Assembly: GCA_025449645.1 (NCBI GenBank)
Contig: JANWIY010000047.1
Location: 1 to 44,126, forward strand
Reading direction: 5' to 3'
From: Chitinophagaceae bacterium
GTDB lineage: Bacteria; Bacteroidota; Bacteroidia; Chitinophagales; Chitinophagaceae
Length of the DNA stretch: 44,126 nucleotides
Part shown: one piece after another, positions 1-44,126 of the stretch
How the letters are laid out: each line of letters opens with the position of its first letter
How positions within the stretch are numbered: the first letter of the stretch is position 1
Notes under the pieces: generated by a model
The model's database searches: none
Seen by the model: only the letters and a program-made list of their open reading frames with translations
What the model was told of the DNA's origin: nothing
Made by a program: the position numbers and the translations under genes

Positions 1-464
1 GCAAATATCTTTATGAAAAATCCGTTGGCACCCTGCTCGCCCTCATCGTCCCTTTCGTGCTTATCCTGTTCCTGTTTCCTTCATTTGTGATCCATGTGAT
101 TGCGGGAGGAAGGTATTCTGATGCCATCCCCCTGATCCGGATCACTGCGCTGACCTGTCTTTTCAGTCCTTTTTCCCGCCTGTTCGGCACTATCCTGGAT
201 TCGATTGGCAAAACGCGGTATAACTTTCTGGTAGTTATATTTTTTCTTTGTTTTGAACTGGTATTGAATTATTTCATGATCAGGAGGCAGGGATTGATGG
301 GCGCCATCTACGCTACCCTGATTGCGAACGGCGTATTTTTTTTGGTGATGCAGATGATCCTGAGGCGGCTGCTCCAGGTGAATTTATTTAACAGCATTCT
401 CTATGCGCTCCGGTTTTATCCGGAATTCTGGGGCGCATATATCAGGCCGATATTTGCGGAATAA
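1..464 (+). CDS. Polysaccharide flippase, C-terminal fragment (partial at window start)
   Basis: The reading frame is open from the first complete codon at position 3 and stops at 464, so only about the last 153 residues are in the window. What is visible is a run of hydrophobic helices separated by short basic loops, with a pattern (GGRYSDAIPLIRI, then a FGTILDSIGKTRYN-like segment) typical of the C-terminal half of Wzx/MviN-like oligosaccharide flippases, where small-residue loops link paired helices. Such proteins move lipid-linked sugar repeat units across the inner membrane for capsule, O-antigen or exopolysaccharide. The substrate cannot be told from this fragment. It faces the next gene tail to tail across 44 bp. 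Confidence 0.72.
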   Translation, partial: KYLYEKSVGTLLALIVPFVLILFLFPSFVIHVIAGGRYSDAIPLIRITALTCLFSPFSRLFGTILDSIGKTRYNFLVVIFFLCFELVLNYFMIRRQGLMGAIYATLIANGVFFLVMQMILRRLLQVNLFNSILYALRFYPEFWGAYIRPIFAE

Positions 465-508
465 GAAGGCCGCCTGGTTAACCTGCAACATATTAAATAA
501 AGAATGAA

Positions 509-1396
509 CTAAACATTTAACGATGCATGCCTGCCCGGACTAATAGGGCTTTGGTGCGCATCCGCCCATACCTTGGTGAAGCAGGCTCCATAGTAAAAAA
601 TAAAAGAAGAATAAAAAACAAATAAAAGAAGGAGCACGGATGATGCGGAAGCACCGTAGATATCCTGCATGTTACTGAGCGATAATAACCAGATGATCAG
701 CCATTTCCCGAGCGTAAATAACAAGGCTGTAAAAAACGCGCCTGCAATGGCGACCCTCCAGGAGGGCCGGCCATCGGGAAGAAATTTAAAAACGGAAGTG
801 AACCAGGCTGTAACCACAATAATGGAAATGATCTGTTTAATAAAACCATTCAAAATCAGGCTATCGCTTTGAGACTGATCTGTCAGGGAATGCTTTAAAA
901 AATGAATTACACCTTCTCCCAGCAACACTCCCATAAAAAGCATACCGGCAACCAGGATAACGACAAAGGATTTCACCCGGTCCAGCAGCCTGAAAGCGAA
1001 ACCTGCATGATCTTCGACTTTTATGTTCCAGAGCTGGTTAAGTGAATCCTTTATTACCTTGAACAGAGTGGTGGCAACAAAGATCAGGAATAGAAAAGTG
1101 GCTACTGAAATCCAACGATTTCCCGGAAGACGATGCACATTGACAAGTGTCCTGTGAAGATCTGAAGCAGTATTATTTCCGATGATCTCGGATAGATTTT
1201 GCAAAAGCCGTCTGGCCATTACACGGGTGCTGACAATAATACCAAATACCCGGATAAGAATGATCAATACCGCCGGCAGGGCAAAAGTGGTAAAGAAAGC
1301 AGTAGCTCCTGCCAGCCGCAAGGGGTCATTTTTCCTCAATTCCCGATAGGCATTGCCCAACAGCGCTAATAATTTTTTCTCCTTCTGCAAAGCCAT
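509..1396 (-). CDS. YihY/BrkB family inner-membrane protein
   Basis: An integral membrane protein with about six hydrophobic helices, beginning with the family's N-terminal pattern of an amphipathic segment followed by DPLRLAGATAFFTTFALPAVL and ending in a GASASSVLLLLFVFYSSFIFYYGACFTKVWA segment characteristic of BrkB/YihY proteins. The family is widespread; its molecular role is poorly defined despite the old name 'virulence factor BrkB'. The frame extends upstream to an ATG at 1486, but that would leave one base before the divergent deacylase start at 1488, so I prefer the ATG at 1396, which gives 295 residues and leaves a 91 bp divergent promoter region. The longer start remains possible. 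Confidence 0.8.
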   Translation of the reverse strand: MALQKEKKLLALLGNAYRELRKNDPLRLAGATAFFTTFALPAVLIILIRVFGIIVSTRVMARRLLQNLSEIIGNNTASDLHRTLVNVHRLPGNRWISVATFLFLIFVATTLFKVIKDSLNQLWNIKVEDHAGFAFRLLDRVKSFVVILVAGMLFMGVLLGEGVIHFLKHSLTDQSQSDSLILNGFIKQIISIIVVTAWFTSVFKFLPDGRPSWRVAIAGAFFTALLFTLGKWLIIWLLSLSNMQDIYGASASSVLLLLFVFYSSFIFYYGACFTKVWADAHQSPISPGRHASLNV

Positions 1397-1487
1397 GGCC
1401 AAAGCTAGCGAATATTCTGCCCGGCGGACCTCAGGGAATTTTGAGGATAGCGAATCTGGGGCACAAGCATTTTCGTATATAAGCATA

Positions 1488-2459
1488 ATGATGAGCAGGT
1501 GCCTTCTTTTTATTGCTCTTTTTCATTTTTTGACTCCGACGCGCGCAGGTGCGCAGGCGATCGACAATACAGAATCCTTCCGGACAATCAACAGCGATAA
1601 GTATTTCAGGATCTATTACGAAAATGATTTTTTTACCGGCAAGGACCGAGATTATACTCAGGGCATTTACATTGAAAAAGTCCATCCGGGAATCCGGCAT
1701 TTTTTTCTGACGGGATTATTGTGGCGGCCGGCCAACAGCTTTCTAAAATACGGGCTTGCGGTAGAGCACAATGCTTACACACCTAATTATATCGACCGGA
1801 GGGCCATTCAGTATGGAGACCGGCCATATGCGGGAACCCTGATGCTTAAAACCTTTATCACGGCGATAAATCAGAAAAAGAAAGAAAGGGTCAGCACGGT
1901 TTTGTCAACAGGTGTGATCGGACCCTGGGCCGGTGGTGAACAAATGCAGCAGACCATTCATCACTGGATAAATTATACACAGCCCTTGGGATGGCATAAC
2001 CAGGTGAGCAACGACCTGTTACTGAATTACCAGATCAATTTTGAAAAGGAATTGTTTGGCTCGTGGGGATGGTTGAGCCTGGGTAGTTTTTCAACAATTC
2101 GTGCAGGCACCCTGAGTGATAAACTGGCGACCGGCTTTTCACTGATGACGGGGCGTTTTTCCTCCCCGTACCAGGTTTCAAATACAGCTCTCAAAAAATG
2201 GTACTGGCATCTTTATTACCAGCCCCTGATTTCTCTGGTAGGTTATGATGCCAGCCTGGAGGGTCCGCTTTTTAATCGCAGTTCTCCTTATACAATTCCT
2301 GCGGGTGAAATACGCCGCGTTACATTTCAGCACAGGTATGGAGTCGTGATTATGCGAAAAGGATTGTATCTCGAATATTTTCAAACTGGAACGACAGAAG
2401 AATTTAACAATTATATTTTCCATCGCACGGGCGGCATCCAGGTTGGATTTGGTTTTTAA
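1488..2459 (+). CDS. LpxR-like outer-membrane lipid A deacylase (DUF2219)
   Basis: 323 residues from the ATG at 1488, starting with a cleavable signal peptide (hydrophobic residues 5-16, likely cleavage after about residue 23). The mature N-terminus carries YYENDFFTGKDRDYTQG, the hallmark LpxR segment whose Asn-Asp pair (residues 46-47) belongs to the active site in characterised enzymes, followed by a GDRPYAG motif and alternating beta strands ending in an aromatic C-terminus (VGFGF), as expected for a 12-stranded barrel. LpxR removes the 3'-acyloxyacyl group of lipid A. The upstream in-frame extension to 1353 overlaps the divergent membrane gene and lacks sense as part of the protein. Confidence 0.82.
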   Translation: MMSRCLLFIALFHFLTPTRAGAQAIDNTESFRTINSDKYFRIYYENDFFTGKDRDYTQGIYIEKVHPGIRHFFLTGLLWRPANSFLKYGLAVEHNAYTPNYIDRRAIQYGDRPYAGTLMLKTFITAINQKKKERVSTVLSTGVIGPWAGGEQMQQTIHHWINYTQPLGWHNQVSNDLLLNYQINFEKELFGSWGWLSLGSFSTIRAGTLSDKLATGFSLMTGRFSSPYQVSNTALKKWYWHLYYQPLISLVGYDASLEGPLFNRSSPYTIPAGEIRRVTFQHRYGVVIMRKGLYLEYFQTGTTEEFNNYIFHRTGGIQVGFGF

Positions 2460-2468
2460 TTAATTAAA

Positions 2469-2502
2469 TTTTTACTTTTTACTTTTTAATTTTTAATTTT
2501 AG
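2469..2502. repeat. Short tandem repeat of TTTTTA[C/A], nearly five copies
   Basis: Four exact-length 7-bp units (TTTTTAC twice, TTTTTAA twice) followed by a partial unit TTTTAG occupy the gap between the deacylase stop and the peptidase start. The last part forms TAATTTTA (2494-2501), one base off the -7 consensus TAnnTTTG, so the repeat may also carry the peptidase promoter, with variable copy number altering spacing. Confidence 0.7.
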
Positions 2503-2524
2503 CGCTCCATCCAAAAAAATCGAA

Positions 2525-4666
2525 ATGAAATTTTGCTCCCTGATACTGGCAAGCTGCTCGGTTATCCTCTTGGCCTCCTGCCATAATCAGCCGAATTCAT
2601 CGGCAGCTACAGATACACTATCAACTGCAAATCCATTTTATGGAGAAAGCGGTCTTCCTTACCAAACGGCGGAATTCGACAAGATAAAAGACAGCGATTT
2701 TAAACCGGCGCTGGAAGAGGGGATGAAGCAAAAACTTTCGGAGATCCAGCAGATTGCTGATAATCCGGATTCGCCAACATTTGATAATACACTGACGGCA
2801 ATGGAAAAATCAGGTCAGCTCCTTCAAAGGACTCAGCTTGTTTTTAATCTTCTCACCGGAGCCAACACTAATCCCACATTGCAAAAGCTGCGTGAGTATG
2901 AAGCTCCCAGGCTTGCTGCGAACAGTGATTCCATTTACCTCAACAGCAAATTATTTCAGCGCCTGGAGACCCTGTATGACCGGCGCGGTCAGCTGAACCT
3001 GGATGCCGAATCCAAACGATTGCTTGAATATGAATTCCTGGAATTTGTGCTGGCGGGAGCAAAACTTTCTGACCAGGGTAAAGACCAGCTGAAGAAATTA
3101 AATGAAGAGGACGCTTCTTTGGGGGCGCAATTTACAAATCGTTTGCTGGCGGCCAACAAAGCAGGTGCTCTCGTAATCAGTGACAAGTCTGATTTGAACG
3201 GATTATCCCAGCAAACCCTTGATGCCGCCGCCGAGGATGCAAAGGCAGACAGTCTTCCCGGTAAATGGGTCATCGCCCTGCAGAACACAACACAACAGCC
3301 CGATCTTCAATTCTTATCCAACCGGGAAACACGCCGGAAACTTTTTGAAGCCTCATGGAACCGGACAGAAAAAAAAGATTCAAATGATACCCGCGCGCTT
3401 ATTGCCAGGCTTGCACAGATCCGCGCACAAAAAGCAAAATTACTCGGATTTGAAAGTTATGCCGCCTGGCAATTACAGGATCAGATGGCAAAAACGCCTG
3501 AAGCGGTAAATACGTTTTTGAACAAACTGGTGGCGCCAGCAACTGCCAAGGCCCGGGCAGAAGCGGCGGATATACAGAAACTGATTGATAGACAGCAAGG
3601 CGGCTTTCAATTGCAACCCTGGGACTGGGAATTTTATTCCGAACAGGTTCGAAAGGCGAAATATGATCTGGACGAAAATCAGGAAAAACCTTATTTCGAG
3701 CTGAATGCGGTTTTGCAAAAAGGAGTTTTTTACGCAGCAGGCCAATTATACGGGCTTAGTTTTAAAGAACGCAAGGATATTCCCGTTTATCAGCAGGACG
3801 TTCATGTTTATGAAGTATTTGATAAGGATAGTCTGCCGATTGCTTTATTTTACTGCGATTATTTTAAGCGTGACAACAAATCGGGAGGTGCGTGGATGGA
3901 CAATCTGGTTGTTCAATCCAAACTTATAGGCACAAAACCAGTTGTATACAATGTTTGCAATTTCACTAAACCGGCATCTGGCCAACCGGCCCTGATAAGT
4001 TTCACCGATGTCACCACTATGTTCCATGAATTCGGGCATGCTTTGCACGGCATATTCGCCAGCCAGCAATACCCGACCCTTTCCGGGACCAATACTGCCC
4101 GCGACTTTGTAGAATTCCCATCCCAGTTTAACGAACACTGGGCATCTGATCCAAAAGTATTCAATCATTATGCATTACATTATCAAACAGGTTTGCCCAT
4201 GCCGCGGGCACTGGTGGAAAAAATAAAAAAATCGGCTACTTTCAATCAGGGGTATGACCTGACAGAATTATTGGCCGCTGCAGATCTGGATATGCAATGG
4301 CATTCGCTTGGGGCAGACGCTCCGTTGCAAAATCCGGATTCATTTGAAATAATGGCACTGGACAGAACACATTTGAATCTGCCGCAGGTGCCGAGCCGTT
4401 ACCGTTCCAGTTATTTCTCTCATATCTGGTCAGGCGGTTATGCTGCGGGATATTATGCTTATTTATGGACAGAAATGTTGGACGACGATGCTTTCTCCTG
4501 GTTCTCATCGCATGGCGGCCTTACCCGGGCCAATGGTCAGCGCTTCCGGGATATGATCCTTTCGCGTGGAAATACAGAAGACCTTGACACGATGTACAGG
4601 AATTTCCGGGGACAGGATCCGGATATACGGCCGATGTTGGAGCATCGCGGACTCAAGACTGAATAA
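2525..4666 (+). CDS. dcp: M3 family peptidyl-dipeptidase Dcp, lipoprotein
   Basis: A 713-residue zinc metallopeptidase of the thimet oligopeptidase/Dcp family (usual length about 680-710). A type II signal peptide ends in LLASC with the lipidated cysteine at residue 19, so the enzyme should sit in the envelope rather than the cytosol. The zinc site is intact: HEFGH at residues 501-505, with the third ligand Glu530 in FVEFPSQ exactly 25 residues on, as in characterised M3 enzymes, and the C-terminal substrate-binding HIWSGGYAAGYYAYLW segment is present. It releases C-terminal dipeptides from peptides. It meets the oxidoreductase gene tail to tail across 23 bp. Confidence 0.93.
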   Translation: MKFCSLILASCSVILLASCHNQPNSSAATDTLSTANPFYGESGLPYQTAEFDKIKDSDFKPALEEGMKQKLSEIQQIADNPDSPTFDNTLTAMEKSGQLLQRTQLVFNLLTGANTNPTLQKLREYEAPRLAANSDSIYLNSKLFQRLETLYDRRGQLNLDAESKRLLEYEFLEFVLAGAKLSDQGKDQLKKLNEEDASLGAQFTNRLLAANKAGALVISDKSDLNGLSQQTLDAAAEDAKADSLPGKWVIALQNTTQQPDLQFLSNRETRRKLFEASWNRTEKKDSNDTRALIARLAQIRAQKAKLLGFESYAAWQLQDQMAKTPEAVNTFLNKLVAPATAKARAEAADIQKLIDRQQGGFQLQPWDWEFYSEQVRKAKYDLDENQEKPYFELNAVLQKGVFYAAGQLYGLSFKERKDIPVYQQDVHVYEVFDKDSLPIALFYCDYFKRDNKSGGAWMDNLVVQSKLIGTKPVVYNVCNFTKPASGQPALISFTDVTTMFHEFGHALHGIFASQQYPTLSGTNTARDFVEFPSQFNEHWASDPKVFNHYALHYQTGLPMPRALVEKIKKSATFNQGYDLTELLAAADLDMQWHSLGADAPLQNPDSFEIMALDRTHLNLPQVPSRYRSSYFSHIWSGGYAAGYYAYLWTEMLDDDAFSWFSSHGGLTRANGQRFRDMILSRGNTEDLDTMYRNFRGQDPDIRPMLEHRGLKTE

Positions 4667-4689
4667 ACGGTGTGGTATTCAATCCAGGG

Positions 4690-5628
4690 CTATTTTTCAT
4701 GGACGACCTCAAGTACGATTTTTCCTCTTACGTGACCCTCCTTGCTTAATCTTTGTGCTTCGGCGGCCTGCTCAAGAGGAAATACTTTCCCAACAATTGG
4801 TTTTATTTTTCCCCGGTCAATCAGTCCGGCTATCTGAGTCAATTCTTCGGGGATGGAATTTGCGGAGAAGCCTTCCACACGGATATGTTTAGACTTTGAT
4901 TCGTCGGTGCTCTCCGGCTTGACGGTGGTGATTAGCCGGCCGCCCTCTCTCAATACATGAAATGATTTCTCTTGAATTTCACCGCCCAGGGTGTCGAATA
5001 CGAGATCGATATTCTTTAACCGCTCTTCGAATTTTTCTTTTTTATAATCAATCACTTCATCGGCACCTAATGACTTAACGAAATCTATATTTTTTTCAGA
5101 TGTAGTACCAATCACATATGCGCCTTTCCATTTTGCAAACTGAACAGCAAAACTTCCCACGCCGCCGGATGCTGCATGAATCAATACTTTCTCGCCGGCT
5201 TTGAGCTTTCCATAATCAAATAAACCCTGCCATGCTGTAAGTCCGGCCAGGGGCACAGCGGCAGCATGCACATGGTCGATCGTTTTCGGTTTAAGTGCTA
5301 CCAGACTGGCTTTCACCGCTACATATTCTGCATAGGTACCATTTTTTGTCAGGTCCGGGCGGCTATACACTTCATCTCCTTTCTTGAAATTGTTCACATC
5401 CCTACCGGTCTTTTCAATTACGCCGGACAAGTCCCATCCAGGAATGAGCGGAAAATGAGTCGGGAACCTTTCTTTGTTCATTCCTTCCCTGATCTTCCAG
5501 TCAACCGGATTGACTCCGCTGGCATATATTTTTATCAGTACCTCGTCTGCCCCGGGTTCAGGCGTTGGGGCCTCTTCGGCTTTTAACACTTCGGGACCGC
5601 CGAACGAATGAATTCTTATTGCTTCCAT
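4690..5628 (-). CDS. NADPH:quinone reductase-like zinc-independent alcohol dehydrogenase (MDR superfamily)
   Basis: 312 residues from the ATG at 5628, which matches the usual family N-terminus (MEAIRIHSFGGPEVL). It has the GroES-like N-terminal domain and the nucleotide-binding motif HAASGGVGSFAVQFAK at about residues 151-166, followed by a TSEKN loop that favours NADPH. The catalytic zinc ligands of alcohol dehydrogenases are not present, which points to the quinone oxidoreductase branch. Likely a cytosolic enzyme reducing quinones or enones. The in-frame extension to 5682 adds 18 residues unlike the family. Confidence 0.88.
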   Translation of the reverse strand: MEAIRIHSFGGPEVLKAEEAPTPEPGADEVLIKIYASGVNPVDWKIREGMNKERFPTHFPLIPGWDLSGVIEKTGRDVNNFKKGDEVYSRPDLTKNGTYAEYVAVKASLVALKPKTIDHVHAAAVPLAGLTAWQGLFDYGKLKAGEKVLIHAASGGVGSFAVQFAKWKGAYVIGTTSEKNIDFVKSLGADEVIDYKKEKFEERLKNIDLVFDTLGGEIQEKSFHVLREGGRLITTVKPESTDESKSKHIRVEGFSANSIPEELTQIAGLIDRGKIKPIVGKVFPLEQAAEAQRLSKEGHVRGKIVLEVVHEK

Positions 5629-5744
5629 TGTTTTGTCATTTAATTTTTCAATGAAAAAACTGCACAAATCGTGCCTTTGCATATGGGTGCTTAAGGGCAG
5701 CCTGAGTTAGTTTCTGGGATTGCAGCCTGAAGCTGCTTACTTCA

Positions 5745-8126
5745 TTATTCTGTACGCAGGCTGTTGGTAGGATTCATGAGCGCCGCTCTTATGGCCTGAT
5801 AACTCACCGTAAGTAGTGTAATCATCATGGCGCCCATTGCGGCAATAACAAAGATCCATCCTGAAATATCAGTTCGGTAAGTATATTTCTGCAACCATTG
5901 GTGCAGAAAATACCAGGCAATGGGAATTGCGATGCAACAGGAAATAATAACAAGATTCACAAAATCCTTCGATAACATCTGCCACAAATTAAACACGCTT
6001 GCGCCAAGCACTTTGCGAACGCCGATCTCCTTGGTGCGCTGCTCGGCCACAAAAGAGGCCAGTCCGAATAATCCCAGGCAGGAAATAAATACAGCCAGGA
6101 TAGCGAAGAAAGTGGCTAAATCACCTATACGTTTTTCATCCGAAAACTTGCTGGCATATTCCTGATCGGTGAATTTATATTCGAATGGCGCTGCCGGATT
6201 GTATCTTTTGAAAATCGTCTCAATTTTGTCAAGGGCCGCATGCATGGATGCTGTTGGCTTAATGCGGATTGTTATCACACTTGCCCATCCGGGATTCATT
6301 ATAAATATGGTGGGCTTTACCGGTTCGTAAGGAGATTCCATAATCAAATCCTTTACTACGCCTACTACTTTGTAGGGCGTAGTATCCCACTTGATGATCT
6401 GGCCGACAATATTTTTCAGGCCCGTCAGCTTTACTGCAGATTCATTCAATATCATCGCGCTCGAATCACTGACGAAATTTCGTGAAAAATCACGCCCTTC
6501 CCTGATCTGCCATTTAAGGGTTTTGCCAAAATCCTGTGTAACGCCTACGGTGCCAAATAATGGGAGGCTATTTGGATCCTTGCCTTGCCAGGAGAAACCG
6601 ATATTGTTCGACCAGACCTGGGTGGAGGGGCTTGAAGATTCAGCCATATTTTCCACCATCCCGGTTGCGATCAGGTCATTGCGGAGTGCGTTATAATGAC
6701 CATAGAGATCAGGAGTGCTCATCATAATTGCAATCAGTCCTTCACGTGTATATCCCACGGGCCTGTCCCTTGCAAATTGAATCTGCCGGTAAACGATGAT
6801 GGTGCCGATGATCAGTGCAATGGAAATACTGAATTGTACAACCACCAGTATTTTGCGTGGCAAGGCCGCAAATCGGCCCACACGGAATGTTCCTTTTAAA
6901 ACCCTGATCGGATCGAAGCCCGATAAATAAAAAGCGGGGTAGCTGCCGGATACGAAGCCTGTAAATAAAGTAAACGCCAGGATGAATAACCAGAAAGATA
7001 GATTTCCACCGGGCAGGCGGATGGCTTTGTCAGACAAACTGTTGAAGAAGGGGATCAGGGCCAGGACTAAAACGATTGCGATGGTCAGGGCCAGGAAAGC
7101 AACTAAGATCGATTCAGTCAGAAATTGTTTGATCAGTTGGGTTCGTAATGAGCCTACCGTTTTACGAATGCCGACTTCCTTTGCTCTTTTTTCACTCCGT
7201 GCAGTTGAGAGATTCATGAAATTAATACAGGCAAGGAGGAGCACGAATATCCCGATGATGCCGAAAAGCCAGACAAACTCTATGCGGCCGCCCGACAATT
7301 TACCGTTCTTAAATTCATTGTGCAGGCGCCAGTTGTCCATGGGCTGCAAGACCAATTCTTCGACGCCATCCCTTGCGGCATCCAGGTGGATCATGGAAGC
7401 TTTCTTAATTTTATTGCTTATTCTTCCTATATCTCCATTATTGTTAACCTCCACAAAAGCCTGAAAGGAATGGTTGCCCCATTGCGTCATTGCATTTTTC
7501 AGCCAGGTTTCAGTGGTAACATATTTTTCCCAGGGAAGAAGAATCTTCATTTCATAAAGCGAAGTGTTCCGGGGAAGGTCTTCGTAAACACCGGTAACCT
7601 TAAAATCCAGTTTGTTATCAACTTTCAGGGTTTTGTTTACAGGATCCTGGTCCCCAAATAATGCTTTTGCCACAGAGGCGCTGATCAGAACGGAAGAAAT
7701 ATCCGTGAGACTCTTCCTGGTTCCTTTGAGCATATGTAAGGAAAACATTTCGGGGAATGAGGATTCCACCCACATGCCGGATACACTGATCTTTTTGTCG
7801 CCAAAACCCAGGATATGACCAAAATTCCAGGATGCCATGGATACAGCTTTGAAATCGCTGCCGTATTTGGTGCGCAGTTCATTACCCAGGGGCATGGCTA
7901 CTGCCTCTCCGGTTCCCGTTTGGCCGTTAAATGTCTGGGTAGTCATTACCTGTGCCAGCTGATTGTGATTCGAGTGGTAGTTATTAAAACTCAGCTCATC
8001 CCAGATCCATAAAGCGATTAAAATAGCCACCGCCATGCCGGTAGCGAGACCAATGATGTTAATAGCAGAATAAGCTTTACTTTTCACCAAATTGCGCCAG
8101 GCAACAGTAAAATAATTCTTTCGCAT
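5745..8126 (-). CDS. ABC transporter permease, MacB/FtsX type, duplicated (793 aa)
   Basis: A large inner-membrane permease common in Bacteroidota. A first helix at about residues 20-43 is followed by a MacB-type periplasmic domain, a first FtsX bundle marked by AKEVGIRKTVGS, a second periplasmic domain, and a second FtsX bundle marked by TKEIGVRKVLGAS, ending in NPTNSLRTE, the typical family C-terminus. Such proteins couple ATP hydrolysis in the cytosol to movements in the periplasm and often handle export or antimicrobial-peptide defence. No ATP-binding subunit is adjacent in the window. No exact -7 element was found upstream; TGTCTTTG is near. Confidence 0.9.
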   Translation of the reverse strand: MRKNYFTVAWRNLVKSKAYSAINIIGLATGMAVAILIALWIWDELSFNNYHSNHNQLAQVMTTQTFNGQTGTGEAVAMPLGNELRTKYGSDFKAVSMASWNFGHILGFGDKKISVSGMWVESSFPEMFSLHMLKGTRKSLTDISSVLISASVAKALFGDQDPVNKTLKVDNKLDFKVTGVYEDLPRNTSLYEMKILLPWEKYVTTETWLKNAMTQWGNHSFQAFVEVNNNGDIGRISNKIKKASMIHLDAARDGVEELVLQPMDNWRLHNEFKNGKLSGGRIEFVWLFGIIGIFVLLLACINFMNLSTARSEKRAKEVGIRKTVGSLRTQLIKQFLTESILVAFLALTIAIVLVLALIPFFNSLSDKAIRLPGGNLSFWLFILAFTLFTGFVSGSYPAFYLSGFDPIRVLKGTFRVGRFAALPRKILVVVQFSISIALIIGTIIVYRQIQFARDRPVGYTREGLIAIMMSTPDLYGHYNALRNDLIATGMVENMAESSSPSTQVWSNNIGFSWQGKDPNSLPLFGTVGVTQDFGKTLKWQIREGRDFSRNFVSDSSAMILNESAVKLTGLKNIVGQIIKWDTTPYKVVGVVKDLIMESPYEPVKPTIFIMNPGWASVITIRIKPTASMHAALDKIETIFKRYNPAAPFEYKFTDQEYASKFSDEKRIGDLATFFAILAVFISCLGLFGLASFVAEQRTKEIGVRKVLGASVFNLWQMLSKDFVNLVIISCCIAIPIAWYFLHQWLQKYTYRTDISGWIFVIAAMGAMMITLLTVSYQAIRAALMNPTNSLRTE

Positions 8127-8306
8127 GCGGATGGATATAACAGGTTTTGAACAGCCATATTGATCAAAGACAATCGGAAGCCGGATTTGTTGCGTGGCAG
8201 GCAGGTGGACTAAAGCTCCGCATTCATGACCTGAATAAAGATTCGGCTTTTTTCTGAATAACTATGGATATTTTTACGGCTCAATTCTCTAAAAACAGCA
8301 CAGCTT

Positions 8307-9662
8307 ATGAAAAATGCATTTCTGATATTCATTGCGAGCAGCTGCCTGCTGTTTGCCGGGTGCTCCCAGGTTCATCAAGACGCATCTGCGCAAAGCAAGC
8401 TGATCGATGGTCATCCTGCATGGATTATCCAGGGAAATATCTATGAAGTCAATCTCCGCCAGTATACGCAGGAAGGAACCATAAACGCCTTCGCGAAAAA
8501 TCTTGACCGGCTGAAGGCGATGGGTGTTGAAACGCTTTGGTTCATGCCCATGAATCCCATTAGTAAGGTAGGCCGCAAGGGCACCTTCGGCAGCTACTAC
8601 GCAGTAGCAGATTATACGGCGCTCAATCCTGAATATGGTACGATGAACGACTGGATAAATCTGGTCAGGGACATTCATCAGAAAGGGATGAAAGTAATCC
8701 TCGATTGGGTTCCGAATCATACCGGGGACGATAATCGCTGGCTCACGGAGCACCCGGATTTCTATGTCAAGGACAGTACGGGAAAGCCGGCTATGGCGGT
8801 TGACTGGGCAGATACGCGTCAGTTGGATTACCGCAATCCGGAAATGCAGGACAGCATGATCGCAGCCATGAAATTCTGGCTTGAAAAATCAGATATTGAC
8901 GGATTCCGCTGCGACGTGGCCTGGAATGTTCCTGGTAGTTTTTGGACCCGGTGCATCGGGGATCTAAAAAAAGAAAAAAATATCTTCATGCTGGCAGAAG
9001 GAGACAGCGCTTATCTGCCTAAAAGTGGTTTTGATGCAGTTTATGCCTGGCATATGTTCAATATGATGAAGAAAGTAGCCTCGGGTCAGAGAAAGGCTTT
9101 TGCGTTGGACAGCGCCTACCAGGAAATCAAATCGGAATATCCTGCCAACACTTTGGAGTTGTATTTTACCAGCAACCACGACGAAAACAGTTGGAACAAA
9201 GCGGACTTTGCGATATTTCCCGGACCCGAACATGCCCCCTTCGCCGTTTTCACGCAGACCATGCCCGATAACGTTCCGTTAATATACAGCGGCCAGGAAG
9301 AACCCGTGCTTCGTGCCATATCGTTTTTTGAAAAAGATCCCATTCATTTTGAACATTACGCCAGGGCAGATTTTTATAGAACCCTGCTCAATCTTCGTGC
9401 AAGCGATCCGGCGCTGGCTTCGGACGCCGGTTTTAAAAAGATTGTCGCCGGGGATGAAAATAATGTATATGCTTATGTCCGTGAAAAGGACGGCAAGAGA
9501 GTGCTGGTTATTCTAAACTTTTCAAATGCGGAACAAAACATCAGCATAAAGGACAAATCGCTTTGGGGTAATCCATATAACGTCTTTATGCAAAAAAATG
9601 AATCCCTGGGCGACCCGTCCTGGAAAATGAAGCCCTGGGGCTACGCAATTTATCAATACTGA
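8307..9662 (+). CDS. GH13 alpha-amylase family lipoprotein
   Basis: 451 residues, with a type II signal peptide (LLFAGC, lipidated Cys19). The GH13 conserved regions are all readable: DWVPNHTG (region I), GFRCDVAW with the nucleophile Asp203 (II), LAEGD with the acid/base Glu231 (III) and TSNHDEN with Asp292 (IV), followed by a short C-terminal beta domain. It should hydrolyse alpha-1,4-glucans at the cell surface or in the periplasm. No SusC/SusD pair is adjacent, so it is not in a standard starch-utilisation locus. It ends 17 bp before the converging DUF885 gene. Confidence 0.9.
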   Translation: MKNAFLIFIASSCLLFAGCSQVHQDASAQSKLIDGHPAWIIQGNIYEVNLRQYTQEGTINAFAKNLDRLKAMGVETLWFMPMNPISKVGRKGTFGSYYAVADYTALNPEYGTMNDWINLVRDIHQKGMKVILDWVPNHTGDDNRWLTEHPDFYVKDSTGKPAMAVDWADTRQLDYRNPEMQDSMIAAMKFWLEKSDIDGFRCDVAWNVPGSFWTRCIGDLKKEKNIFMLAEGDSAYLPKSGFDAVYAWHMFNMMKKVASGQRKAFALDSAYQEIKSEYPANTLELYFTSNHDENSWNKADFAIFPGPEHAPFAVFTQTMPDNVPLIYSGQEEPVLRAISFFEKDPIHFEHYARADFYRTLLNLRASDPALASDAGFKKIVAGDENNVYAYVREKDGKRVLVILNFSNAEQNISIKDKSLWGNPYNVFMQKNESLGDPSWKMKPWGYAIYQY

Positions 9663-9679
9663 AGAAACTGCTTTTTATG

Positions 9680-11473
9680 CTATTTATTTCTTTCCGCTGG
9701 TATGAATTCCTGCTCCACTGCCTGCCGGATCAGGTCAGGTGGCAACAGGCCCTGGGATAAAATAAAGTCATGAAAGTGCAGGTCACTGAATTTGCTTCCC
9801 AGGGCCTGTTCAGTTTCTTTTTTCAATGCAATCATTTTGGTGAAACCATAAAAATAGCTGTTGGCCTGCCCGGGATTTTTCAGGGTAAACCTTTGCACTT
9901 CTTCGTCAGCAAAAGCCTTGGACGAAACAACATCCTTTGTCAATACCTGGAATGCCTGATCCTGCGTGATGGTTCCTGCCTGAAGTTCAGGATCCAAAAA
10001 TGCCCTTGCGGCGCGTAAAAGAAGATAATCAAGGGACACAAGGCGACCCTCCAGAGGCATGTAAGGCCGGATCATGTATTCCGCATACAATCCCCATCCT
10101 TCCACATTGGTGGAATTAAAAGCGTAGAGTACGCGCGCCCTGGAAACACCTTCTTCCACCATTTTATCGAACTGCAGTTCGTGCCCCGGCCGGGCTTCAT
10201 GGGCGATGATGGTCCATGATGCTGCGTCAAACGTAAAATCATCGTATTTGTCTTCTGTTTTCCCGCCTGGTGGAGATGGCATGTTGAGGGGCAATACAAA
10301 TACGCCGCGCTGGCCGGTGTTGTTCAAAAAAGGAGGCGGATCCATGTGCGGCGCAGGTTGCTGTGCGGTTTCCGCGACGGTAGCCAAACGGATAATGGCC
10401 GGCCGGTTGGGCAGGGTTACCAGTTGATGCTGGCGAATAATGGCTTCAATATCTTTCAGATGGCGCTCATACAGGGGAATGATCGAGTCCCCATGTATTT
10501 GTTCCTTTTTAAGTTCGTGCATCACACTCCGGTAATCACCGGAGGCCAGATGTCGCCGGCTGGCGATCTCCGCTGCTATGGGCTTCATTTCATTTTGGAT
10601 ATTGGTAAATGCGGCATGTGCCATCCTTGCGATTTCCGCCGGTGAAATATCAATGCCGAAATTTTCAAAAGCCAGCGCATACTCCTCCGGCGGCATGCGG
10701 AAATCTTCACGGGCTTTGGGTAAAACCTGTTCCCGGGTCCATTGATCATAATCTTCCACCTGCTTTTTTAATATTCCATAAGGCTCTTCCCAGTTTTTCA
10801 GATTGTATTTTTTGCACAGCTCCGCAACGCCGCCCATAATGCTGGCATCACGCGATAAATCCAATTCCATTTTCTGTCTTGAAGGATATACCATATTCTG
10901 CGCGGCGATCTGATGCTTTACCCTATCCTCAAATATTGTTGTAATGGATTGGTATCCGGGTTCCAGGCCGGCATATTTCCGCATGCGCACGATAACTGCA
11001 TGACGACGCTCAGTTGCTGTTTGGGCATCAAGTAAGATCCGCAGTCCTTCATAAATTGTAGTCGTGGCATTCAGAAAAGGCACCCTGTGGGTCAGCTGAT
11101 AATCCTGCTGACGGAAACCCAGGTCCATATGATGGATCAGGATATGGAGATCCTGCAAAACGGGTTCCTGCTTTTCTTTTTCCAATGCTGCGGTAAAAAC
11201 GGATACCAGTTGTTCTTCTTCCTTTCTCTTCGCCAGTTGGTTGGCCAGGGTGGGTGCGGCAACGAGCGTATCGTATTCCGGCAGCCCTTCGTTAGATCCA
11301 AATTCGGGAGAATATTTTTTATCAAGGTCGATCAGCATCTGGGTGTAATGGTCAGATTGCTTAATCCAGTCTTTTTTATTCCCGGAAGCTGTGTTTTGGG
11401 GCTTTGCGGGGAAAGGCAATAAACAAAAAAAGCAAATGGCCGAAATGATTAGCCCCCGTTGAATTCTATTCAT
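9680..11473 (-). CDS. DUF885 family exported metallopeptidase-like protein
   Basis: 597 residues with an N-terminal signal peptide (hydrophobic residues 8-20). The key motif is HEARPGHE at residues 425-432 (HExxxGH), the presumed metal-binding site of the DUF885 family, which is thought to be a gluzincin-like peptidase; activity has been shown for few members. The C-terminal part is helical and ends within family length (about 560-600). The promoter element at 11511-11518 fits this start at 11473. It shares no operon with its neighbours. Confidence 0.87.
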   Translation of the reverse strand: MNRIQRGLIISAICFFCLLPFPAKPQNTASGNKKDWIKQSDHYTQMLIDLDKKYSPEFGSNEGLPEYDTLVAAPTLANQLAKRKEEEQLVSVFTAALEKEKQEPVLQDLHILIHHMDLGFRQQDYQLTHRVPFLNATTTIYEGLRILLDAQTATERRHAVIVRMRKYAGLEPGYQSITTIFEDRVKHQIAAQNMVYPSRQKMELDLSRDASIMGGVAELCKKYNLKNWEEPYGILKKQVEDYDQWTREQVLPKAREDFRMPPEEYALAFENFGIDISPAEIARMAHAAFTNIQNEMKPIAAEIASRRHLASGDYRSVMHELKKEQIHGDSIIPLYERHLKDIEAIIRQHQLVTLPNRPAIIRLATVAETAQQPAPHMDPPPFLNNTGQRGVFVLPLNMPSPPGGKTEDKYDDFTFDAASWTIIAHEARPGHELQFDKMVEEGVSRARVLYAFNSTNVEGWGLYAEYMIRPYMPLEGRLVSLDYLLLRAARAFLDPELQAGTITQDQAFQVLTKDVVSSKAFADEEVQRFTLKNPGQANSYFYGFTKMIALKKETEQALGSKFSDLHFHDFILSQGLLPPDLIRQAVEQEFIPAERNK

Positions 11474-11510
11474 AGCATTACTTAAGTTGGTTGTTCATTT
11501 TATCGTCGCG

Positions 11511-11518
11511 CAAAGTTA
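11511..11518 (-). promoter_or_regulatory. -7 promoter element TAACTTTG for the DUF885 gene
   Basis: Exact match to the Bacteroidota -7 consensus TAnnTTTG, read on the minus strand, 37 bp upstream of the start at 11473. No clear -33 TTG at the usual distance was found. Confidence 0.65.
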
Positions 11519-11589
11519 AGGGAAGAATGAGCCAACATACCTGAGAATTCTGATCCCGAATCTTTCTGAAGTTATCAGACACCTTAAAA

Positions 11590-12165
11590 TTATTTTGCTG
11601 CCGCGGGTTTATAACGAATGACAACAATGCCGCAATCATAGGCTTTTGATTCAATCAGGCTCAGGTTTAATTTGCTGTTTAAACCATTGAATATACCCAT
11701 GCCTTTACCCAAGGCTGCGGGATTGATAAAAAGAATGTATTCATCAATCAGGTTTTGCTTTATCAGACTGGAAACGAAATTACTGCCACCATAAACTATA
11801 ATATCCTTACCGCTTTGTTTTTTTAATTTCGATACTTCTTCTGAGATATCACCCTTCGCCAAAACAGTATTATTCCATATTGATTTGTCAAGTGTTTTGC
11901 TAAAAACAACTTTTGGTATGTCAACCATTTTTTTTGCAAAGGGAAACTGTGTATTGGCGGGATCGGCTACCACGGATTCCCAATAGGAAACGAATCCATC
12001 CGTCATTTTTCTTCCGAGCAGAATATGGTCAACGGAATCCGTCACATCATTAATATAATTTTTTAACCGATCATCCATGTCCCACGTCATAAAATCCATC
12101 TCGCCATTGGGTCCTGCAACAAATCCATCCACGGAGAGCTGCATCTGTAATTTTAATTTTTTCAT
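11590..12165 (-). CDS. Dihydrofolate reductase-like / RibD C-terminal domain protein
   Basis: 191 residues with the RibD_C fold pattern: an N-terminal strand and loop (LQMQLSVDGFVAGPNGEMDF), the LLGRKMTDGF segment, KVVFSKTL, and a GGSNFVSSLIKQNLIDEYILFINPAALGKG stretch that matches the NADPH-binding half of the superfamily. These stand-alone proteins are abundant in Bacteroidota and their substrates are generally unknown; it is not folA. A well-placed -7 element and a C-rich upstream box (see the box at 12260-12265) lie before it. Confidence 0.88.
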   Translation of the reverse strand: MKKLKLQMQLSVDGFVAGPNGEMDFMTWDMDDRLKNYINDVTDSVDHILLGRKMTDGFVSYWESVVADPANTQFPFAKKMVDIPKVVFSKTLDKSIWNNTVLAKGDISEEVSKLKKQSGKDIIVYGGSNFVSSLIKQNLIDEYILFINPAALGKGMGIFNGLNSKLNLSLIESKAYDCGIVVIRYKPAAAK

Positions 12166-12208
12166 TTTATTCCTGATTTTAATAAGTTATTAATCTTTCC
12201 TTCCTGCA

Positions 12209-12216
12209 CAAAAGTA
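12209..12216 (-). promoter_or_regulatory. -7 promoter element TACTTTTG for the reductase gene
   Basis: Exact TAnnTTTG match on the minus strand, 43 bp upstream of the ATG at 12165. Confidence 0.65.
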
Positions 12217-12257
12217 GATGCATAAATTAAATCTGGCAATGTGTGATTACGGCAATT

Positions 12258-12265
12258 TAGGGGGT
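12258..12265 (-). promoter_or_regulatory. C-rich upstream box ACCCCCTA, possible activator site
   Basis: On the minus strand ACCCCCT lies exactly 43 bp before the -7 element of the reductase gene. The same heptamer lies exactly 43 bp before the -7 element of the VOC gene (18537-18543). The box overlaps the stop codon of the antiporter gene. Role is inferred from shared sequence and spacing only. Confidence 0.35.
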
Positions 12266-13851
12266 TAGATGCGGCTTGATACATTGCCCAGGCGCATTTT
12301 TTCTTCTTCAACATCCATCAGCGTCTGGTATTTGCGAATCAGATCTTCGTCTGTATTAATATCCTTGTTCCACTCACGAAGCCATTGGCGCTGCTGAATA
12401 AGCAGTTTGAGGTAGACTTTCTTAAATACTTCTGTATCCGGAGCATCTGCATCAAACAATTCTTCAGCCTCCAGTTTTTTTTCCAGTTGCTGCAAAGCGG
12501 CACTGGAATTGATTTCTCTTTCATGGTGAGCTCTTAAATAAGATAGGCTTCCGGAAGCCAGCTTACGGCGAAGTATAACCGATTGTGTTTCTATCGAAAG
12601 CGGACGATCAGGATCCTCCAGCTTTAGCCAGCGGATCAGCAGGGGAAGCGTCAGACCCTGAACGACCAGTGTAAGCAGGATAACGACGAAGCTGATAAAG
12701 ATGATGAGGTTGCGCTCCGGGAAATCAGATCCGTTATTGAGATAAACAGGTATAGATAGTGCAGCTGCCAGCGATACGACCCCGCGCATGCCGGCCCACC
12801 CGAACACCAGGGGCAATTTCCATCCCGGTCGATTGTCGGCTGTTTTAATAAAACGGCTGATGAATACAGTAAATGCTGAGGCGCCTAAAGCGCATAATAT
12901 TCTGGCGAGCATCAGCAGGACCGTGATCAGCAAACCATATCCGATGGCCTGTTTAAGGGTTGCTCCGTCGAGCTGACCGACAATGACGGGCAGCGCCAGG
13001 CCGATCAGCATAAAGACCAGCCCGTTAAGCACAAATCCCAATGCCGACCAAACATTGGCGCCACGCAAACGGCTCCGGTAGCTAAGAAACAAATGACTTT
13101 TGGAAGACAGAAAAAGTCCGCCGCTGACTACGGCCAGTACACCCGAAACATGAATGGATTCCGCAGCCATATACATTACATAAGGTGTGGCCAGTGTCAA
13201 TACGATATCCATATTTGCGTCTGTAGGCAACCATTTGTGCAGGTAGAAGAACAGTGTGGCGACCAGGAGGCCGACGGCAATGCCGGCCAGGATCACCCAT
13301 ACGAAGCTCAATGCTGCTTCGTGAAAAACAAAACGGCCGGTCTCCACGGCCACAAGGGCAAAACGAAAAACCACCAGGCTGGATGCATCATTCAACAGAC
13401 TTTCTCCTTCGATGACGGAAGAAACTCTTTTTGGAATGCTGATATATTTCATAATAGCCGATGCACTCACTGCATCGGGCGGAGACACGATTCCTCCAAG
13501 CAGGAAGCCAAGGGCCAGGGAGAATCCTGGTATCGCTGCACTGGCCACAAGGGCAACGACGAATGAAGTAACAATCACGATCAGAAAAGCGAAACTACCG
13601 ATGATGCGGCGCCAGCGCCAGAACTCTTTCCAGGAAGTGTACCAGGCAGCTTCATATAAGAGCGGGGGCAGGAAGATAATGAAGATCATTTCAGGCCTTA
13701 CACTGATATCGGGAATTTGTGGAATAAGACTGAGGATTAGTCCACCCAGCACCAAAACAATTGGATAAGCCACTTTGAGTTTCCGGGCCAGCAAAACCAG
13801 CAACACGATCACCAGAACAAGGGCAACATATTGGGTAAACTCAACCAGCAT
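12265..13851 (-). CDS. CPA1 family Na+/H+ antiporter
   Basis: 528 residues. About twelve hydrophobic helices fill residues 8-405, with the diagnostic CPA1/NhaP motifs SPPDAVSASA (Asp126) and GESLLNDASSLVVF, where Asn154-Asp155 form the ion-binding pair. A hydrophilic C-terminal tail of about 120 residues, rich in charged helices, is typical of bacterial members and is probably regulatory. It exchanges cytosolic Na+ (or K+) for protons across the inner membrane, supporting pH and salt homeostasis. The stop codon overlaps the C-rich box of the next gene. Confidence 0.92.
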   Translation of the reverse strand: MLVEFTQYVALVLVIVLLVLLARKLKVAYPIVLVLGGLILSLIPQIPDISVRPEMIFIIFLPPLLYEAAWYTSWKEFWRWRRIIGSFAFLIVIVTSFVVALVASAAIPGFSLALGFLLGGIVSPPDAVSASAIMKYISIPKRVSSVIEGESLLNDASSLVVFRFALVAVETGRFVFHEAALSFVWVILAGIAVGLLVATLFFYLHKWLPTDANMDIVLTLATPYVMYMAAESIHVSGVLAVVSGGLFLSSKSHLFLSYRSRLRGANVWSALGFVLNGLVFMLIGLALPVIVGQLDGATLKQAIGYGLLITVLLMLARILCALGASAFTVFISRFIKTADNRPGWKLPLVFGWAGMRGVVSLAAALSIPVYLNNGSDFPERNLIIFISFVVILLTLVVQGLTLPLLIRWLKLEDPDRPLSIETQSVILRRKLASGSLSYLRAHHEREINSSAALQQLEKKLEAEELFDADAPDTEVFKKVYLKLLIQQRQWLREWNKDINTDEDLIRKYQTLMDVEEEKMRLGNVSSRI

Positions 13852-14059
13852 ACCATTCAGGTTTAAGTAAATTTAAGAAGAATTGATGTGGGTGTATTCA
13901 ATAGAATAATCGTCAATTCAGAGTATAATGCAACAGGTAGCCTGCGAAGTCATCTCCGCAAAATAATTTAGCTGATTATATCTTCAGCATAGCAAGTACA
14001 TCAATGGGAATTCAATGTGAAATCCGGTAATTAATGTTTAGTTTGGACTAAAATTCGAG

Positions 14060-14686
14060 ATGCTTTTCATCTTCGGTAAAAGGAGGACCAGAATAGCCAA
14101 ATATATTGACTCCGATAGCATTTGTTATCCCTGCAAAGCCTCTGACCGGGAAGTTCAGGTGTACATTGAATATTTTCATTTATGTTTTATTCCGGTTTTC
14201 CCAATTGGAGGTAAACAGATTGAAATGCGTTGCAGAAATTGCGGAGACGAGACGAAACTGGAGAGTGTGGAACAGCGATACTTAAGTTTGGCCAAAACCC
14301 CATTTTACTTTTATTCCGCTCTGATCCTATGCGTTTGCGTGGGTACATATTGGTTTTATTGGAACAGGAACAAAGAAAAGCAGAAAAGAGAATTTGTTGA
14401 CAAGCCTTCAGTTGCTGATGTCTATATAATAAAAAAGGGGGAAAGTGATGAAGCGACTTACTCCTTTCTCCGGATAGTGAAAATAAGCGGAGACTCAATA
14501 ATGGTATTCCATAACGACTTGGAATATGGCGGCTTTGTAAGCAAATTGACGGACGATGACTATTTTGTAAAGGATGATACTTTGGTCCTTAGTAAGAGTG
14601 AGCTAATAGAAATGCAGGACCGTGACGAGATCTATTCGGTGAAACGCGGATATGGGAATGGGGGAGGGTTCAACTGCATCAGATAA
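14060..14686 (+). CDS. Zinc-ribbon membrane-anchored hypothetical protein
   Basis: 208 residues, no named family recognised with certainty. The N-terminus holds a zinc ribbon made of C22xxC25 and C58xxC61, with the intervening YFHLCFIPVFPIG pattern that is common in small Bacteroidota zinc-ribbon membrane proteins. One clear transmembrane helix covers about residues 84-102 (FYFYSALILCVCVGTYWF), followed by a charged soluble domain of about 100 residues with beta character and a glycine-rich end. The ribbon side should be cytosolic if the positive residues after the helix follow the usual rule less strictly; topology is uncertain. Function unknown. Confidence 0.72.
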   Translation: MLFIFGKRRTRIAKYIDSDSICYPCKASDREVQVYIEYFHLCFIPVFPIGGKQIEMRCRNCGDETKLESVEQRYLSLAKTPFYFYSALILCVCVGTYWFYWNRNKEKQKREFVDKPSVADVYIIKKGESDEATYSFLRIVKISGDSIMVFHNDLEYGGFVSKLTDDDYFVKDDTLVLSKSELIEMQDRDEIYSVKRGYGNGGGFNCIR

Positions 14687-14703
14687 AAAATAAACCTTTG
14701 TCA

Positions 14704-14721
14704 GTCTTCACACCGGAAGAC
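14704..14721. terminator. Hairpin between converging genes, possible weak terminator
   Basis: GTCTTC and GAAGAC pair around a 6-nt loop between the stops at 14686 and 14748. On the minus strand a T-rich run follows about ten bases later, so it may serve the MuiA-like gene. Weak by stem length. Confidence 0.35.
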
Positions 14722-14747
14722 ACTGCAACAGCCACCAAATATAAAAT

Positions 14748-16604
14748 CTACTCCAACAGCAGTTTCTGGTCTTTCGGATATTTTACGCTGTAACTGATTG
14801 ATAATTTTTTCTCTTCGCCCGGCCGTAGACCAACTACCCAGTTAATCATGCCGGTTTCCTTGTTGATCTGGGCTTCAGGTGATTTTACGTTTTCCACGCT
14901 GATGTCCCTGTTGGTTGAAACCGGGATCTGGTCCACCACATTGATATTCACTGGAACTTTTTTTGTATTTCGGATACTGGTTTCATATTGTCTGGAATCG
15001 GTTCGGTTATTGCCGATGAATTTTTTTGTACTGTATTCTTTTATCAGTTTGCGGGATATTTTAATTCCGTTATCCTTACCAAGCGAAAGTGTCAGGGTAT
15101 CTGTGGCGGAAGCCAGGTCAAGATAAGTCTTGCCAAGGTAAGTACCTTCAAAATAAAGGCTGATTTCCCCAGGTTGCAGATCATAGTCCTGCCAACTAAT
15201 GATCCGTGCATTGAGAAAAGCAGTCGGGTCAATCTTGGGTACTGAATAATATTCATAGGTCGCGGGAACCTCAAATTGTTTGATACTGATGGTGGTGGTT
15301 TTCCCATCCGATTCAAGAGTGTATTTATCGTTTATTTGGTATACCATGGCCGTCGGCTGGTATTGGGTGGCGACCGAAATTGTTTGAACAGATTCTGTCT
15401 TTCTCCTTGTTTCTTTATCAGCAATCTCAACTCCAGCCGCTTTTCCCTCCATTGAATAACCACTTACAACGACTTCTTCCAAGGCATCAGACCTTGGCGT
15501 GAGCAGAATCGTTATATACCCCGAATTTGCCCTGACTTCTTTCGTTTGGTATCCCACGCTGGTTATGACCAGTATACCATCTGCGGGCATATTTCGCAAT
15601 TTAAAATATCCATTACCATCCGTTTGAACAGCAGTGCCCAGGCCTTTTATTGATACGGTAGAGCCGGGTATAGGCTCTCCCTTTTCATTGGTAATCCTTC
15701 CGGATATTTCACCCTGAACACCATGACCGCTCAATGAAACAGAAGGATCATAAAATCCCAGCATCCAAGGCTGCAGAGTAGGTTGGGTGGCATTGTCTTT
15801 GGGATTTCCGGTGCTAAGCTGAAGTGGAATATTCTTCCAGGTTTCACCACTCCGCTGAAAAATATTGGCGTTCATTAGAATGCTTAAGGGTTCGGTTATC
15901 TCATTAACCCGCACATCATAGGTTGGATACCATCCCGCATCTTTCACATTATACCATAACTGAAAATTCACGGTGGCGGATTGCTTGCTTTCAATCAAAG
16001 CTGTAACAATATAATTGATACTGTCCCGCTTTTTACTCATCTCCTGCAACTGGGCCTTATTCCTCAGAAGATCCTGTTCTTCCGTAACAAGATGTTTTTG
16101 GATCTCGAGTTCCTTCTCATACAATTCTGTCAGTCGCTGGCGCTGAAATTCCAGTGCATCTTTCAAATCTACGGTCTTTACGCCCGACTGACCACCAATG
16201 GCCTGGTTCTTGACCAGCATTGCTTCTTCGTTCTTACAGACATCCAACTGTTTCTGGTCGAGATCAATTTTATCCTTCAAAGTATTTGTCTTGTTAATAA
16301 AGTCCTGTTCCTGCTGTTCGATTTTGCGTTCTGTCAGGAAATCCTTGCTTGTATTTACAGAAAGCAACGTAATACCAGCATCCGCCATTAATTGCACCGT
16401 CTGCTGATCTAATTGATTGCTGAGACCAGCAAAAGAAATTGCTGCACGGCCGGCCGGTATGTTCACAGAAGCCGTTCTTTCCACCCGGGCACCTGAAGAA
16501 AAAACGGTAACATTTTGGATTGTTGTTTCAACATCCAGTTTTTTTACCTGGCAAGGCGCACCGAACCAGAAAAGCAAGGGCAAACCGATTAAGAAAATCC
16601 GCAT
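14748..16604 (-). CDS. MuiA-like DUF4140/DUF4139 protein with inserted SusC-like domain
   Basis: 618 residues with a signal peptide (residues 1-18). Order of parts: DUF4140-like N-terminal domain (about 28-100), a long coiled coil (about 95-205), the DUF4139 beta-rich domain starting near QLWYNVKDAGWYPTYD (215-230), then an insertion at about 297-383 and the rest of DUF4139 to the end. The insertion reads as a CarboxypepD_reg-type domain (GRITNEKGEPIPGSTVSIKG, TDGNGYFKL) followed by LEEVVVSGYS, the segment that in SusC proteins opens the plug domain. The MuiA name comes from a mucoidy inhibitor, but the biochemical role is unknown. Located in the periplasm or outer membrane. Confidence 0.85.
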   Translation of the reverse strand: MRIFLIGLPLLFWFGAPCQVKKLDVETTIQNVTVFSSGARVERTASVNIPAGRAAISFAGLSNQLDQQTVQLMADAGITLLSVNTSKDFLTERKIEQQEQDFINKTNTLKDKIDLDQKQLDVCKNEEAMLVKNQAIGGQSGVKTVDLKDALEFQRQRLTELYEKELEIQKHLVTEEQDLLRNKAQLQEMSKKRDSINYIVTALIESKQSATVNFQLWYNVKDAGWYPTYDVRVNEITEPLSILMNANIFQRSGETWKNIPLQLSTGNPKDNATQPTLQPWMLGFYDPSVSLSGHGVQGEISGRITNEKGEPIPGSTVSIKGLGTAVQTDGNGYFKLRNMPADGILVITSVGYQTKEVRANSGYITILLTPRSDALEEVVVSGYSMEGKAAGVEIADKETRRKTESVQTISVATQYQPTAMVYQINDKYTLESDGKTTTISIKQFEVPATYEYYSVPKIDPTAFLNARIISWQDYDLQPGEISLYFEGTYLGKTYLDLASATDTLTLSLGKDNGIKISRKLIKEYSTKKFIGNNRTDSRQYETSIRNTKKVPVNINVVDQIPVSTNRDISVENVKSPEAQINKETGMINWVVGLRPGEEKKLSISYSVKYPKDQKLLLE

Positions 16605-17481
16605 AAGAAGATATTAACTATTAAAACGATTTGACTTTTGAAATCAATGCAATGTGCAGGACATTTTCTGATTTATGATGCAAAAACCACTTTAATTACA
16701 TAATCCCTACAAAAATTTATCAGTTTTTTGAGACCTTCAGTGGAGTCCTCAATGTAAAACAGACTTCTTGCGCTCTCCCTAATGGAGAAACCGAATTGAC
16801 ATACTGGTGATCAAGCTTCATTATGAAAAAGGAAGAGCTGCTAAGCTATCTCTTAATCTTCATGCGACAATCACCGGATATTTTAAATATGGATAATGTG
16901 AACTCTGCCGAGCCTATTGCTGGCCGGGAAGCTGGACCATCCTGCCTGATCGGCGGAGTTGACCTTCTTCAATCCGGTAACCCGGCAGGTCGCCGCCGCG
17001 GCCAGTAAAAAAGCATGGTACTGTCCTTCCTGCCATTGCGTCAATTCCGTCTATTTAGATAAAAGCAGATCTTACTTTTTTGCAACGAAAAACCCTCCGG
17101 TGCTATTGTGCTTAGATACTTAAGTACCTATTGAGATTCGATGAAGATAGTAAGTTAAAGCGCAGTTTGGCTGCGCCGGATATTGCAGGCCAAGGTGCTT
17201 TTAAGCTGTTCCAACAGGTGCTTCGGCGTGACGCGGTATACTGTATATAGTGTTGGCATAAACCAATCCCAATGAGCGGTGGCCCTTATCCCGTTTCCTT
17301 TATATTCTAACGCTAAGAATCCCCGGATTGGTATCTTTCGCCCCATTCAGCTCCCAGGCCATTCAAAAGTAAATCAGCCATGAGGGCACAGATAAGATAT
17401 TCTTTTTTACTATGCTGTGATTCTAACCAATTACAGTATTGCACTCCAAGCAACGTGAGTTATTGAAAGTACCTGTTGCCG
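16605..17481. other. Gene-poor stretch of about 0.9 kb
   Basis: I see no convincing gene here. Two open frames of about 60 codons (16823-17008 plus; 17155-17346 minus) start with ATG but show no recognisable domain, signal or conserved composition, and the first ends in a GC-rich arginine run that looks non-coding. There is a 10-bp perfect palindrome TACTTAAGTA at 17117-17126. The stretch may be decayed coding sequence or long regulatory DNA. Confidence 0.5.
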
Positions 17482-17586
17482 TTACGAGTAAATGATGTAC
17501 GACAGCAGGGTAATCAGAGCGAAGACCGTTGTCGTATAGATGAAGGCTTTTTTGAGTGACATATAAATTGTTTTGTGATTGTTCAT
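17482..17586 (-). CDS. Putative 34-residue single-helix membrane peptide
   Basis: A short frame from the ATG at 17586 to a TAA at 17482, below usual annotation length. It begins with a short polar, basic stretch (MNNHKTIYMSLKK) and continues with an uninterrupted hydrophobic segment of about 20 residues (14-33) to the stop, the exact form of a small bitopic membrane peptide with its N-terminus in the cytosol. A second in-frame ATG at 17562 would give 26 residues. It lies downstream of, and on the same strand as, the arsR and small lipoprotein genes. No family recognised; function unknown; coding status is inference. Confidence 0.42.
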   Translation of the reverse strand: MNNHKTIYMSLKKAFIYTTTVFALITLLSYIIYS

Positions 17587-17624
17587 AATTTCTTCATGTA
17601 AAAACAACCTCTAAAGGATAAGTT

Positions 17625-17650
17625 ATGAGCCTGTTTTGGTTTCGGCTCAT
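17625..17650. terminator. Hairpin overlapping the stop of the small lipoprotein gene
   Basis: ATGAGCC (17625-17631) and GGCTCAT (17644-17650) pair perfectly around a 12-nt loop. There is no clear T-run on either strand, so it could be a processing or attenuating hairpin rather than a terminator. Confidence 0.3.
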
Positions 17651-17889
17651 TGCCGATTTGATTTTGAAGCAGGGTAGTATGCGGCCCTAGTCTTATTCTT
17701 TACTGTCGTTTGGTTGATATTGCCTGAGTAAGCCTGGACGGCGCGTTTGCCTGTAACACCAGGTGTGTTAGCCGCCTCTAAATATTTTTCCCGCGCGAAA
17801 CAACCACCGATGGACATGATCAGGAAATAGGCGAGGGCGGCCGGAAGAGGGCTGCTGATGAGGTTTTTTGTTATTGCTATTTTTGACAC
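17647..17889 (-). CDS. Putative small lipoprotein (80 aa, GTG start), ArsR-linked
   Basis: The open frame can be read from a TTG at 17925, but that codon lies inside an operator-like palindrome; a GTG at 17889 gives a better product: basic start (MSKIAITKN), a hydrophobic stretch and a lipobox-like SIGGC with Cys30, then a 50-residue polar mature part rich in Asn, Thr, Lys and Tyr. No family recognised. It is 128 bp downstream of arsR on the same strand and has two of the three operator-like palindromes (17907-17930 and 17980-18003) just upstream, which suggests ArsR control. The coding call rests on the lipoprotein pattern plus this context. Confidence 0.5.
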   Translation of the reverse strand: MSKIAITKNLISSPLPAALAYFLIMSIGGCFAREKYLEAANTPGVTGKRAVQAYSGNINQTTVKNKTRAAYYPASKSNRQ

Positions 17890-17906
17890 GGCGTTTAATT
17901 TAATAG

Positions 17907-17930
17907 ATGTATTCAAATAATTCAATAAAT
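17907..17930. promoter_or_regulatory. ArsR operator-like palindrome, copy 2
   Basis: Arms ATGTATTCAA and TTCAATAAAT separated by 4 bp. The second arm differs at one base from the matching arm of the arsR operator. It lies 18 bp upstream of the GTG start of the small lipoprotein gene. Confidence 0.5.
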
Positions 17931-17979
17931 AAAGGCAAGGTTTTACTCCGGTTCGGACAAATAGGAAACAATATTATAG

Positions 17980-18003
17980 ATTTATTTAAGAACTTCGATA
18001 AAT
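17980..18003. promoter_or_regulatory. ArsR operator-like palindrome, copy 3
   Basis: Arms ATTTATTTAA and TTCGATAAAT separated by 4 bp. The second arm is identical to, and the first differs at one base from, the operator in front of arsR. It lies 14 bp beyond the arsR stop, between arsR and the small lipoprotein gene. Confidence 0.5.
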
Positions 18004-18017
18004 AACCACAAAAAAAA

Positions 18018-18293
18018 TCAAATTTTCAGAGCCTCGATGAAACGGATGTACTCATCCATCAATTTATTATTCAGGTAATACCGCACATTCCGGCCTTCTT
18101 TGTCTGAGGTCACCAGTTCACTTTCCAGCAATAATTTCAGGTGATGGGCAATGGAGGGCTGGGCCAGGTCAATCGTTTTATTCAGATCCACGCAATACAG
18201 GCATTGCCTGCTCTTCTTGATCTCCTTCAGGATCGTCAGGCGGTTGGGGTCGGCCAGCGCTTTCGAGATCTTTTCTGCTTTTTTCGCATCCAT
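18018..18293 (-). CDS. ArsR/SmtB family winged-helix repressor
   Basis: 91 residues, a typical size. The winged helix-turn-helix is clear: KALADPNRLTILKEI (helices 1-2), the recognition region LAQPSIAHHLKLLLESELV, and the wing SDKEGRNVRYYLNN. A CLYC pair just before VDL lies near, though not exactly on, the cysteine pair that senses arsenite in classical ArsR, so a thiol-reactive metal or redox signal is plausible but unproven. The gene has its own -7 element and a near-perfect 24-bp palindrome directly upstream, and two more copies follow the gene, arguing for self-repression and control of the downstream small genes. Confidence 0.9.
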   Translation of the reverse strand: MDAKKAEKISKALADPNRLTILKEIKKSRQCLYCVDLNKTIDLAQPSIAHHLKLLLESELVTSDKEGRNVRYYLNNKLMDEYIRFIEALKI

Positions 18294-18311
18294 TTCAAAT
18301 CAATTACAACA

Positions 18312-18319
18312 CAAAGATA
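18312..18319 (-). promoter_or_regulatory. -7 promoter element TATCTTTG for arsR
   Basis: Exact TAnnTTTG match on the minus strand, 18 bp upstream of the start at 18293 and 5 bp from the operator palindrome, which would cover the -33 region. Confidence 0.68.
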
Positions 18320-18323
18320 TAAT

Positions 18324-18349
18324 CATTTATTGAAATAATTCGATAAATG
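18324..18349. promoter_or_regulatory. ArsR operator palindrome, copy 1
   Basis: A 26-bp inverted repeat: arms CATTTATTGAA and TTCGATAAATG around ATAA, with one mismatched pair. It sits just upstream of the arsR -7 element, where bound repressor would block RNA polymerase. Two related copies are at 17907-17930 and 17980-18003. Confidence 0.65.
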
Positions 18350-18536
18350 TAAAATTTATTTTTTTATGTTGAGGGTGCGCTGGAGGGAGGATAGGTCTTC
18401 GACGCCCGGATCTCATTCTGACCGAAGGCTCTTTGTCACATACTCGTGTTAATCAATTGTTTGTCTGGGAAAATGTATTAGGCACTCTACGGTAATGATA
18501 TGGCAACAGTTTATTTCAGAGCAGTTTTACGCAATC
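18350..18536. other. Intergenic stretch upstream of the VOC gene
   Basis: Between the arsR operator and the C-rich boxes of the VOC promoter I see no open frame, RNA gene or strong repeat. Confidence 0.5.
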
Positions 18537-18564
18537 ACCCCCTCATTTTGTCCGGCTTACCCCC
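18537..18564 (+). promoter_or_regulatory. Two ACCCCC boxes 22 bp apart upstream of the VOC promoter
   Basis: ACCCCCT at 18537-18543 and ACCCCC at 18559-18564, each followed within a few bases by an ATTTT run. The 22-bp period equals two helical turns, as expected for a dimeric activator. The first box is 43 bp before the -7 element, the same distance as the box before the reductase gene at 12165. Confidence 0.38.
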
Positions 18565-18585
18565 GATGCAATCATTTTACGGTAC

Positions 18586-18593
18586 TAATTTTG
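18586..18593 (+). promoter_or_regulatory. -7 promoter element TAATTTTG for the VOC gene
   Basis: Exact TAnnTTTG match, 34 bp upstream of the ATG at 18628. Confidence 0.65.
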
Positions 18594-18627
18594 AAGAGTA
18601 AATAAATAGGCTAATAAAACTGATTTT

Positions 18628-19101
18628 ATGCAAAAGATCACACCCTTCTTATGGTACGACAACAACGCGGAGGAAGCAGTGAATTTATATACTTCTGTTT
18701 TCAAAAATTCAAAAATCAAAAAAGTTTCGCGTTATGGTGATGCCGGTCCCGGTCCGAAAGGATCCGTAATGGTCATAAACTTCGAGATCGAAGGGCAGGA
18801 TTTTTCTGCCATGAACGGCGGACCGACTTTCAAATTCACACCGGCCATTTCGTTAATGGTTAATTGCAAAACTCAGCAGGAAGTGGATGAACTGTGGGAA
18901 AAACTTTCCGCAGGCGGAAGAACAGACCAATGCGGGTGGCTGCAGGATAAATTCGGTCTGTCCTGGCAGATCACTCCCACGATACTCATCGAAATGATAG
19001 CTGACAAGGACCCTGAGAAATCCAGCAGGGTGATGGCTGCAATGATGAAAATGACCCGGATCGATATTGACAAACTACAGGAAGCATACGATCAGAAGTA
19101 G
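18628..19101 (+). CDS. VOC superfamily protein, PhnB-like
   Basis: 157 residues, full length for the PhnB-like '3-demethylubiquinone-9 3-methyltransferase' domain family, a name based on sequence only. The start MQKITPFLWYDNNAEEAVNLYTSVFKNSKI is characteristic, as are FTPAISLMVNCKTQQEVDELWEKLSAGG and CGWLQDKFGLSWQI. The fold is the paired beta-alpha-beta-beta-beta module of the vicinal oxygen chelate superfamily. The metal ligands of true VOC enzymes are not obvious, so no reaction can be assigned. It stands alone with its own promoter. Confidence 0.92.
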   Translation: MQKITPFLWYDNNAEEAVNLYTSVFKNSKIKKVSRYGDAGPGPKGSVMVINFEIEGQDFSAMNGGPTFKFTPAISLMVNCKTQQEVDELWEKLSAGGRTDQCGWLQDKFGLSWQITPTILIEMIADKDPEKSSRVMAAMMKMTRIDIDKLQEAYDQK

Positions 19102-19325
19102 GGTCAAATCATAGTCCGGTATCAGAATCAAACGCCGGTGCGGCCAAAATAAAACGGTCTCCTGCGCCGGAAGTGAAGGGCGTTCAAGCTTTTGTGATTA
19201 TCCCTTTCCATTCCGGAAACTGGTAACGATCCCCCTTATAAATTTCACAAAAACAGACAATTATGTTAATTTTCAGGTAGAATATGGTCAGGGTAACCTG
19301 TTTCCCATATTCAACGATCCTGGCC

Positions 19326-21641
19326 ATGCGAAAAATAGTTTTATTATTGTTGCTGTCGGTTTCTGCGGCTGTATTTCTAATTCAATCCTGCCACAACGGC
19401 TCCGGAACGGCAAATGGCAGACCAGGGGGCGCAATCAGTTACAATTTTGATGTAAGGCCCATACTTGCAGATAAGTGTTATGCCTGTCATGGCCCGGATG
19501 CGAACAAGCGGAAAGCCGGCCTGCGTTTAGATATTCGGGATGAAGCTTACAAGGCATTGAAGGATAACCCCAATGCACATGCGCTGGTTCCGGGCGATCC
19601 CTTTCATTCGGAACTATACCTGAGGGTCTCTTCAAAAGATACTTCCGAAATGATGCCGCCGCCATCTTCCAATTTATCCTTAACGCCGGATCAGATCAGT
19701 ACTTTAAAGCAATGGATCAGCCAGGGCGCCAAATACGAAAAGCATTGGGCCTTTGCCGTTCCAAAACAGTCGCCCCTGCCGGATGTAAACAACAAGAACT
19801 GGAGCAGGAATGAAATCGACTATTTCATTTTAAATAAGCTTGAGCAAAAGGGATTAGAACCCAATGAGGAGGCTGACAGGGAAAGACTGTTAAAAAGGAT
19901 TTGCCTCGATATAACCGGTCTTCCACCATCAATAGAGCTGATGGATAAATTCCTGAATGATACGTCCTCGCAGGCATATGAAAAAACGGTTGACGATCTG
20001 TTGAAAAGCCCTGCTTATGGCGAAAAAATGGCCGTTCATTGGATGGATCTTTCCCGATATGCCGATTCTCACGGTTACCAGGACGATAATTACAGGAGCC
20101 AGTGGCCCTGGCGTGACTGGGTTATTCATGCTTTTAATGAAAACATGCCTTACGACCGGTTTGTAACCTGGCAGCTTGCCGGCGATCTCTTGCCAAATCC
20201 CACAAAAGAGCAGTTACTGGCAACGGGTTTTAACCGCAATCATAAAATTACTGAAGAAGGCGGTGCCATTGACGAAGAATACAGGGTAGAATATGTAACA
20301 GACCGCACCAATACTTTTGGCCGGGCTTTTATCGGCGTTACGCTGGAGTGCGCTCATTGCCATGATCACAAATACGATCCATTTTCGCAGCGGGAATATT
20401 ACCAGATGTTCGCTTTTTTCAACAACGTTCAGGAAAGAGGCCTGGAGGCAACAGTAGGCGGCCCTGAAACCTATGCTAAAAAACCTCTGATGCAGATCAG
20501 CAATGATGATGTAAAGGGCGTTCTGAATTTCATAAATAAGCAGGATACAAACAAGCTGATTGTTTCAGTAATGGGCGACAGCAATAAAGTAAGGCCGACC
20601 TATATTCTCAAACGCGGGCAGTACGACAGTCACGGGGATTCCGTTGAGCCTGGCACGCCGAAGGCCATATTGCCTTTTGGGGATTATCCGAAAAACCGTC
20701 TGGGGCTTGCTGAATGGCTTTTTGATAAACGTAATCCGCTAACGGCTAGGGTGTTCGTAAATCAGATCTGGCAGGAACTTTTTGGACGCGGCATTGTAAA
20801 AACGGCCAGTAATTTTGGGATACAGGGTGAATTACCTTCGAATCCCGAATTGCTTGACTGGCTTGCGGTGGATTTCATAAATCACCATTGGGATATCAAA
20901 TGGCTGGTGAAAAAAATAATGATGTCGGCAACCTACCGGCAGTCAGCCGTCATTTCACCAGAAAAATTAAAAGCTGATCCTGAAAATATATTCCTCTCAC
21001 GCGGCCCGCGTTTTCGTCTGCCTGCTGAGTTTATAAGGGATCTTGTATTGTGCAGCAGCGGTCTGCTGGTAAAAACCATCGGTGGACCCAGCGTAAAAAT
21101 TTACCAGCCCGCAGGTTTGTGGGAGTCATCAACTTCAGGCCGGGGCATATTAACTACGTACAAGCAGGATCATGGCGAAAAGCTTTACCGCCGGGGCTTG
21201 TACACGTTCATAAAACGTACATTGCCTCCGCCATCCATGATCTTATTTGATGCCAGCAACCGGGATCAGTGCGAAGTAAAAAGATCAAATACCAATACGC
21301 CCCTGCAAGCCCTGGTCATGCTTAACGATCCAACTGTACTCGAAGCATCCAGGGTTTTGGCGGTGAAACTAATGATTGAGTCAGTTCCAACGGCAGATAA
21401 AATAGCAAAAGCATTCCGCACGATCGTTTGCAGAAAGGCCAGTGTGAAGGAAATGAAAATATTGGAAGATTATTATGAAGATCAGGTAAATGGATTTACG
21501 GGAAAAAAGGAAAATGCAGAGAAATTACTGTCAGCCGGCGAACATCCAATGAATGAAAAAGTGGATGAAGTTTCTGCCGCAGCGATGATGCAGGTGATTA
21601 CGACAATATATAATTTGGAAGAAACGATTACGAAGTCTTGA
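19326..21641 (+). CDS. Haem c lipoprotein with DUF1549 and DUF1553 domains (planctomycete type)
   Basis: 771 residues from the ATG at 19326, which begins a proper type II signal peptide (MRKIVLLLLL, lipidated Cys22 in QSCHNG); the upstream frame start at 19284 would spoil it. Next comes a planctomycete-type cytochrome c domain with a haem-binding CYACH (residues 51-55), and the MMPPPSSNLSLTPDQISTLKQWISQGA segment that follows such haems, where a methionine probably serves as axial ligand. DUF1549 occupies roughly 155-380 and DUF1553 roughly 470-730 (WLVKKIMMSATYRQS, SNTNTPLQALVMLNDP). First gene of a three-gene cluster; electron-transfer role coupled to the DUF domains is inferred. Confidence 0.9.
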   Translation: MRKIVLLLLLSVSAAVFLIQSCHNGSGTANGRPGGAISYNFDVRPILADKCYACHGPDANKRKAGLRLDIRDEAYKALKDNPNAHALVPGDPFHSELYLRVSSKDTSEMMPPPSSNLSLTPDQISTLKQWISQGAKYEKHWAFAVPKQSPLPDVNNKNWSRNEIDYFILNKLEQKGLEPNEEADRERLLKRICLDITGLPPSIELMDKFLNDTSSQAYEKTVDDLLKSPAYGEKMAVHWMDLSRYADSHGYQDDNYRSQWPWRDWVIHAFNENMPYDRFVTWQLAGDLLPNPTKEQLLATGFNRNHKITEEGGAIDEEYRVEYVTDRTNTFGRAFIGVTLECAHCHDHKYDPFSQREYYQMFAFFNNVQERGLEATVGGPETYAKKPLMQISNDDVKGVLNFINKQDTNKLIVSVMGDSNKVRPTYILKRGQYDSHGDSVEPGTPKAILPFGDYPKNRLGLAEWLFDKRNPLTARVFVNQIWQELFGRGIVKTASNFGIQGELPSNPELLDWLAVDFINHHWDIKWLVKKIMMSATYRQSAVISPEKLKADPENIFLSRGPRFRLPAEFIRDLVLCSSGLLVKTIGGPSVKIYQPAGLWESSTSGRGILTTYKQDHGEKLYRRGLYTFIKRTLPPPSMILFDASNRDQCEVKRSNTNTPLQALVMLNDPTVLEASRVLAVKLMIESVPTADKIAKAFRTIVCRKASVKEMKILEDYYEDQVNGFTGKKENAEKLLSAGEHPMNEKVDEVSAAAMMQVITTIYNLEETITKS

Positions 21642-21663
21642 GGGAATGGGAGCGGGTAGAAGA

Positions 21664-21749
21664 GTTGATGGTATATGGTTGATGGTTGATGGACTCTATG
21701 TGGAGATTCGTAACTGAATTTCATCTACTATCCACCATATACCATTAAC
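21664..21749. repeat. 86-bp inverted repeat element within the cluster
   Basis: Two 22-bp arms (21664-21685 and 21728-21749) match with three mismatches and share the core ATGGTATATGGT. The left arm is followed by a further GTTGATGG copy. The element starts 22 bp after the DUF1553 stop and ends 32 bp before the DUF1501 start. Its form suggests a small mobile-type intergenic repeat or an RNA hairpin that could dampen or process the message between the two genes. Confidence 0.65.
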
Positions 21750-21781
21750 ATAAAAATACGCTCTATAAATTAAAGAATTAA

Positions 21782-23239
21782 ATGCAAAAGCAAATCATCG
21801 AAAACCATCTCAGCATCAACAGGCGCAAATTCCTTACCAGGATGAGCCTGGGACTCGGGAGCGTGGCGCTGGGTTCATTGTTAATACCGGATCTTTTCAG
21901 TGGCAGCCCGGAAGATGATGCGGCATCGTTCATGGCTGGTGTTCCGCATTTTGCCCCCAGGGCAAAACGGGTAATCTATCTTTTTCAAAACGGCGCACCT
22001 TCCCAATTGGAATCCTTTGATTTTAAACCCAGGCTGAGGGAAATGGAAGGCATGGATCTTCCGGCCTCAGTACGAATGGGGCAGCGGTTAACAGGCATGT
22101 CTTCTGATCAGGCTCATTTTCCTTTGGCCGGCTCTCTTTTTGATTTTAAACAATATGGAAAATCACAGGCATGGGTAAGCGATCTGTTCCCGCATACAGC
22201 TAAAATTGTGGATGATATATGTATCATTAAAACGATGTTTACCGAGGCCATAAATCACGATCCGGCTTTAACCTTTTTCCAAACAGGCGCGCAGCAGGGA
22301 AATCTCCCAAGTTTTGGTTCCTGGATGAGTTATGGCCTGGGCAGCGAAAATAAAAACCTGCCTGCATTTTGTGTATTGCTGTCCAGAGGAAAAGGTAATG
22401 GTCAGGGCGTTTATTCCAAACTATGGAGCAATGGATTTCTTGATTCCATTTATCAGGGTGTACAGTTCAGCAGCGGCGATAACCCGGTATTGTATTTAAA
22501 TGATCACAATGGTATAGATAAGCAAAGCCGCCGGAAAATGCTGGACAAGCTCGCGGAATTGAATGATCTCTCGTACAAAGAATTTGGTGATCCTGAAATC
22601 AGTACCAAGATAAAGCAGTACGAAATGGCTTACCGCATGCAGACTGCAGTTCCGGATATTACGGATGTATCCAAAGAGCCTGATGATATTGTAAAAATGT
22701 ATGGACCGGATTGCCTGTTGCCCGGAACTTATGCTGCCAATTGCCTGCTGGCAAGAAAGCTGTCGGAAAACGGGGTTCGTTTTGTTCAGCTTTACCACCA
22801 GGGATGGGACCAGCACGCAAACCTGCCGAAGGAAATGCCGGGCCAGGCAATGGATGTGGACCAGGCTTCAGCTGCATTGGTTACGGACTTAAAACAGAGA
22901 GGCCTGCTGGATGAAACGCTGGTGATTTGGGGCGGCGAATTTGGCCGCACCAATTACAGCCAGGGCAAACTGACCAAGGATAATTATGGCCGCGACCATC
23001 ATCCCCGTTGCTTCAGCATCTGGATGGCGGGCGGAGGTATTAAACCAGGTATTGTTTATGGCGAGACAGATGATTTCGGTTATAACATTGTCAGGGATCC
23101 CGTTCATGTACACGATTTTCATGCGACCTGCCTGCACCTGTTAGGATTGAACCACGAAAAACTCACATTTAAAAGCCAGGGCCGCAGGTACCGCTTAACA
23201 GATACCTCGGGAAAAGTAGTCGACCGGATTATAGCATAA
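21782..23239 (+). CDS. DUF1501 protein with Tat signal
   Basis: 485 residues of the DUF1501 family, distantly related to sulfatases and alkaline phosphatases. The N-terminus carries a twin-arginine motif NRRKFLTRMS (Arg14-Arg15) and a hydrophobic stretch, so the folded protein should be exported by Tat. Typical segments are RVIYLFQNGAPSQLESFDFKP near the start, YHQGWDQHANLP and GGEFGRTNYSQG with a later GRDHHPRCFSIWMAGGG, which supply the His/Asp residues expected to hold a metal. The enzyme reaction is unknown. Genes of this family nearly always neighbour DUF1553 genes, as here. Confidence 0.9.
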   Translation: MQKQIIENHLSINRRKFLTRMSLGLGSVALGSLLIPDLFSGSPEDDAASFMAGVPHFAPRAKRVIYLFQNGAPSQLESFDFKPRLREMEGMDLPASVRMGQRLTGMSSDQAHFPLAGSLFDFKQYGKSQAWVSDLFPHTAKIVDDICIIKTMFTEAINHDPALTFFQTGAQQGNLPSFGSWMSYGLGSENKNLPAFCVLLSRGKGNGQGVYSKLWSNGFLDSIYQGVQFSSGDNPVLYLNDHNGIDKQSRRKMLDKLAELNDLSYKEFGDPEISTKIKQYEMAYRMQTAVPDITDVSKEPDDIVKMYGPDCLLPGTYAANCLLARKLSENGVRFVQLYHQGWDQHANLPKEMPGQAMDVDQASAALVTDLKQRGLLDETLVIWGGEFGRTNYSQGKLTKDNYGRDHHPRCFSIWMAGGGIKPGIVYGETDDFGYNIVRDPVHVHDFHATCLHLLGLNHEKLTFKSQGRRYRLTDTSGKVVDRIIA

Positions 23240-23263
23240 ATTATATGCTTTTATTTTTTGCTT

Positions 23264-25411
23264 ATGAAAATTGCGGCTAAACGTATCGCTGAAAACCTGC
23301 TGTTCGCTGCTGATATATTCATACTTTTTTTAGTATTATTTGAGAGTAAGATGACCATACCTGCATGGCTGCAGTCGGTCGGCCGCATGCACCCCATGTT
23401 TGTCCATTTTCCAATAGTCATCCTGTTGCTTGCCATGGGCATGGAGTTTTTCAGGTTCAATTCAGATTACATTAAAGAATCTTTTTACCGCCATTTTACA
23501 ACGGCCTTATTGCTGGTGGGTGCTTTGGCCGCAGCGATTACGGTCATAATGGGATTGTTATTATCTAATGAGAGTGCTTATACCGGAAGTTCGGTGGACT
23601 GGCATAAATGGATGGGGATTTCGATTGTAAGCATTGCTTCATTGGTTTACTGGAATAGAAATGCCGAATGGTATAAGGCGCCCATTGCAAAGTCGGTTGC
23701 AGTTATTGCAGTGATATGTGTGATTGTTGCAGGCTATTTAGGCGCCGGGATTACGCACGGTGAAGATTTTATCAGCTCTCCCTTACTTGCCCTTCATGCA
23801 ACGGAAAGAGTTCCGGTGGACAAGGCGGTGATTTATACCGATGTTGTTCAGCCTATATTCACCCGCAAATGCATGAGTTGTCATAATAGTGGAAAAGCGA
23901 AAGGTGGTTTAATTCTGGATAACCCGGTAGATATTTTAAAGGGTGGCAAAATTGGCAAGTTGTTTATTGCTGGTCAGGCAGACAGCAGCCTGATCATCGA
24001 ACGCATCTTTCTGCCCGAAGAAGAGAAGAAGCATATGCCTTTGACAGGAAGGCCGCAATTGACAAAAGATGAGATGGACATCATTTACCGATGGATACAG
24101 TCAGGCGCAGATTTTAAGAAGAAACTGATTGAGTTGCCGGAAAATGATTCCCTGCGCCTGACGGCTTCAAAATTTTTGGTGCCTCCGGAAGAGGAGAAAT
24201 ATGATTTTGCTGCGGCAGATGAAAAGACCGTGAGGGCGCTGAGTAATAATTACCGGGTTGTATATTCTGTAGCCAAAGAATCCCCTGCATTGGTGGTCGA
24301 TTTTTATAACAGGAACCAGTTCTCCTCAAAATCACTGGCCGATTTATTGCCCGTCAAAAAACAAATTGTAGAATTGAATCTGAATAGAATGCCCGTGGAG
24401 GATGGGGACCTGAAAGTTGTAAGCCAGTTTGAAAATCTGAGGTTACTGAGCCTGAATTTCACCCATGTTACCGGATCGGGCCTGGTACAAATCCTGGGCC
24501 TTAAATATTTAAAAAGCTTATCTCTTTCGGGTACGAAAATGGATCATTCGTCCTTCCCTGCCATTGGCAATATCAAAAGCCTCAGAAAAGTCATTCTATG
24601 GAATACGGGGCTGAAAGGGGAGGAGATTGCCCAATTGCGGAAGGCTAATAAAAATATCCGGTTTATCGAGGGTTTCAGGCAGGATGCGCCCATGCAATTA
24701 AATCCGCCGATATTGTTAACCACCAATAGCGTTTTTACCGATACCATTCATGTTTTATTAAAGCACCAGATTCCGGGTATACAAATGCGGTATACATTAG
24801 ACGGGACCAACCCAGACAGTATCCATTCACCGGTCTTCAATAACGATGTGGTAATTGATAAAAGCACTCTTTTTAAGGCACGTGCATTTAAAACGACCTG
24901 GCTGGGAAGTGATTCAGTTGAGCAACATTTTTATAAAAGTACCTACAAACCAGACAGCATCCTCTTTATCAGTTTTCCAGATGATTCATATAAGGGAGAC
25001 GGCGCAGAAATGTTGTCAGATCATATTACCGGCGATCTCAATTTTGGAGACGGCAAATGGCTGGGTTTTCAAAAAGACATGGAGGTGCTGTTGCAATTTC
25101 TCAAACCGGTAAAAATTCATTCCGTTTGCCTGCATATGCTTAAAAATTCGGGCTCTGATATTTATCCGCCACAGCAGGTGCAGGTCTGGGGAGGCGGTGA
25201 CAAAACGCATTTAAGATTATTACAAATGATAAAACCCGTGGCAGCAGTCAAAGGGGATACCCCCTCCATCTTTCTGGAAGAATGTAAATTTCCTGCCACG
25301 CGGATCAGTTATATTAAAATAATTGCAGTCAGTGTAAAGAAATCTCCCAAGTGGGGCAACTCTCCCAATAAGCCAGGCTGGGTATTTACAGACGAGGTTT
25401 TGCTGAATTAG
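23264..25411 (+). CDS. DUF2231 membrane protein with haem c and C-terminal chitobiase-type/F5/8-like domains
   Basis: 715 residues from the ATG at 23264 (a TTG two codons earlier is unlikely; ATG 23351 would drop a membrane helix). Several N-terminal helices form the DUF2231 domain (GRMHPMFVHFPIVILLLAMG, HKWMGIS). A haem-binding CMSCH follows at residues 203-207 with the ISSGADF-like tail (WIQSGADF). The middle (about 330-450) shows leucine-rich-like repeats (LRLLSLNFTHVTG, LKSLSLSGTKM). Then a chitobiase-type beta domain (IQMRYTLDGTNPDS) and a discoidin-like C-terminal region. It lies 24 bp after the DUF1501 gene and likely anchors the haem chain in the inner membrane. Its last 26 bp overlap the converging gene. 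Confidence 0.85.
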   Translation: MKIAAKRIAENLLFAADIFILFLVLFESKMTIPAWLQSVGRMHPMFVHFPIVILLLAMGMEFFRFNSDYIKESFYRHFTTALLLVGALAAAITVIMGLLLSNESAYTGSSVDWHKWMGISIVSIASLVYWNRNAEWYKAPIAKSVAVIAVICVIVAGYLGAGITHGEDFISSPLLALHATERVPVDKAVIYTDVVQPIFTRKCMSCHNSGKAKGGLILDNPVDILKGGKIGKLFIAGQADSSLIIERIFLPEEEKKHMPLTGRPQLTKDEMDIIYRWIQSGADFKKKLIELPENDSLRLTASKFLVPPEEEKYDFAAADEKTVRALSNNYRVVYSVAKESPALVVDFYNRNQFSSKSLADLLPVKKQIVELNLNRMPVEDGDLKVVSQFENLRLLSLNFTHVTGSGLVQILGLKYLKSLSLSGTKMDHSSFPAIGNIKSLRKVILWNTGLKGEEIAQLRKANKNIRFIEGFRQDAPMQLNPPILLTTNSVFTDTIHVLLKHQIPGIQMRYTLDGTNPDSIHSPVFNNDVVIDKSTLFKARAFKTTWLGSDSVEQHFYKSTYKPDSILFISFPDDSYKGDGAEMLSDHITGDLNFGDGKWLGFQKDMEVLLQFLKPVKIHSVCLHMLKNSGSDIYPPQQVQVWGGGDKTHLRLLQMIKPVAAVKGDTPSIFLEECKFPATRISYIKIIAVSVKKSPKWGNSPNKPGWVFTDEVLLN

Positions 25412-25868
25412 CGTGGGCCAATTGAAATATACTAAACAGGTGATGTGCTTCATGTAACAGAAAAAATTGTGTCCATTGCAATATCGTCAATGCCCCAAAT
25501 TTTTCATGAACACCAACCAGGCTTAACTTTTCCTTAGCGAGCCGGATTATTAAATTATGTACGTCTAGTCGGTCCGCAACCAGCTTTTCCATCAGTTTTT
25601 CTATTGACAATTTCTGCCAACCGCCAAATGCTTCATCCTGCTCAGCACTATATCTTTTGATTCCGGGTTGCTGCCCCAAAAGGATGAGATGGATCCGTTC
25701 GAGAAAGATCATCTGGTACCGGGTCAAATGCGCTATCTGGTCTTTGATAGTCCATTTGCCCGGGGAGGGCCTGTATTGGAGCAATTGGTCAGGAACAGAA
25801 TCTATCAGTTCATAGATGGTCAGGTGCTGCGTTTTCAGGCGGTCCGTTAGGGAAATATAAACAGGCAT
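25386..25868 (-). CDS. DinB family protein (putative metal-dependent hydrolase/thiol transferase fold)
   Basis: 160 residues forming the four-helix DinB fold. Three histidines are placed as metal ligands: His47 in DQIAHLTRYQ and His139/His143 in LLHEAHHLFSI, with the usual WTIKDQIAHL entry and WTQFFLLHEAHH helix. DinB-like proteins of this type include damage-induced proteins and bacillithiol or mycothiol transferases; no specific reaction can be assigned. The gene is not related to DNA polymerase IV despite the shared name. The 3' end overlaps the DUF2231 gene by 26 bp on the opposite strand. Confidence 0.88.
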   Translation of the reverse strand: MPVYISLTDRLKTQHLTIYELIDSVPDQLLQYRPSPGKWTIKDQIAHLTRYQMIFLERIHLILLGQQPGIKRYSAEQDEAFGGWQKLSIEKLMEKLVADRLDVHNLIIRLAKEKLSLVGVHEKFGALTILQWTQFFLLHEAHHLFSIFQLAHANSAKPRL

Positions 25869-25928
25869 ATACTGTTCTTTTACCGCTTTTGAATTCTCAG
25901 GTTGTGTAGAAATAAAGCTTTGACGATT

Positions 25929-26786
25929 TTATTTTTCAGGCGGAACACCTTTACTGATAATCATCCAATCGTCATTGCCATGGCCTTTAGAAATCCACTC
26001 ATCCATCAGGCCGGCGATGGAAGGTATAACAGTTAATGAAGTCCCGTTTTTTTGAGTTTCCTCCATCATCAGCCTGGCGTCTTTTCGCGCCATGCTGAGT
26101 TCCCAGGACGGCTTGCTGAAATCGTCTTCCATTATTTTCTTTAATCTCCCCGGAACCATGGATCCGGGATTCCAGGCCTCAAATAAACCGGAAACCTCTT
26201 TTGCCGGAATATTTAGTGTTTTTGCGAGTGCAAGCGCATCCGACAAACCCGCAGTAAGGGAAATCAAAAACAGGTTGCCGATCAGTTTAATGCCTGCTGC
26301 TGTATTACTGGCCCCGCCGAAATTGATAAGTTTTCCGGTCATCCCCGAAAGTTCCGGTTCCAGTTTCTTGATCAGGGCAGGATCGCCGGATATGAGCATG
26401 TATCCTGTGCTTTCCAGGGCATTGGGCGGTCCCATGAATACCGGTGCATGAACATAGGTATAACCGCGCTTTTTCCAAAGCTCGGTTCGCTCGGCCGCAC
26501 CGCTGGTAGAGGTGGTGGTATGATCAATGATAATGACCCCCGGTTTAAATCCCTCCCTTGCTTGTTCCAATACTTCGTTCACTGATGCATCATCTTTCAA
26601 CGTCATGTGAATCCGGTCAGCACCTTTCACTGCATCAGCAACTTTTTCAAAGGATTTTGCTCCATATGCTTCCAATGCTTTTGCCCTTGATGAAGTGCGG
26701 TTCCACACCTGCACCCGTTCTCCTTTTTTGATGAGGGCCCGGACAAAATTAGAGCCCAGCAGACCCATTCCAAGAAATGCTATCAC
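25929..26786 (-). CDS. NAD(P)-dependent beta-hydroxyacid dehydrogenase-type oxidoreductase
   Basis: 285 residues from a GTG at 26786, close to family length (about 290). The Rossmann start VIAFLGMGLLGSNFVRALIKKG, the HTTTSTSGAAERT catalytic loop and the NTAAGIKLIGN segment with the catalytic lysine identify the 6-phosphogluconate/3-hydroxyisobutyrate dehydrogenase superfamily. The frame stays open to 27194, but that would run through the promoter and into polymerase IV coding sequence; homologous proteins start at the Rossmann strand, and the -7 element TACCTTTG at 26801-26808 lies 14 bp before the GTG, so the message has almost no leader. Substrate unknown; GLYR1/imine-reductase-like relatives are possible. 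Confidence 0.88.
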   Translation of the reverse strand: MIAFLGMGLLGSNFVRALIKKGERVQVWNRTSSRAKALEAYGAKSFEKVADAVKGADRIHMTLKDDASVNEVLEQAREGFKPGVIIIDHTTTSTSGAAERTELWKKRGYTYVHAPVFMGPPNALESTGYMLISGDPALIKKLEPELSGMTGKLINFGGASNTAAGIKLIGNLFLISLTAGLSDALALAKTLNIPAKEVSGLFEAWNPGSMVPGRLKKIMEDDFSKPSWELSMARKDARLMMEETQKNGTSLTVIPSIAGLMDEWISKGHGNDDWMIISKGVPPEK

Positions 26787-26792
26787 GGTGTA

Positions 26793-26808
26793 TATTTTTG
26801 CAAAGGTA
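26793..26808. promoter_or_regulatory. Back-to-back -7 elements forming a 16-bp palindrome
   Basis: TATTTTTGCAAAGGTA contains an exact TAnnTTTG on the plus strand (26793-26800, toward DNA polymerase IV, 118 bp before its ATG) directly abutting an exact TAnnTTTG on the minus strand (26801-26808, toward the oxidoreductase). Only one polymerase could occupy it at a time. Confidence 0.6.
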
Positions 26809-26918
26809 GGATGAAAATTTCCGGACTGACTCTTAATTGCGCATTTGAATCGGGATATTTGATTAGATTTCATTCTTATGCCGGATTCATCAGGATTGAT
26901 TGATGGTAAAGAAAAATC

Positions 26919-28013
26919 ATGCGGAAAATTATTCATATTGATATGGATGCTTTTTATGCTTCGGTGGAGCAAAGAGATCATCCGGAATATAAGGGGAAGC
27001 CGGTTATTGTAGGTGGACTTCCCGAAGGGCGCGGGGGAGTGGTCGCTACCGCCAGCTATGAAGCGCGAAAGTTTGGGGTCCGGTCTGCCATGCCTTCCAA
27101 ACAAGCAGCCGCCCTTTGTCCCCAGGCAATTTTTATCCGTCCCCGCTTTGATGCCTATAAAGCGGCCTCCAATAGGATCAGGGAAATATTTCATCGCTAT
27201 ACGGACCTCGTGGAACCGCTTTCCCTTGATGAAGCTTACCTGGATGTAACCACGGACAAGCTTGGAATCGGTCTTGCTTTAGAAATTGCGGCCCAAATAA
27301 AAAAATCCATTAAAGAAGAATTGGATCTGACCGCGTCAGCGGGTGTGTCTGTGAATAAATTTGTGGCTAAGATTGCTTCTGAAATCAAAAAACCCGACGG
27401 ACTCACTTTTATCGGACCTTCTAAAATAACAGAGTTCATGGAGAGCCTGCCGGTAGAGAAATTTTTTGGCGTTGGAAAAGTTACAGCTGCTAAAATGAAA
27501 GAGATGAAAATATATACGGGCAGAGACCTGAAAAAATATTCAGTCGGGGAACTGGTTAAACACTTTGGCAAGAACGGAAATTTTTTTTATCAGATCGTCA
27601 GAGGCATTGACAACCGCCAGGTGGAACCGGACAGAGAAACCAAATCCCTTAGCGCCGAAGATACTTTTCCTTACGATCTAAGGCGGCTGGAGGATATGAA
27701 TAGAGAGTTGAATAAGATAGCCGTGCTGGTTGAGCAGCGTCTGCATCATTATGGTTTGAAAGGGAGAACGATTACACTGAAAATAAAATTCAGCGACTTT
27801 AAGATTATCACCCGGAGCAAATCATTTCCTCGTTCCGTAAATGAAAACGCGATCATTGCCTCTACGGCAAGGCAATTGCTGGAAGCCACGTCACCGGAAG
27901 GAAAGAAGATCCGTCTTCTGGGTATAAGCCTGTCTAATTTCAGCGAACCGGACCAGAAACAGAAAAATGATAATGGAAGGGATCAATTGCTTTTGTTTCC
28001 TCCTTCGGAATAG
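26919..28013 (+). CDS. dinB: DNA polymerase IV (Y family)
   Basis: 364 residues, full length. Catalytic carboxylates are in place: Asp8 in HIDMDAFYASVEQ and Asp104-Glu105 in SLDEAYLDV. Then come the palm/thumb motif TASAGVSVNKFVAKIASEIKKPDG, the helix-hairpin-helix region (VEKFFGVGKVTAAKM) and the little-finger domain. The C-terminus carries QLLLF, a classic sliding-clamp binding peptide. It copies past damaged bases with low fidelity. It has its own divergent promoter and a terminator-like hairpin 15 bp after the stop. No LexA box was recognised. Confidence 0.96.
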   Translation: MRKIIHIDMDAFYASVEQRDHPEYKGKPVIVGGLPEGRGGVVATASYEARKFGVRSAMPSKQAAALCPQAIFIRPRFDAYKAASNRIREIFHRYTDLVEPLSLDEAYLDVTTDKLGIGLALEIAAQIKKSIKEELDLTASAGVSVNKFVAKIASEIKKPDGLTFIGPSKITEFMESLPVEKFFGVGKVTAAKMKEMKIYTGRDLKKYSVGELVKHFGKNGNFFYQIVRGIDNRQVEPDRETKSLSAEDTFPYDLRRLEDMNRELNKIAVLVEQRLHHYGLKGRTITLKIKFSDFKIITRSKSFPRSVNENAIIASTARQLLEATSPEGKKIRLLGISLSNFSEPDQKQKNDNGRDQLLLFPPSE

Positions 28014-28027
28014 CAGGTCCCGGTTTC

Positions 28028-28055
28028 ATCCGGATATTGAGTACTATATCCGGAT
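28028..28055 (+). terminator. Rho-independent terminator after dinB
   Basis: A perfect 10-bp stem (ATCCGGATAT / ATATCCGGAT) with an 8-nt loop starts 15 bp after the stop and is followed by CTTGTTTTCC, a T-rich run. Confidence 0.65.
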
Positions 28056-28202
28056 CTTGTTTTCCCCGGAAGATGCTCAAAGCTATTGAATTAGGTGCAT
28101 TTCCAGGATTTGAAACATGGCATTTTCAGTACGCATTAAGGCAACCGGTTCAGGGATCCGGGAAAGCTGGTACAATTTTTTCTGCATTTTAAAAAAAAAA
28201 TC

Positions 28203-28712
28203 ATGCATTACCTGATTATTTCCTCAGCTTTTACTGCAATGATGTCCATGGTATCCGTTGCCAAAGCCCAGTTGGCGGTAACCAGTACAAGCTTTGAGAA
28301 CAATGCTTCCATTCCCCTCAAGTATTCCTGCGAAGGTGAACAGATCAGTCCGCCATTGCACGTTACAAATCTACCTGCAGCAGCAAAATCGCTCGCTTTA
28401 ATTCTGCATGATCCTGATGCAGCCAGGCAGGGCGGGTTCACCCATTGGGTGACCTGGAATATAGATACCAGCGGTGATATACCGGAAGGATTTAAAGGAG
28501 GCAACCAGGGCCATAACGGGGCGGGAAAACCCGGGTATATCGGCATGTGTCCTCCTTCAGGCACGCACCATTATCATTTTATGGTCTATGCACTGGACAC
28601 CAGGCTGAACCTGGATATGAATAGTGACAAGGCAGCATTGGAAAAAGCCATGGAAGGCCACATCCTCGCCAGGGGCGAACTGGTTGGGCTGTATAAAAAA
28701 GCCAATCCGTAA
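28203..28712 (+). CDS. YbhB/YbcL family Raf kinase inhibitor-like protein (PEBP), exported
   Basis: 169 residues. An N-terminal signal peptide (hydrophobic stretch to VAKA) is followed by the PEBP domain: FENNASIPLKYSCEGEQISPPL, LALILHDPDAARQGGFTHWVTWNI and the GPCPPSGTHHYHF-type motif (here GMCPPSGTHHYHFMVYALD). Together these form the conserved anion-binding pocket. Bacterial members are YbhB-like; their ligand is unknown and no kinase is implied. Preceded by a run of A residues and no exact -7 element. Confidence 0.93.
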   Translation: MHYLIISSAFTAMMSMVSVAKAQLAVTSTSFENNASIPLKYSCEGEQISPPLHVTNLPAAAKSLALILHDPDAARQGGFTHWVTWNIDTSGDIPEGFKGGNQGHNGAGKPGYIGMCPPSGTHHYHFMVYALDTRLNLDMNSDKAALEKAMEGHILARGELVGLYKKANP

Positions 28713-28745
28713 TTCTTTTTATTAGAAATAGTGCCCCCATTTGAT

Positions 28746-28767
28746 TGCCGGGATTAGATTCCCGGCA
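28746..28767. terminator. Hairpin between converging genes
   Basis: TGCCGGGA and TCCCGGCA form a perfect 8-bp GC-rich stem with a 6-nt loop, midway between the stops at 28712 and 28795. No T-run follows on either strand, so its role as a terminator is uncertain. Confidence 0.45.
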
Positions 28768-28794
28768 GAACCGCAGTCATGTCTCAATCGCCGT

Positions 28795-29100
28795 TCATGC
28801 TGTTGATCTGGCCAAAAAATCTGACACAAGCATTTCCCATTCCTTGTCAGCCTTTACATCAGGTTGTTCCGTTCCAGCCTGGTGGTACCAATAGCCGGCA
28901 TTCATGGCATCACCTTCTTTGCGGTGCAGGTAAGCATGAACCCTCGCGGCTTCTTTTCCTTCCAAATGATCGATCAGGCTATGTGCTTTGCTCCATTGCC
29001 CCTTTCGCTCATACCATAAGGCCTTCAGAAAAACGGAAAATGCTTCTGGCGGGTTATCTGACTGCAGCGTTTCCGTAAACGACTGAAGTGTATTTTTCAT
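28795..29100 (-). CDS. Small conserved protein with RVHAYLHRKEGD motif
   Basis: 101 residues, predicted helical and cytosolic, with no signal. The segment RVHAYLHRKEGDAMNAGYWYHQAG (residues 53-76; read here in short pieces: RVHAYLHRKEGD then NAGYWYHQAG) is a pattern I associate with a small family found in many bacteria and in plants, with no known function. Half the protein consists of two helical hairpins resembling a tetratricopeptide-like repeat. It is 53 bp upstream of, and on the same strand as, the barrel protein's stop region. Conserved His, Asp and Trp-Tyr residues suggest a ligand or metal site, which is inference. Confidence 0.78.
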   Translation of the reverse strand: MKNTLQSFTETLQSDNPPEAFSVFLKALWYERKGQWSKAHSLIDHLEGKEAARVHAYLHRKEGDAMNAGYWYHQAGTEQPDVKADKEWEMLVSDFLARSTA

Positions 29101-29153
29101 TCACTAAAAATAAGGATTTATTCTCCCTCTTTTTACCGGCAGTTTTAATTTAA

Positions 29154-30353
29154 TCAGAACGTTTCCCTGATGCCGAAATAGAATCCGAACTTCCCTTTTC
29201 CTACCGCTCCGTCCAGTTCCAGCCTGGTTCGGGATACCTTATCCAGCATAATGCGCAATCCGGTTCCGTATGCAGGCTGTATATAATTCAACAGATAAAT
29301 ATTATTTTCCTTATCAGAAGTTGAGGTAAGGTTTGCAAAAATTACACCGCCCAGAATTCCTGACCTGGGTGATATACGAAAACGATATTCAGATTCGGCG
29401 TATAGCATATCAGTTCCTCTAAACCGTCCGAAAGAATAACCCCTTCCGGACCTTTGGCGCTGGTCAAAGCCGACTGCGGGTAGCAAAAGATATGGAACAT
29501 TCCCGCTCACAACGAAACTTCCATAGAGCCACAAAGCAAGAACACTGCTACCTTTCTTTTTACCTAAGGAATAAAAAGACCTGTATTCTGTCAGGAGCAT
29601 CGTACTATTTTTCACACTGCCCAAAGCAGTTTCATTGATCCGGTAGTTTATATTTACGTAAGAGCCACTATAGGCATTTACCTGATTGTCCCGGCTGTCA
29701 TACAAAAAATTCAGGCTGACACCCGATACGGTATATTGGCTTGGATTAAATCCATGCCCTAAACTGTAAGCGTAATGATATGATTTATCCGGATCCGCTT
29801 TTGACGTGCTGTCTGCGATATTAAAAAAGTGATCATAGTGAACCCCTATTCCGGCAAATAAATTTGGAAGCAATTTCCATGATGCTGTTTCATGGAACCT
29901 GACCAGATTATATCTCAATTTCTGACCGGAGAGGTTGTTGGAACTTCCCAGTCCATAAGTGGTTTCTGTAATGACATAATATCTCCAATCACCATTTAAA
30001 AATAATCTTTCCTTTAAGGCAAACAGGTTTGTTTTTAAATTCAGGTTTGCCAGTTTTTTTGTTGAATAGGATAAGTTGCTGCTAACTGTTGAAAATTTTT
30101 TGTTGGTCGTATTCCGGTATACATATGAAACGCCCAATCCATATATAAAGCCAGCTGTTGGGTTGGATCCGAGGACCGGGAGCACAACAAAAAAACTTTT
30201 CTTTTCAAGTTCTTTTCTTATCCCATTTTTGAATAACAAATCCCTCACATCCATCTGCGGAACCGGAGATAGCTTGTGCAAAGTATCCTGCTGACAGAAA
30301 ATAAGTAAAGGGAGAGAGACTTCAAAAACCAACAATAGGGGCCATTTCAACAT
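29154..30353 (-). CDS. BamA/TamA-like outer-membrane barrel protein (surface antigen family)
   Basis: 399 residues with an N-terminal signal peptide (LLLVFEVSLPLLIFC), a short soluble part and then a region of alternating beta strands throughout, ending in an aromatic C-terminal residue (FGFYFGIRETF), the mark of proteins inserted by the Bam complex. The pattern GLGVSYVYRNT, SGVSLNFLYDSRDN and GRGYSFGRFRGTDMLYAESEYRF matches the 16-stranded surface-antigen barrel of the BamA family, but POTRA domains are missing, so this is a stand-alone barrel of unknown cargo. A -7 element lies 55 bp upstream of the ATG. Confidence 0.8.
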   Translation of the reverse strand: MLKWPLLLVFEVSLPLLIFCQQDTLHKLSPVPQMDVRDLLFKNGIRKELEKKSFFVVLPVLGSNPTAGFIYGLGVSYVYRNTTNKKFSTVSSNLSYSTKKLANLNLKTNLFALKERLFLNGDWRYYVITETTYGLGSSNNLSGQKLRYNLVRFHETASWKLLPNLFAGIGVHYDHFFNIADSTSKADPDKSYHYAYSLGHGFNPSQYTVSGVSLNFLYDSRDNQVNAYSGSYVNINYRINETALGSVKNSTMLLTEYRSFYSLGKKKGSSVLALWLYGSFVVSGNVPYLLLPAVGFDQRQRSGRGYSFGRFRGTDMLYAESEYRFRISPRSGILGGVIFANLTSTSDKENNIYLLNYIQPAYGTGLRIMLDKVSRTRLELDGAVGKGKFGFYFGIRETF

Positions 30354-30407
30354 TCACATTCATTTGCTGATCCTCCGGAGGAGGCAACCGGGTTCACATT
30401 TGGGGTG

Positions 30408-30415
30408 CAAACATA
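30408..30415 (-). promoter_or_regulatory. -7 promoter element TATGTTTG for the barrel protein gene
   Basis: Exact TAnnTTTG match on the minus strand, 54 bp upstream of the ATG at 30353. Confidence 0.62.
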
Positions 30416-30581
30416 ATTTTTAAAACCCGTATTTCTTCAGGCGGTGTTACACAAATCGGTGAATTAACATCATTCCTACGTGAACAGAAATGGAGCGAGT
30501 CAAATTTTAAACTTTTTAATTCACCCGGATTCGGGTAAATTACAAGACGGTCTTGCCACTTCTTCAAAGCTTCACTCCGGC

Positions 30582-30588
30582 AGGAGGT
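30582..30588 (+). promoter_or_regulatory. Strong Shine-Dalgarno sequence AGGAGGT
   Basis: AGGAGGT is 6 bp before the ATG at 30595 and decides that start over the in-frame start at 30553. Full Shine-Dalgarno sites are rare in Bacteroidota and none other is obvious in this window. Confidence 0.75.
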
Positions 30589-30594
30589 ATTTTT

Positions 30595-31869
30595 ATGAAG
30601 CGTATTTTTTTATACATCGTTTTTTCATTGCCTTTGCTGCTTCCGGCGCAAACGGTGGTTTCTATAAATATTGATGGCGCCATTAATCCCGTGGCCGCGG
30701 AATATATTCACCGCGGAATTCAAAAAGCGGCGAGTGAAAAAGCATCCTGTCTCCTTATTCATTTCAATACGCCGGGAGGTTTGCTGAAATCAACCCGGAT
30801 CATTGTCGGCGATATACTGGAATCTCCTGTGCCGGTAATCGTTTATGTTTCCCCTGCCGGAGCCCATGCCGGATCGGCCGGGGTATTCATTACCCTGGCT
30901 GCCGATATCGCTGCCATGGCACCGGGAACGAATATCGGAGCGGCGCATCCTGTAAGTATGCAGGGGGGAACCGATAGCATCATGAACAGCAAGACCACGA
31001 ATGACGCTGCTGCATTCATACGCACCATCGCGGAGTATAGAAAACGGAATCTGCTCTGGGCTGAAGAAGCCGTGCGGCAAAGTGTTGCAATCACTGCAAA
31101 AGAAGCGCTGGAACAAAACATCATAGACCTTATTGCTTCGAACGACCGGGACCTGCTTAACCTGGTTGATGGCAAAACCATAATGCATGATTCCACAAAG
31201 ACCATATTGCACACCAAGGGAGCGACCATAGAAACCCTGGATATGGAATTTACTGAAAAACTTCTTGACCTGGTCAGTGATCCGGATATCGCTTACATTT
31301 TATTGATGCTCGGTTTATTCGGGCTCCTCTTCGAGCTATTCAATCCGGGAATAATTTTTCCGGGAATTATCGGATTTATATCTCTGGTTCTCGCCTTTTA
31401 TGCTTTGAATACACTGCCTGTAAATTGGGCCGGTCTTGCCCTGATAATTTTTGGAATCGCATTATTATTGCTGGAAATTAAAATAGTGAGCCATGGCATG
31501 CTGGCCATTGGTGGAATTGCTTCTCTCCTCATAGGTTCGCTGATGCTGATCCGGCCAGGTTCTTCCCTGGAAGTGGTGAGTATATCCCGTACACTGATCG
31601 TATCTGCCGTTGCCGTGGCAGCCGGTTTTTTTATTTTTGTTATTGGGATGGGATTAAAAGCGCAACGCGCCAAACCGGTTACCGGAATTCAGGGTATGGT
31701 GGGTAGGGAGGGTGAAGCCATGGAAGGATTAAATCCTGCCGGAAGAGTGCTTTTGCACGGGGAGAGCTGGAAAGCAGTATCCATGACAGGACACATTCCC
31801 CAGGGATCAAAAGTGAGGGTGGGGAAAGTGGTGGACCTCACACTTTATGTTGAACAAGTCAATAGTTAA
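30595..31869 (+). CDS. NfeD family membrane-bound ClpP-class serine protease
   Basis: 424 residues, starting with a signal peptide ([19 protein letters not shown]). The ClpP/crotonase-like domain carries the catalytic dyad of the long NfeD form: Ser94 in [11 protein letters not shown] and Lys133 in [11 protein letters not shown]. Four or five membrane helices follow (about 215-345), then a C-terminal OB-fold NfeD domain ([23 protein letters not shown]). The relative PH1510 cleaves slipin near its C-terminus, and the next gene, 17 bp downstream, is a slipin, which gives the classical nfeD-slipin operon. Confidence 0.94.
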
Positions 31870-31886
31870 ACTTAAAAATACACTTC

Positions 31887-32663
31887 ATGGAAACGGTTCC
31901 TGTTTTTACCCTGGTCCTCATTCTTTTTGGCATCATTATTCTGGCGAATGCTGTCCGGATCCTGCGCGAATATGAGCGCGGCGTCATTTTCAGGTTAGGT
32001 AGGCTGATATCCGGGGAGGTAAAAGGGCCCGGATTGATTTTTCTGATTCCCATCGGGGATAAGATGGTCAAAGTGAGTCTGCGTACCGTTGTCATGGATG
32101 TGCCTCCGCAGGATGTGATCACACAGGATAATGTGTCCATTAAAGTAAACGCCGTGATCTATTTCCGGGTGCTTCAGCCAAACAAAGCCATCGTGGAAGT
32201 AGAAAATTATCTGGTTGCAACTTCTCAGATGGCACAAACCACTTTGAGGAGTGTACTCGGACAATCCGAGCTGGATGATCTGCTTTCGCAAAGGGAAAAG
32301 ATCAACCAGCGCTTACAGCAGATCATCGACGGGCATACGGAGCCCTGGGGAATCAAAGTGTCTAATGTGGAAGTAAAGCAGATCGACCTGCCCCAGGAAA
32401 TGCAAAGGGCGATGGCCAAACAGGCAGAAGCCGAAAGAGAACGCCGTTCAAAAATTATCGCTGCCGAAGGAGAATTCCAGGCATCCCAACGTTTGGCCGA
32501 CGCAGCAAAGGTTTTGGCCGAGCAGCCAAGCGCTATCACGCTCCGATATCTGCAAACACTCAGGGAAATTGCAACGGAAAATAATTCAACAACTATATTC
32601 CCGGTCCCGATTGACCTGCTGAAGCCATTCCTGAATTTTGAGCTGAAAAAGCAAATTGAATAA
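31887..32663 (+). CDS. Slipin, stomatin-like SPFH domain protein
   Basis: 258 residues. An N-terminal membrane segment (residues 7-24) anchors the SPFH/prohibitin domain ([54 protein letters not shown]), followed by a charged coiled coil ([25 protein letters not shown]) and a hydrophobic end. Slipins form oligomeric scaffolds at the membrane and are natural substrates of the NfeD protease encoded just upstream in the same operon. It ends 36 bp before a converging gene. Confidence 0.95.
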
Positions 32664-32679
32664 ATTATTTCCGCAACGA

Positions 32680-32695
32680 ATTCAGGATTCTGAAT
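32680..32695. terminator. Short hairpin between converging genes
   Basis: ATTCAG and CTGAAT pair around a 4-nt loop within the 36-bp gap after slipin. There is no clear T-run, so this is a weak candidate. Confidence 0.25.
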
Positions 32696-32699
32696 GCCT

Positions 32700-33350
32700 T
32701 TACCGGTTGGCCGGATTTTTCCATCCTTTCACCAGGCGTTCAAGCGAATCCTTAATTCTTTGATTCCGGGTTTCATCCCGTTTAGCGCTTACGATCCATT
32801 CGATATATTCTTTCTTACTGGTGAAAGAAAGGGCTTCGAAAAAGGATGCTGCTTTTCTATTGCTCTTCAATGCCAAAGCAAGATCTTCCGGCAGCCTGAC
32901 CGTCTTCGCGACGGGATCCACATAATCGAATACCAGGCGTTTGGACTTATTTTTTTTCTGATCGGCGTCGGTCCTCATTCGCATGGCGAAAGCCGACCAG
33001 CTTTCGTTGAAGGAGATCAGGCTCAGCCATTGAAGGTTATCCTTTTTCATCAGGGCTTCCCAACCTTTGTCGCGGGTCAGGTCGGTCTGCATGCCCGAAC
33101 TTCCCTTCGGATAATATATCCAGCAAACAATCTCATCCTTTAACAGACCCAATACTTTATCAAGGTCTTTTTCCACCTCCGCCTTATTTTTTACGAACCA
33201 GTGAACCTGCGCATAATCTTTTGCATTCCCGCTTATTTTCACGCGGAGAGGAAGCGGTTGAATTTGGGCGGAAAAACCTGCCGGTGCATGAATGGTCAGC
33301 AGCGTTGTGTCTTCTTTGATGCGCAGCTTTTGCGCCAGCGAAAGAGCCAT
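32700..33350 (-). CDS. DUF3052-YdeI fusion protein
   Basis: 216 residues combining two parts. Residues about 10-125 match the DUF3052 pattern (a start KLRIKEDTTLLTIHAPAGF, EIVCWIYYPKGSSGMQTDLTRD and SFNESWSAFAMR). Residues about 145-212 are the C-terminal YdeI/OmpD-associated domain (DLALALKSNRKAASFFEALSFTSKKEYIEWI, then AKRDETRNQRIKDSLERLVKGWKNP). YdeI-type proteins are linked by name to bacteriocin or stress protection, but no mechanism is established. The promoter is very close to the start, leaving a short leader. Confidence 0.85.
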   Translation of the reverse strand: MALSLAQKLRIKEDTTLLTIHAPAGFSAQIQPLPLRVKISGNAKDYAQVHWFVKNKAEVEKDLDKVLGLLKDEIVCWIYYPKGSSGMQTDLTRDKGWEALMKKDNLQWLSLISFNESWSAFAMRMRTDADQKKNKSKRLVFDYVDPVAKTVRLPEDLALALKSNRKAASFFEALSFTSKKEYIEWIVSAKRDETRNQRIKDSLERLVKGWKNPANR

Positions 33351-33363
33351 ATAGCAGTTTTCG

Positions 33364-33371
33364 CAAAGATA
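33364..33371 (-). promoter_or_regulatory. -7 promoter element TATCTTTG for the DUF3052-YdeI gene
   Basis: Exact TAnnTTTG match on the minus strand, 13 bp upstream of the ATG at 33350, predicting a message with almost no leader. Confidence 0.62.
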
Positions 33372-33431
33372 ATCACGGCAGCTGTACAGGGTTTTACCCT
33401 ACTAATATTTATATTTATAAAAATTAACCTG

Positions 33432-34667
33432 ATGGAGCGTCTCATCAAATTCCGTCTGATATATGTCCTGGTACTGATCCTGACCTGTAGCTCCAAACCT
33501 GAAGCGCAATCCAATGGATTTGTCAGCACCCGCGGAACCGAAGTGATCCTTCCTGACGGGAAGCCGTTCATCATGAGGGGCACCAACCTGGGGAACTGGC
33601 TGGTGCCGGAGGGGTACATGTTTCTGTTTAAAAATATAAATTCTCCCCGGTTGATCAATCAGGCATTGAACGAACTGATCGGGCCGTCTGAAACCAGTGA
33701 ATTCTGGAAACAATACCTGGATAATTTCATTACGGAAGCGGATATCCACTATCTGAGGAGCCTTGGGATGAATTCCATTCGGGTACCTTTCAATTACAGA
33801 TTATTCACCCGGGAAAATTATCTCGGAGAAAATAACGAAAACCATGGGTTTGAGCTTCTGGACAAATTGATTAAATGGTGCAAAAATGAACAACTTTATG
33901 TGATATTGGATATGCATTGTGCACCCGGAGGCCAGACTGGCGACAATATTGATGACGGGGATGGGTATCCTTTTTTATATGACAATGAAAAGGACCAGCA
34001 GTTGACTGCTGATATCTGGAAAAGGATTGCAGATCACTACAAAAATGAAACGATTATTCTCGGCTACGACCTGCTGAACGAGCCCATTGCGCACTATTTC
34101 GACAAAGCGCATTTTAACCCCAGGCTGGAACCTCTATATAAGAGAATTGCCAGCGCTATCCGTGAGGTTGACAAAAACCATATTTTGATCCTGGGAGGCG
34201 CACAATGGGATTCCAACTTTCAGCCATTCGGTACTCCTTTTGATTCCAAACTCATATACCAGTTCCATAAATACTGGACGGCACCCACGGTAGATGTGAT
34301 TCAACAATACCTTGATTTCCGCAGCAAATATCAGGTTCCTGTTTATTGCGGTGAGACCGGCGAGAACAGGGATTCCTGGATAGATAGTTTCCGGACAACC
34401 CTGGAACAAAATTCCGTCGGCTGGCATTACTGGCCCTATAAAAAACTTGAGAGTGAAAGAGGGGTGGTTCAGATAAAAAAACCTGCTTACTACGACGAAA
34501 TTATCCGTTACACAGAAGCACCCAAGAGCAATTTCGCAGATATCCGGAAAAACAGGCCTGAAAATATGGATCATATCCGGCAAACTCTAAAGGAATACCT
34601 GATCAATTGCCGTTTTGAAAACTGTATTCCAAACAAAGGATATATAAAGGCGCTGGGATTCAGGTAA
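33432..34667 (+). CDS. GH5-type cellulase family glycoside hydrolase, exported
   Basis: 411 residues from the ATG at 33432, which opens a signal peptide (YVLVLILTCSSKPEAQ). The (beta/alpha)8 barrel of family 5 is clear: RGTNLGNWLVPEGYMF, SIRVPFNYRLF, LDMHCAPGGQTGDN, the acid/base Glu217 in LLNEP and the nucleophile Glu308 in YCGETGEN. It would act on beta-linked glucans or mannans; the GxNLGxWL start resembles exo-glucanase-like members. The longer frame back to 33201 overlaps the divergent gene and must be wrong. The 81-bp divergent gap holds the neighbour's promoter and a short GGGTTTTACCC inverted repeat. Confidence 0.9.
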   Translation: MERLIKFRLIYVLVLILTCSSKPEAQSNGFVSTRGTEVILPDGKPFIMRGTNLGNWLVPEGYMFLFKNINSPRLINQALNELIGPSETSEFWKQYLDNFITEADIHYLRSLGMNSIRVPFNYRLFTRENYLGENNENHGFELLDKLIKWCKNEQLYVILDMHCAPGGQTGDNIDDGDGYPFLYDNEKDQQLTADIWKRIADHYKNETIILGYDLLNEPIAHYFDKAHFNPRLEPLYKRIASAIREVDKNHILILGGAQWDSNFQPFGTPFDSKLIYQFHKYWTAPTVDVIQQYLDFRSKYQVPVYCGETGENRDSWIDSFRTTLEQNSVGWHYWPYKKLESERGVVQIKKPAYYDEIIRYTEAPKSNFADIRKNRPENMDHIRQTLKEYLINCRFENCIPNKGYIKALGFR

Positions 34668-34761
34668 AGGATGATGATCAGAATTAAATTGTACAGGTAT
34701 ATCCGGGAAAATGCGAATAGTGAAAAAATTAATAGGGTTGCGATGGCACAGCGGCAAATGA

Positions 34762-35226
34762 TCAATACTGAAATTTATTCAATCCGTATTTACCAAATTC
34801 GACCAATTCATGTGCATTCATATAACCCTTTGTGAAAGTTACAATATTCCCGTTTTTGTCTGCAATAATCAGGGTCGGATAGGCATCAACAGCGAATTTA
34901 TCCGCAAGGGCAGGTCCTTCTCCTTTCTCCATATCAAGGGAAACGTTTATAAAATGCAGGTTGAAAAAGTCTCCGGCTTCTTTTTTTGAAAAGGTATTTT
35001 TCTTCAGCATTTTACATGGGCCGCACCAGGAAGCGTACGCATCCAGGAAAATCGGCTTATTTTCTTTTTGGGCCCGCTCTAAAGCCTTTGGCCAGGAGGA
35101 TTCAAGGAATTGAATGCCGCCTGCCGGGAATGATCTATCAGTATTTTTGAAGGGGGTAGAAGCGGAAAAAGCCCAAACGGCCAACGGAAAGCCCAATAAA
35201 AAGAGATAGAACAGATTCTTTTTCAT
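34762..35226 (-). CDS. Exported thioredoxin-like protein
   Basis: 154 residues, with a signal peptide (LFYLFLLGFPLAVWA). The thioredoxin active site WCGPCK is at residues 67-72, following FLDAYAS, and the cis-proline segment is VDAYPTLII, as in DUF255/thioredoxin_7-like proteins that reduce periplasmic disulfides. FTKGYMNAHELVEF forms the C-terminal helix. No clear partner in the neighbourhood; the upstream TAACTTTA at 35249-35256 is one base off the -7 consensus and may be its promoter. Confidence 0.9.
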   Translation of the reverse strand: MKKNLFYLFLLGFPLAVWAFSASTPFKNTDRSFPAGGIQFLESSWPKALERAQKENKPIFLDAYASWCGPCKMLKKNTFSKKEAGDFFNLHFINVSLDMEKGEGPALADKFAVDAYPTLIIADKNGNIVTFTKGYMNAHELVEFGKYGLNKFQY

Positions 35227-35400
35227 ATGCCGGTTAAAAATTATAAAATAAAGTTAGCGAATAATGCGTTGGTTGGGCCAGGGGGCTGAAGAGGACAACC
35301 TCCGGGTAACAGAATGGGAGTTTACATATGTCGCCCATGCCGGCATTAGCCGTTCAGTGAAATGGGCTCAATAATTCCCGGGAAATCCCGATAATGAATC

Positions 35401-35946
35401 CTATTTCTTTTTCTTTGCCTTTGTAGAATCAGCTGCCATCGGCATTGCCATTTGAGGCTGCATGCTGGCCATCATTTTCATAACGTCGCCCGGCTCCATA
35501 AAGGCCCAGTGTTCTGTGGCTTTCCCGTCTTTGAACTTTGCCAGGTCAACCATTTTCATGTCGAATTTATCGCCTGCTTTATGCCCCATCCCGTCTTTTG
35601 CATAAGTGCCTGTAACGTGGTCCCAGGACATGACATATTCGCTGTCTGCCAGTTCTTTTATTGTTTCGGTTTTCTGGTTATCAATCTCTGTTACGGATTT
35701 TTCAAATTCAGCCTTAATACTGTCAAGCCCTTTAATATCGCCTTTTTCACCTGCATGGTCAACCGCATCCGTCGCAATGAAATCACCAATTCTGCTGAAA
35801 TCTTTTGTCTCAAAGGAACGCATAATGCTGTCATTGGCATTCAGATTTTTTTGAGCTGCTGCTGAGAGGCCGCCTTCGCTTTTATTACTGCAGGACGCGC
35901 AAAAACAAATTACTCCGAGGGCAACCAGGGATAAATACTTTTTCAT
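35401..35946 (-). CDS. SnoaL/NTF2-like ester-cyclase-type lipoprotein
   Basis: 181 residues from the ATG at 35946, which begins a type II signal peptide with lipobox CASC (Cys19). The frame stays open further upstream to 36108, but the extra residues are not family-like. The mature part resembles the SnoaL-like NTF2 fold: a helix with NANDSIMRSFETKDFSRIGDFIATDAVDHAGEKGD, then strands with MSWDHVTGTYAKDGMG and a HWAFMEPGDVMKMM end. The C-terminus is unusually rich in methionine and lysine (PQMAMPMAAD, KKKK). Ligand unknown. Confidence 0.82.
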   Translation of the reverse strand: MKKYLSLVALGVICFCASCSNKSEGGLSAAAQKNLNANDSIMRSFETKDFSRIGDFIATDAVDHAGEKGDIKGLDSIKAEFEKSVTEIDNQKTETIKELADSEYVMSWDHVTGTYAKDGMGHKAGDKFDMKMVDLAKFKDGKATEHWAFMEPGDVMKMMASMQPQMAMPMAADSTKAKKKK

Positions 35947-36202
35947 TTTTTGGTGTTTAAGTTTTAAAAATAATGAGCAGTTTTTAGGGTGGGAAGGATC
36001 GCAAACTACTGGCCAGCGGGTAATGGTGTTGATTGATCCAATTATTAAGGTATAAAACTTTTCTTGATTATAAATAAGATTATTTCGCATGGATTTAACG
36101 TAAATCACGGTTCAAACAGCCTTGCATATCCCTGCTTAATTTCCTGTTTGACCATTGCAAGTATTTTGCATTTTAGCTATCTTGTCACAAACTTAGCCTC
36201 TT

Positions 36203-38338
36203 ATGAGGATCAGGCCCCTTTTTCCTGCCCTAACCGTAGTCCTAATTTCATCATCGTCAATTAGTTTTGCGCAAGAAAAGCCCATCGATAGTATTAAAAC
36301 ATTACAAACAGTGGAAATCCTGGGCAGGACTCAAAAATCCTACAAAAGTGACTATTCCTTTTTTGGCTCCAAAACAGAAACACCGAATATCAATAGCCCC
36401 CAGGCCATTTCATCCATTACCAAGGAGCTCATCAAAGACAAAATGGAATTCACACTGAAGGATGCAGCTACCAATGCGGCCGGAGTAAATGATTATTCGG
36501 GATATGATGAGTATACCATACGTGGTTTCCGGGCTGAAAATGCGAGGGATATCAACGGACTGCGCGGCTACAATACCACATATACAAGTGCCATGCTGGT
36601 GAATGTTGAGCGGATAGAGGTTATCAAAGGCCCAACGGCAACATTATACGGCAATTGCGACCCGGGCGGGACGATTAATCTGGTCACTAAGAAACCGCTG
36701 GACACGAGCGGAGGTGAATTGAATATTGCCAGTGGCAGCTGGGATCATTTTCGGACAGAAGGAGATCTTACGGGGCCACTGAATAAAAGCAAGACGCTTA
36801 TGTACCGGATGAATGCAGGCTATGACCAAACGCACTCTTTCCGGGATCAGTTCTATGCAAAATCCTACCAGCTCGCTCCGTCCTTATCGTTTGTGCCGAA
36901 TGAAAAACTAAACTTAAATCTCGATTTTTCTGTTTCCCATATCAACAGCATCCTGGATCGTGGACAACCCGGCATCGATGGCGCAACCGACCTGCTTTCA
37001 ACTCCTTTGAAACTAACGGTAACCCAGCCCGGAGATTTCCTTCATGAAACAGATTTTTCGTCGATAGCTTCATTTTCTTATAAGTTCAACAGCCGGCTCA
37101 GCTTCAACGGCGGTTTCCTGCATTACCAGACCTGGCAAAATGTTTCGGACCATGGTATCAATGATTATATAACACCAGATTCAGTTTCACTTTACTATAC
37201 AAATTGGACCTATAACACCACAACCAACACTTTAACATCATATTTTACCTGCCTTGCCAATACAGGTAAGGCAACCCATCAGCTGATTGCCGGCTATGAT
37301 TATGTAAAAAGCAAGGTGAATCTGGACCAGCAATATTTCGAACTGCCGGATCAGTTTGGCGTTGGTAGTGGAATAGTGGGAACGTTCAGTTTGTTGTATC
37401 CCCGGTATTTTCACAGGCCCCTAAGTACATATCAGCCTTCGGATTTTGATTCGGATGGCAGCGATGTGAATGATGATGTGTATCATACGCAAGGGGTTTA
37501 TATTCAGGACCAGGCAAGCTGGAAAAATTGGAAATTGTTATTCAGCCTGAGGGAGGAATTTTACAAAGGGGACGAAGACGACAGCGCCGGTGATTTAAGG
37601 GAAAATGTATTTCTTCCCCGTATAGGGCTTGTGTATTCAATTAGTCCTTACACGAGCGTTTATGCAACCTATAATAAAGGATTTGATCCTTTTGAAGCTT
37701 CGACGACCGCGCAGGTGTACAACGCACCTTTTAAACCCATCACCAGCCAGTTATATGAAGCCGGATTTAAGGCAAACCTCTTCAGGGAAAAACTGTCTGC
37801 TACTGTTTCTGTTTACCAGTTAACCTTACATAATGTTGCAGTTAACGCAGGGATTATTTCAAACCCGAATTTATATATTCAACAGGGAGCGGACCAGTCA
37901 AAAGGTGTTGAACTTGAAGCAAACGGAAATATTCTATCCAACCTTTCTGTTTCGCTTGCATACGCCCATTGTGTTGCTGAGGTTATCGAAAGCAAAATTC
38001 CTTCAGAAGTTGGGTCCCTACTCGAAAATTCGCCCCGAAATTCCAGTAACAGCTGGATTAAATATACGTTTAAGCGGGGTGCTTTGAAAGGTTTAGGTAT
38101 TGCTGCAGGCCATGCGCAGGTCAGCAGACGCAATACACTCGATCCCAATATTACTCTTCCCGGCTATACGATTGTCAATACCGGACTATACTACAATATC
38201 AAACAATTTTCCTTCTCCGCTTTCCTCAATAATCTCAGCAATACAATCTATTGGGCGGGCGCATATAATAATGTGAACAAATGGCCGGGGCGACCCAGAA
38301 ATCTGATGATTGGCATGAGTTGGTCATTTGGTAAATAA
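36203..38338 (+). CDS. TonB-dependent siderophore-type outer-membrane receptor
   Basis: 711 residues, full length for this group. A signal peptide (ISSSSISFA) is followed by a plug domain: TPQNIN-like SPQAISSIT, the YTIRGF strand, ERIEVIKGPTATLYGNCDPGGTINLVTKKP, where the last motif is typical of siderophore receptors (usually GxxxPGGxIN). The 22-stranded barrel ends with a NNLSNTIYWAG segment and SWSFGK. It lacks the CarboxypepD_reg domain of SusC receptors and has no SusD partner. It imports ferric siderophores with energy from TonB. Divergent from the lipoprotein at 35946 across 256 bp; no Fur box recognised. Confidence 0.92.
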   Translation: MRIRPLFPALTVVLISSSSISFAQEKPIDSIKTLQTVEILGRTQKSYKSDYSFFGSKTETPNINSPQAISSITKELIKDKMEFTLKDAATNAAGVNDYSGYDEYTIRGFRAENARDINGLRGYNTTYTSAMLVNVERIEVIKGPTATLYGNCDPGGTINLVTKKPLDTSGGELNIASGSWDHFRTEGDLTGPLNKSKTLMYRMNAGYDQTHSFRDQFYAKSYQLAPSLSFVPNEKLNLNLDFSVSHINSILDRGQPGIDGATDLLSTPLKLTVTQPGDFLHETDFSSIASFSYKFNSRLSFNGGFLHYQTWQNVSDHGINDYITPDSVSLYYTNWTYNTTTNTLTSYFTCLANTGKATHQLIAGYDYVKSKVNLDQQYFELPDQFGVGSGIVGTFSLLYPRYFHRPLSTYQPSDFDSDGSDVNDDVYHTQGVYIQDQASWKNWKLLFSLREEFYKGDEDDSAGDLRENVFLPRIGLVYSISPYTSVYATYNKGFDPFEASTTAQVYNAPFKPITSQLYEAGFKANLFREKLSATVSVYQLTLHNVAVNAGIISNPNLYIQQGADQSKGVELEANGNILSNLSVSLAYAHCVAEVIESKIPSEVGSLLENSPRNSSNSWIKYTFKRGALKGLGIAAGHAQVSRRNTLDPNITLPGYTIVNTGLYYNIKQFSFSAFLNNLSNTIYWAGAYNNVNKWPGRPRNLMIGMSWSFGK

Positions 38339-38443
38339 ACTGAAAGGCATGAAACAGGAGAATGCTCCTCAATGGATGTTCCTAAAATCGTATGTTTATC
38401 CATTGTCCTGACCCGGTTTTCTTCTTTAATTGCTGAAAAAAAA

Positions 38444-38716
38444 ATGAAAAAAATATCGGTTGTGACCGGCAGCTTTGCACTTTGCCTGTTCAGCTTTACG
38501 GTCATGGCGCAGGTCAATGATCCAAACCAGGTTGCCAAAGATGCGGCAACCAACCAGACAAACAGTGATATTGATAACAGCGCCCAAAACGGTGTGAATA
38601 AGGCAGATAATGCCATCAAAGGGCTTTTTAAAAAGAAAAATAAGAACACAACTTCAAATGCAAGTCAGTCCGGTCAAACCACTCCCGTGCTGCCTTTGGA
38701 GCAGGAGAATGCCTGA
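38444..38716 (+). CDS. Small exported protein, Asn/Lys-rich
   Basis: 90 residues from the ATG at 38444, beginning with a clear signal peptide (MKKISVVTGSFALCLFSFTVMAQ). The mature part is short and low in complexity, rich in Asn, Ala, Lys and Thr (KDAATNQTNSDIDNSAQNGVNKADNAIKGLFKKKNK), and ends in a polar tail. No family recognised. The amphipathic stretch NKADNAIKGLFKK could bind membranes. It follows the receptor gene by 105 bp on the same strand. The frame upstream to 38372 adds a segment without purpose. Confidence 0.6.
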   Translation: MKKISVVTGSFALCLFSFTVMAQVNDPNQVAKDAATNQTNSDIDNSAQNGVNKADNAIKGLFKKKNKNTTSNASQSGQTTPVLPLEQENA

Positions 38717-38801
38717 AAAACCAAAAAAATAAGAAATGTTTGTTTGCATTTGTTTAAAAAGAATGGGAAAGATTCGCTGCTTTACACATAATATTCACAC
38801 T

Positions 38802-38809
38802 TACCTTTG
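38802..38809 (+). promoter_or_regulatory. -7 promoter element TACCTTTG for the DUF1398 gene
   Basis: Exact TAnnTTTG match, 22 bp upstream of the ATG at 38832. Confidence 0.65.
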
Positions 38810-38831
38810 AGAAAACTTCTGCGTTAATAAT

Positions 38832-39224
38832 ATGTTCAGCATCGATCAAATTAAAGAAGCACATTCAAGGGTTAAAAGCGGTTCGGATTTCCCGGCTTAT
38901 GTTCAGGAACTCATAAAATTGGGCATTGCCAGTTATATCACTTATGTAAGCGACGGACATACCAGGTATTTTGGAAAAGAAAATTACAGCATTCAGTCTG
39001 AAGCCAGATATCCTCCAATGAAGCTGGCAAAAAAAAGTGACCAGGAAAGATTCAGGTATTGCTTAAAGATTCACCAGCAGGGCCAGACTGATTATCCGAC
39101 ATTTTGCAAGGATGCTGCATTAACAGGCGTTGAAAAATGGGTTACAGATTTAGATAAAATGACTTGCACCTATTATGACCTGAAAGGAAATAAAATGTTG
39201 GTGGAGAAAATCCCTCTTCCCTGA
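38832..39224 (+). CDS. DUF1398 family protein
   Basis: 130 residues, full length for DUF1398 (E. coli YbcV group). The pattern MFSIDQIKEAHSRVKSGSDFPAYVQELIKLGI, YVSDGHTRYFGKENYSI and FRYCLKIHQQGQTDYPTFCKDAALTGVEKW is typical, as is the conserved DLDKMTCTYYDLKGN at the C-terminus. Function is unknown; it is cytosolic, with no signal. It is a stand-alone unit with its own promoter and converges with the lipoprotein cluster, 16 bp between the stops. Confidence 0.87.
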   Translation: MFSIDQIKEAHSRVKSGSDFPAYVQELIKLGIASYITYVSDGHTRYFGKENYSIQSEARYPPMKLAKKSDQERFRYCLKIHQQGQTDYPTFCKDAALTGVEKWVTDLDKMTCTYYDLKGNKMLVEKIPLP

Positions 39225-39240
39225 GCAGGTACTTTCCTTG

Positions 39241-40074
39241 CTAGTATGGGATCTTTAATATTGCCGGAGGCGAACTCAGATTAGGATAAACATAATCGCC
39301 CGTGGCAGGGTCGATATAATAATAGGCAGTCCCGAGATCCTGGATGGTGGTAGAGTCTTTCAATTTATGTGCAAACCTGGTGAACGTATTAGCGGTTATG
39401 TAAATCGTGTCTCCAGGCTGAAAAAGCCCGGCCAGGTTGCTTTTGTCAACAACGGCTGTATACCCTCCCGAGGATGGGTCAGGGCTTAGGTATTCAGAAT
39501 AAGTCACCAAATAATGAGACAGCGATACGTTGGGATCCTTGCCTACCAGAAGGACGAGATCCTCATATGGTTGCACATAATTGTTGGAAGAAGTATCCAG
39601 AAATAAATCAATAATAACGTAATTGTAATTCGGTAATAAAACAATGCTGTCAATTTTTGTTTTGGACAGCGTCTGAGCCAGGGCTACTTCCGGAACGGGG
39701 GTCGTCACATGGTTATCCGGCGCATGGGAGATACCAAAAAGTTTCATCGTTCCGAAGCCTTGCCTGGTAAAAGTGAGGTTATAAGTGCCTCTCGGTAACC
39801 CATGAAATACGTAATAGCCAGAAGCATCTGTTGTTGCCGATTGTATTTGATTCCCATTGTCGGCCGATACTTTCACTCCGCTGGAATCATTAACCGGCCA
39901 GGCGAATTCATTAAAAAGACTCAGATGGCCAGACAAAGAACCGGTGTCTTTCAAATTGCCAGAAGCACCCTGATTGCCTTGCGGGCCGGTGGGGCCAGCT
40001 ATGCCAGTCTCTTTTTTACATGCCCAAAAGCAGAAGCCAATGGAAACGAGTATTATAAAAATTGTTTTTTGCAT
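39241..40074 (-). CDS. Collagen-like lipoprotein, paralogue C of three
   Basis: 277 residues from the ATG at 40074, with a lipobox ending in WAC and KKE after the cysteine. About six Gly-X-Y triplets follow at once (GIAGPTGPQGNQGASGN). A carboxypeptidase-regulatory-like beta domain comes next (SLSGHLSLFNEFAWPVND, then TTDASGYYVFHGLPRGTYNLTF), and a C-terminal beta-rich domain of about 160 residues that I do not recognise. The next gene upstream ends 5 bp before this start, so the three paralogues form an operon. Surface display is inferred. Confidence 0.72.
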   Translation of the reverse strand: MQKTIFIILVSIGFCFWACKKETGIAGPTGPQGNQGASGNLKDTGSLSGHLSLFNEFAWPVNDSSGVKVSADNGNQIQSATTDASGYYVFHGLPRGTYNLTFTRQGFGTMKLFGISHAPDNHVTTPVPEVALAQTLSKTKIDSIVLLPNYNYVIIDLFLDTSSNNYVQPYEDLVLLVGKDPNVSLSHYLVTYSEYLSPDPSSGGYTAVVDKSNLAGLFQPGDTIYITANTFTRFAHKLKDSTTIQDLGTAYYYIDPATGDYVYPNLSSPPAILKIPY

Positions 40075-40079
40075 GGCGA

Positions 40080-40898
40080 TCAATTTGACCAAATAAAGTA
40101 GTTCTGCAAAGAATCTCCTTTATAAGGATAGGCAATTAGTTGATAGGTATTCGTATCAAACCAGGAACTGCTCAGGGAATAGGCTGGAACAAAATAACTT
40201 TTCATATATAAAGTGTCTCCCGGGATTAACTGGGTAACCTGAGAAGCGGCAAAATAAACCCCTGTAACGAATTGGTTAGTTCCTTCGTTGTGTGTATATC
40301 CATCATATTCAATTAGAAAATTATGATCACTCACAGCCGGCGAACGCGAGAAAAAGATAGAATAGTATCTGACTGTGGAAAAATAAAGCGGTGGCCCATC
40401 GCAGGTCATGGTCACCTGCAGATCTTTGTAAGGTGCATTAAACGGATCTACGATATACTGAAAGGTCTGGCTTAGGAAATGTGTAGTGAGAGATTCATCC
40501 ATCTGTATCAGGCCTGCGAATTGATCAAGATCTCCTGCAGTATGATTTACGGTAACAGCCAGGGAATCGTATCGTGGCCTCCTAAATAGTATCCGGTAAG
40601 TTCCTGATTTCAAAGATGGCAGTGAAAATTTCCCGGCTTGATCGGTCACAGATGAAATGAGGGAATCGCCTGCAGTTGTGGATACATTAACAGAATCATA
40701 TATGGAAACATCATAACCGAATTGATCGATCAGTTTTACATAACCTGTGATTGCGCTTCGGGTTTCGGAAACCGAACTACCGGCAATACCGTCCGGCCCG
40801 GTGGCACCTGTAATCCCATCCGCCTTTTTGGTGCATCCGGTCAGTATCCATAAAATGAACATTAACAAAAAACCGGCAAGAGAAAACTTTATTAACAT
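40080..40898 (-). CDS. Collagen-like lipoprotein, paralogue B of three
   Basis: 272 residues from the ATG at 40898, lipobox LTGC and then TKKAD, followed by four to five Gly-X-Y triplets (GITGATGPDGIAG). The same carboxypeptidase-regulatory-like domain follows (SAITGYVKLIDQFGYDV, then TDQAGKFSLPSLKSGTYRILF), then a different C-terminal domain with several Tyr-Ser-rich strands. Paralogue A ends 2 bp upstream of this start. Alignment to A and C is clear at the N-terminal half and weak at the C-terminal half, so the proteins have diverged in the part most likely to contact a partner. Confidence 0.72.
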   Translation of the reverse strand: MLIKFSLAGFLLMFILWILTGCTKKADGITGATGPDGIAGSSVSETRSAITGYVKLIDQFGYDVSIYDSVNVSTTAGDSLISSVTDQAGKFSLPSLKSGTYRILFRRPRYDSLAVTVNHTAGDLDQFAGLIQMDESLTTHFLSQTFQYIVDPFNAPYKDLQVTMTCDGPPLYFSTVRYYSIFFSRSPAVSDHNFLIEYDGYTHNEGTNQFVTGVYFAASQVTQLIPGDTLYMKSYFVPAYSLSSSWFDTNTYQLIAYPYKGDSLQNYFIWSN

Positions 40899-40900
40899 GC

Positions 40901-41707
40901 TCAATTCTTAAGATTGTTATATACAACCACAGCATTGCTTGTTTTACCTGCTGCTGGATAAAAAGTATTTCCGCTACTATCCGTATAGGTGAACGGTTTA
41001 GGATTATCGAGAGCCGCCGAAAAATAGAGAAAATCGCCATTCAAATTATCCGAATAAACAGAAAGACGGGTATCGAATGGAGAATAAACAAGGGTTGAAT
41101 CGTCCAGTTGAGTAAAATTCGTTCGAAAAACATAATCATTGTTTCCATTATCAACTCCGGAAGCATGGCCGACGAAAAGCAGTACCTCGGCATTTGGCAG
41201 CTGTTGCGGATGAGAAAGCGTTATCGTTAAATACATATACCGGAACTGGTTGGAGGTTACGGTATCAATCTTCAGGTTCCTTATATCGAACCATGAGGAA
41301 AGCTTTTGCCCCATTTCTATAATGCCAGTCTGGCCAGTATTTACTCCGCCTGACTCTTCGAATCCGAATATTTTCATTGAACCAAATCCTGTCTTGGAAA
41401 CTGTGATGTCGTACCTTCCTGAAAGCAAAGATGAGCCAGAGAAACTTCCATCTATGCCGGTGTTGAGATTCAAAACATCGGAAGAATTTTCAAATATAAC
41501 CGACGCACCACTATTATCCAGGATTGGATTGCCCAGGGTATCATACAATTTTACGCGTCCGTTTACAGAACCAGAGACAGCAGAATCCCCTGTCGGTCCC
41601 GGTCTGCCTTGGGAACCGGTGTCTCCGGCAATATCTACTTTTTTACATGATAAAATACAAAGGATGGCAATAAAGAGTAGCAGCAAAGGTCGCAGGTTAG
41701 CAGTCAT
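40901..41707 (-). CDS. Collagen-like lipoprotein, paralogue A of three (first in operon)
   Basis: 268 residues, lipobox ILSC and KKVD after the cysteine, then about five Gly-X-Y triplets (GDTGSQGRPGPTGDS). The carboxypeptidase-regulatory-like domain has GSVNGRVKLYDTLGNPILD and GIDGSFSGSSLLSGRYDITVSKTGFGSMKIFG, strikingly like the corresponding part of paralogue C (TRQGFGTMKLFG). The C-terminal half is beta-rich and ends in VVVYNNLKN. A near-match to the -7 element (TACTTTTA, 41729-41736) lies 21 bp upstream. The gene follows the arylsulfotransferase by 128 bp on the same strand. Confidence 0.74.
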   Translation of the reverse strand: MTANLRPLLLLFIAILCILSCKKVDIAGDTGSQGRPGPTGDSAVSGSVNGRVKLYDTLGNPILDNSGASVIFENSSDVLNLNTGIDGSFSGSSLLSGRYDITVSKTGFGSMKIFGFEESGGVNTGQTGIIEMGQKLSSWFDIRNLKIDTVTSNQFRYMYLTITLSHPQQLPNAEVLLFVGHASGVDNGNNDYVFRTNFTQLDDSTLVYSPFDTRLSVYSDNLNGDFLYFSAALDNPKPFTYTDSSGNTFYPAAGKTSNAVVVYNNLKN

Positions 41708-41835
41708 GCACGAGGTTTAGCGGGTACTTAAAAGTAGATAAAAAATCTGGATACGTATAGTGTCCTGAAGAAATTGCGATAATTGGTGTAAACACCTATG
41801 GAGCGCGATTTAATGTGGCCTTCAAGATCCGGCGA

Positions 41836-43053
41836 TCAATATTTCAGCGCCCGGTAGCTGGAAAATTTTTGATTCAGCCTTAAAAGGACCTGGTTGGAGG
41901 TATAATTAACCTGGAGTGCATAGTTGGCGGAACCGCCACCGATAAAATAATTGCCATTGAATTTCTTAACCGACCCGGCATATTGAATAAAAACATCTGG
42001 GATGTCATATGAACTGAAACTGGTGATGGCTTTGGCCGTTTCATCCAGGTGCATTTCTAAAATGCGGCTATTGGCGCGAATGGCCTGCTGGCCATTGTCG
42101 ACAAATATCAACGTCTGGCCATTGTCGGTGAACCTTACATAATGCTGACGCAGAAATACCTGGTCGGCGGTCAGCGGAAAATCAGTATGCGCGCCTCCGA
42201 GCCGCCACATAATTGCTCCGGTAGTGCGATTTATTTTGATGATCTGGTTGAGATTTCTGAAAGAGCAAATAAGATTTTGATCACTTGAATCTATGCAAAG
42301 CGAATTCATATGCATATAATCCATTGTGTTGACCGAATCAGAGAAATTGTTGTTTTCAACACTCGCGCCATAGAACTCCGGGTAATCCGTACCATCCCAT
42401 TGAAACACGACCTGGCCATTATTTACTTCCTGTATAAGGCAGGCAATTACCTTTGCCTGGGGCGAGGGATGCAGGCTATCAGGAATATTCTTCGGGCTTT
42501 CCTGCCTGTCAGTGATTGCTATATAGTGATTGTCTCCGATTAATATGAATTCATGAACATCCAATTTATCGTAGCCGCTAGTATCAACAGTTTGAAACGG
42601 CAATAGAGTAATGCGGCTCAGTTCATTCAGGTTCGAATCACAGATAATATCATAACCCTCTTCAGTGGCTACATTTGCCTCGGTATAAACGCCTTCGGTC
42701 TGCAAATAAGTGTATCGGGTATTACCGTTAATATTCCACTTTTGAAGATTGTCCACTCTCAGGGATAAGGTCTTTTCTTTTAATAGATTCCCTTTCTGAT
42801 CAAGCATGGCCAACACGCCATTCGTAGTCGTATTTAATGCCAGTAATATTTCTCCCGTATCAATTCCTCCGGAACCGGAAGCCGTGTATAAACCGCTATC
42901 TACCCTGATTGTAACGACGGTATCATTATTAATCGGTGTTGTTGCGGGGGGATTATTATTAATTACCGGTGACAAATCCTTTTTGCAACCCCATGAAATA
43001 ATTACAACTGTAAATAAAACACAGAAAGCTCTCGGGTAGTTTATTAAGTTCAT
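41836..43053 (-). CDS. Arylsulfotransferase (ASST)-like lipoprotein
   Basis: 405 residues. A lipobox WGC puts the lipidated cysteine at residue 23, followed by KKDLSP. The six-bladed propeller pattern of ASST is visible through three conserved histidines and an arginine in matching order: His167 in DVHEF, His248 in YMHMNS, Arg266 in CSFRNLN and His304 in RQHYVRF, plus GAIMWRLGG. ASST moves sulfate from aryl sulfates to phenols through a sulfo-histidine. Which histidine is catalytic here was not tested, and a non-enzymatic propeller is possible. It precedes the three collagen-like lipoproteins. Confidence 0.8.
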   Translation of the reverse strand: MNLINYPRAFCVLFTVVIISWGCKKDLSPVINNNPPATTPINNDTVVTIRVDSGLYTASGSGGIDTGEILLALNTTTNGVLAMLDQKGNLLKEKTLSLRVDNLQKWNINGNTRYTYLQTEGVYTEANVATEEGYDIICDSNLNELSRITLLPFQTVDTSGYDKLDVHEFILIGDNHYIAITDRQESPKNIPDSLHPSPQAKVIACLIQEVNNGQVVFQWDGTDYPEFYGASVENNNFSDSVNTMDYMHMNSLCIDSSDQNLICSFRNLNQIIKINRTTGAIMWRLGGAHTDFPLTADQVFLRQHYVRFTDNGQTLIFVDNGQQAIRANSRILEMHLDETAKAITSFSSYDIPDVFIQYAGSVKKFNGNYFIGGGSANYALQVNYTSNQVLLRLNQKFSSYRALKY

Positions 43054-43097
43054 GAGCAGGAGGCTTATGGTATCAAAAAGCAGGAATCGCTCTCAAA

Positions 43098-43105
43098 CAA
43101 ATATA
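43098..43105 (-). promoter_or_regulatory. -7 promoter element TATATTTG for the arylsulfotransferase gene
   Basis: Exact TAnnTTTG match on the minus strand, 44 bp upstream of the ATG at 43053; it probably drives the run of lipoprotein genes downstream. Confidence 0.62.
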
Positions 43106-43156
43106 CCCTTGAAACATAAACGGGTTGCACTTCACAAAGCTATACAGGTGAATAAA

Positions 43157-43218
43157 GGATTTTCGTCGGCGAATTTGGTCCCGTGCAGAAACTGTCTGGC
43201 AGACAGGTAAGAAAATCC
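43157..43218 (+). other. Nested inverted repeat upstream of the DUF4242 gene
   Basis: An 8-bp outer stem (GGATTTTC at 43157-43164, GAAAATCC at 43211-43218) encloses an inner hairpin with stem CTGTCT/AGACAG (43192-43206). It lies between two divergent genes and could be a structured leader or a binding site; no known RNA family was recognised. Confidence 0.3.
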
Positions 43219-43345
43219 GTCCTTTGACTGCTCATTGAGGCTGAAATGGGGAGCCACCAGACCTAAAATAGGGAAGGACCCTCATATCAAAGCGGTAGAA
43301 TACATTCAATTTTATGATCCGCGAGGGTAATTAAAAATTATTTGT

Positions 43346-43624
43346 ATGAAAAAATTTGTTGTAGAAAGGAATCTTCCGGGAGCGGGAAATCTTTCGCCGG
43401 AAGAATTACAGGTGATTGCCCGGAATTCCTGCACCATATTAAACCAAATCGGCAGGCCCTACCATTGGATACAATCCTTTGTTACGGAGGACAAGATCTA
43501 TTGCATTCACATTGCGGAAAACGAAGAATTGGTCCGGGAACACGCAAGGAGGTGTAAGTTTCCTGTACATACCATTGCAGAAGTAAAAGCGGTTATAGAT
43601 CCGCTGACAAGCAACCCGCTGTAA
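43346..43624 (+). CDS. DUF4242 family protein
   Basis: 92 residues, full length for DUF4242. The start MKKFVVERNLPGAGNLSPEELQVIARNSCTILNQIG, the middle YHWIQSFVTEDKIYCIHIAENEELVREHARR and the end FPVHTIAEVKAVIDP all match the family pattern, a ferredoxin-like dimer. One actinobacterial member binds nickel, but the metal residues were not verified here. Cytosolic; function unknown. The start is chosen at ATG 43346; an overlapping frame starting at 43342 is a shadow. Confidence 0.88.
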   Translation: MKKFVVERNLPGAGNLSPEELQVIARNSCTILNQIGRPYHWIQSFVTEDKIYCIHIAENEELVREHARRCKFPVHTIAEVKAVIDPLTSNPL

Positions 43625-43671
43625 TAAAACATTTTTAGCCGATCCTGATTTTGAATGGGAATGCGGTAGCT

Positions 43672-44126
43672 TTATGGAGTAATCAGATCGTTACTAATTT
43701 TCTCCTGTTCCGCCAGATTTGAGTTTCTAAACCGTCCTTTCCTGATTTCAATTTTTTGACGAACCCAAAGCGGCCAGGTATTTTCGTCCTCCGCATCGTA
43801 AATTCTAAGATTTTGGTTTCCATGGTCCTCCAGCAGTTTTTTGGAACTTGTGTTCAGGATCTTTGCCGCTGCTTCAACACCTGAATAAGCGGCGCCAGCC
43901 ACGCCATGGGAAAGGGTGCTTGCGCCGCATAAGTAGAGATTCTTTATTTCGGACTTGCTCCGGAAGGAAAATGGGCCGGTTTGTGTAAAGGTTTTTTCTG
44001 TCCCGTAAACATTTCCATTGGTGGAATTAATAAAATATTGATTTGTTTTCGGCGTTCCCAAATCCGCTTGAATAATATGTTCCCTGGCGCCGGGAATCAC
44101 TTTCTCCAGGTTATTTAAAAATTTAC
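43672..44126 (-). CDS. Carotenoid desaturase/retinol saturase-type FAD oxidoreductase, C-terminal part (partial)
   Basis: The frame stays open to the window edge, so about the last 151 residues are visible; a GTG-initiated reading from 44100 is not a real start. The C-terminal flavin-binding motif NLYLCGASTLSHGVAGAAYSGVEAAAKIL is typical of the CrtI/phytoene desaturase and retinol saturase superfamily. Just before it, TGPFSFRSKSEI matches the substrate-side strand of these enzymes. A tail of about 60 residues (EDENTWPLWVRQKIE) follows, as in some Bacteroidota members. The substrate and true start lie outside the window. Confidence 0.8.
   Translation of the reverse strand, partial: KFLNNLEKVIPGAREHIIQADLGTPKTNQYFINSTNGNVYGTEKTFTQTGPFSFRSKSEIKNLYLCGASTLSHGVAGAAYSGVEAAAKILNTSSKKLLEDHGNQNLRIYDAEDENTWPLWVRQKIEIRKGRFRNSNLAEQEKISNDLITP

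Follow-up and report, generated by a model that had tools for sequence, protein, structure and literature searches.

The locus and its operators

The window is a stretch of 44,126 nucleotides, contig C47 of a draft Chitinophagaceae genome (3.6 Mb, 86% complete). On the minus strand, it carries arsR (18018..18293), two palindromes past the arsR stop codon, an 80-codon frame with a lipobox (17647..17889, including the stop codon), and a small hydrophobic frame of 26 codons (17482..17562, including the stop codon). A third palindrome precedes arsR. The gene encodes a 91-amino-acid repressor of the ArsR/SmtB family with the sequence C-L-Y-C. It matches NCBIfam NF033788 with 65.9 bits (the cut-off is 55), and the Pfam domains HTH_20 (35.9, cut-off 27) and HTH_5 (27.9, cut-off 22) are also above their cut-offs. 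Its score for the SdpR family is below the cut-off (NF033789, 59.4 bits with a cut-off of 100).

An identical ArsR is encoded at locus L034, from a Chitinophagaceae metagenome genome (isolate palsa_953). The two arsR genes differ by 20 synonymous and 0 nonsynonymous changes. (Genome G676 and L034 agree in their contig coordinates and in the peptide.) The window and L034 are collinear from the palindrome before arsR to the stop codon of the small hydrophobic frame, with a single 1-base indel, and their similarity ends beyond that. The divergent VOC gene of the window (18628-19101), considered as a candidate for control through operator 1, is retained in L034, but the other listed relatives have different upstream neighbours. 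The window (9680-11473) and L034 (1964-3817) each have a large gene, and the two are similar in their N-terminal sequence. In L034, this gene directly follows the small hydrophobic frame, but in the window it is 6 kb away from it, suggesting that a rearrangement took place near this frame's stop codon in one or the other.

The three palindromes with 10-bp arms that were described in the original prediction are all present. Operator 1 (18325..18348, before arsR) has no mismatches to the consensus, operator 2 (17980..18003) has one, and operator 3 (17907..17930), 73 bases beyond operator 2, has two; all are given on the minus strand. Their arms match at 9/10, 8/10, and 8/10 positions, respectively. 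Dinucleotide shuffles of the window contained only 0.03 such palindromes on average, and three were reached in 0 of 100 shuffles. In the rest of the 3.6 Mb draft genome, allowing up to 3 mismatches, there are two single places only, with 3 mismatches each. The sites had been thought to frame the lipoprotein-like frame; in fact, operators 2 and 3 are both between arsR and that frame.

We take TAnnTTTG to be the -7 box of Bacteroidota-type promoters. (The term occurs in papers on Bacteroides promoters.) For arsR, this box is TATCTTTG (18312..18319, minus strand), 5 bases after operator 1. A likely -7 box, TAATATTG (17969..17976, minus strand), lies 3 bases after operator 2 and has one mismatch to TAnnTTTG.

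Between the window and L034, operator 1 is identical at 23 of 24 positions and operators 2 and 3 at all 24 positions each. These two sites together are thus 48/48 identical, as compared to 21/23 for the stretch after operator 2 and 16/26 for the spacer. We also counted sites across 34 loci that encode the pump described below, or a fused or free peptide. (This count omits loci that repeat an already counted genome, the 11 sister ArsRs L023-L033, and L096-L098, which are loci of the window's genus with arsR but with neither pump nor micropeptide; no operator site was found at L096-L098.) Site 2 is present in all 34 loci and a second downstream site in 28 of them, so the downstream sites are conserved. 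The original prediction was to fail if the two small frames or sites 2 and 3 were not conserved; the sites and the micropeptide withstand this test, but the lipoprotein-like frame is common to the window and L034 alone. A site before arsR was detected in 14 of the 34. The exact TAnnTTTG motif is present at site 1 in 13 of these 14 loci and at site 2 in 25 of the 34 (not in the window), as compared to 0.65% of random places in the same loci, which were not matched for A+T. Because site 2 is always present and the exact motif accompanies it in 25 loci, the common target of this ArsR appears to be the downstream promoter. Control of the regulator by itself, as originally proposed, is not the general rule.

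ArsR/SmtB repressors are expected to have a palindromic operator at the promoter that they control, and the sequence alone places one there. In the pump loci that we displayed, site 3 is immediately upstream of the adaptor's start codon. We infer that ArsR occludes site 2 and that site 3 provides a roadblock or a cooperative contact.

In L039, from genome G158, the sole downstream site that we found is at 5289-5312, and its flanks resemble those of site 3 in relatives. Recombination between sites 2 and 3, with deletion of the promoter between them, would give such an arrangement. No -7 box was found at the downstream site of L039, so its peptide may depend on read-through. Nine of the 11 sister loci (L023-L033) also have a similar palindrome downstream of arsR.

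The small frames and the efflux operon of relatives

In relatives, arsR and two downstream operators are followed by the genes of an RND efflux operon: first the periplasmic adaptor (about 360 residues), then an AcrB-type pump (about 1040 residues), and then a TolC-like channel (the families in this operon are TIGR01730, ACR_tran, and OEP). An ArsR is found at E ≤ 1e-32 in 20 of 394 genomes from the family, including the window's. The adaptor gene adjoins arsR in 18 of the other 19 genomes (it is absent in G158, which is L039), and the pump gene is behind the adaptor in 16 of these 18; the remaining two pieces of DNA end or show no match first. The channel gene is present in all four of the 18 in which it was looked for (G055, G109, G085, and G226). 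Pump operons are found in most parts of our ArsR tree, including records from Chryseolinea and Flammeovirgaceae (L040-L042). We did not find a fitting report of an ArsR with RND efflux in Bacteroidetes in the literature that we searched, which was mainly open.

The adaptor, the pump, and the channel are present in relatives and not in the window. No piece of the pump was found at the window's locus, where only signal-peptide stubs of the adaptor and the channel have matches. Using ten query proteins, tblastn found no remains of the pump or of the channel's body in 16600-17480 at E ≤ 10. The rest of the window's genome does not contain a close copy of the pump either: the best-scoring adaptor is 28% identical to that of the relative L036, and the best-scoring pump is 33% identical.

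The 80-codon frame is 57% identical to residues 1-46 of the L036 adaptor. It has a signal peptide, a lipobox, and a tail without a match, and its GTG start codon at 17889 aligns with an ATG in L034 and L036. The 26-codon frame aligns with residues 1-23 of the L036 channel, with 74% identity across these 23 positions, and ends at the cleavage site. Because the two stubs match the adaptor and the channel of L036 and the pump is absent, the two tiny frames are what remains of two signal peptides from an operon that has been lost. Going by these alignments, both small frames come from signal peptides of the RND operon that lies behind the same ArsR in relatives, and this is the origin that the original prediction missed. 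Operator 2 is then at the promoter that once served the efflux operon, and operator 3 is just before the place where the adaptor used to start.

The lipoprotein-like stub was originally described as an 80-residue partner in the module. The frame does exist, with its lipobox and GTG start, but it is the beginning of an efflux adaptor. Between the window and L034, it has 19 synonymous changes in 58.8 sites and 43 nonsynonymous changes in 181.2 sites (pS = 0.32, pN = 0.24, pN/pS = 0.73), so selection is not detectable (P = 0.23, Fisher test), and the frame remained open by chance in 16-18% of simulations. The lipobox (I-G-G-C) is retained in L034, without significant selection. The stub is common to the window and L034 alone, and no match to the adaptor was found at the six micropeptide loci of the genus (L090-L095). 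We therefore reject the lipoprotein as a functional partner, as unproven; this stub is most likely debris.

The micropeptide is conserved. It had been described as a 34-codon frame, which exists, but the first ATG of that frame is GCA in L034, while the ATG at 17562 is conserved and gives 26 codons. Between the window and L034, there are 11 synonymous changes in 19.8 sites and 8 nonsynonymous changes in 58.2 sites (pS = 0.555, pN = 0.138, P = 0.0005). The downstream micropeptide of the original prediction, in a module with one ArsR and three operators, is thus conserved, and purifying selection acts on it. Six other genomes, which form a separate clade, give 15 pairs, and 14 of these have P values of about 0.01 or less, down to 1e-8 (pairs within the clade are non-independent, and their synonymous sites are almost saturated). 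The other pair (L091 and L092) is not significant because the two differ by three bases only. These tests rest on 26 codons, and the dS of the micropeptide between the window and L034 (1.0) is above that of arsR (0.43), which is a sign of the small sample. Also, a membrane helix may have a low pN/pS just because it has to stay hydrophobic. The conserved residues of the helix are F-x-Y-T, F, and S-Y. We consider a match of the small frame to SecE (14.2 bits, below the cut-off of 27.55) to be a chance match to one hydrophobic helix.

The AxA cleavage motif is present in all 6 copies that are followed by a domain or a tail but in just 1 of the 9 free copies (L039; P = 0.0014, with rows that are related by descent). 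In the other free copies, position -3 is I, V, or L, and position -1 is in some of them S, G, or R. Judged from these residues, it is as if a cleavable signal had turned into a membrane anchor. The peptides of L090-L095 have an N-terminal extension of about 16-25 residues with a cysteine near its start, and five of the six have an SSPLLxERNKS region. In the (mainly open) literature on small membrane proteins and signal peptides, we found no report of this micropeptide's family.

Distribution and number of origins

In the window's genus, 16 of 33 genomes have this ArsR at E ≤ 1e-30. Three of them have the full pump, or the start of the pump before the contig ends (G242, G680, and G689). Eight have the free micropeptide (the window's genome, G676, G382, G672, G678, G687, G688, and G691). 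One has the signal peptide fused to a DUF2147 domain (G683), one has the signal peptide with a 37-residue tail (G685), and three have ArsR but neither pump nor micropeptide (G673, G686, and G692). If we include G158, which is outside the genus, then the free peptide is beside ArsR in nine genomes. Its stop codon is at the same residue in seven of the nine and one residue later in L091 and L092.

A search of the genus with a profile of the micropeptide had matches in 12 of the 33 genomes at E ≤ 0.01, and in each of the 12, a strong match adjoins arsR or is the signal peptide of the channel in the operon behind it. (An earlier, narrower profile had matches in 12 of 394 genomes at E ≤ 0.01, mostly weak. 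We attribute to chance the weak matches in G280, G001, G046, and G034, with E from 1.7e-4 to 7.5e-4 and within frames of 141-614 residues, as well as a second match in G680 with E = 0.008.)

Our tree of ArsR has 48 rows and 91 columns, with many open forks and a midpoint root. The window and L034 are in a supported set of five (96/85), along with two full-pump loci and a fused locus. L039 is outside of this set, and the clade of six is apart from it. Given these positions, the simplest reading of the tree is that the locus was reduced to the free peptide at least three separate times, although transfer between lineages could mimic repeated loss. The reduced locus is common to the window and L034, so that reduction predates their split.

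At L038 (5429-5884), which has the same operators, a DUF2147 domain follows the signal peptide of the channel. This fusion is a natural domain swap after pump loss. At L099, a frame 453-734 bases after the start of arsR has the signal peptide with A-S-A-Q and then a 37-residue tail, and the first residues of the tail are slightly like the start of the mature channel. It is a possible intermediate of decay.

Proposed function, alternatives, and known systems

We think it likely, from the sequence comparisons above, that this locus is a reduced efflux operon whose channel signal peptide has been kept under selection as an independent protein. The comparisons show that the window and L034 belong to a lineage in which the pump genes are gone, while the repressor, the promoter region with operators 2 and 3, the adaptor stub, and the signal peptide of the channel are left. 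The selection tests support the view that the signal peptide, which ends with a stop codon at the cleavage site, has been maintained as a separate protein. ArsR would bind operator 2, over the promoter, as well as operator 3, within the leader, and block transcription until an inducer frees it, and then the micropeptide would be made. The peptide would enter the inner membrane with its lysines inside and remain mostly uncleaved. It may act as the one-helix partner of another membrane protein, plausibly an RND pump that remains in the genome. By analogy to AcrZ and MntS, we tentatively suggest that its molecular role is to modulate a transporter, which is possible but short of probable.

We are doubtful of another idea, in which the pump operon already had two uses for the channel: its signal peptide, once cut off, would be a further product that acts as a regulatory peptide in the inner membrane. 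If true, a hidden regulatory job would explain why the signal peptide is conserved like the channel in the nearest pump operons and why it alone survived, repeatedly, with the cleavage motif mostly lost. Between G680 and G689, the channel's signal peptide is identical at 17/26 positions and the channel at 273/419, while the adaptor's signal peptide is identical at 6/27 and the adaptor at 222/330. Across the six channels that we compared, the signal peptides of G680, G689, G055, and G109 are alike (11 to 17 of 26-28 positions). However, those of G085 and G226 are unlike (2 to 10 of 23-26), which counts against this idea.

The signal may not be arsenite. In the R773 ArsR, the classical arsenite site is described as Cys32, Cys34, and Cys37 (PMC11868830), and the window's C-L-Y-C does not have this CxCxxC spacing, as was pointed out originally. 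In the main micropeptide clade (L090-L095), all six ArsRs have W-L-Y-C, with W replacing the first cysteine, so a two-cysteine switch cannot be general. The sister ArsRs (L023-L033) precede MFS-like exporters (9/11) or old-yellow-enzyme-like genes (2/11). (One neighbour of each kind was checked against Pfam, and the others were judged by their shared sequence start.) The two that precede old-yellow-enzyme-like genes, L032 and L033, carry CGQC. CyeR, a redox-sensing ArsR, is described as controlling an old yellow enzyme (PMC8960804). This parallel, together with the neighbours of the sister ArsRs, favours a redox or electrophile signal over arsenite. Our guess, by analogy, is that the inducer is redox or electrophile stress, sensed via a conserved cysteine. 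Other arsR genes, from Flavobacterium, are mentioned in connection with redox-like stress (PMC9239112).

A simpler explanation would be plain decay of the operon: both small frames would be functionless and not yet broken, and the operators would persist for ArsR or by chance. The lack of detectable selection on the stub and its chance of staying open fit with this explanation, as does the micropeptide frame alone, which would stay open by chance with a probability of about 0.56 (in simulations). Three genomes of the genus have neither the pump nor the micropeptide, which also fits. Nevertheless, we consider decay to be unlikely, as the micropeptide is under purifying selection both between the window and L034 and in the separate clade of six, the same end point is found in nine genomes, and sites 2 and 3 are fully identical between the window and L034 while the spacer is not. 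In the reverse direction, the micropeptide would be older and would have been captured by a channel gene as its signal peptide. The sequence does head three different proteins (the TolC-like channel, the DUF2147 domain of L038, and the 37-residue tail of L099), the distant pump operons of G085 and G226 have unlike channel signal peptides, and our ArsR tree is rooted only at its midpoint. But the window and L034 are nested among full-pump loci, and their adaptor stub shows that loss occurred there; in addition, pump operons are spread across most of the tree, out to L040-L042. Capture thus seems very improbable.

Two alternatives concern what the peptide does. It could damage the membrane, as a toxin or as a brake on growth, with ArsR as its keeper. 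There is a precedent in TimP of Salmonella, which is described as a toxic inner membrane peptide that is like a signal sequence and is not cleaved (PMC7667032), and doubled operators would suit a product that needs to stay off. In the pump operons, though, this sequence looks like a normal signal peptide, and the conserved F-x-Y-T and S-Y suggest a specific contact, so we give a toxin little credence. In Bacillus subtilis, the membrane protein SdpI anchors or sequesters the regulator SdpR, and the micropeptide might do the same for ArsR. That the strong profile matches adjoin arsR or are in the operon behind it in all 12 matching genomes of the genus would fit, and the ArsR has some similarity to the SdpR model (59.4 bits). 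This score is below the cut-off, however; SdpI is a multi-pass protein; and the relatives with the pump keep ArsR without any free micropeptide. We consider membrane anchoring of ArsR to be highly improbable.

Under our preferred explanation, a reduced efflux operon with a retained signal peptide, close relatives provide a natural series: the full pump, the fused peptide, the stub, the free peptide, and nothing. This makes the origin of a small membrane protein testable at matched loci with the same repressor. The locus also illustrates that small frames can mislead if they are read without the parent operon, as one of the two tiny proteins is most likely debris. What holds from the original interpretation is the ArsR, the three conserved operators, and the micropeptide; the lipoprotein as an equal partner does not.

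Several known systems are similar in part. MntS reportedly evolved from the signal peptide of SitA. By that account, it is, as here, a small protein of signal-peptide origin under a metal-responsive regulator (it is in the MntR regulon), and the micropeptide shares two features of this kind of protein: it is homologous to a secreted protein's signal peptide without any mature part, and it has its own coding constraint. MntS differs in its sequence, regulator, parent gene, and phylum. Also, the change described here seemingly occurred three times or more, and close relatives still have the parent operon. What seems to be new, with MntS as the precedent, is a signal peptide that became a regulated gene more than once. 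As for their function, MntS of Escherichia coli is described as a 42-amino-acid protein that acts on a manganese exporter (PMC10710835), and AcrZ of E. coli as a 49-amino-acid, one-helix inner membrane protein on the RND pump AcrB (PMC10710835, PMC7267776). Unlike for AcrZ, the local pump is gone from the window, and our choice of partner is a guess. TimP is described as a small protein whose signal sequence stays uncleaved and whose residue at -3 is unfavourable (PMC7667032), which shows that a poor -3 residue can go along with escape from cleavage. TimP is repressed by a small RNA, not by an ArsR. We know of no link between TimP and an efflux gene. CyeR and RexT are redox-sensing ArsR proteins. 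Two of the sister ArsRs precede old yellow enzyme genes, as CyeR does (PMC8960804), but the ArsRs of the main micropeptide clade do not have the first cysteine of the C-L-Y-C pair. Finally, the relatives have the usual arrangement of a tripartite RND operon with a local repressor, with arsR first and then the adaptor, the pump, and the channel, whereas the window has only the control region and two signal-peptide stubs.
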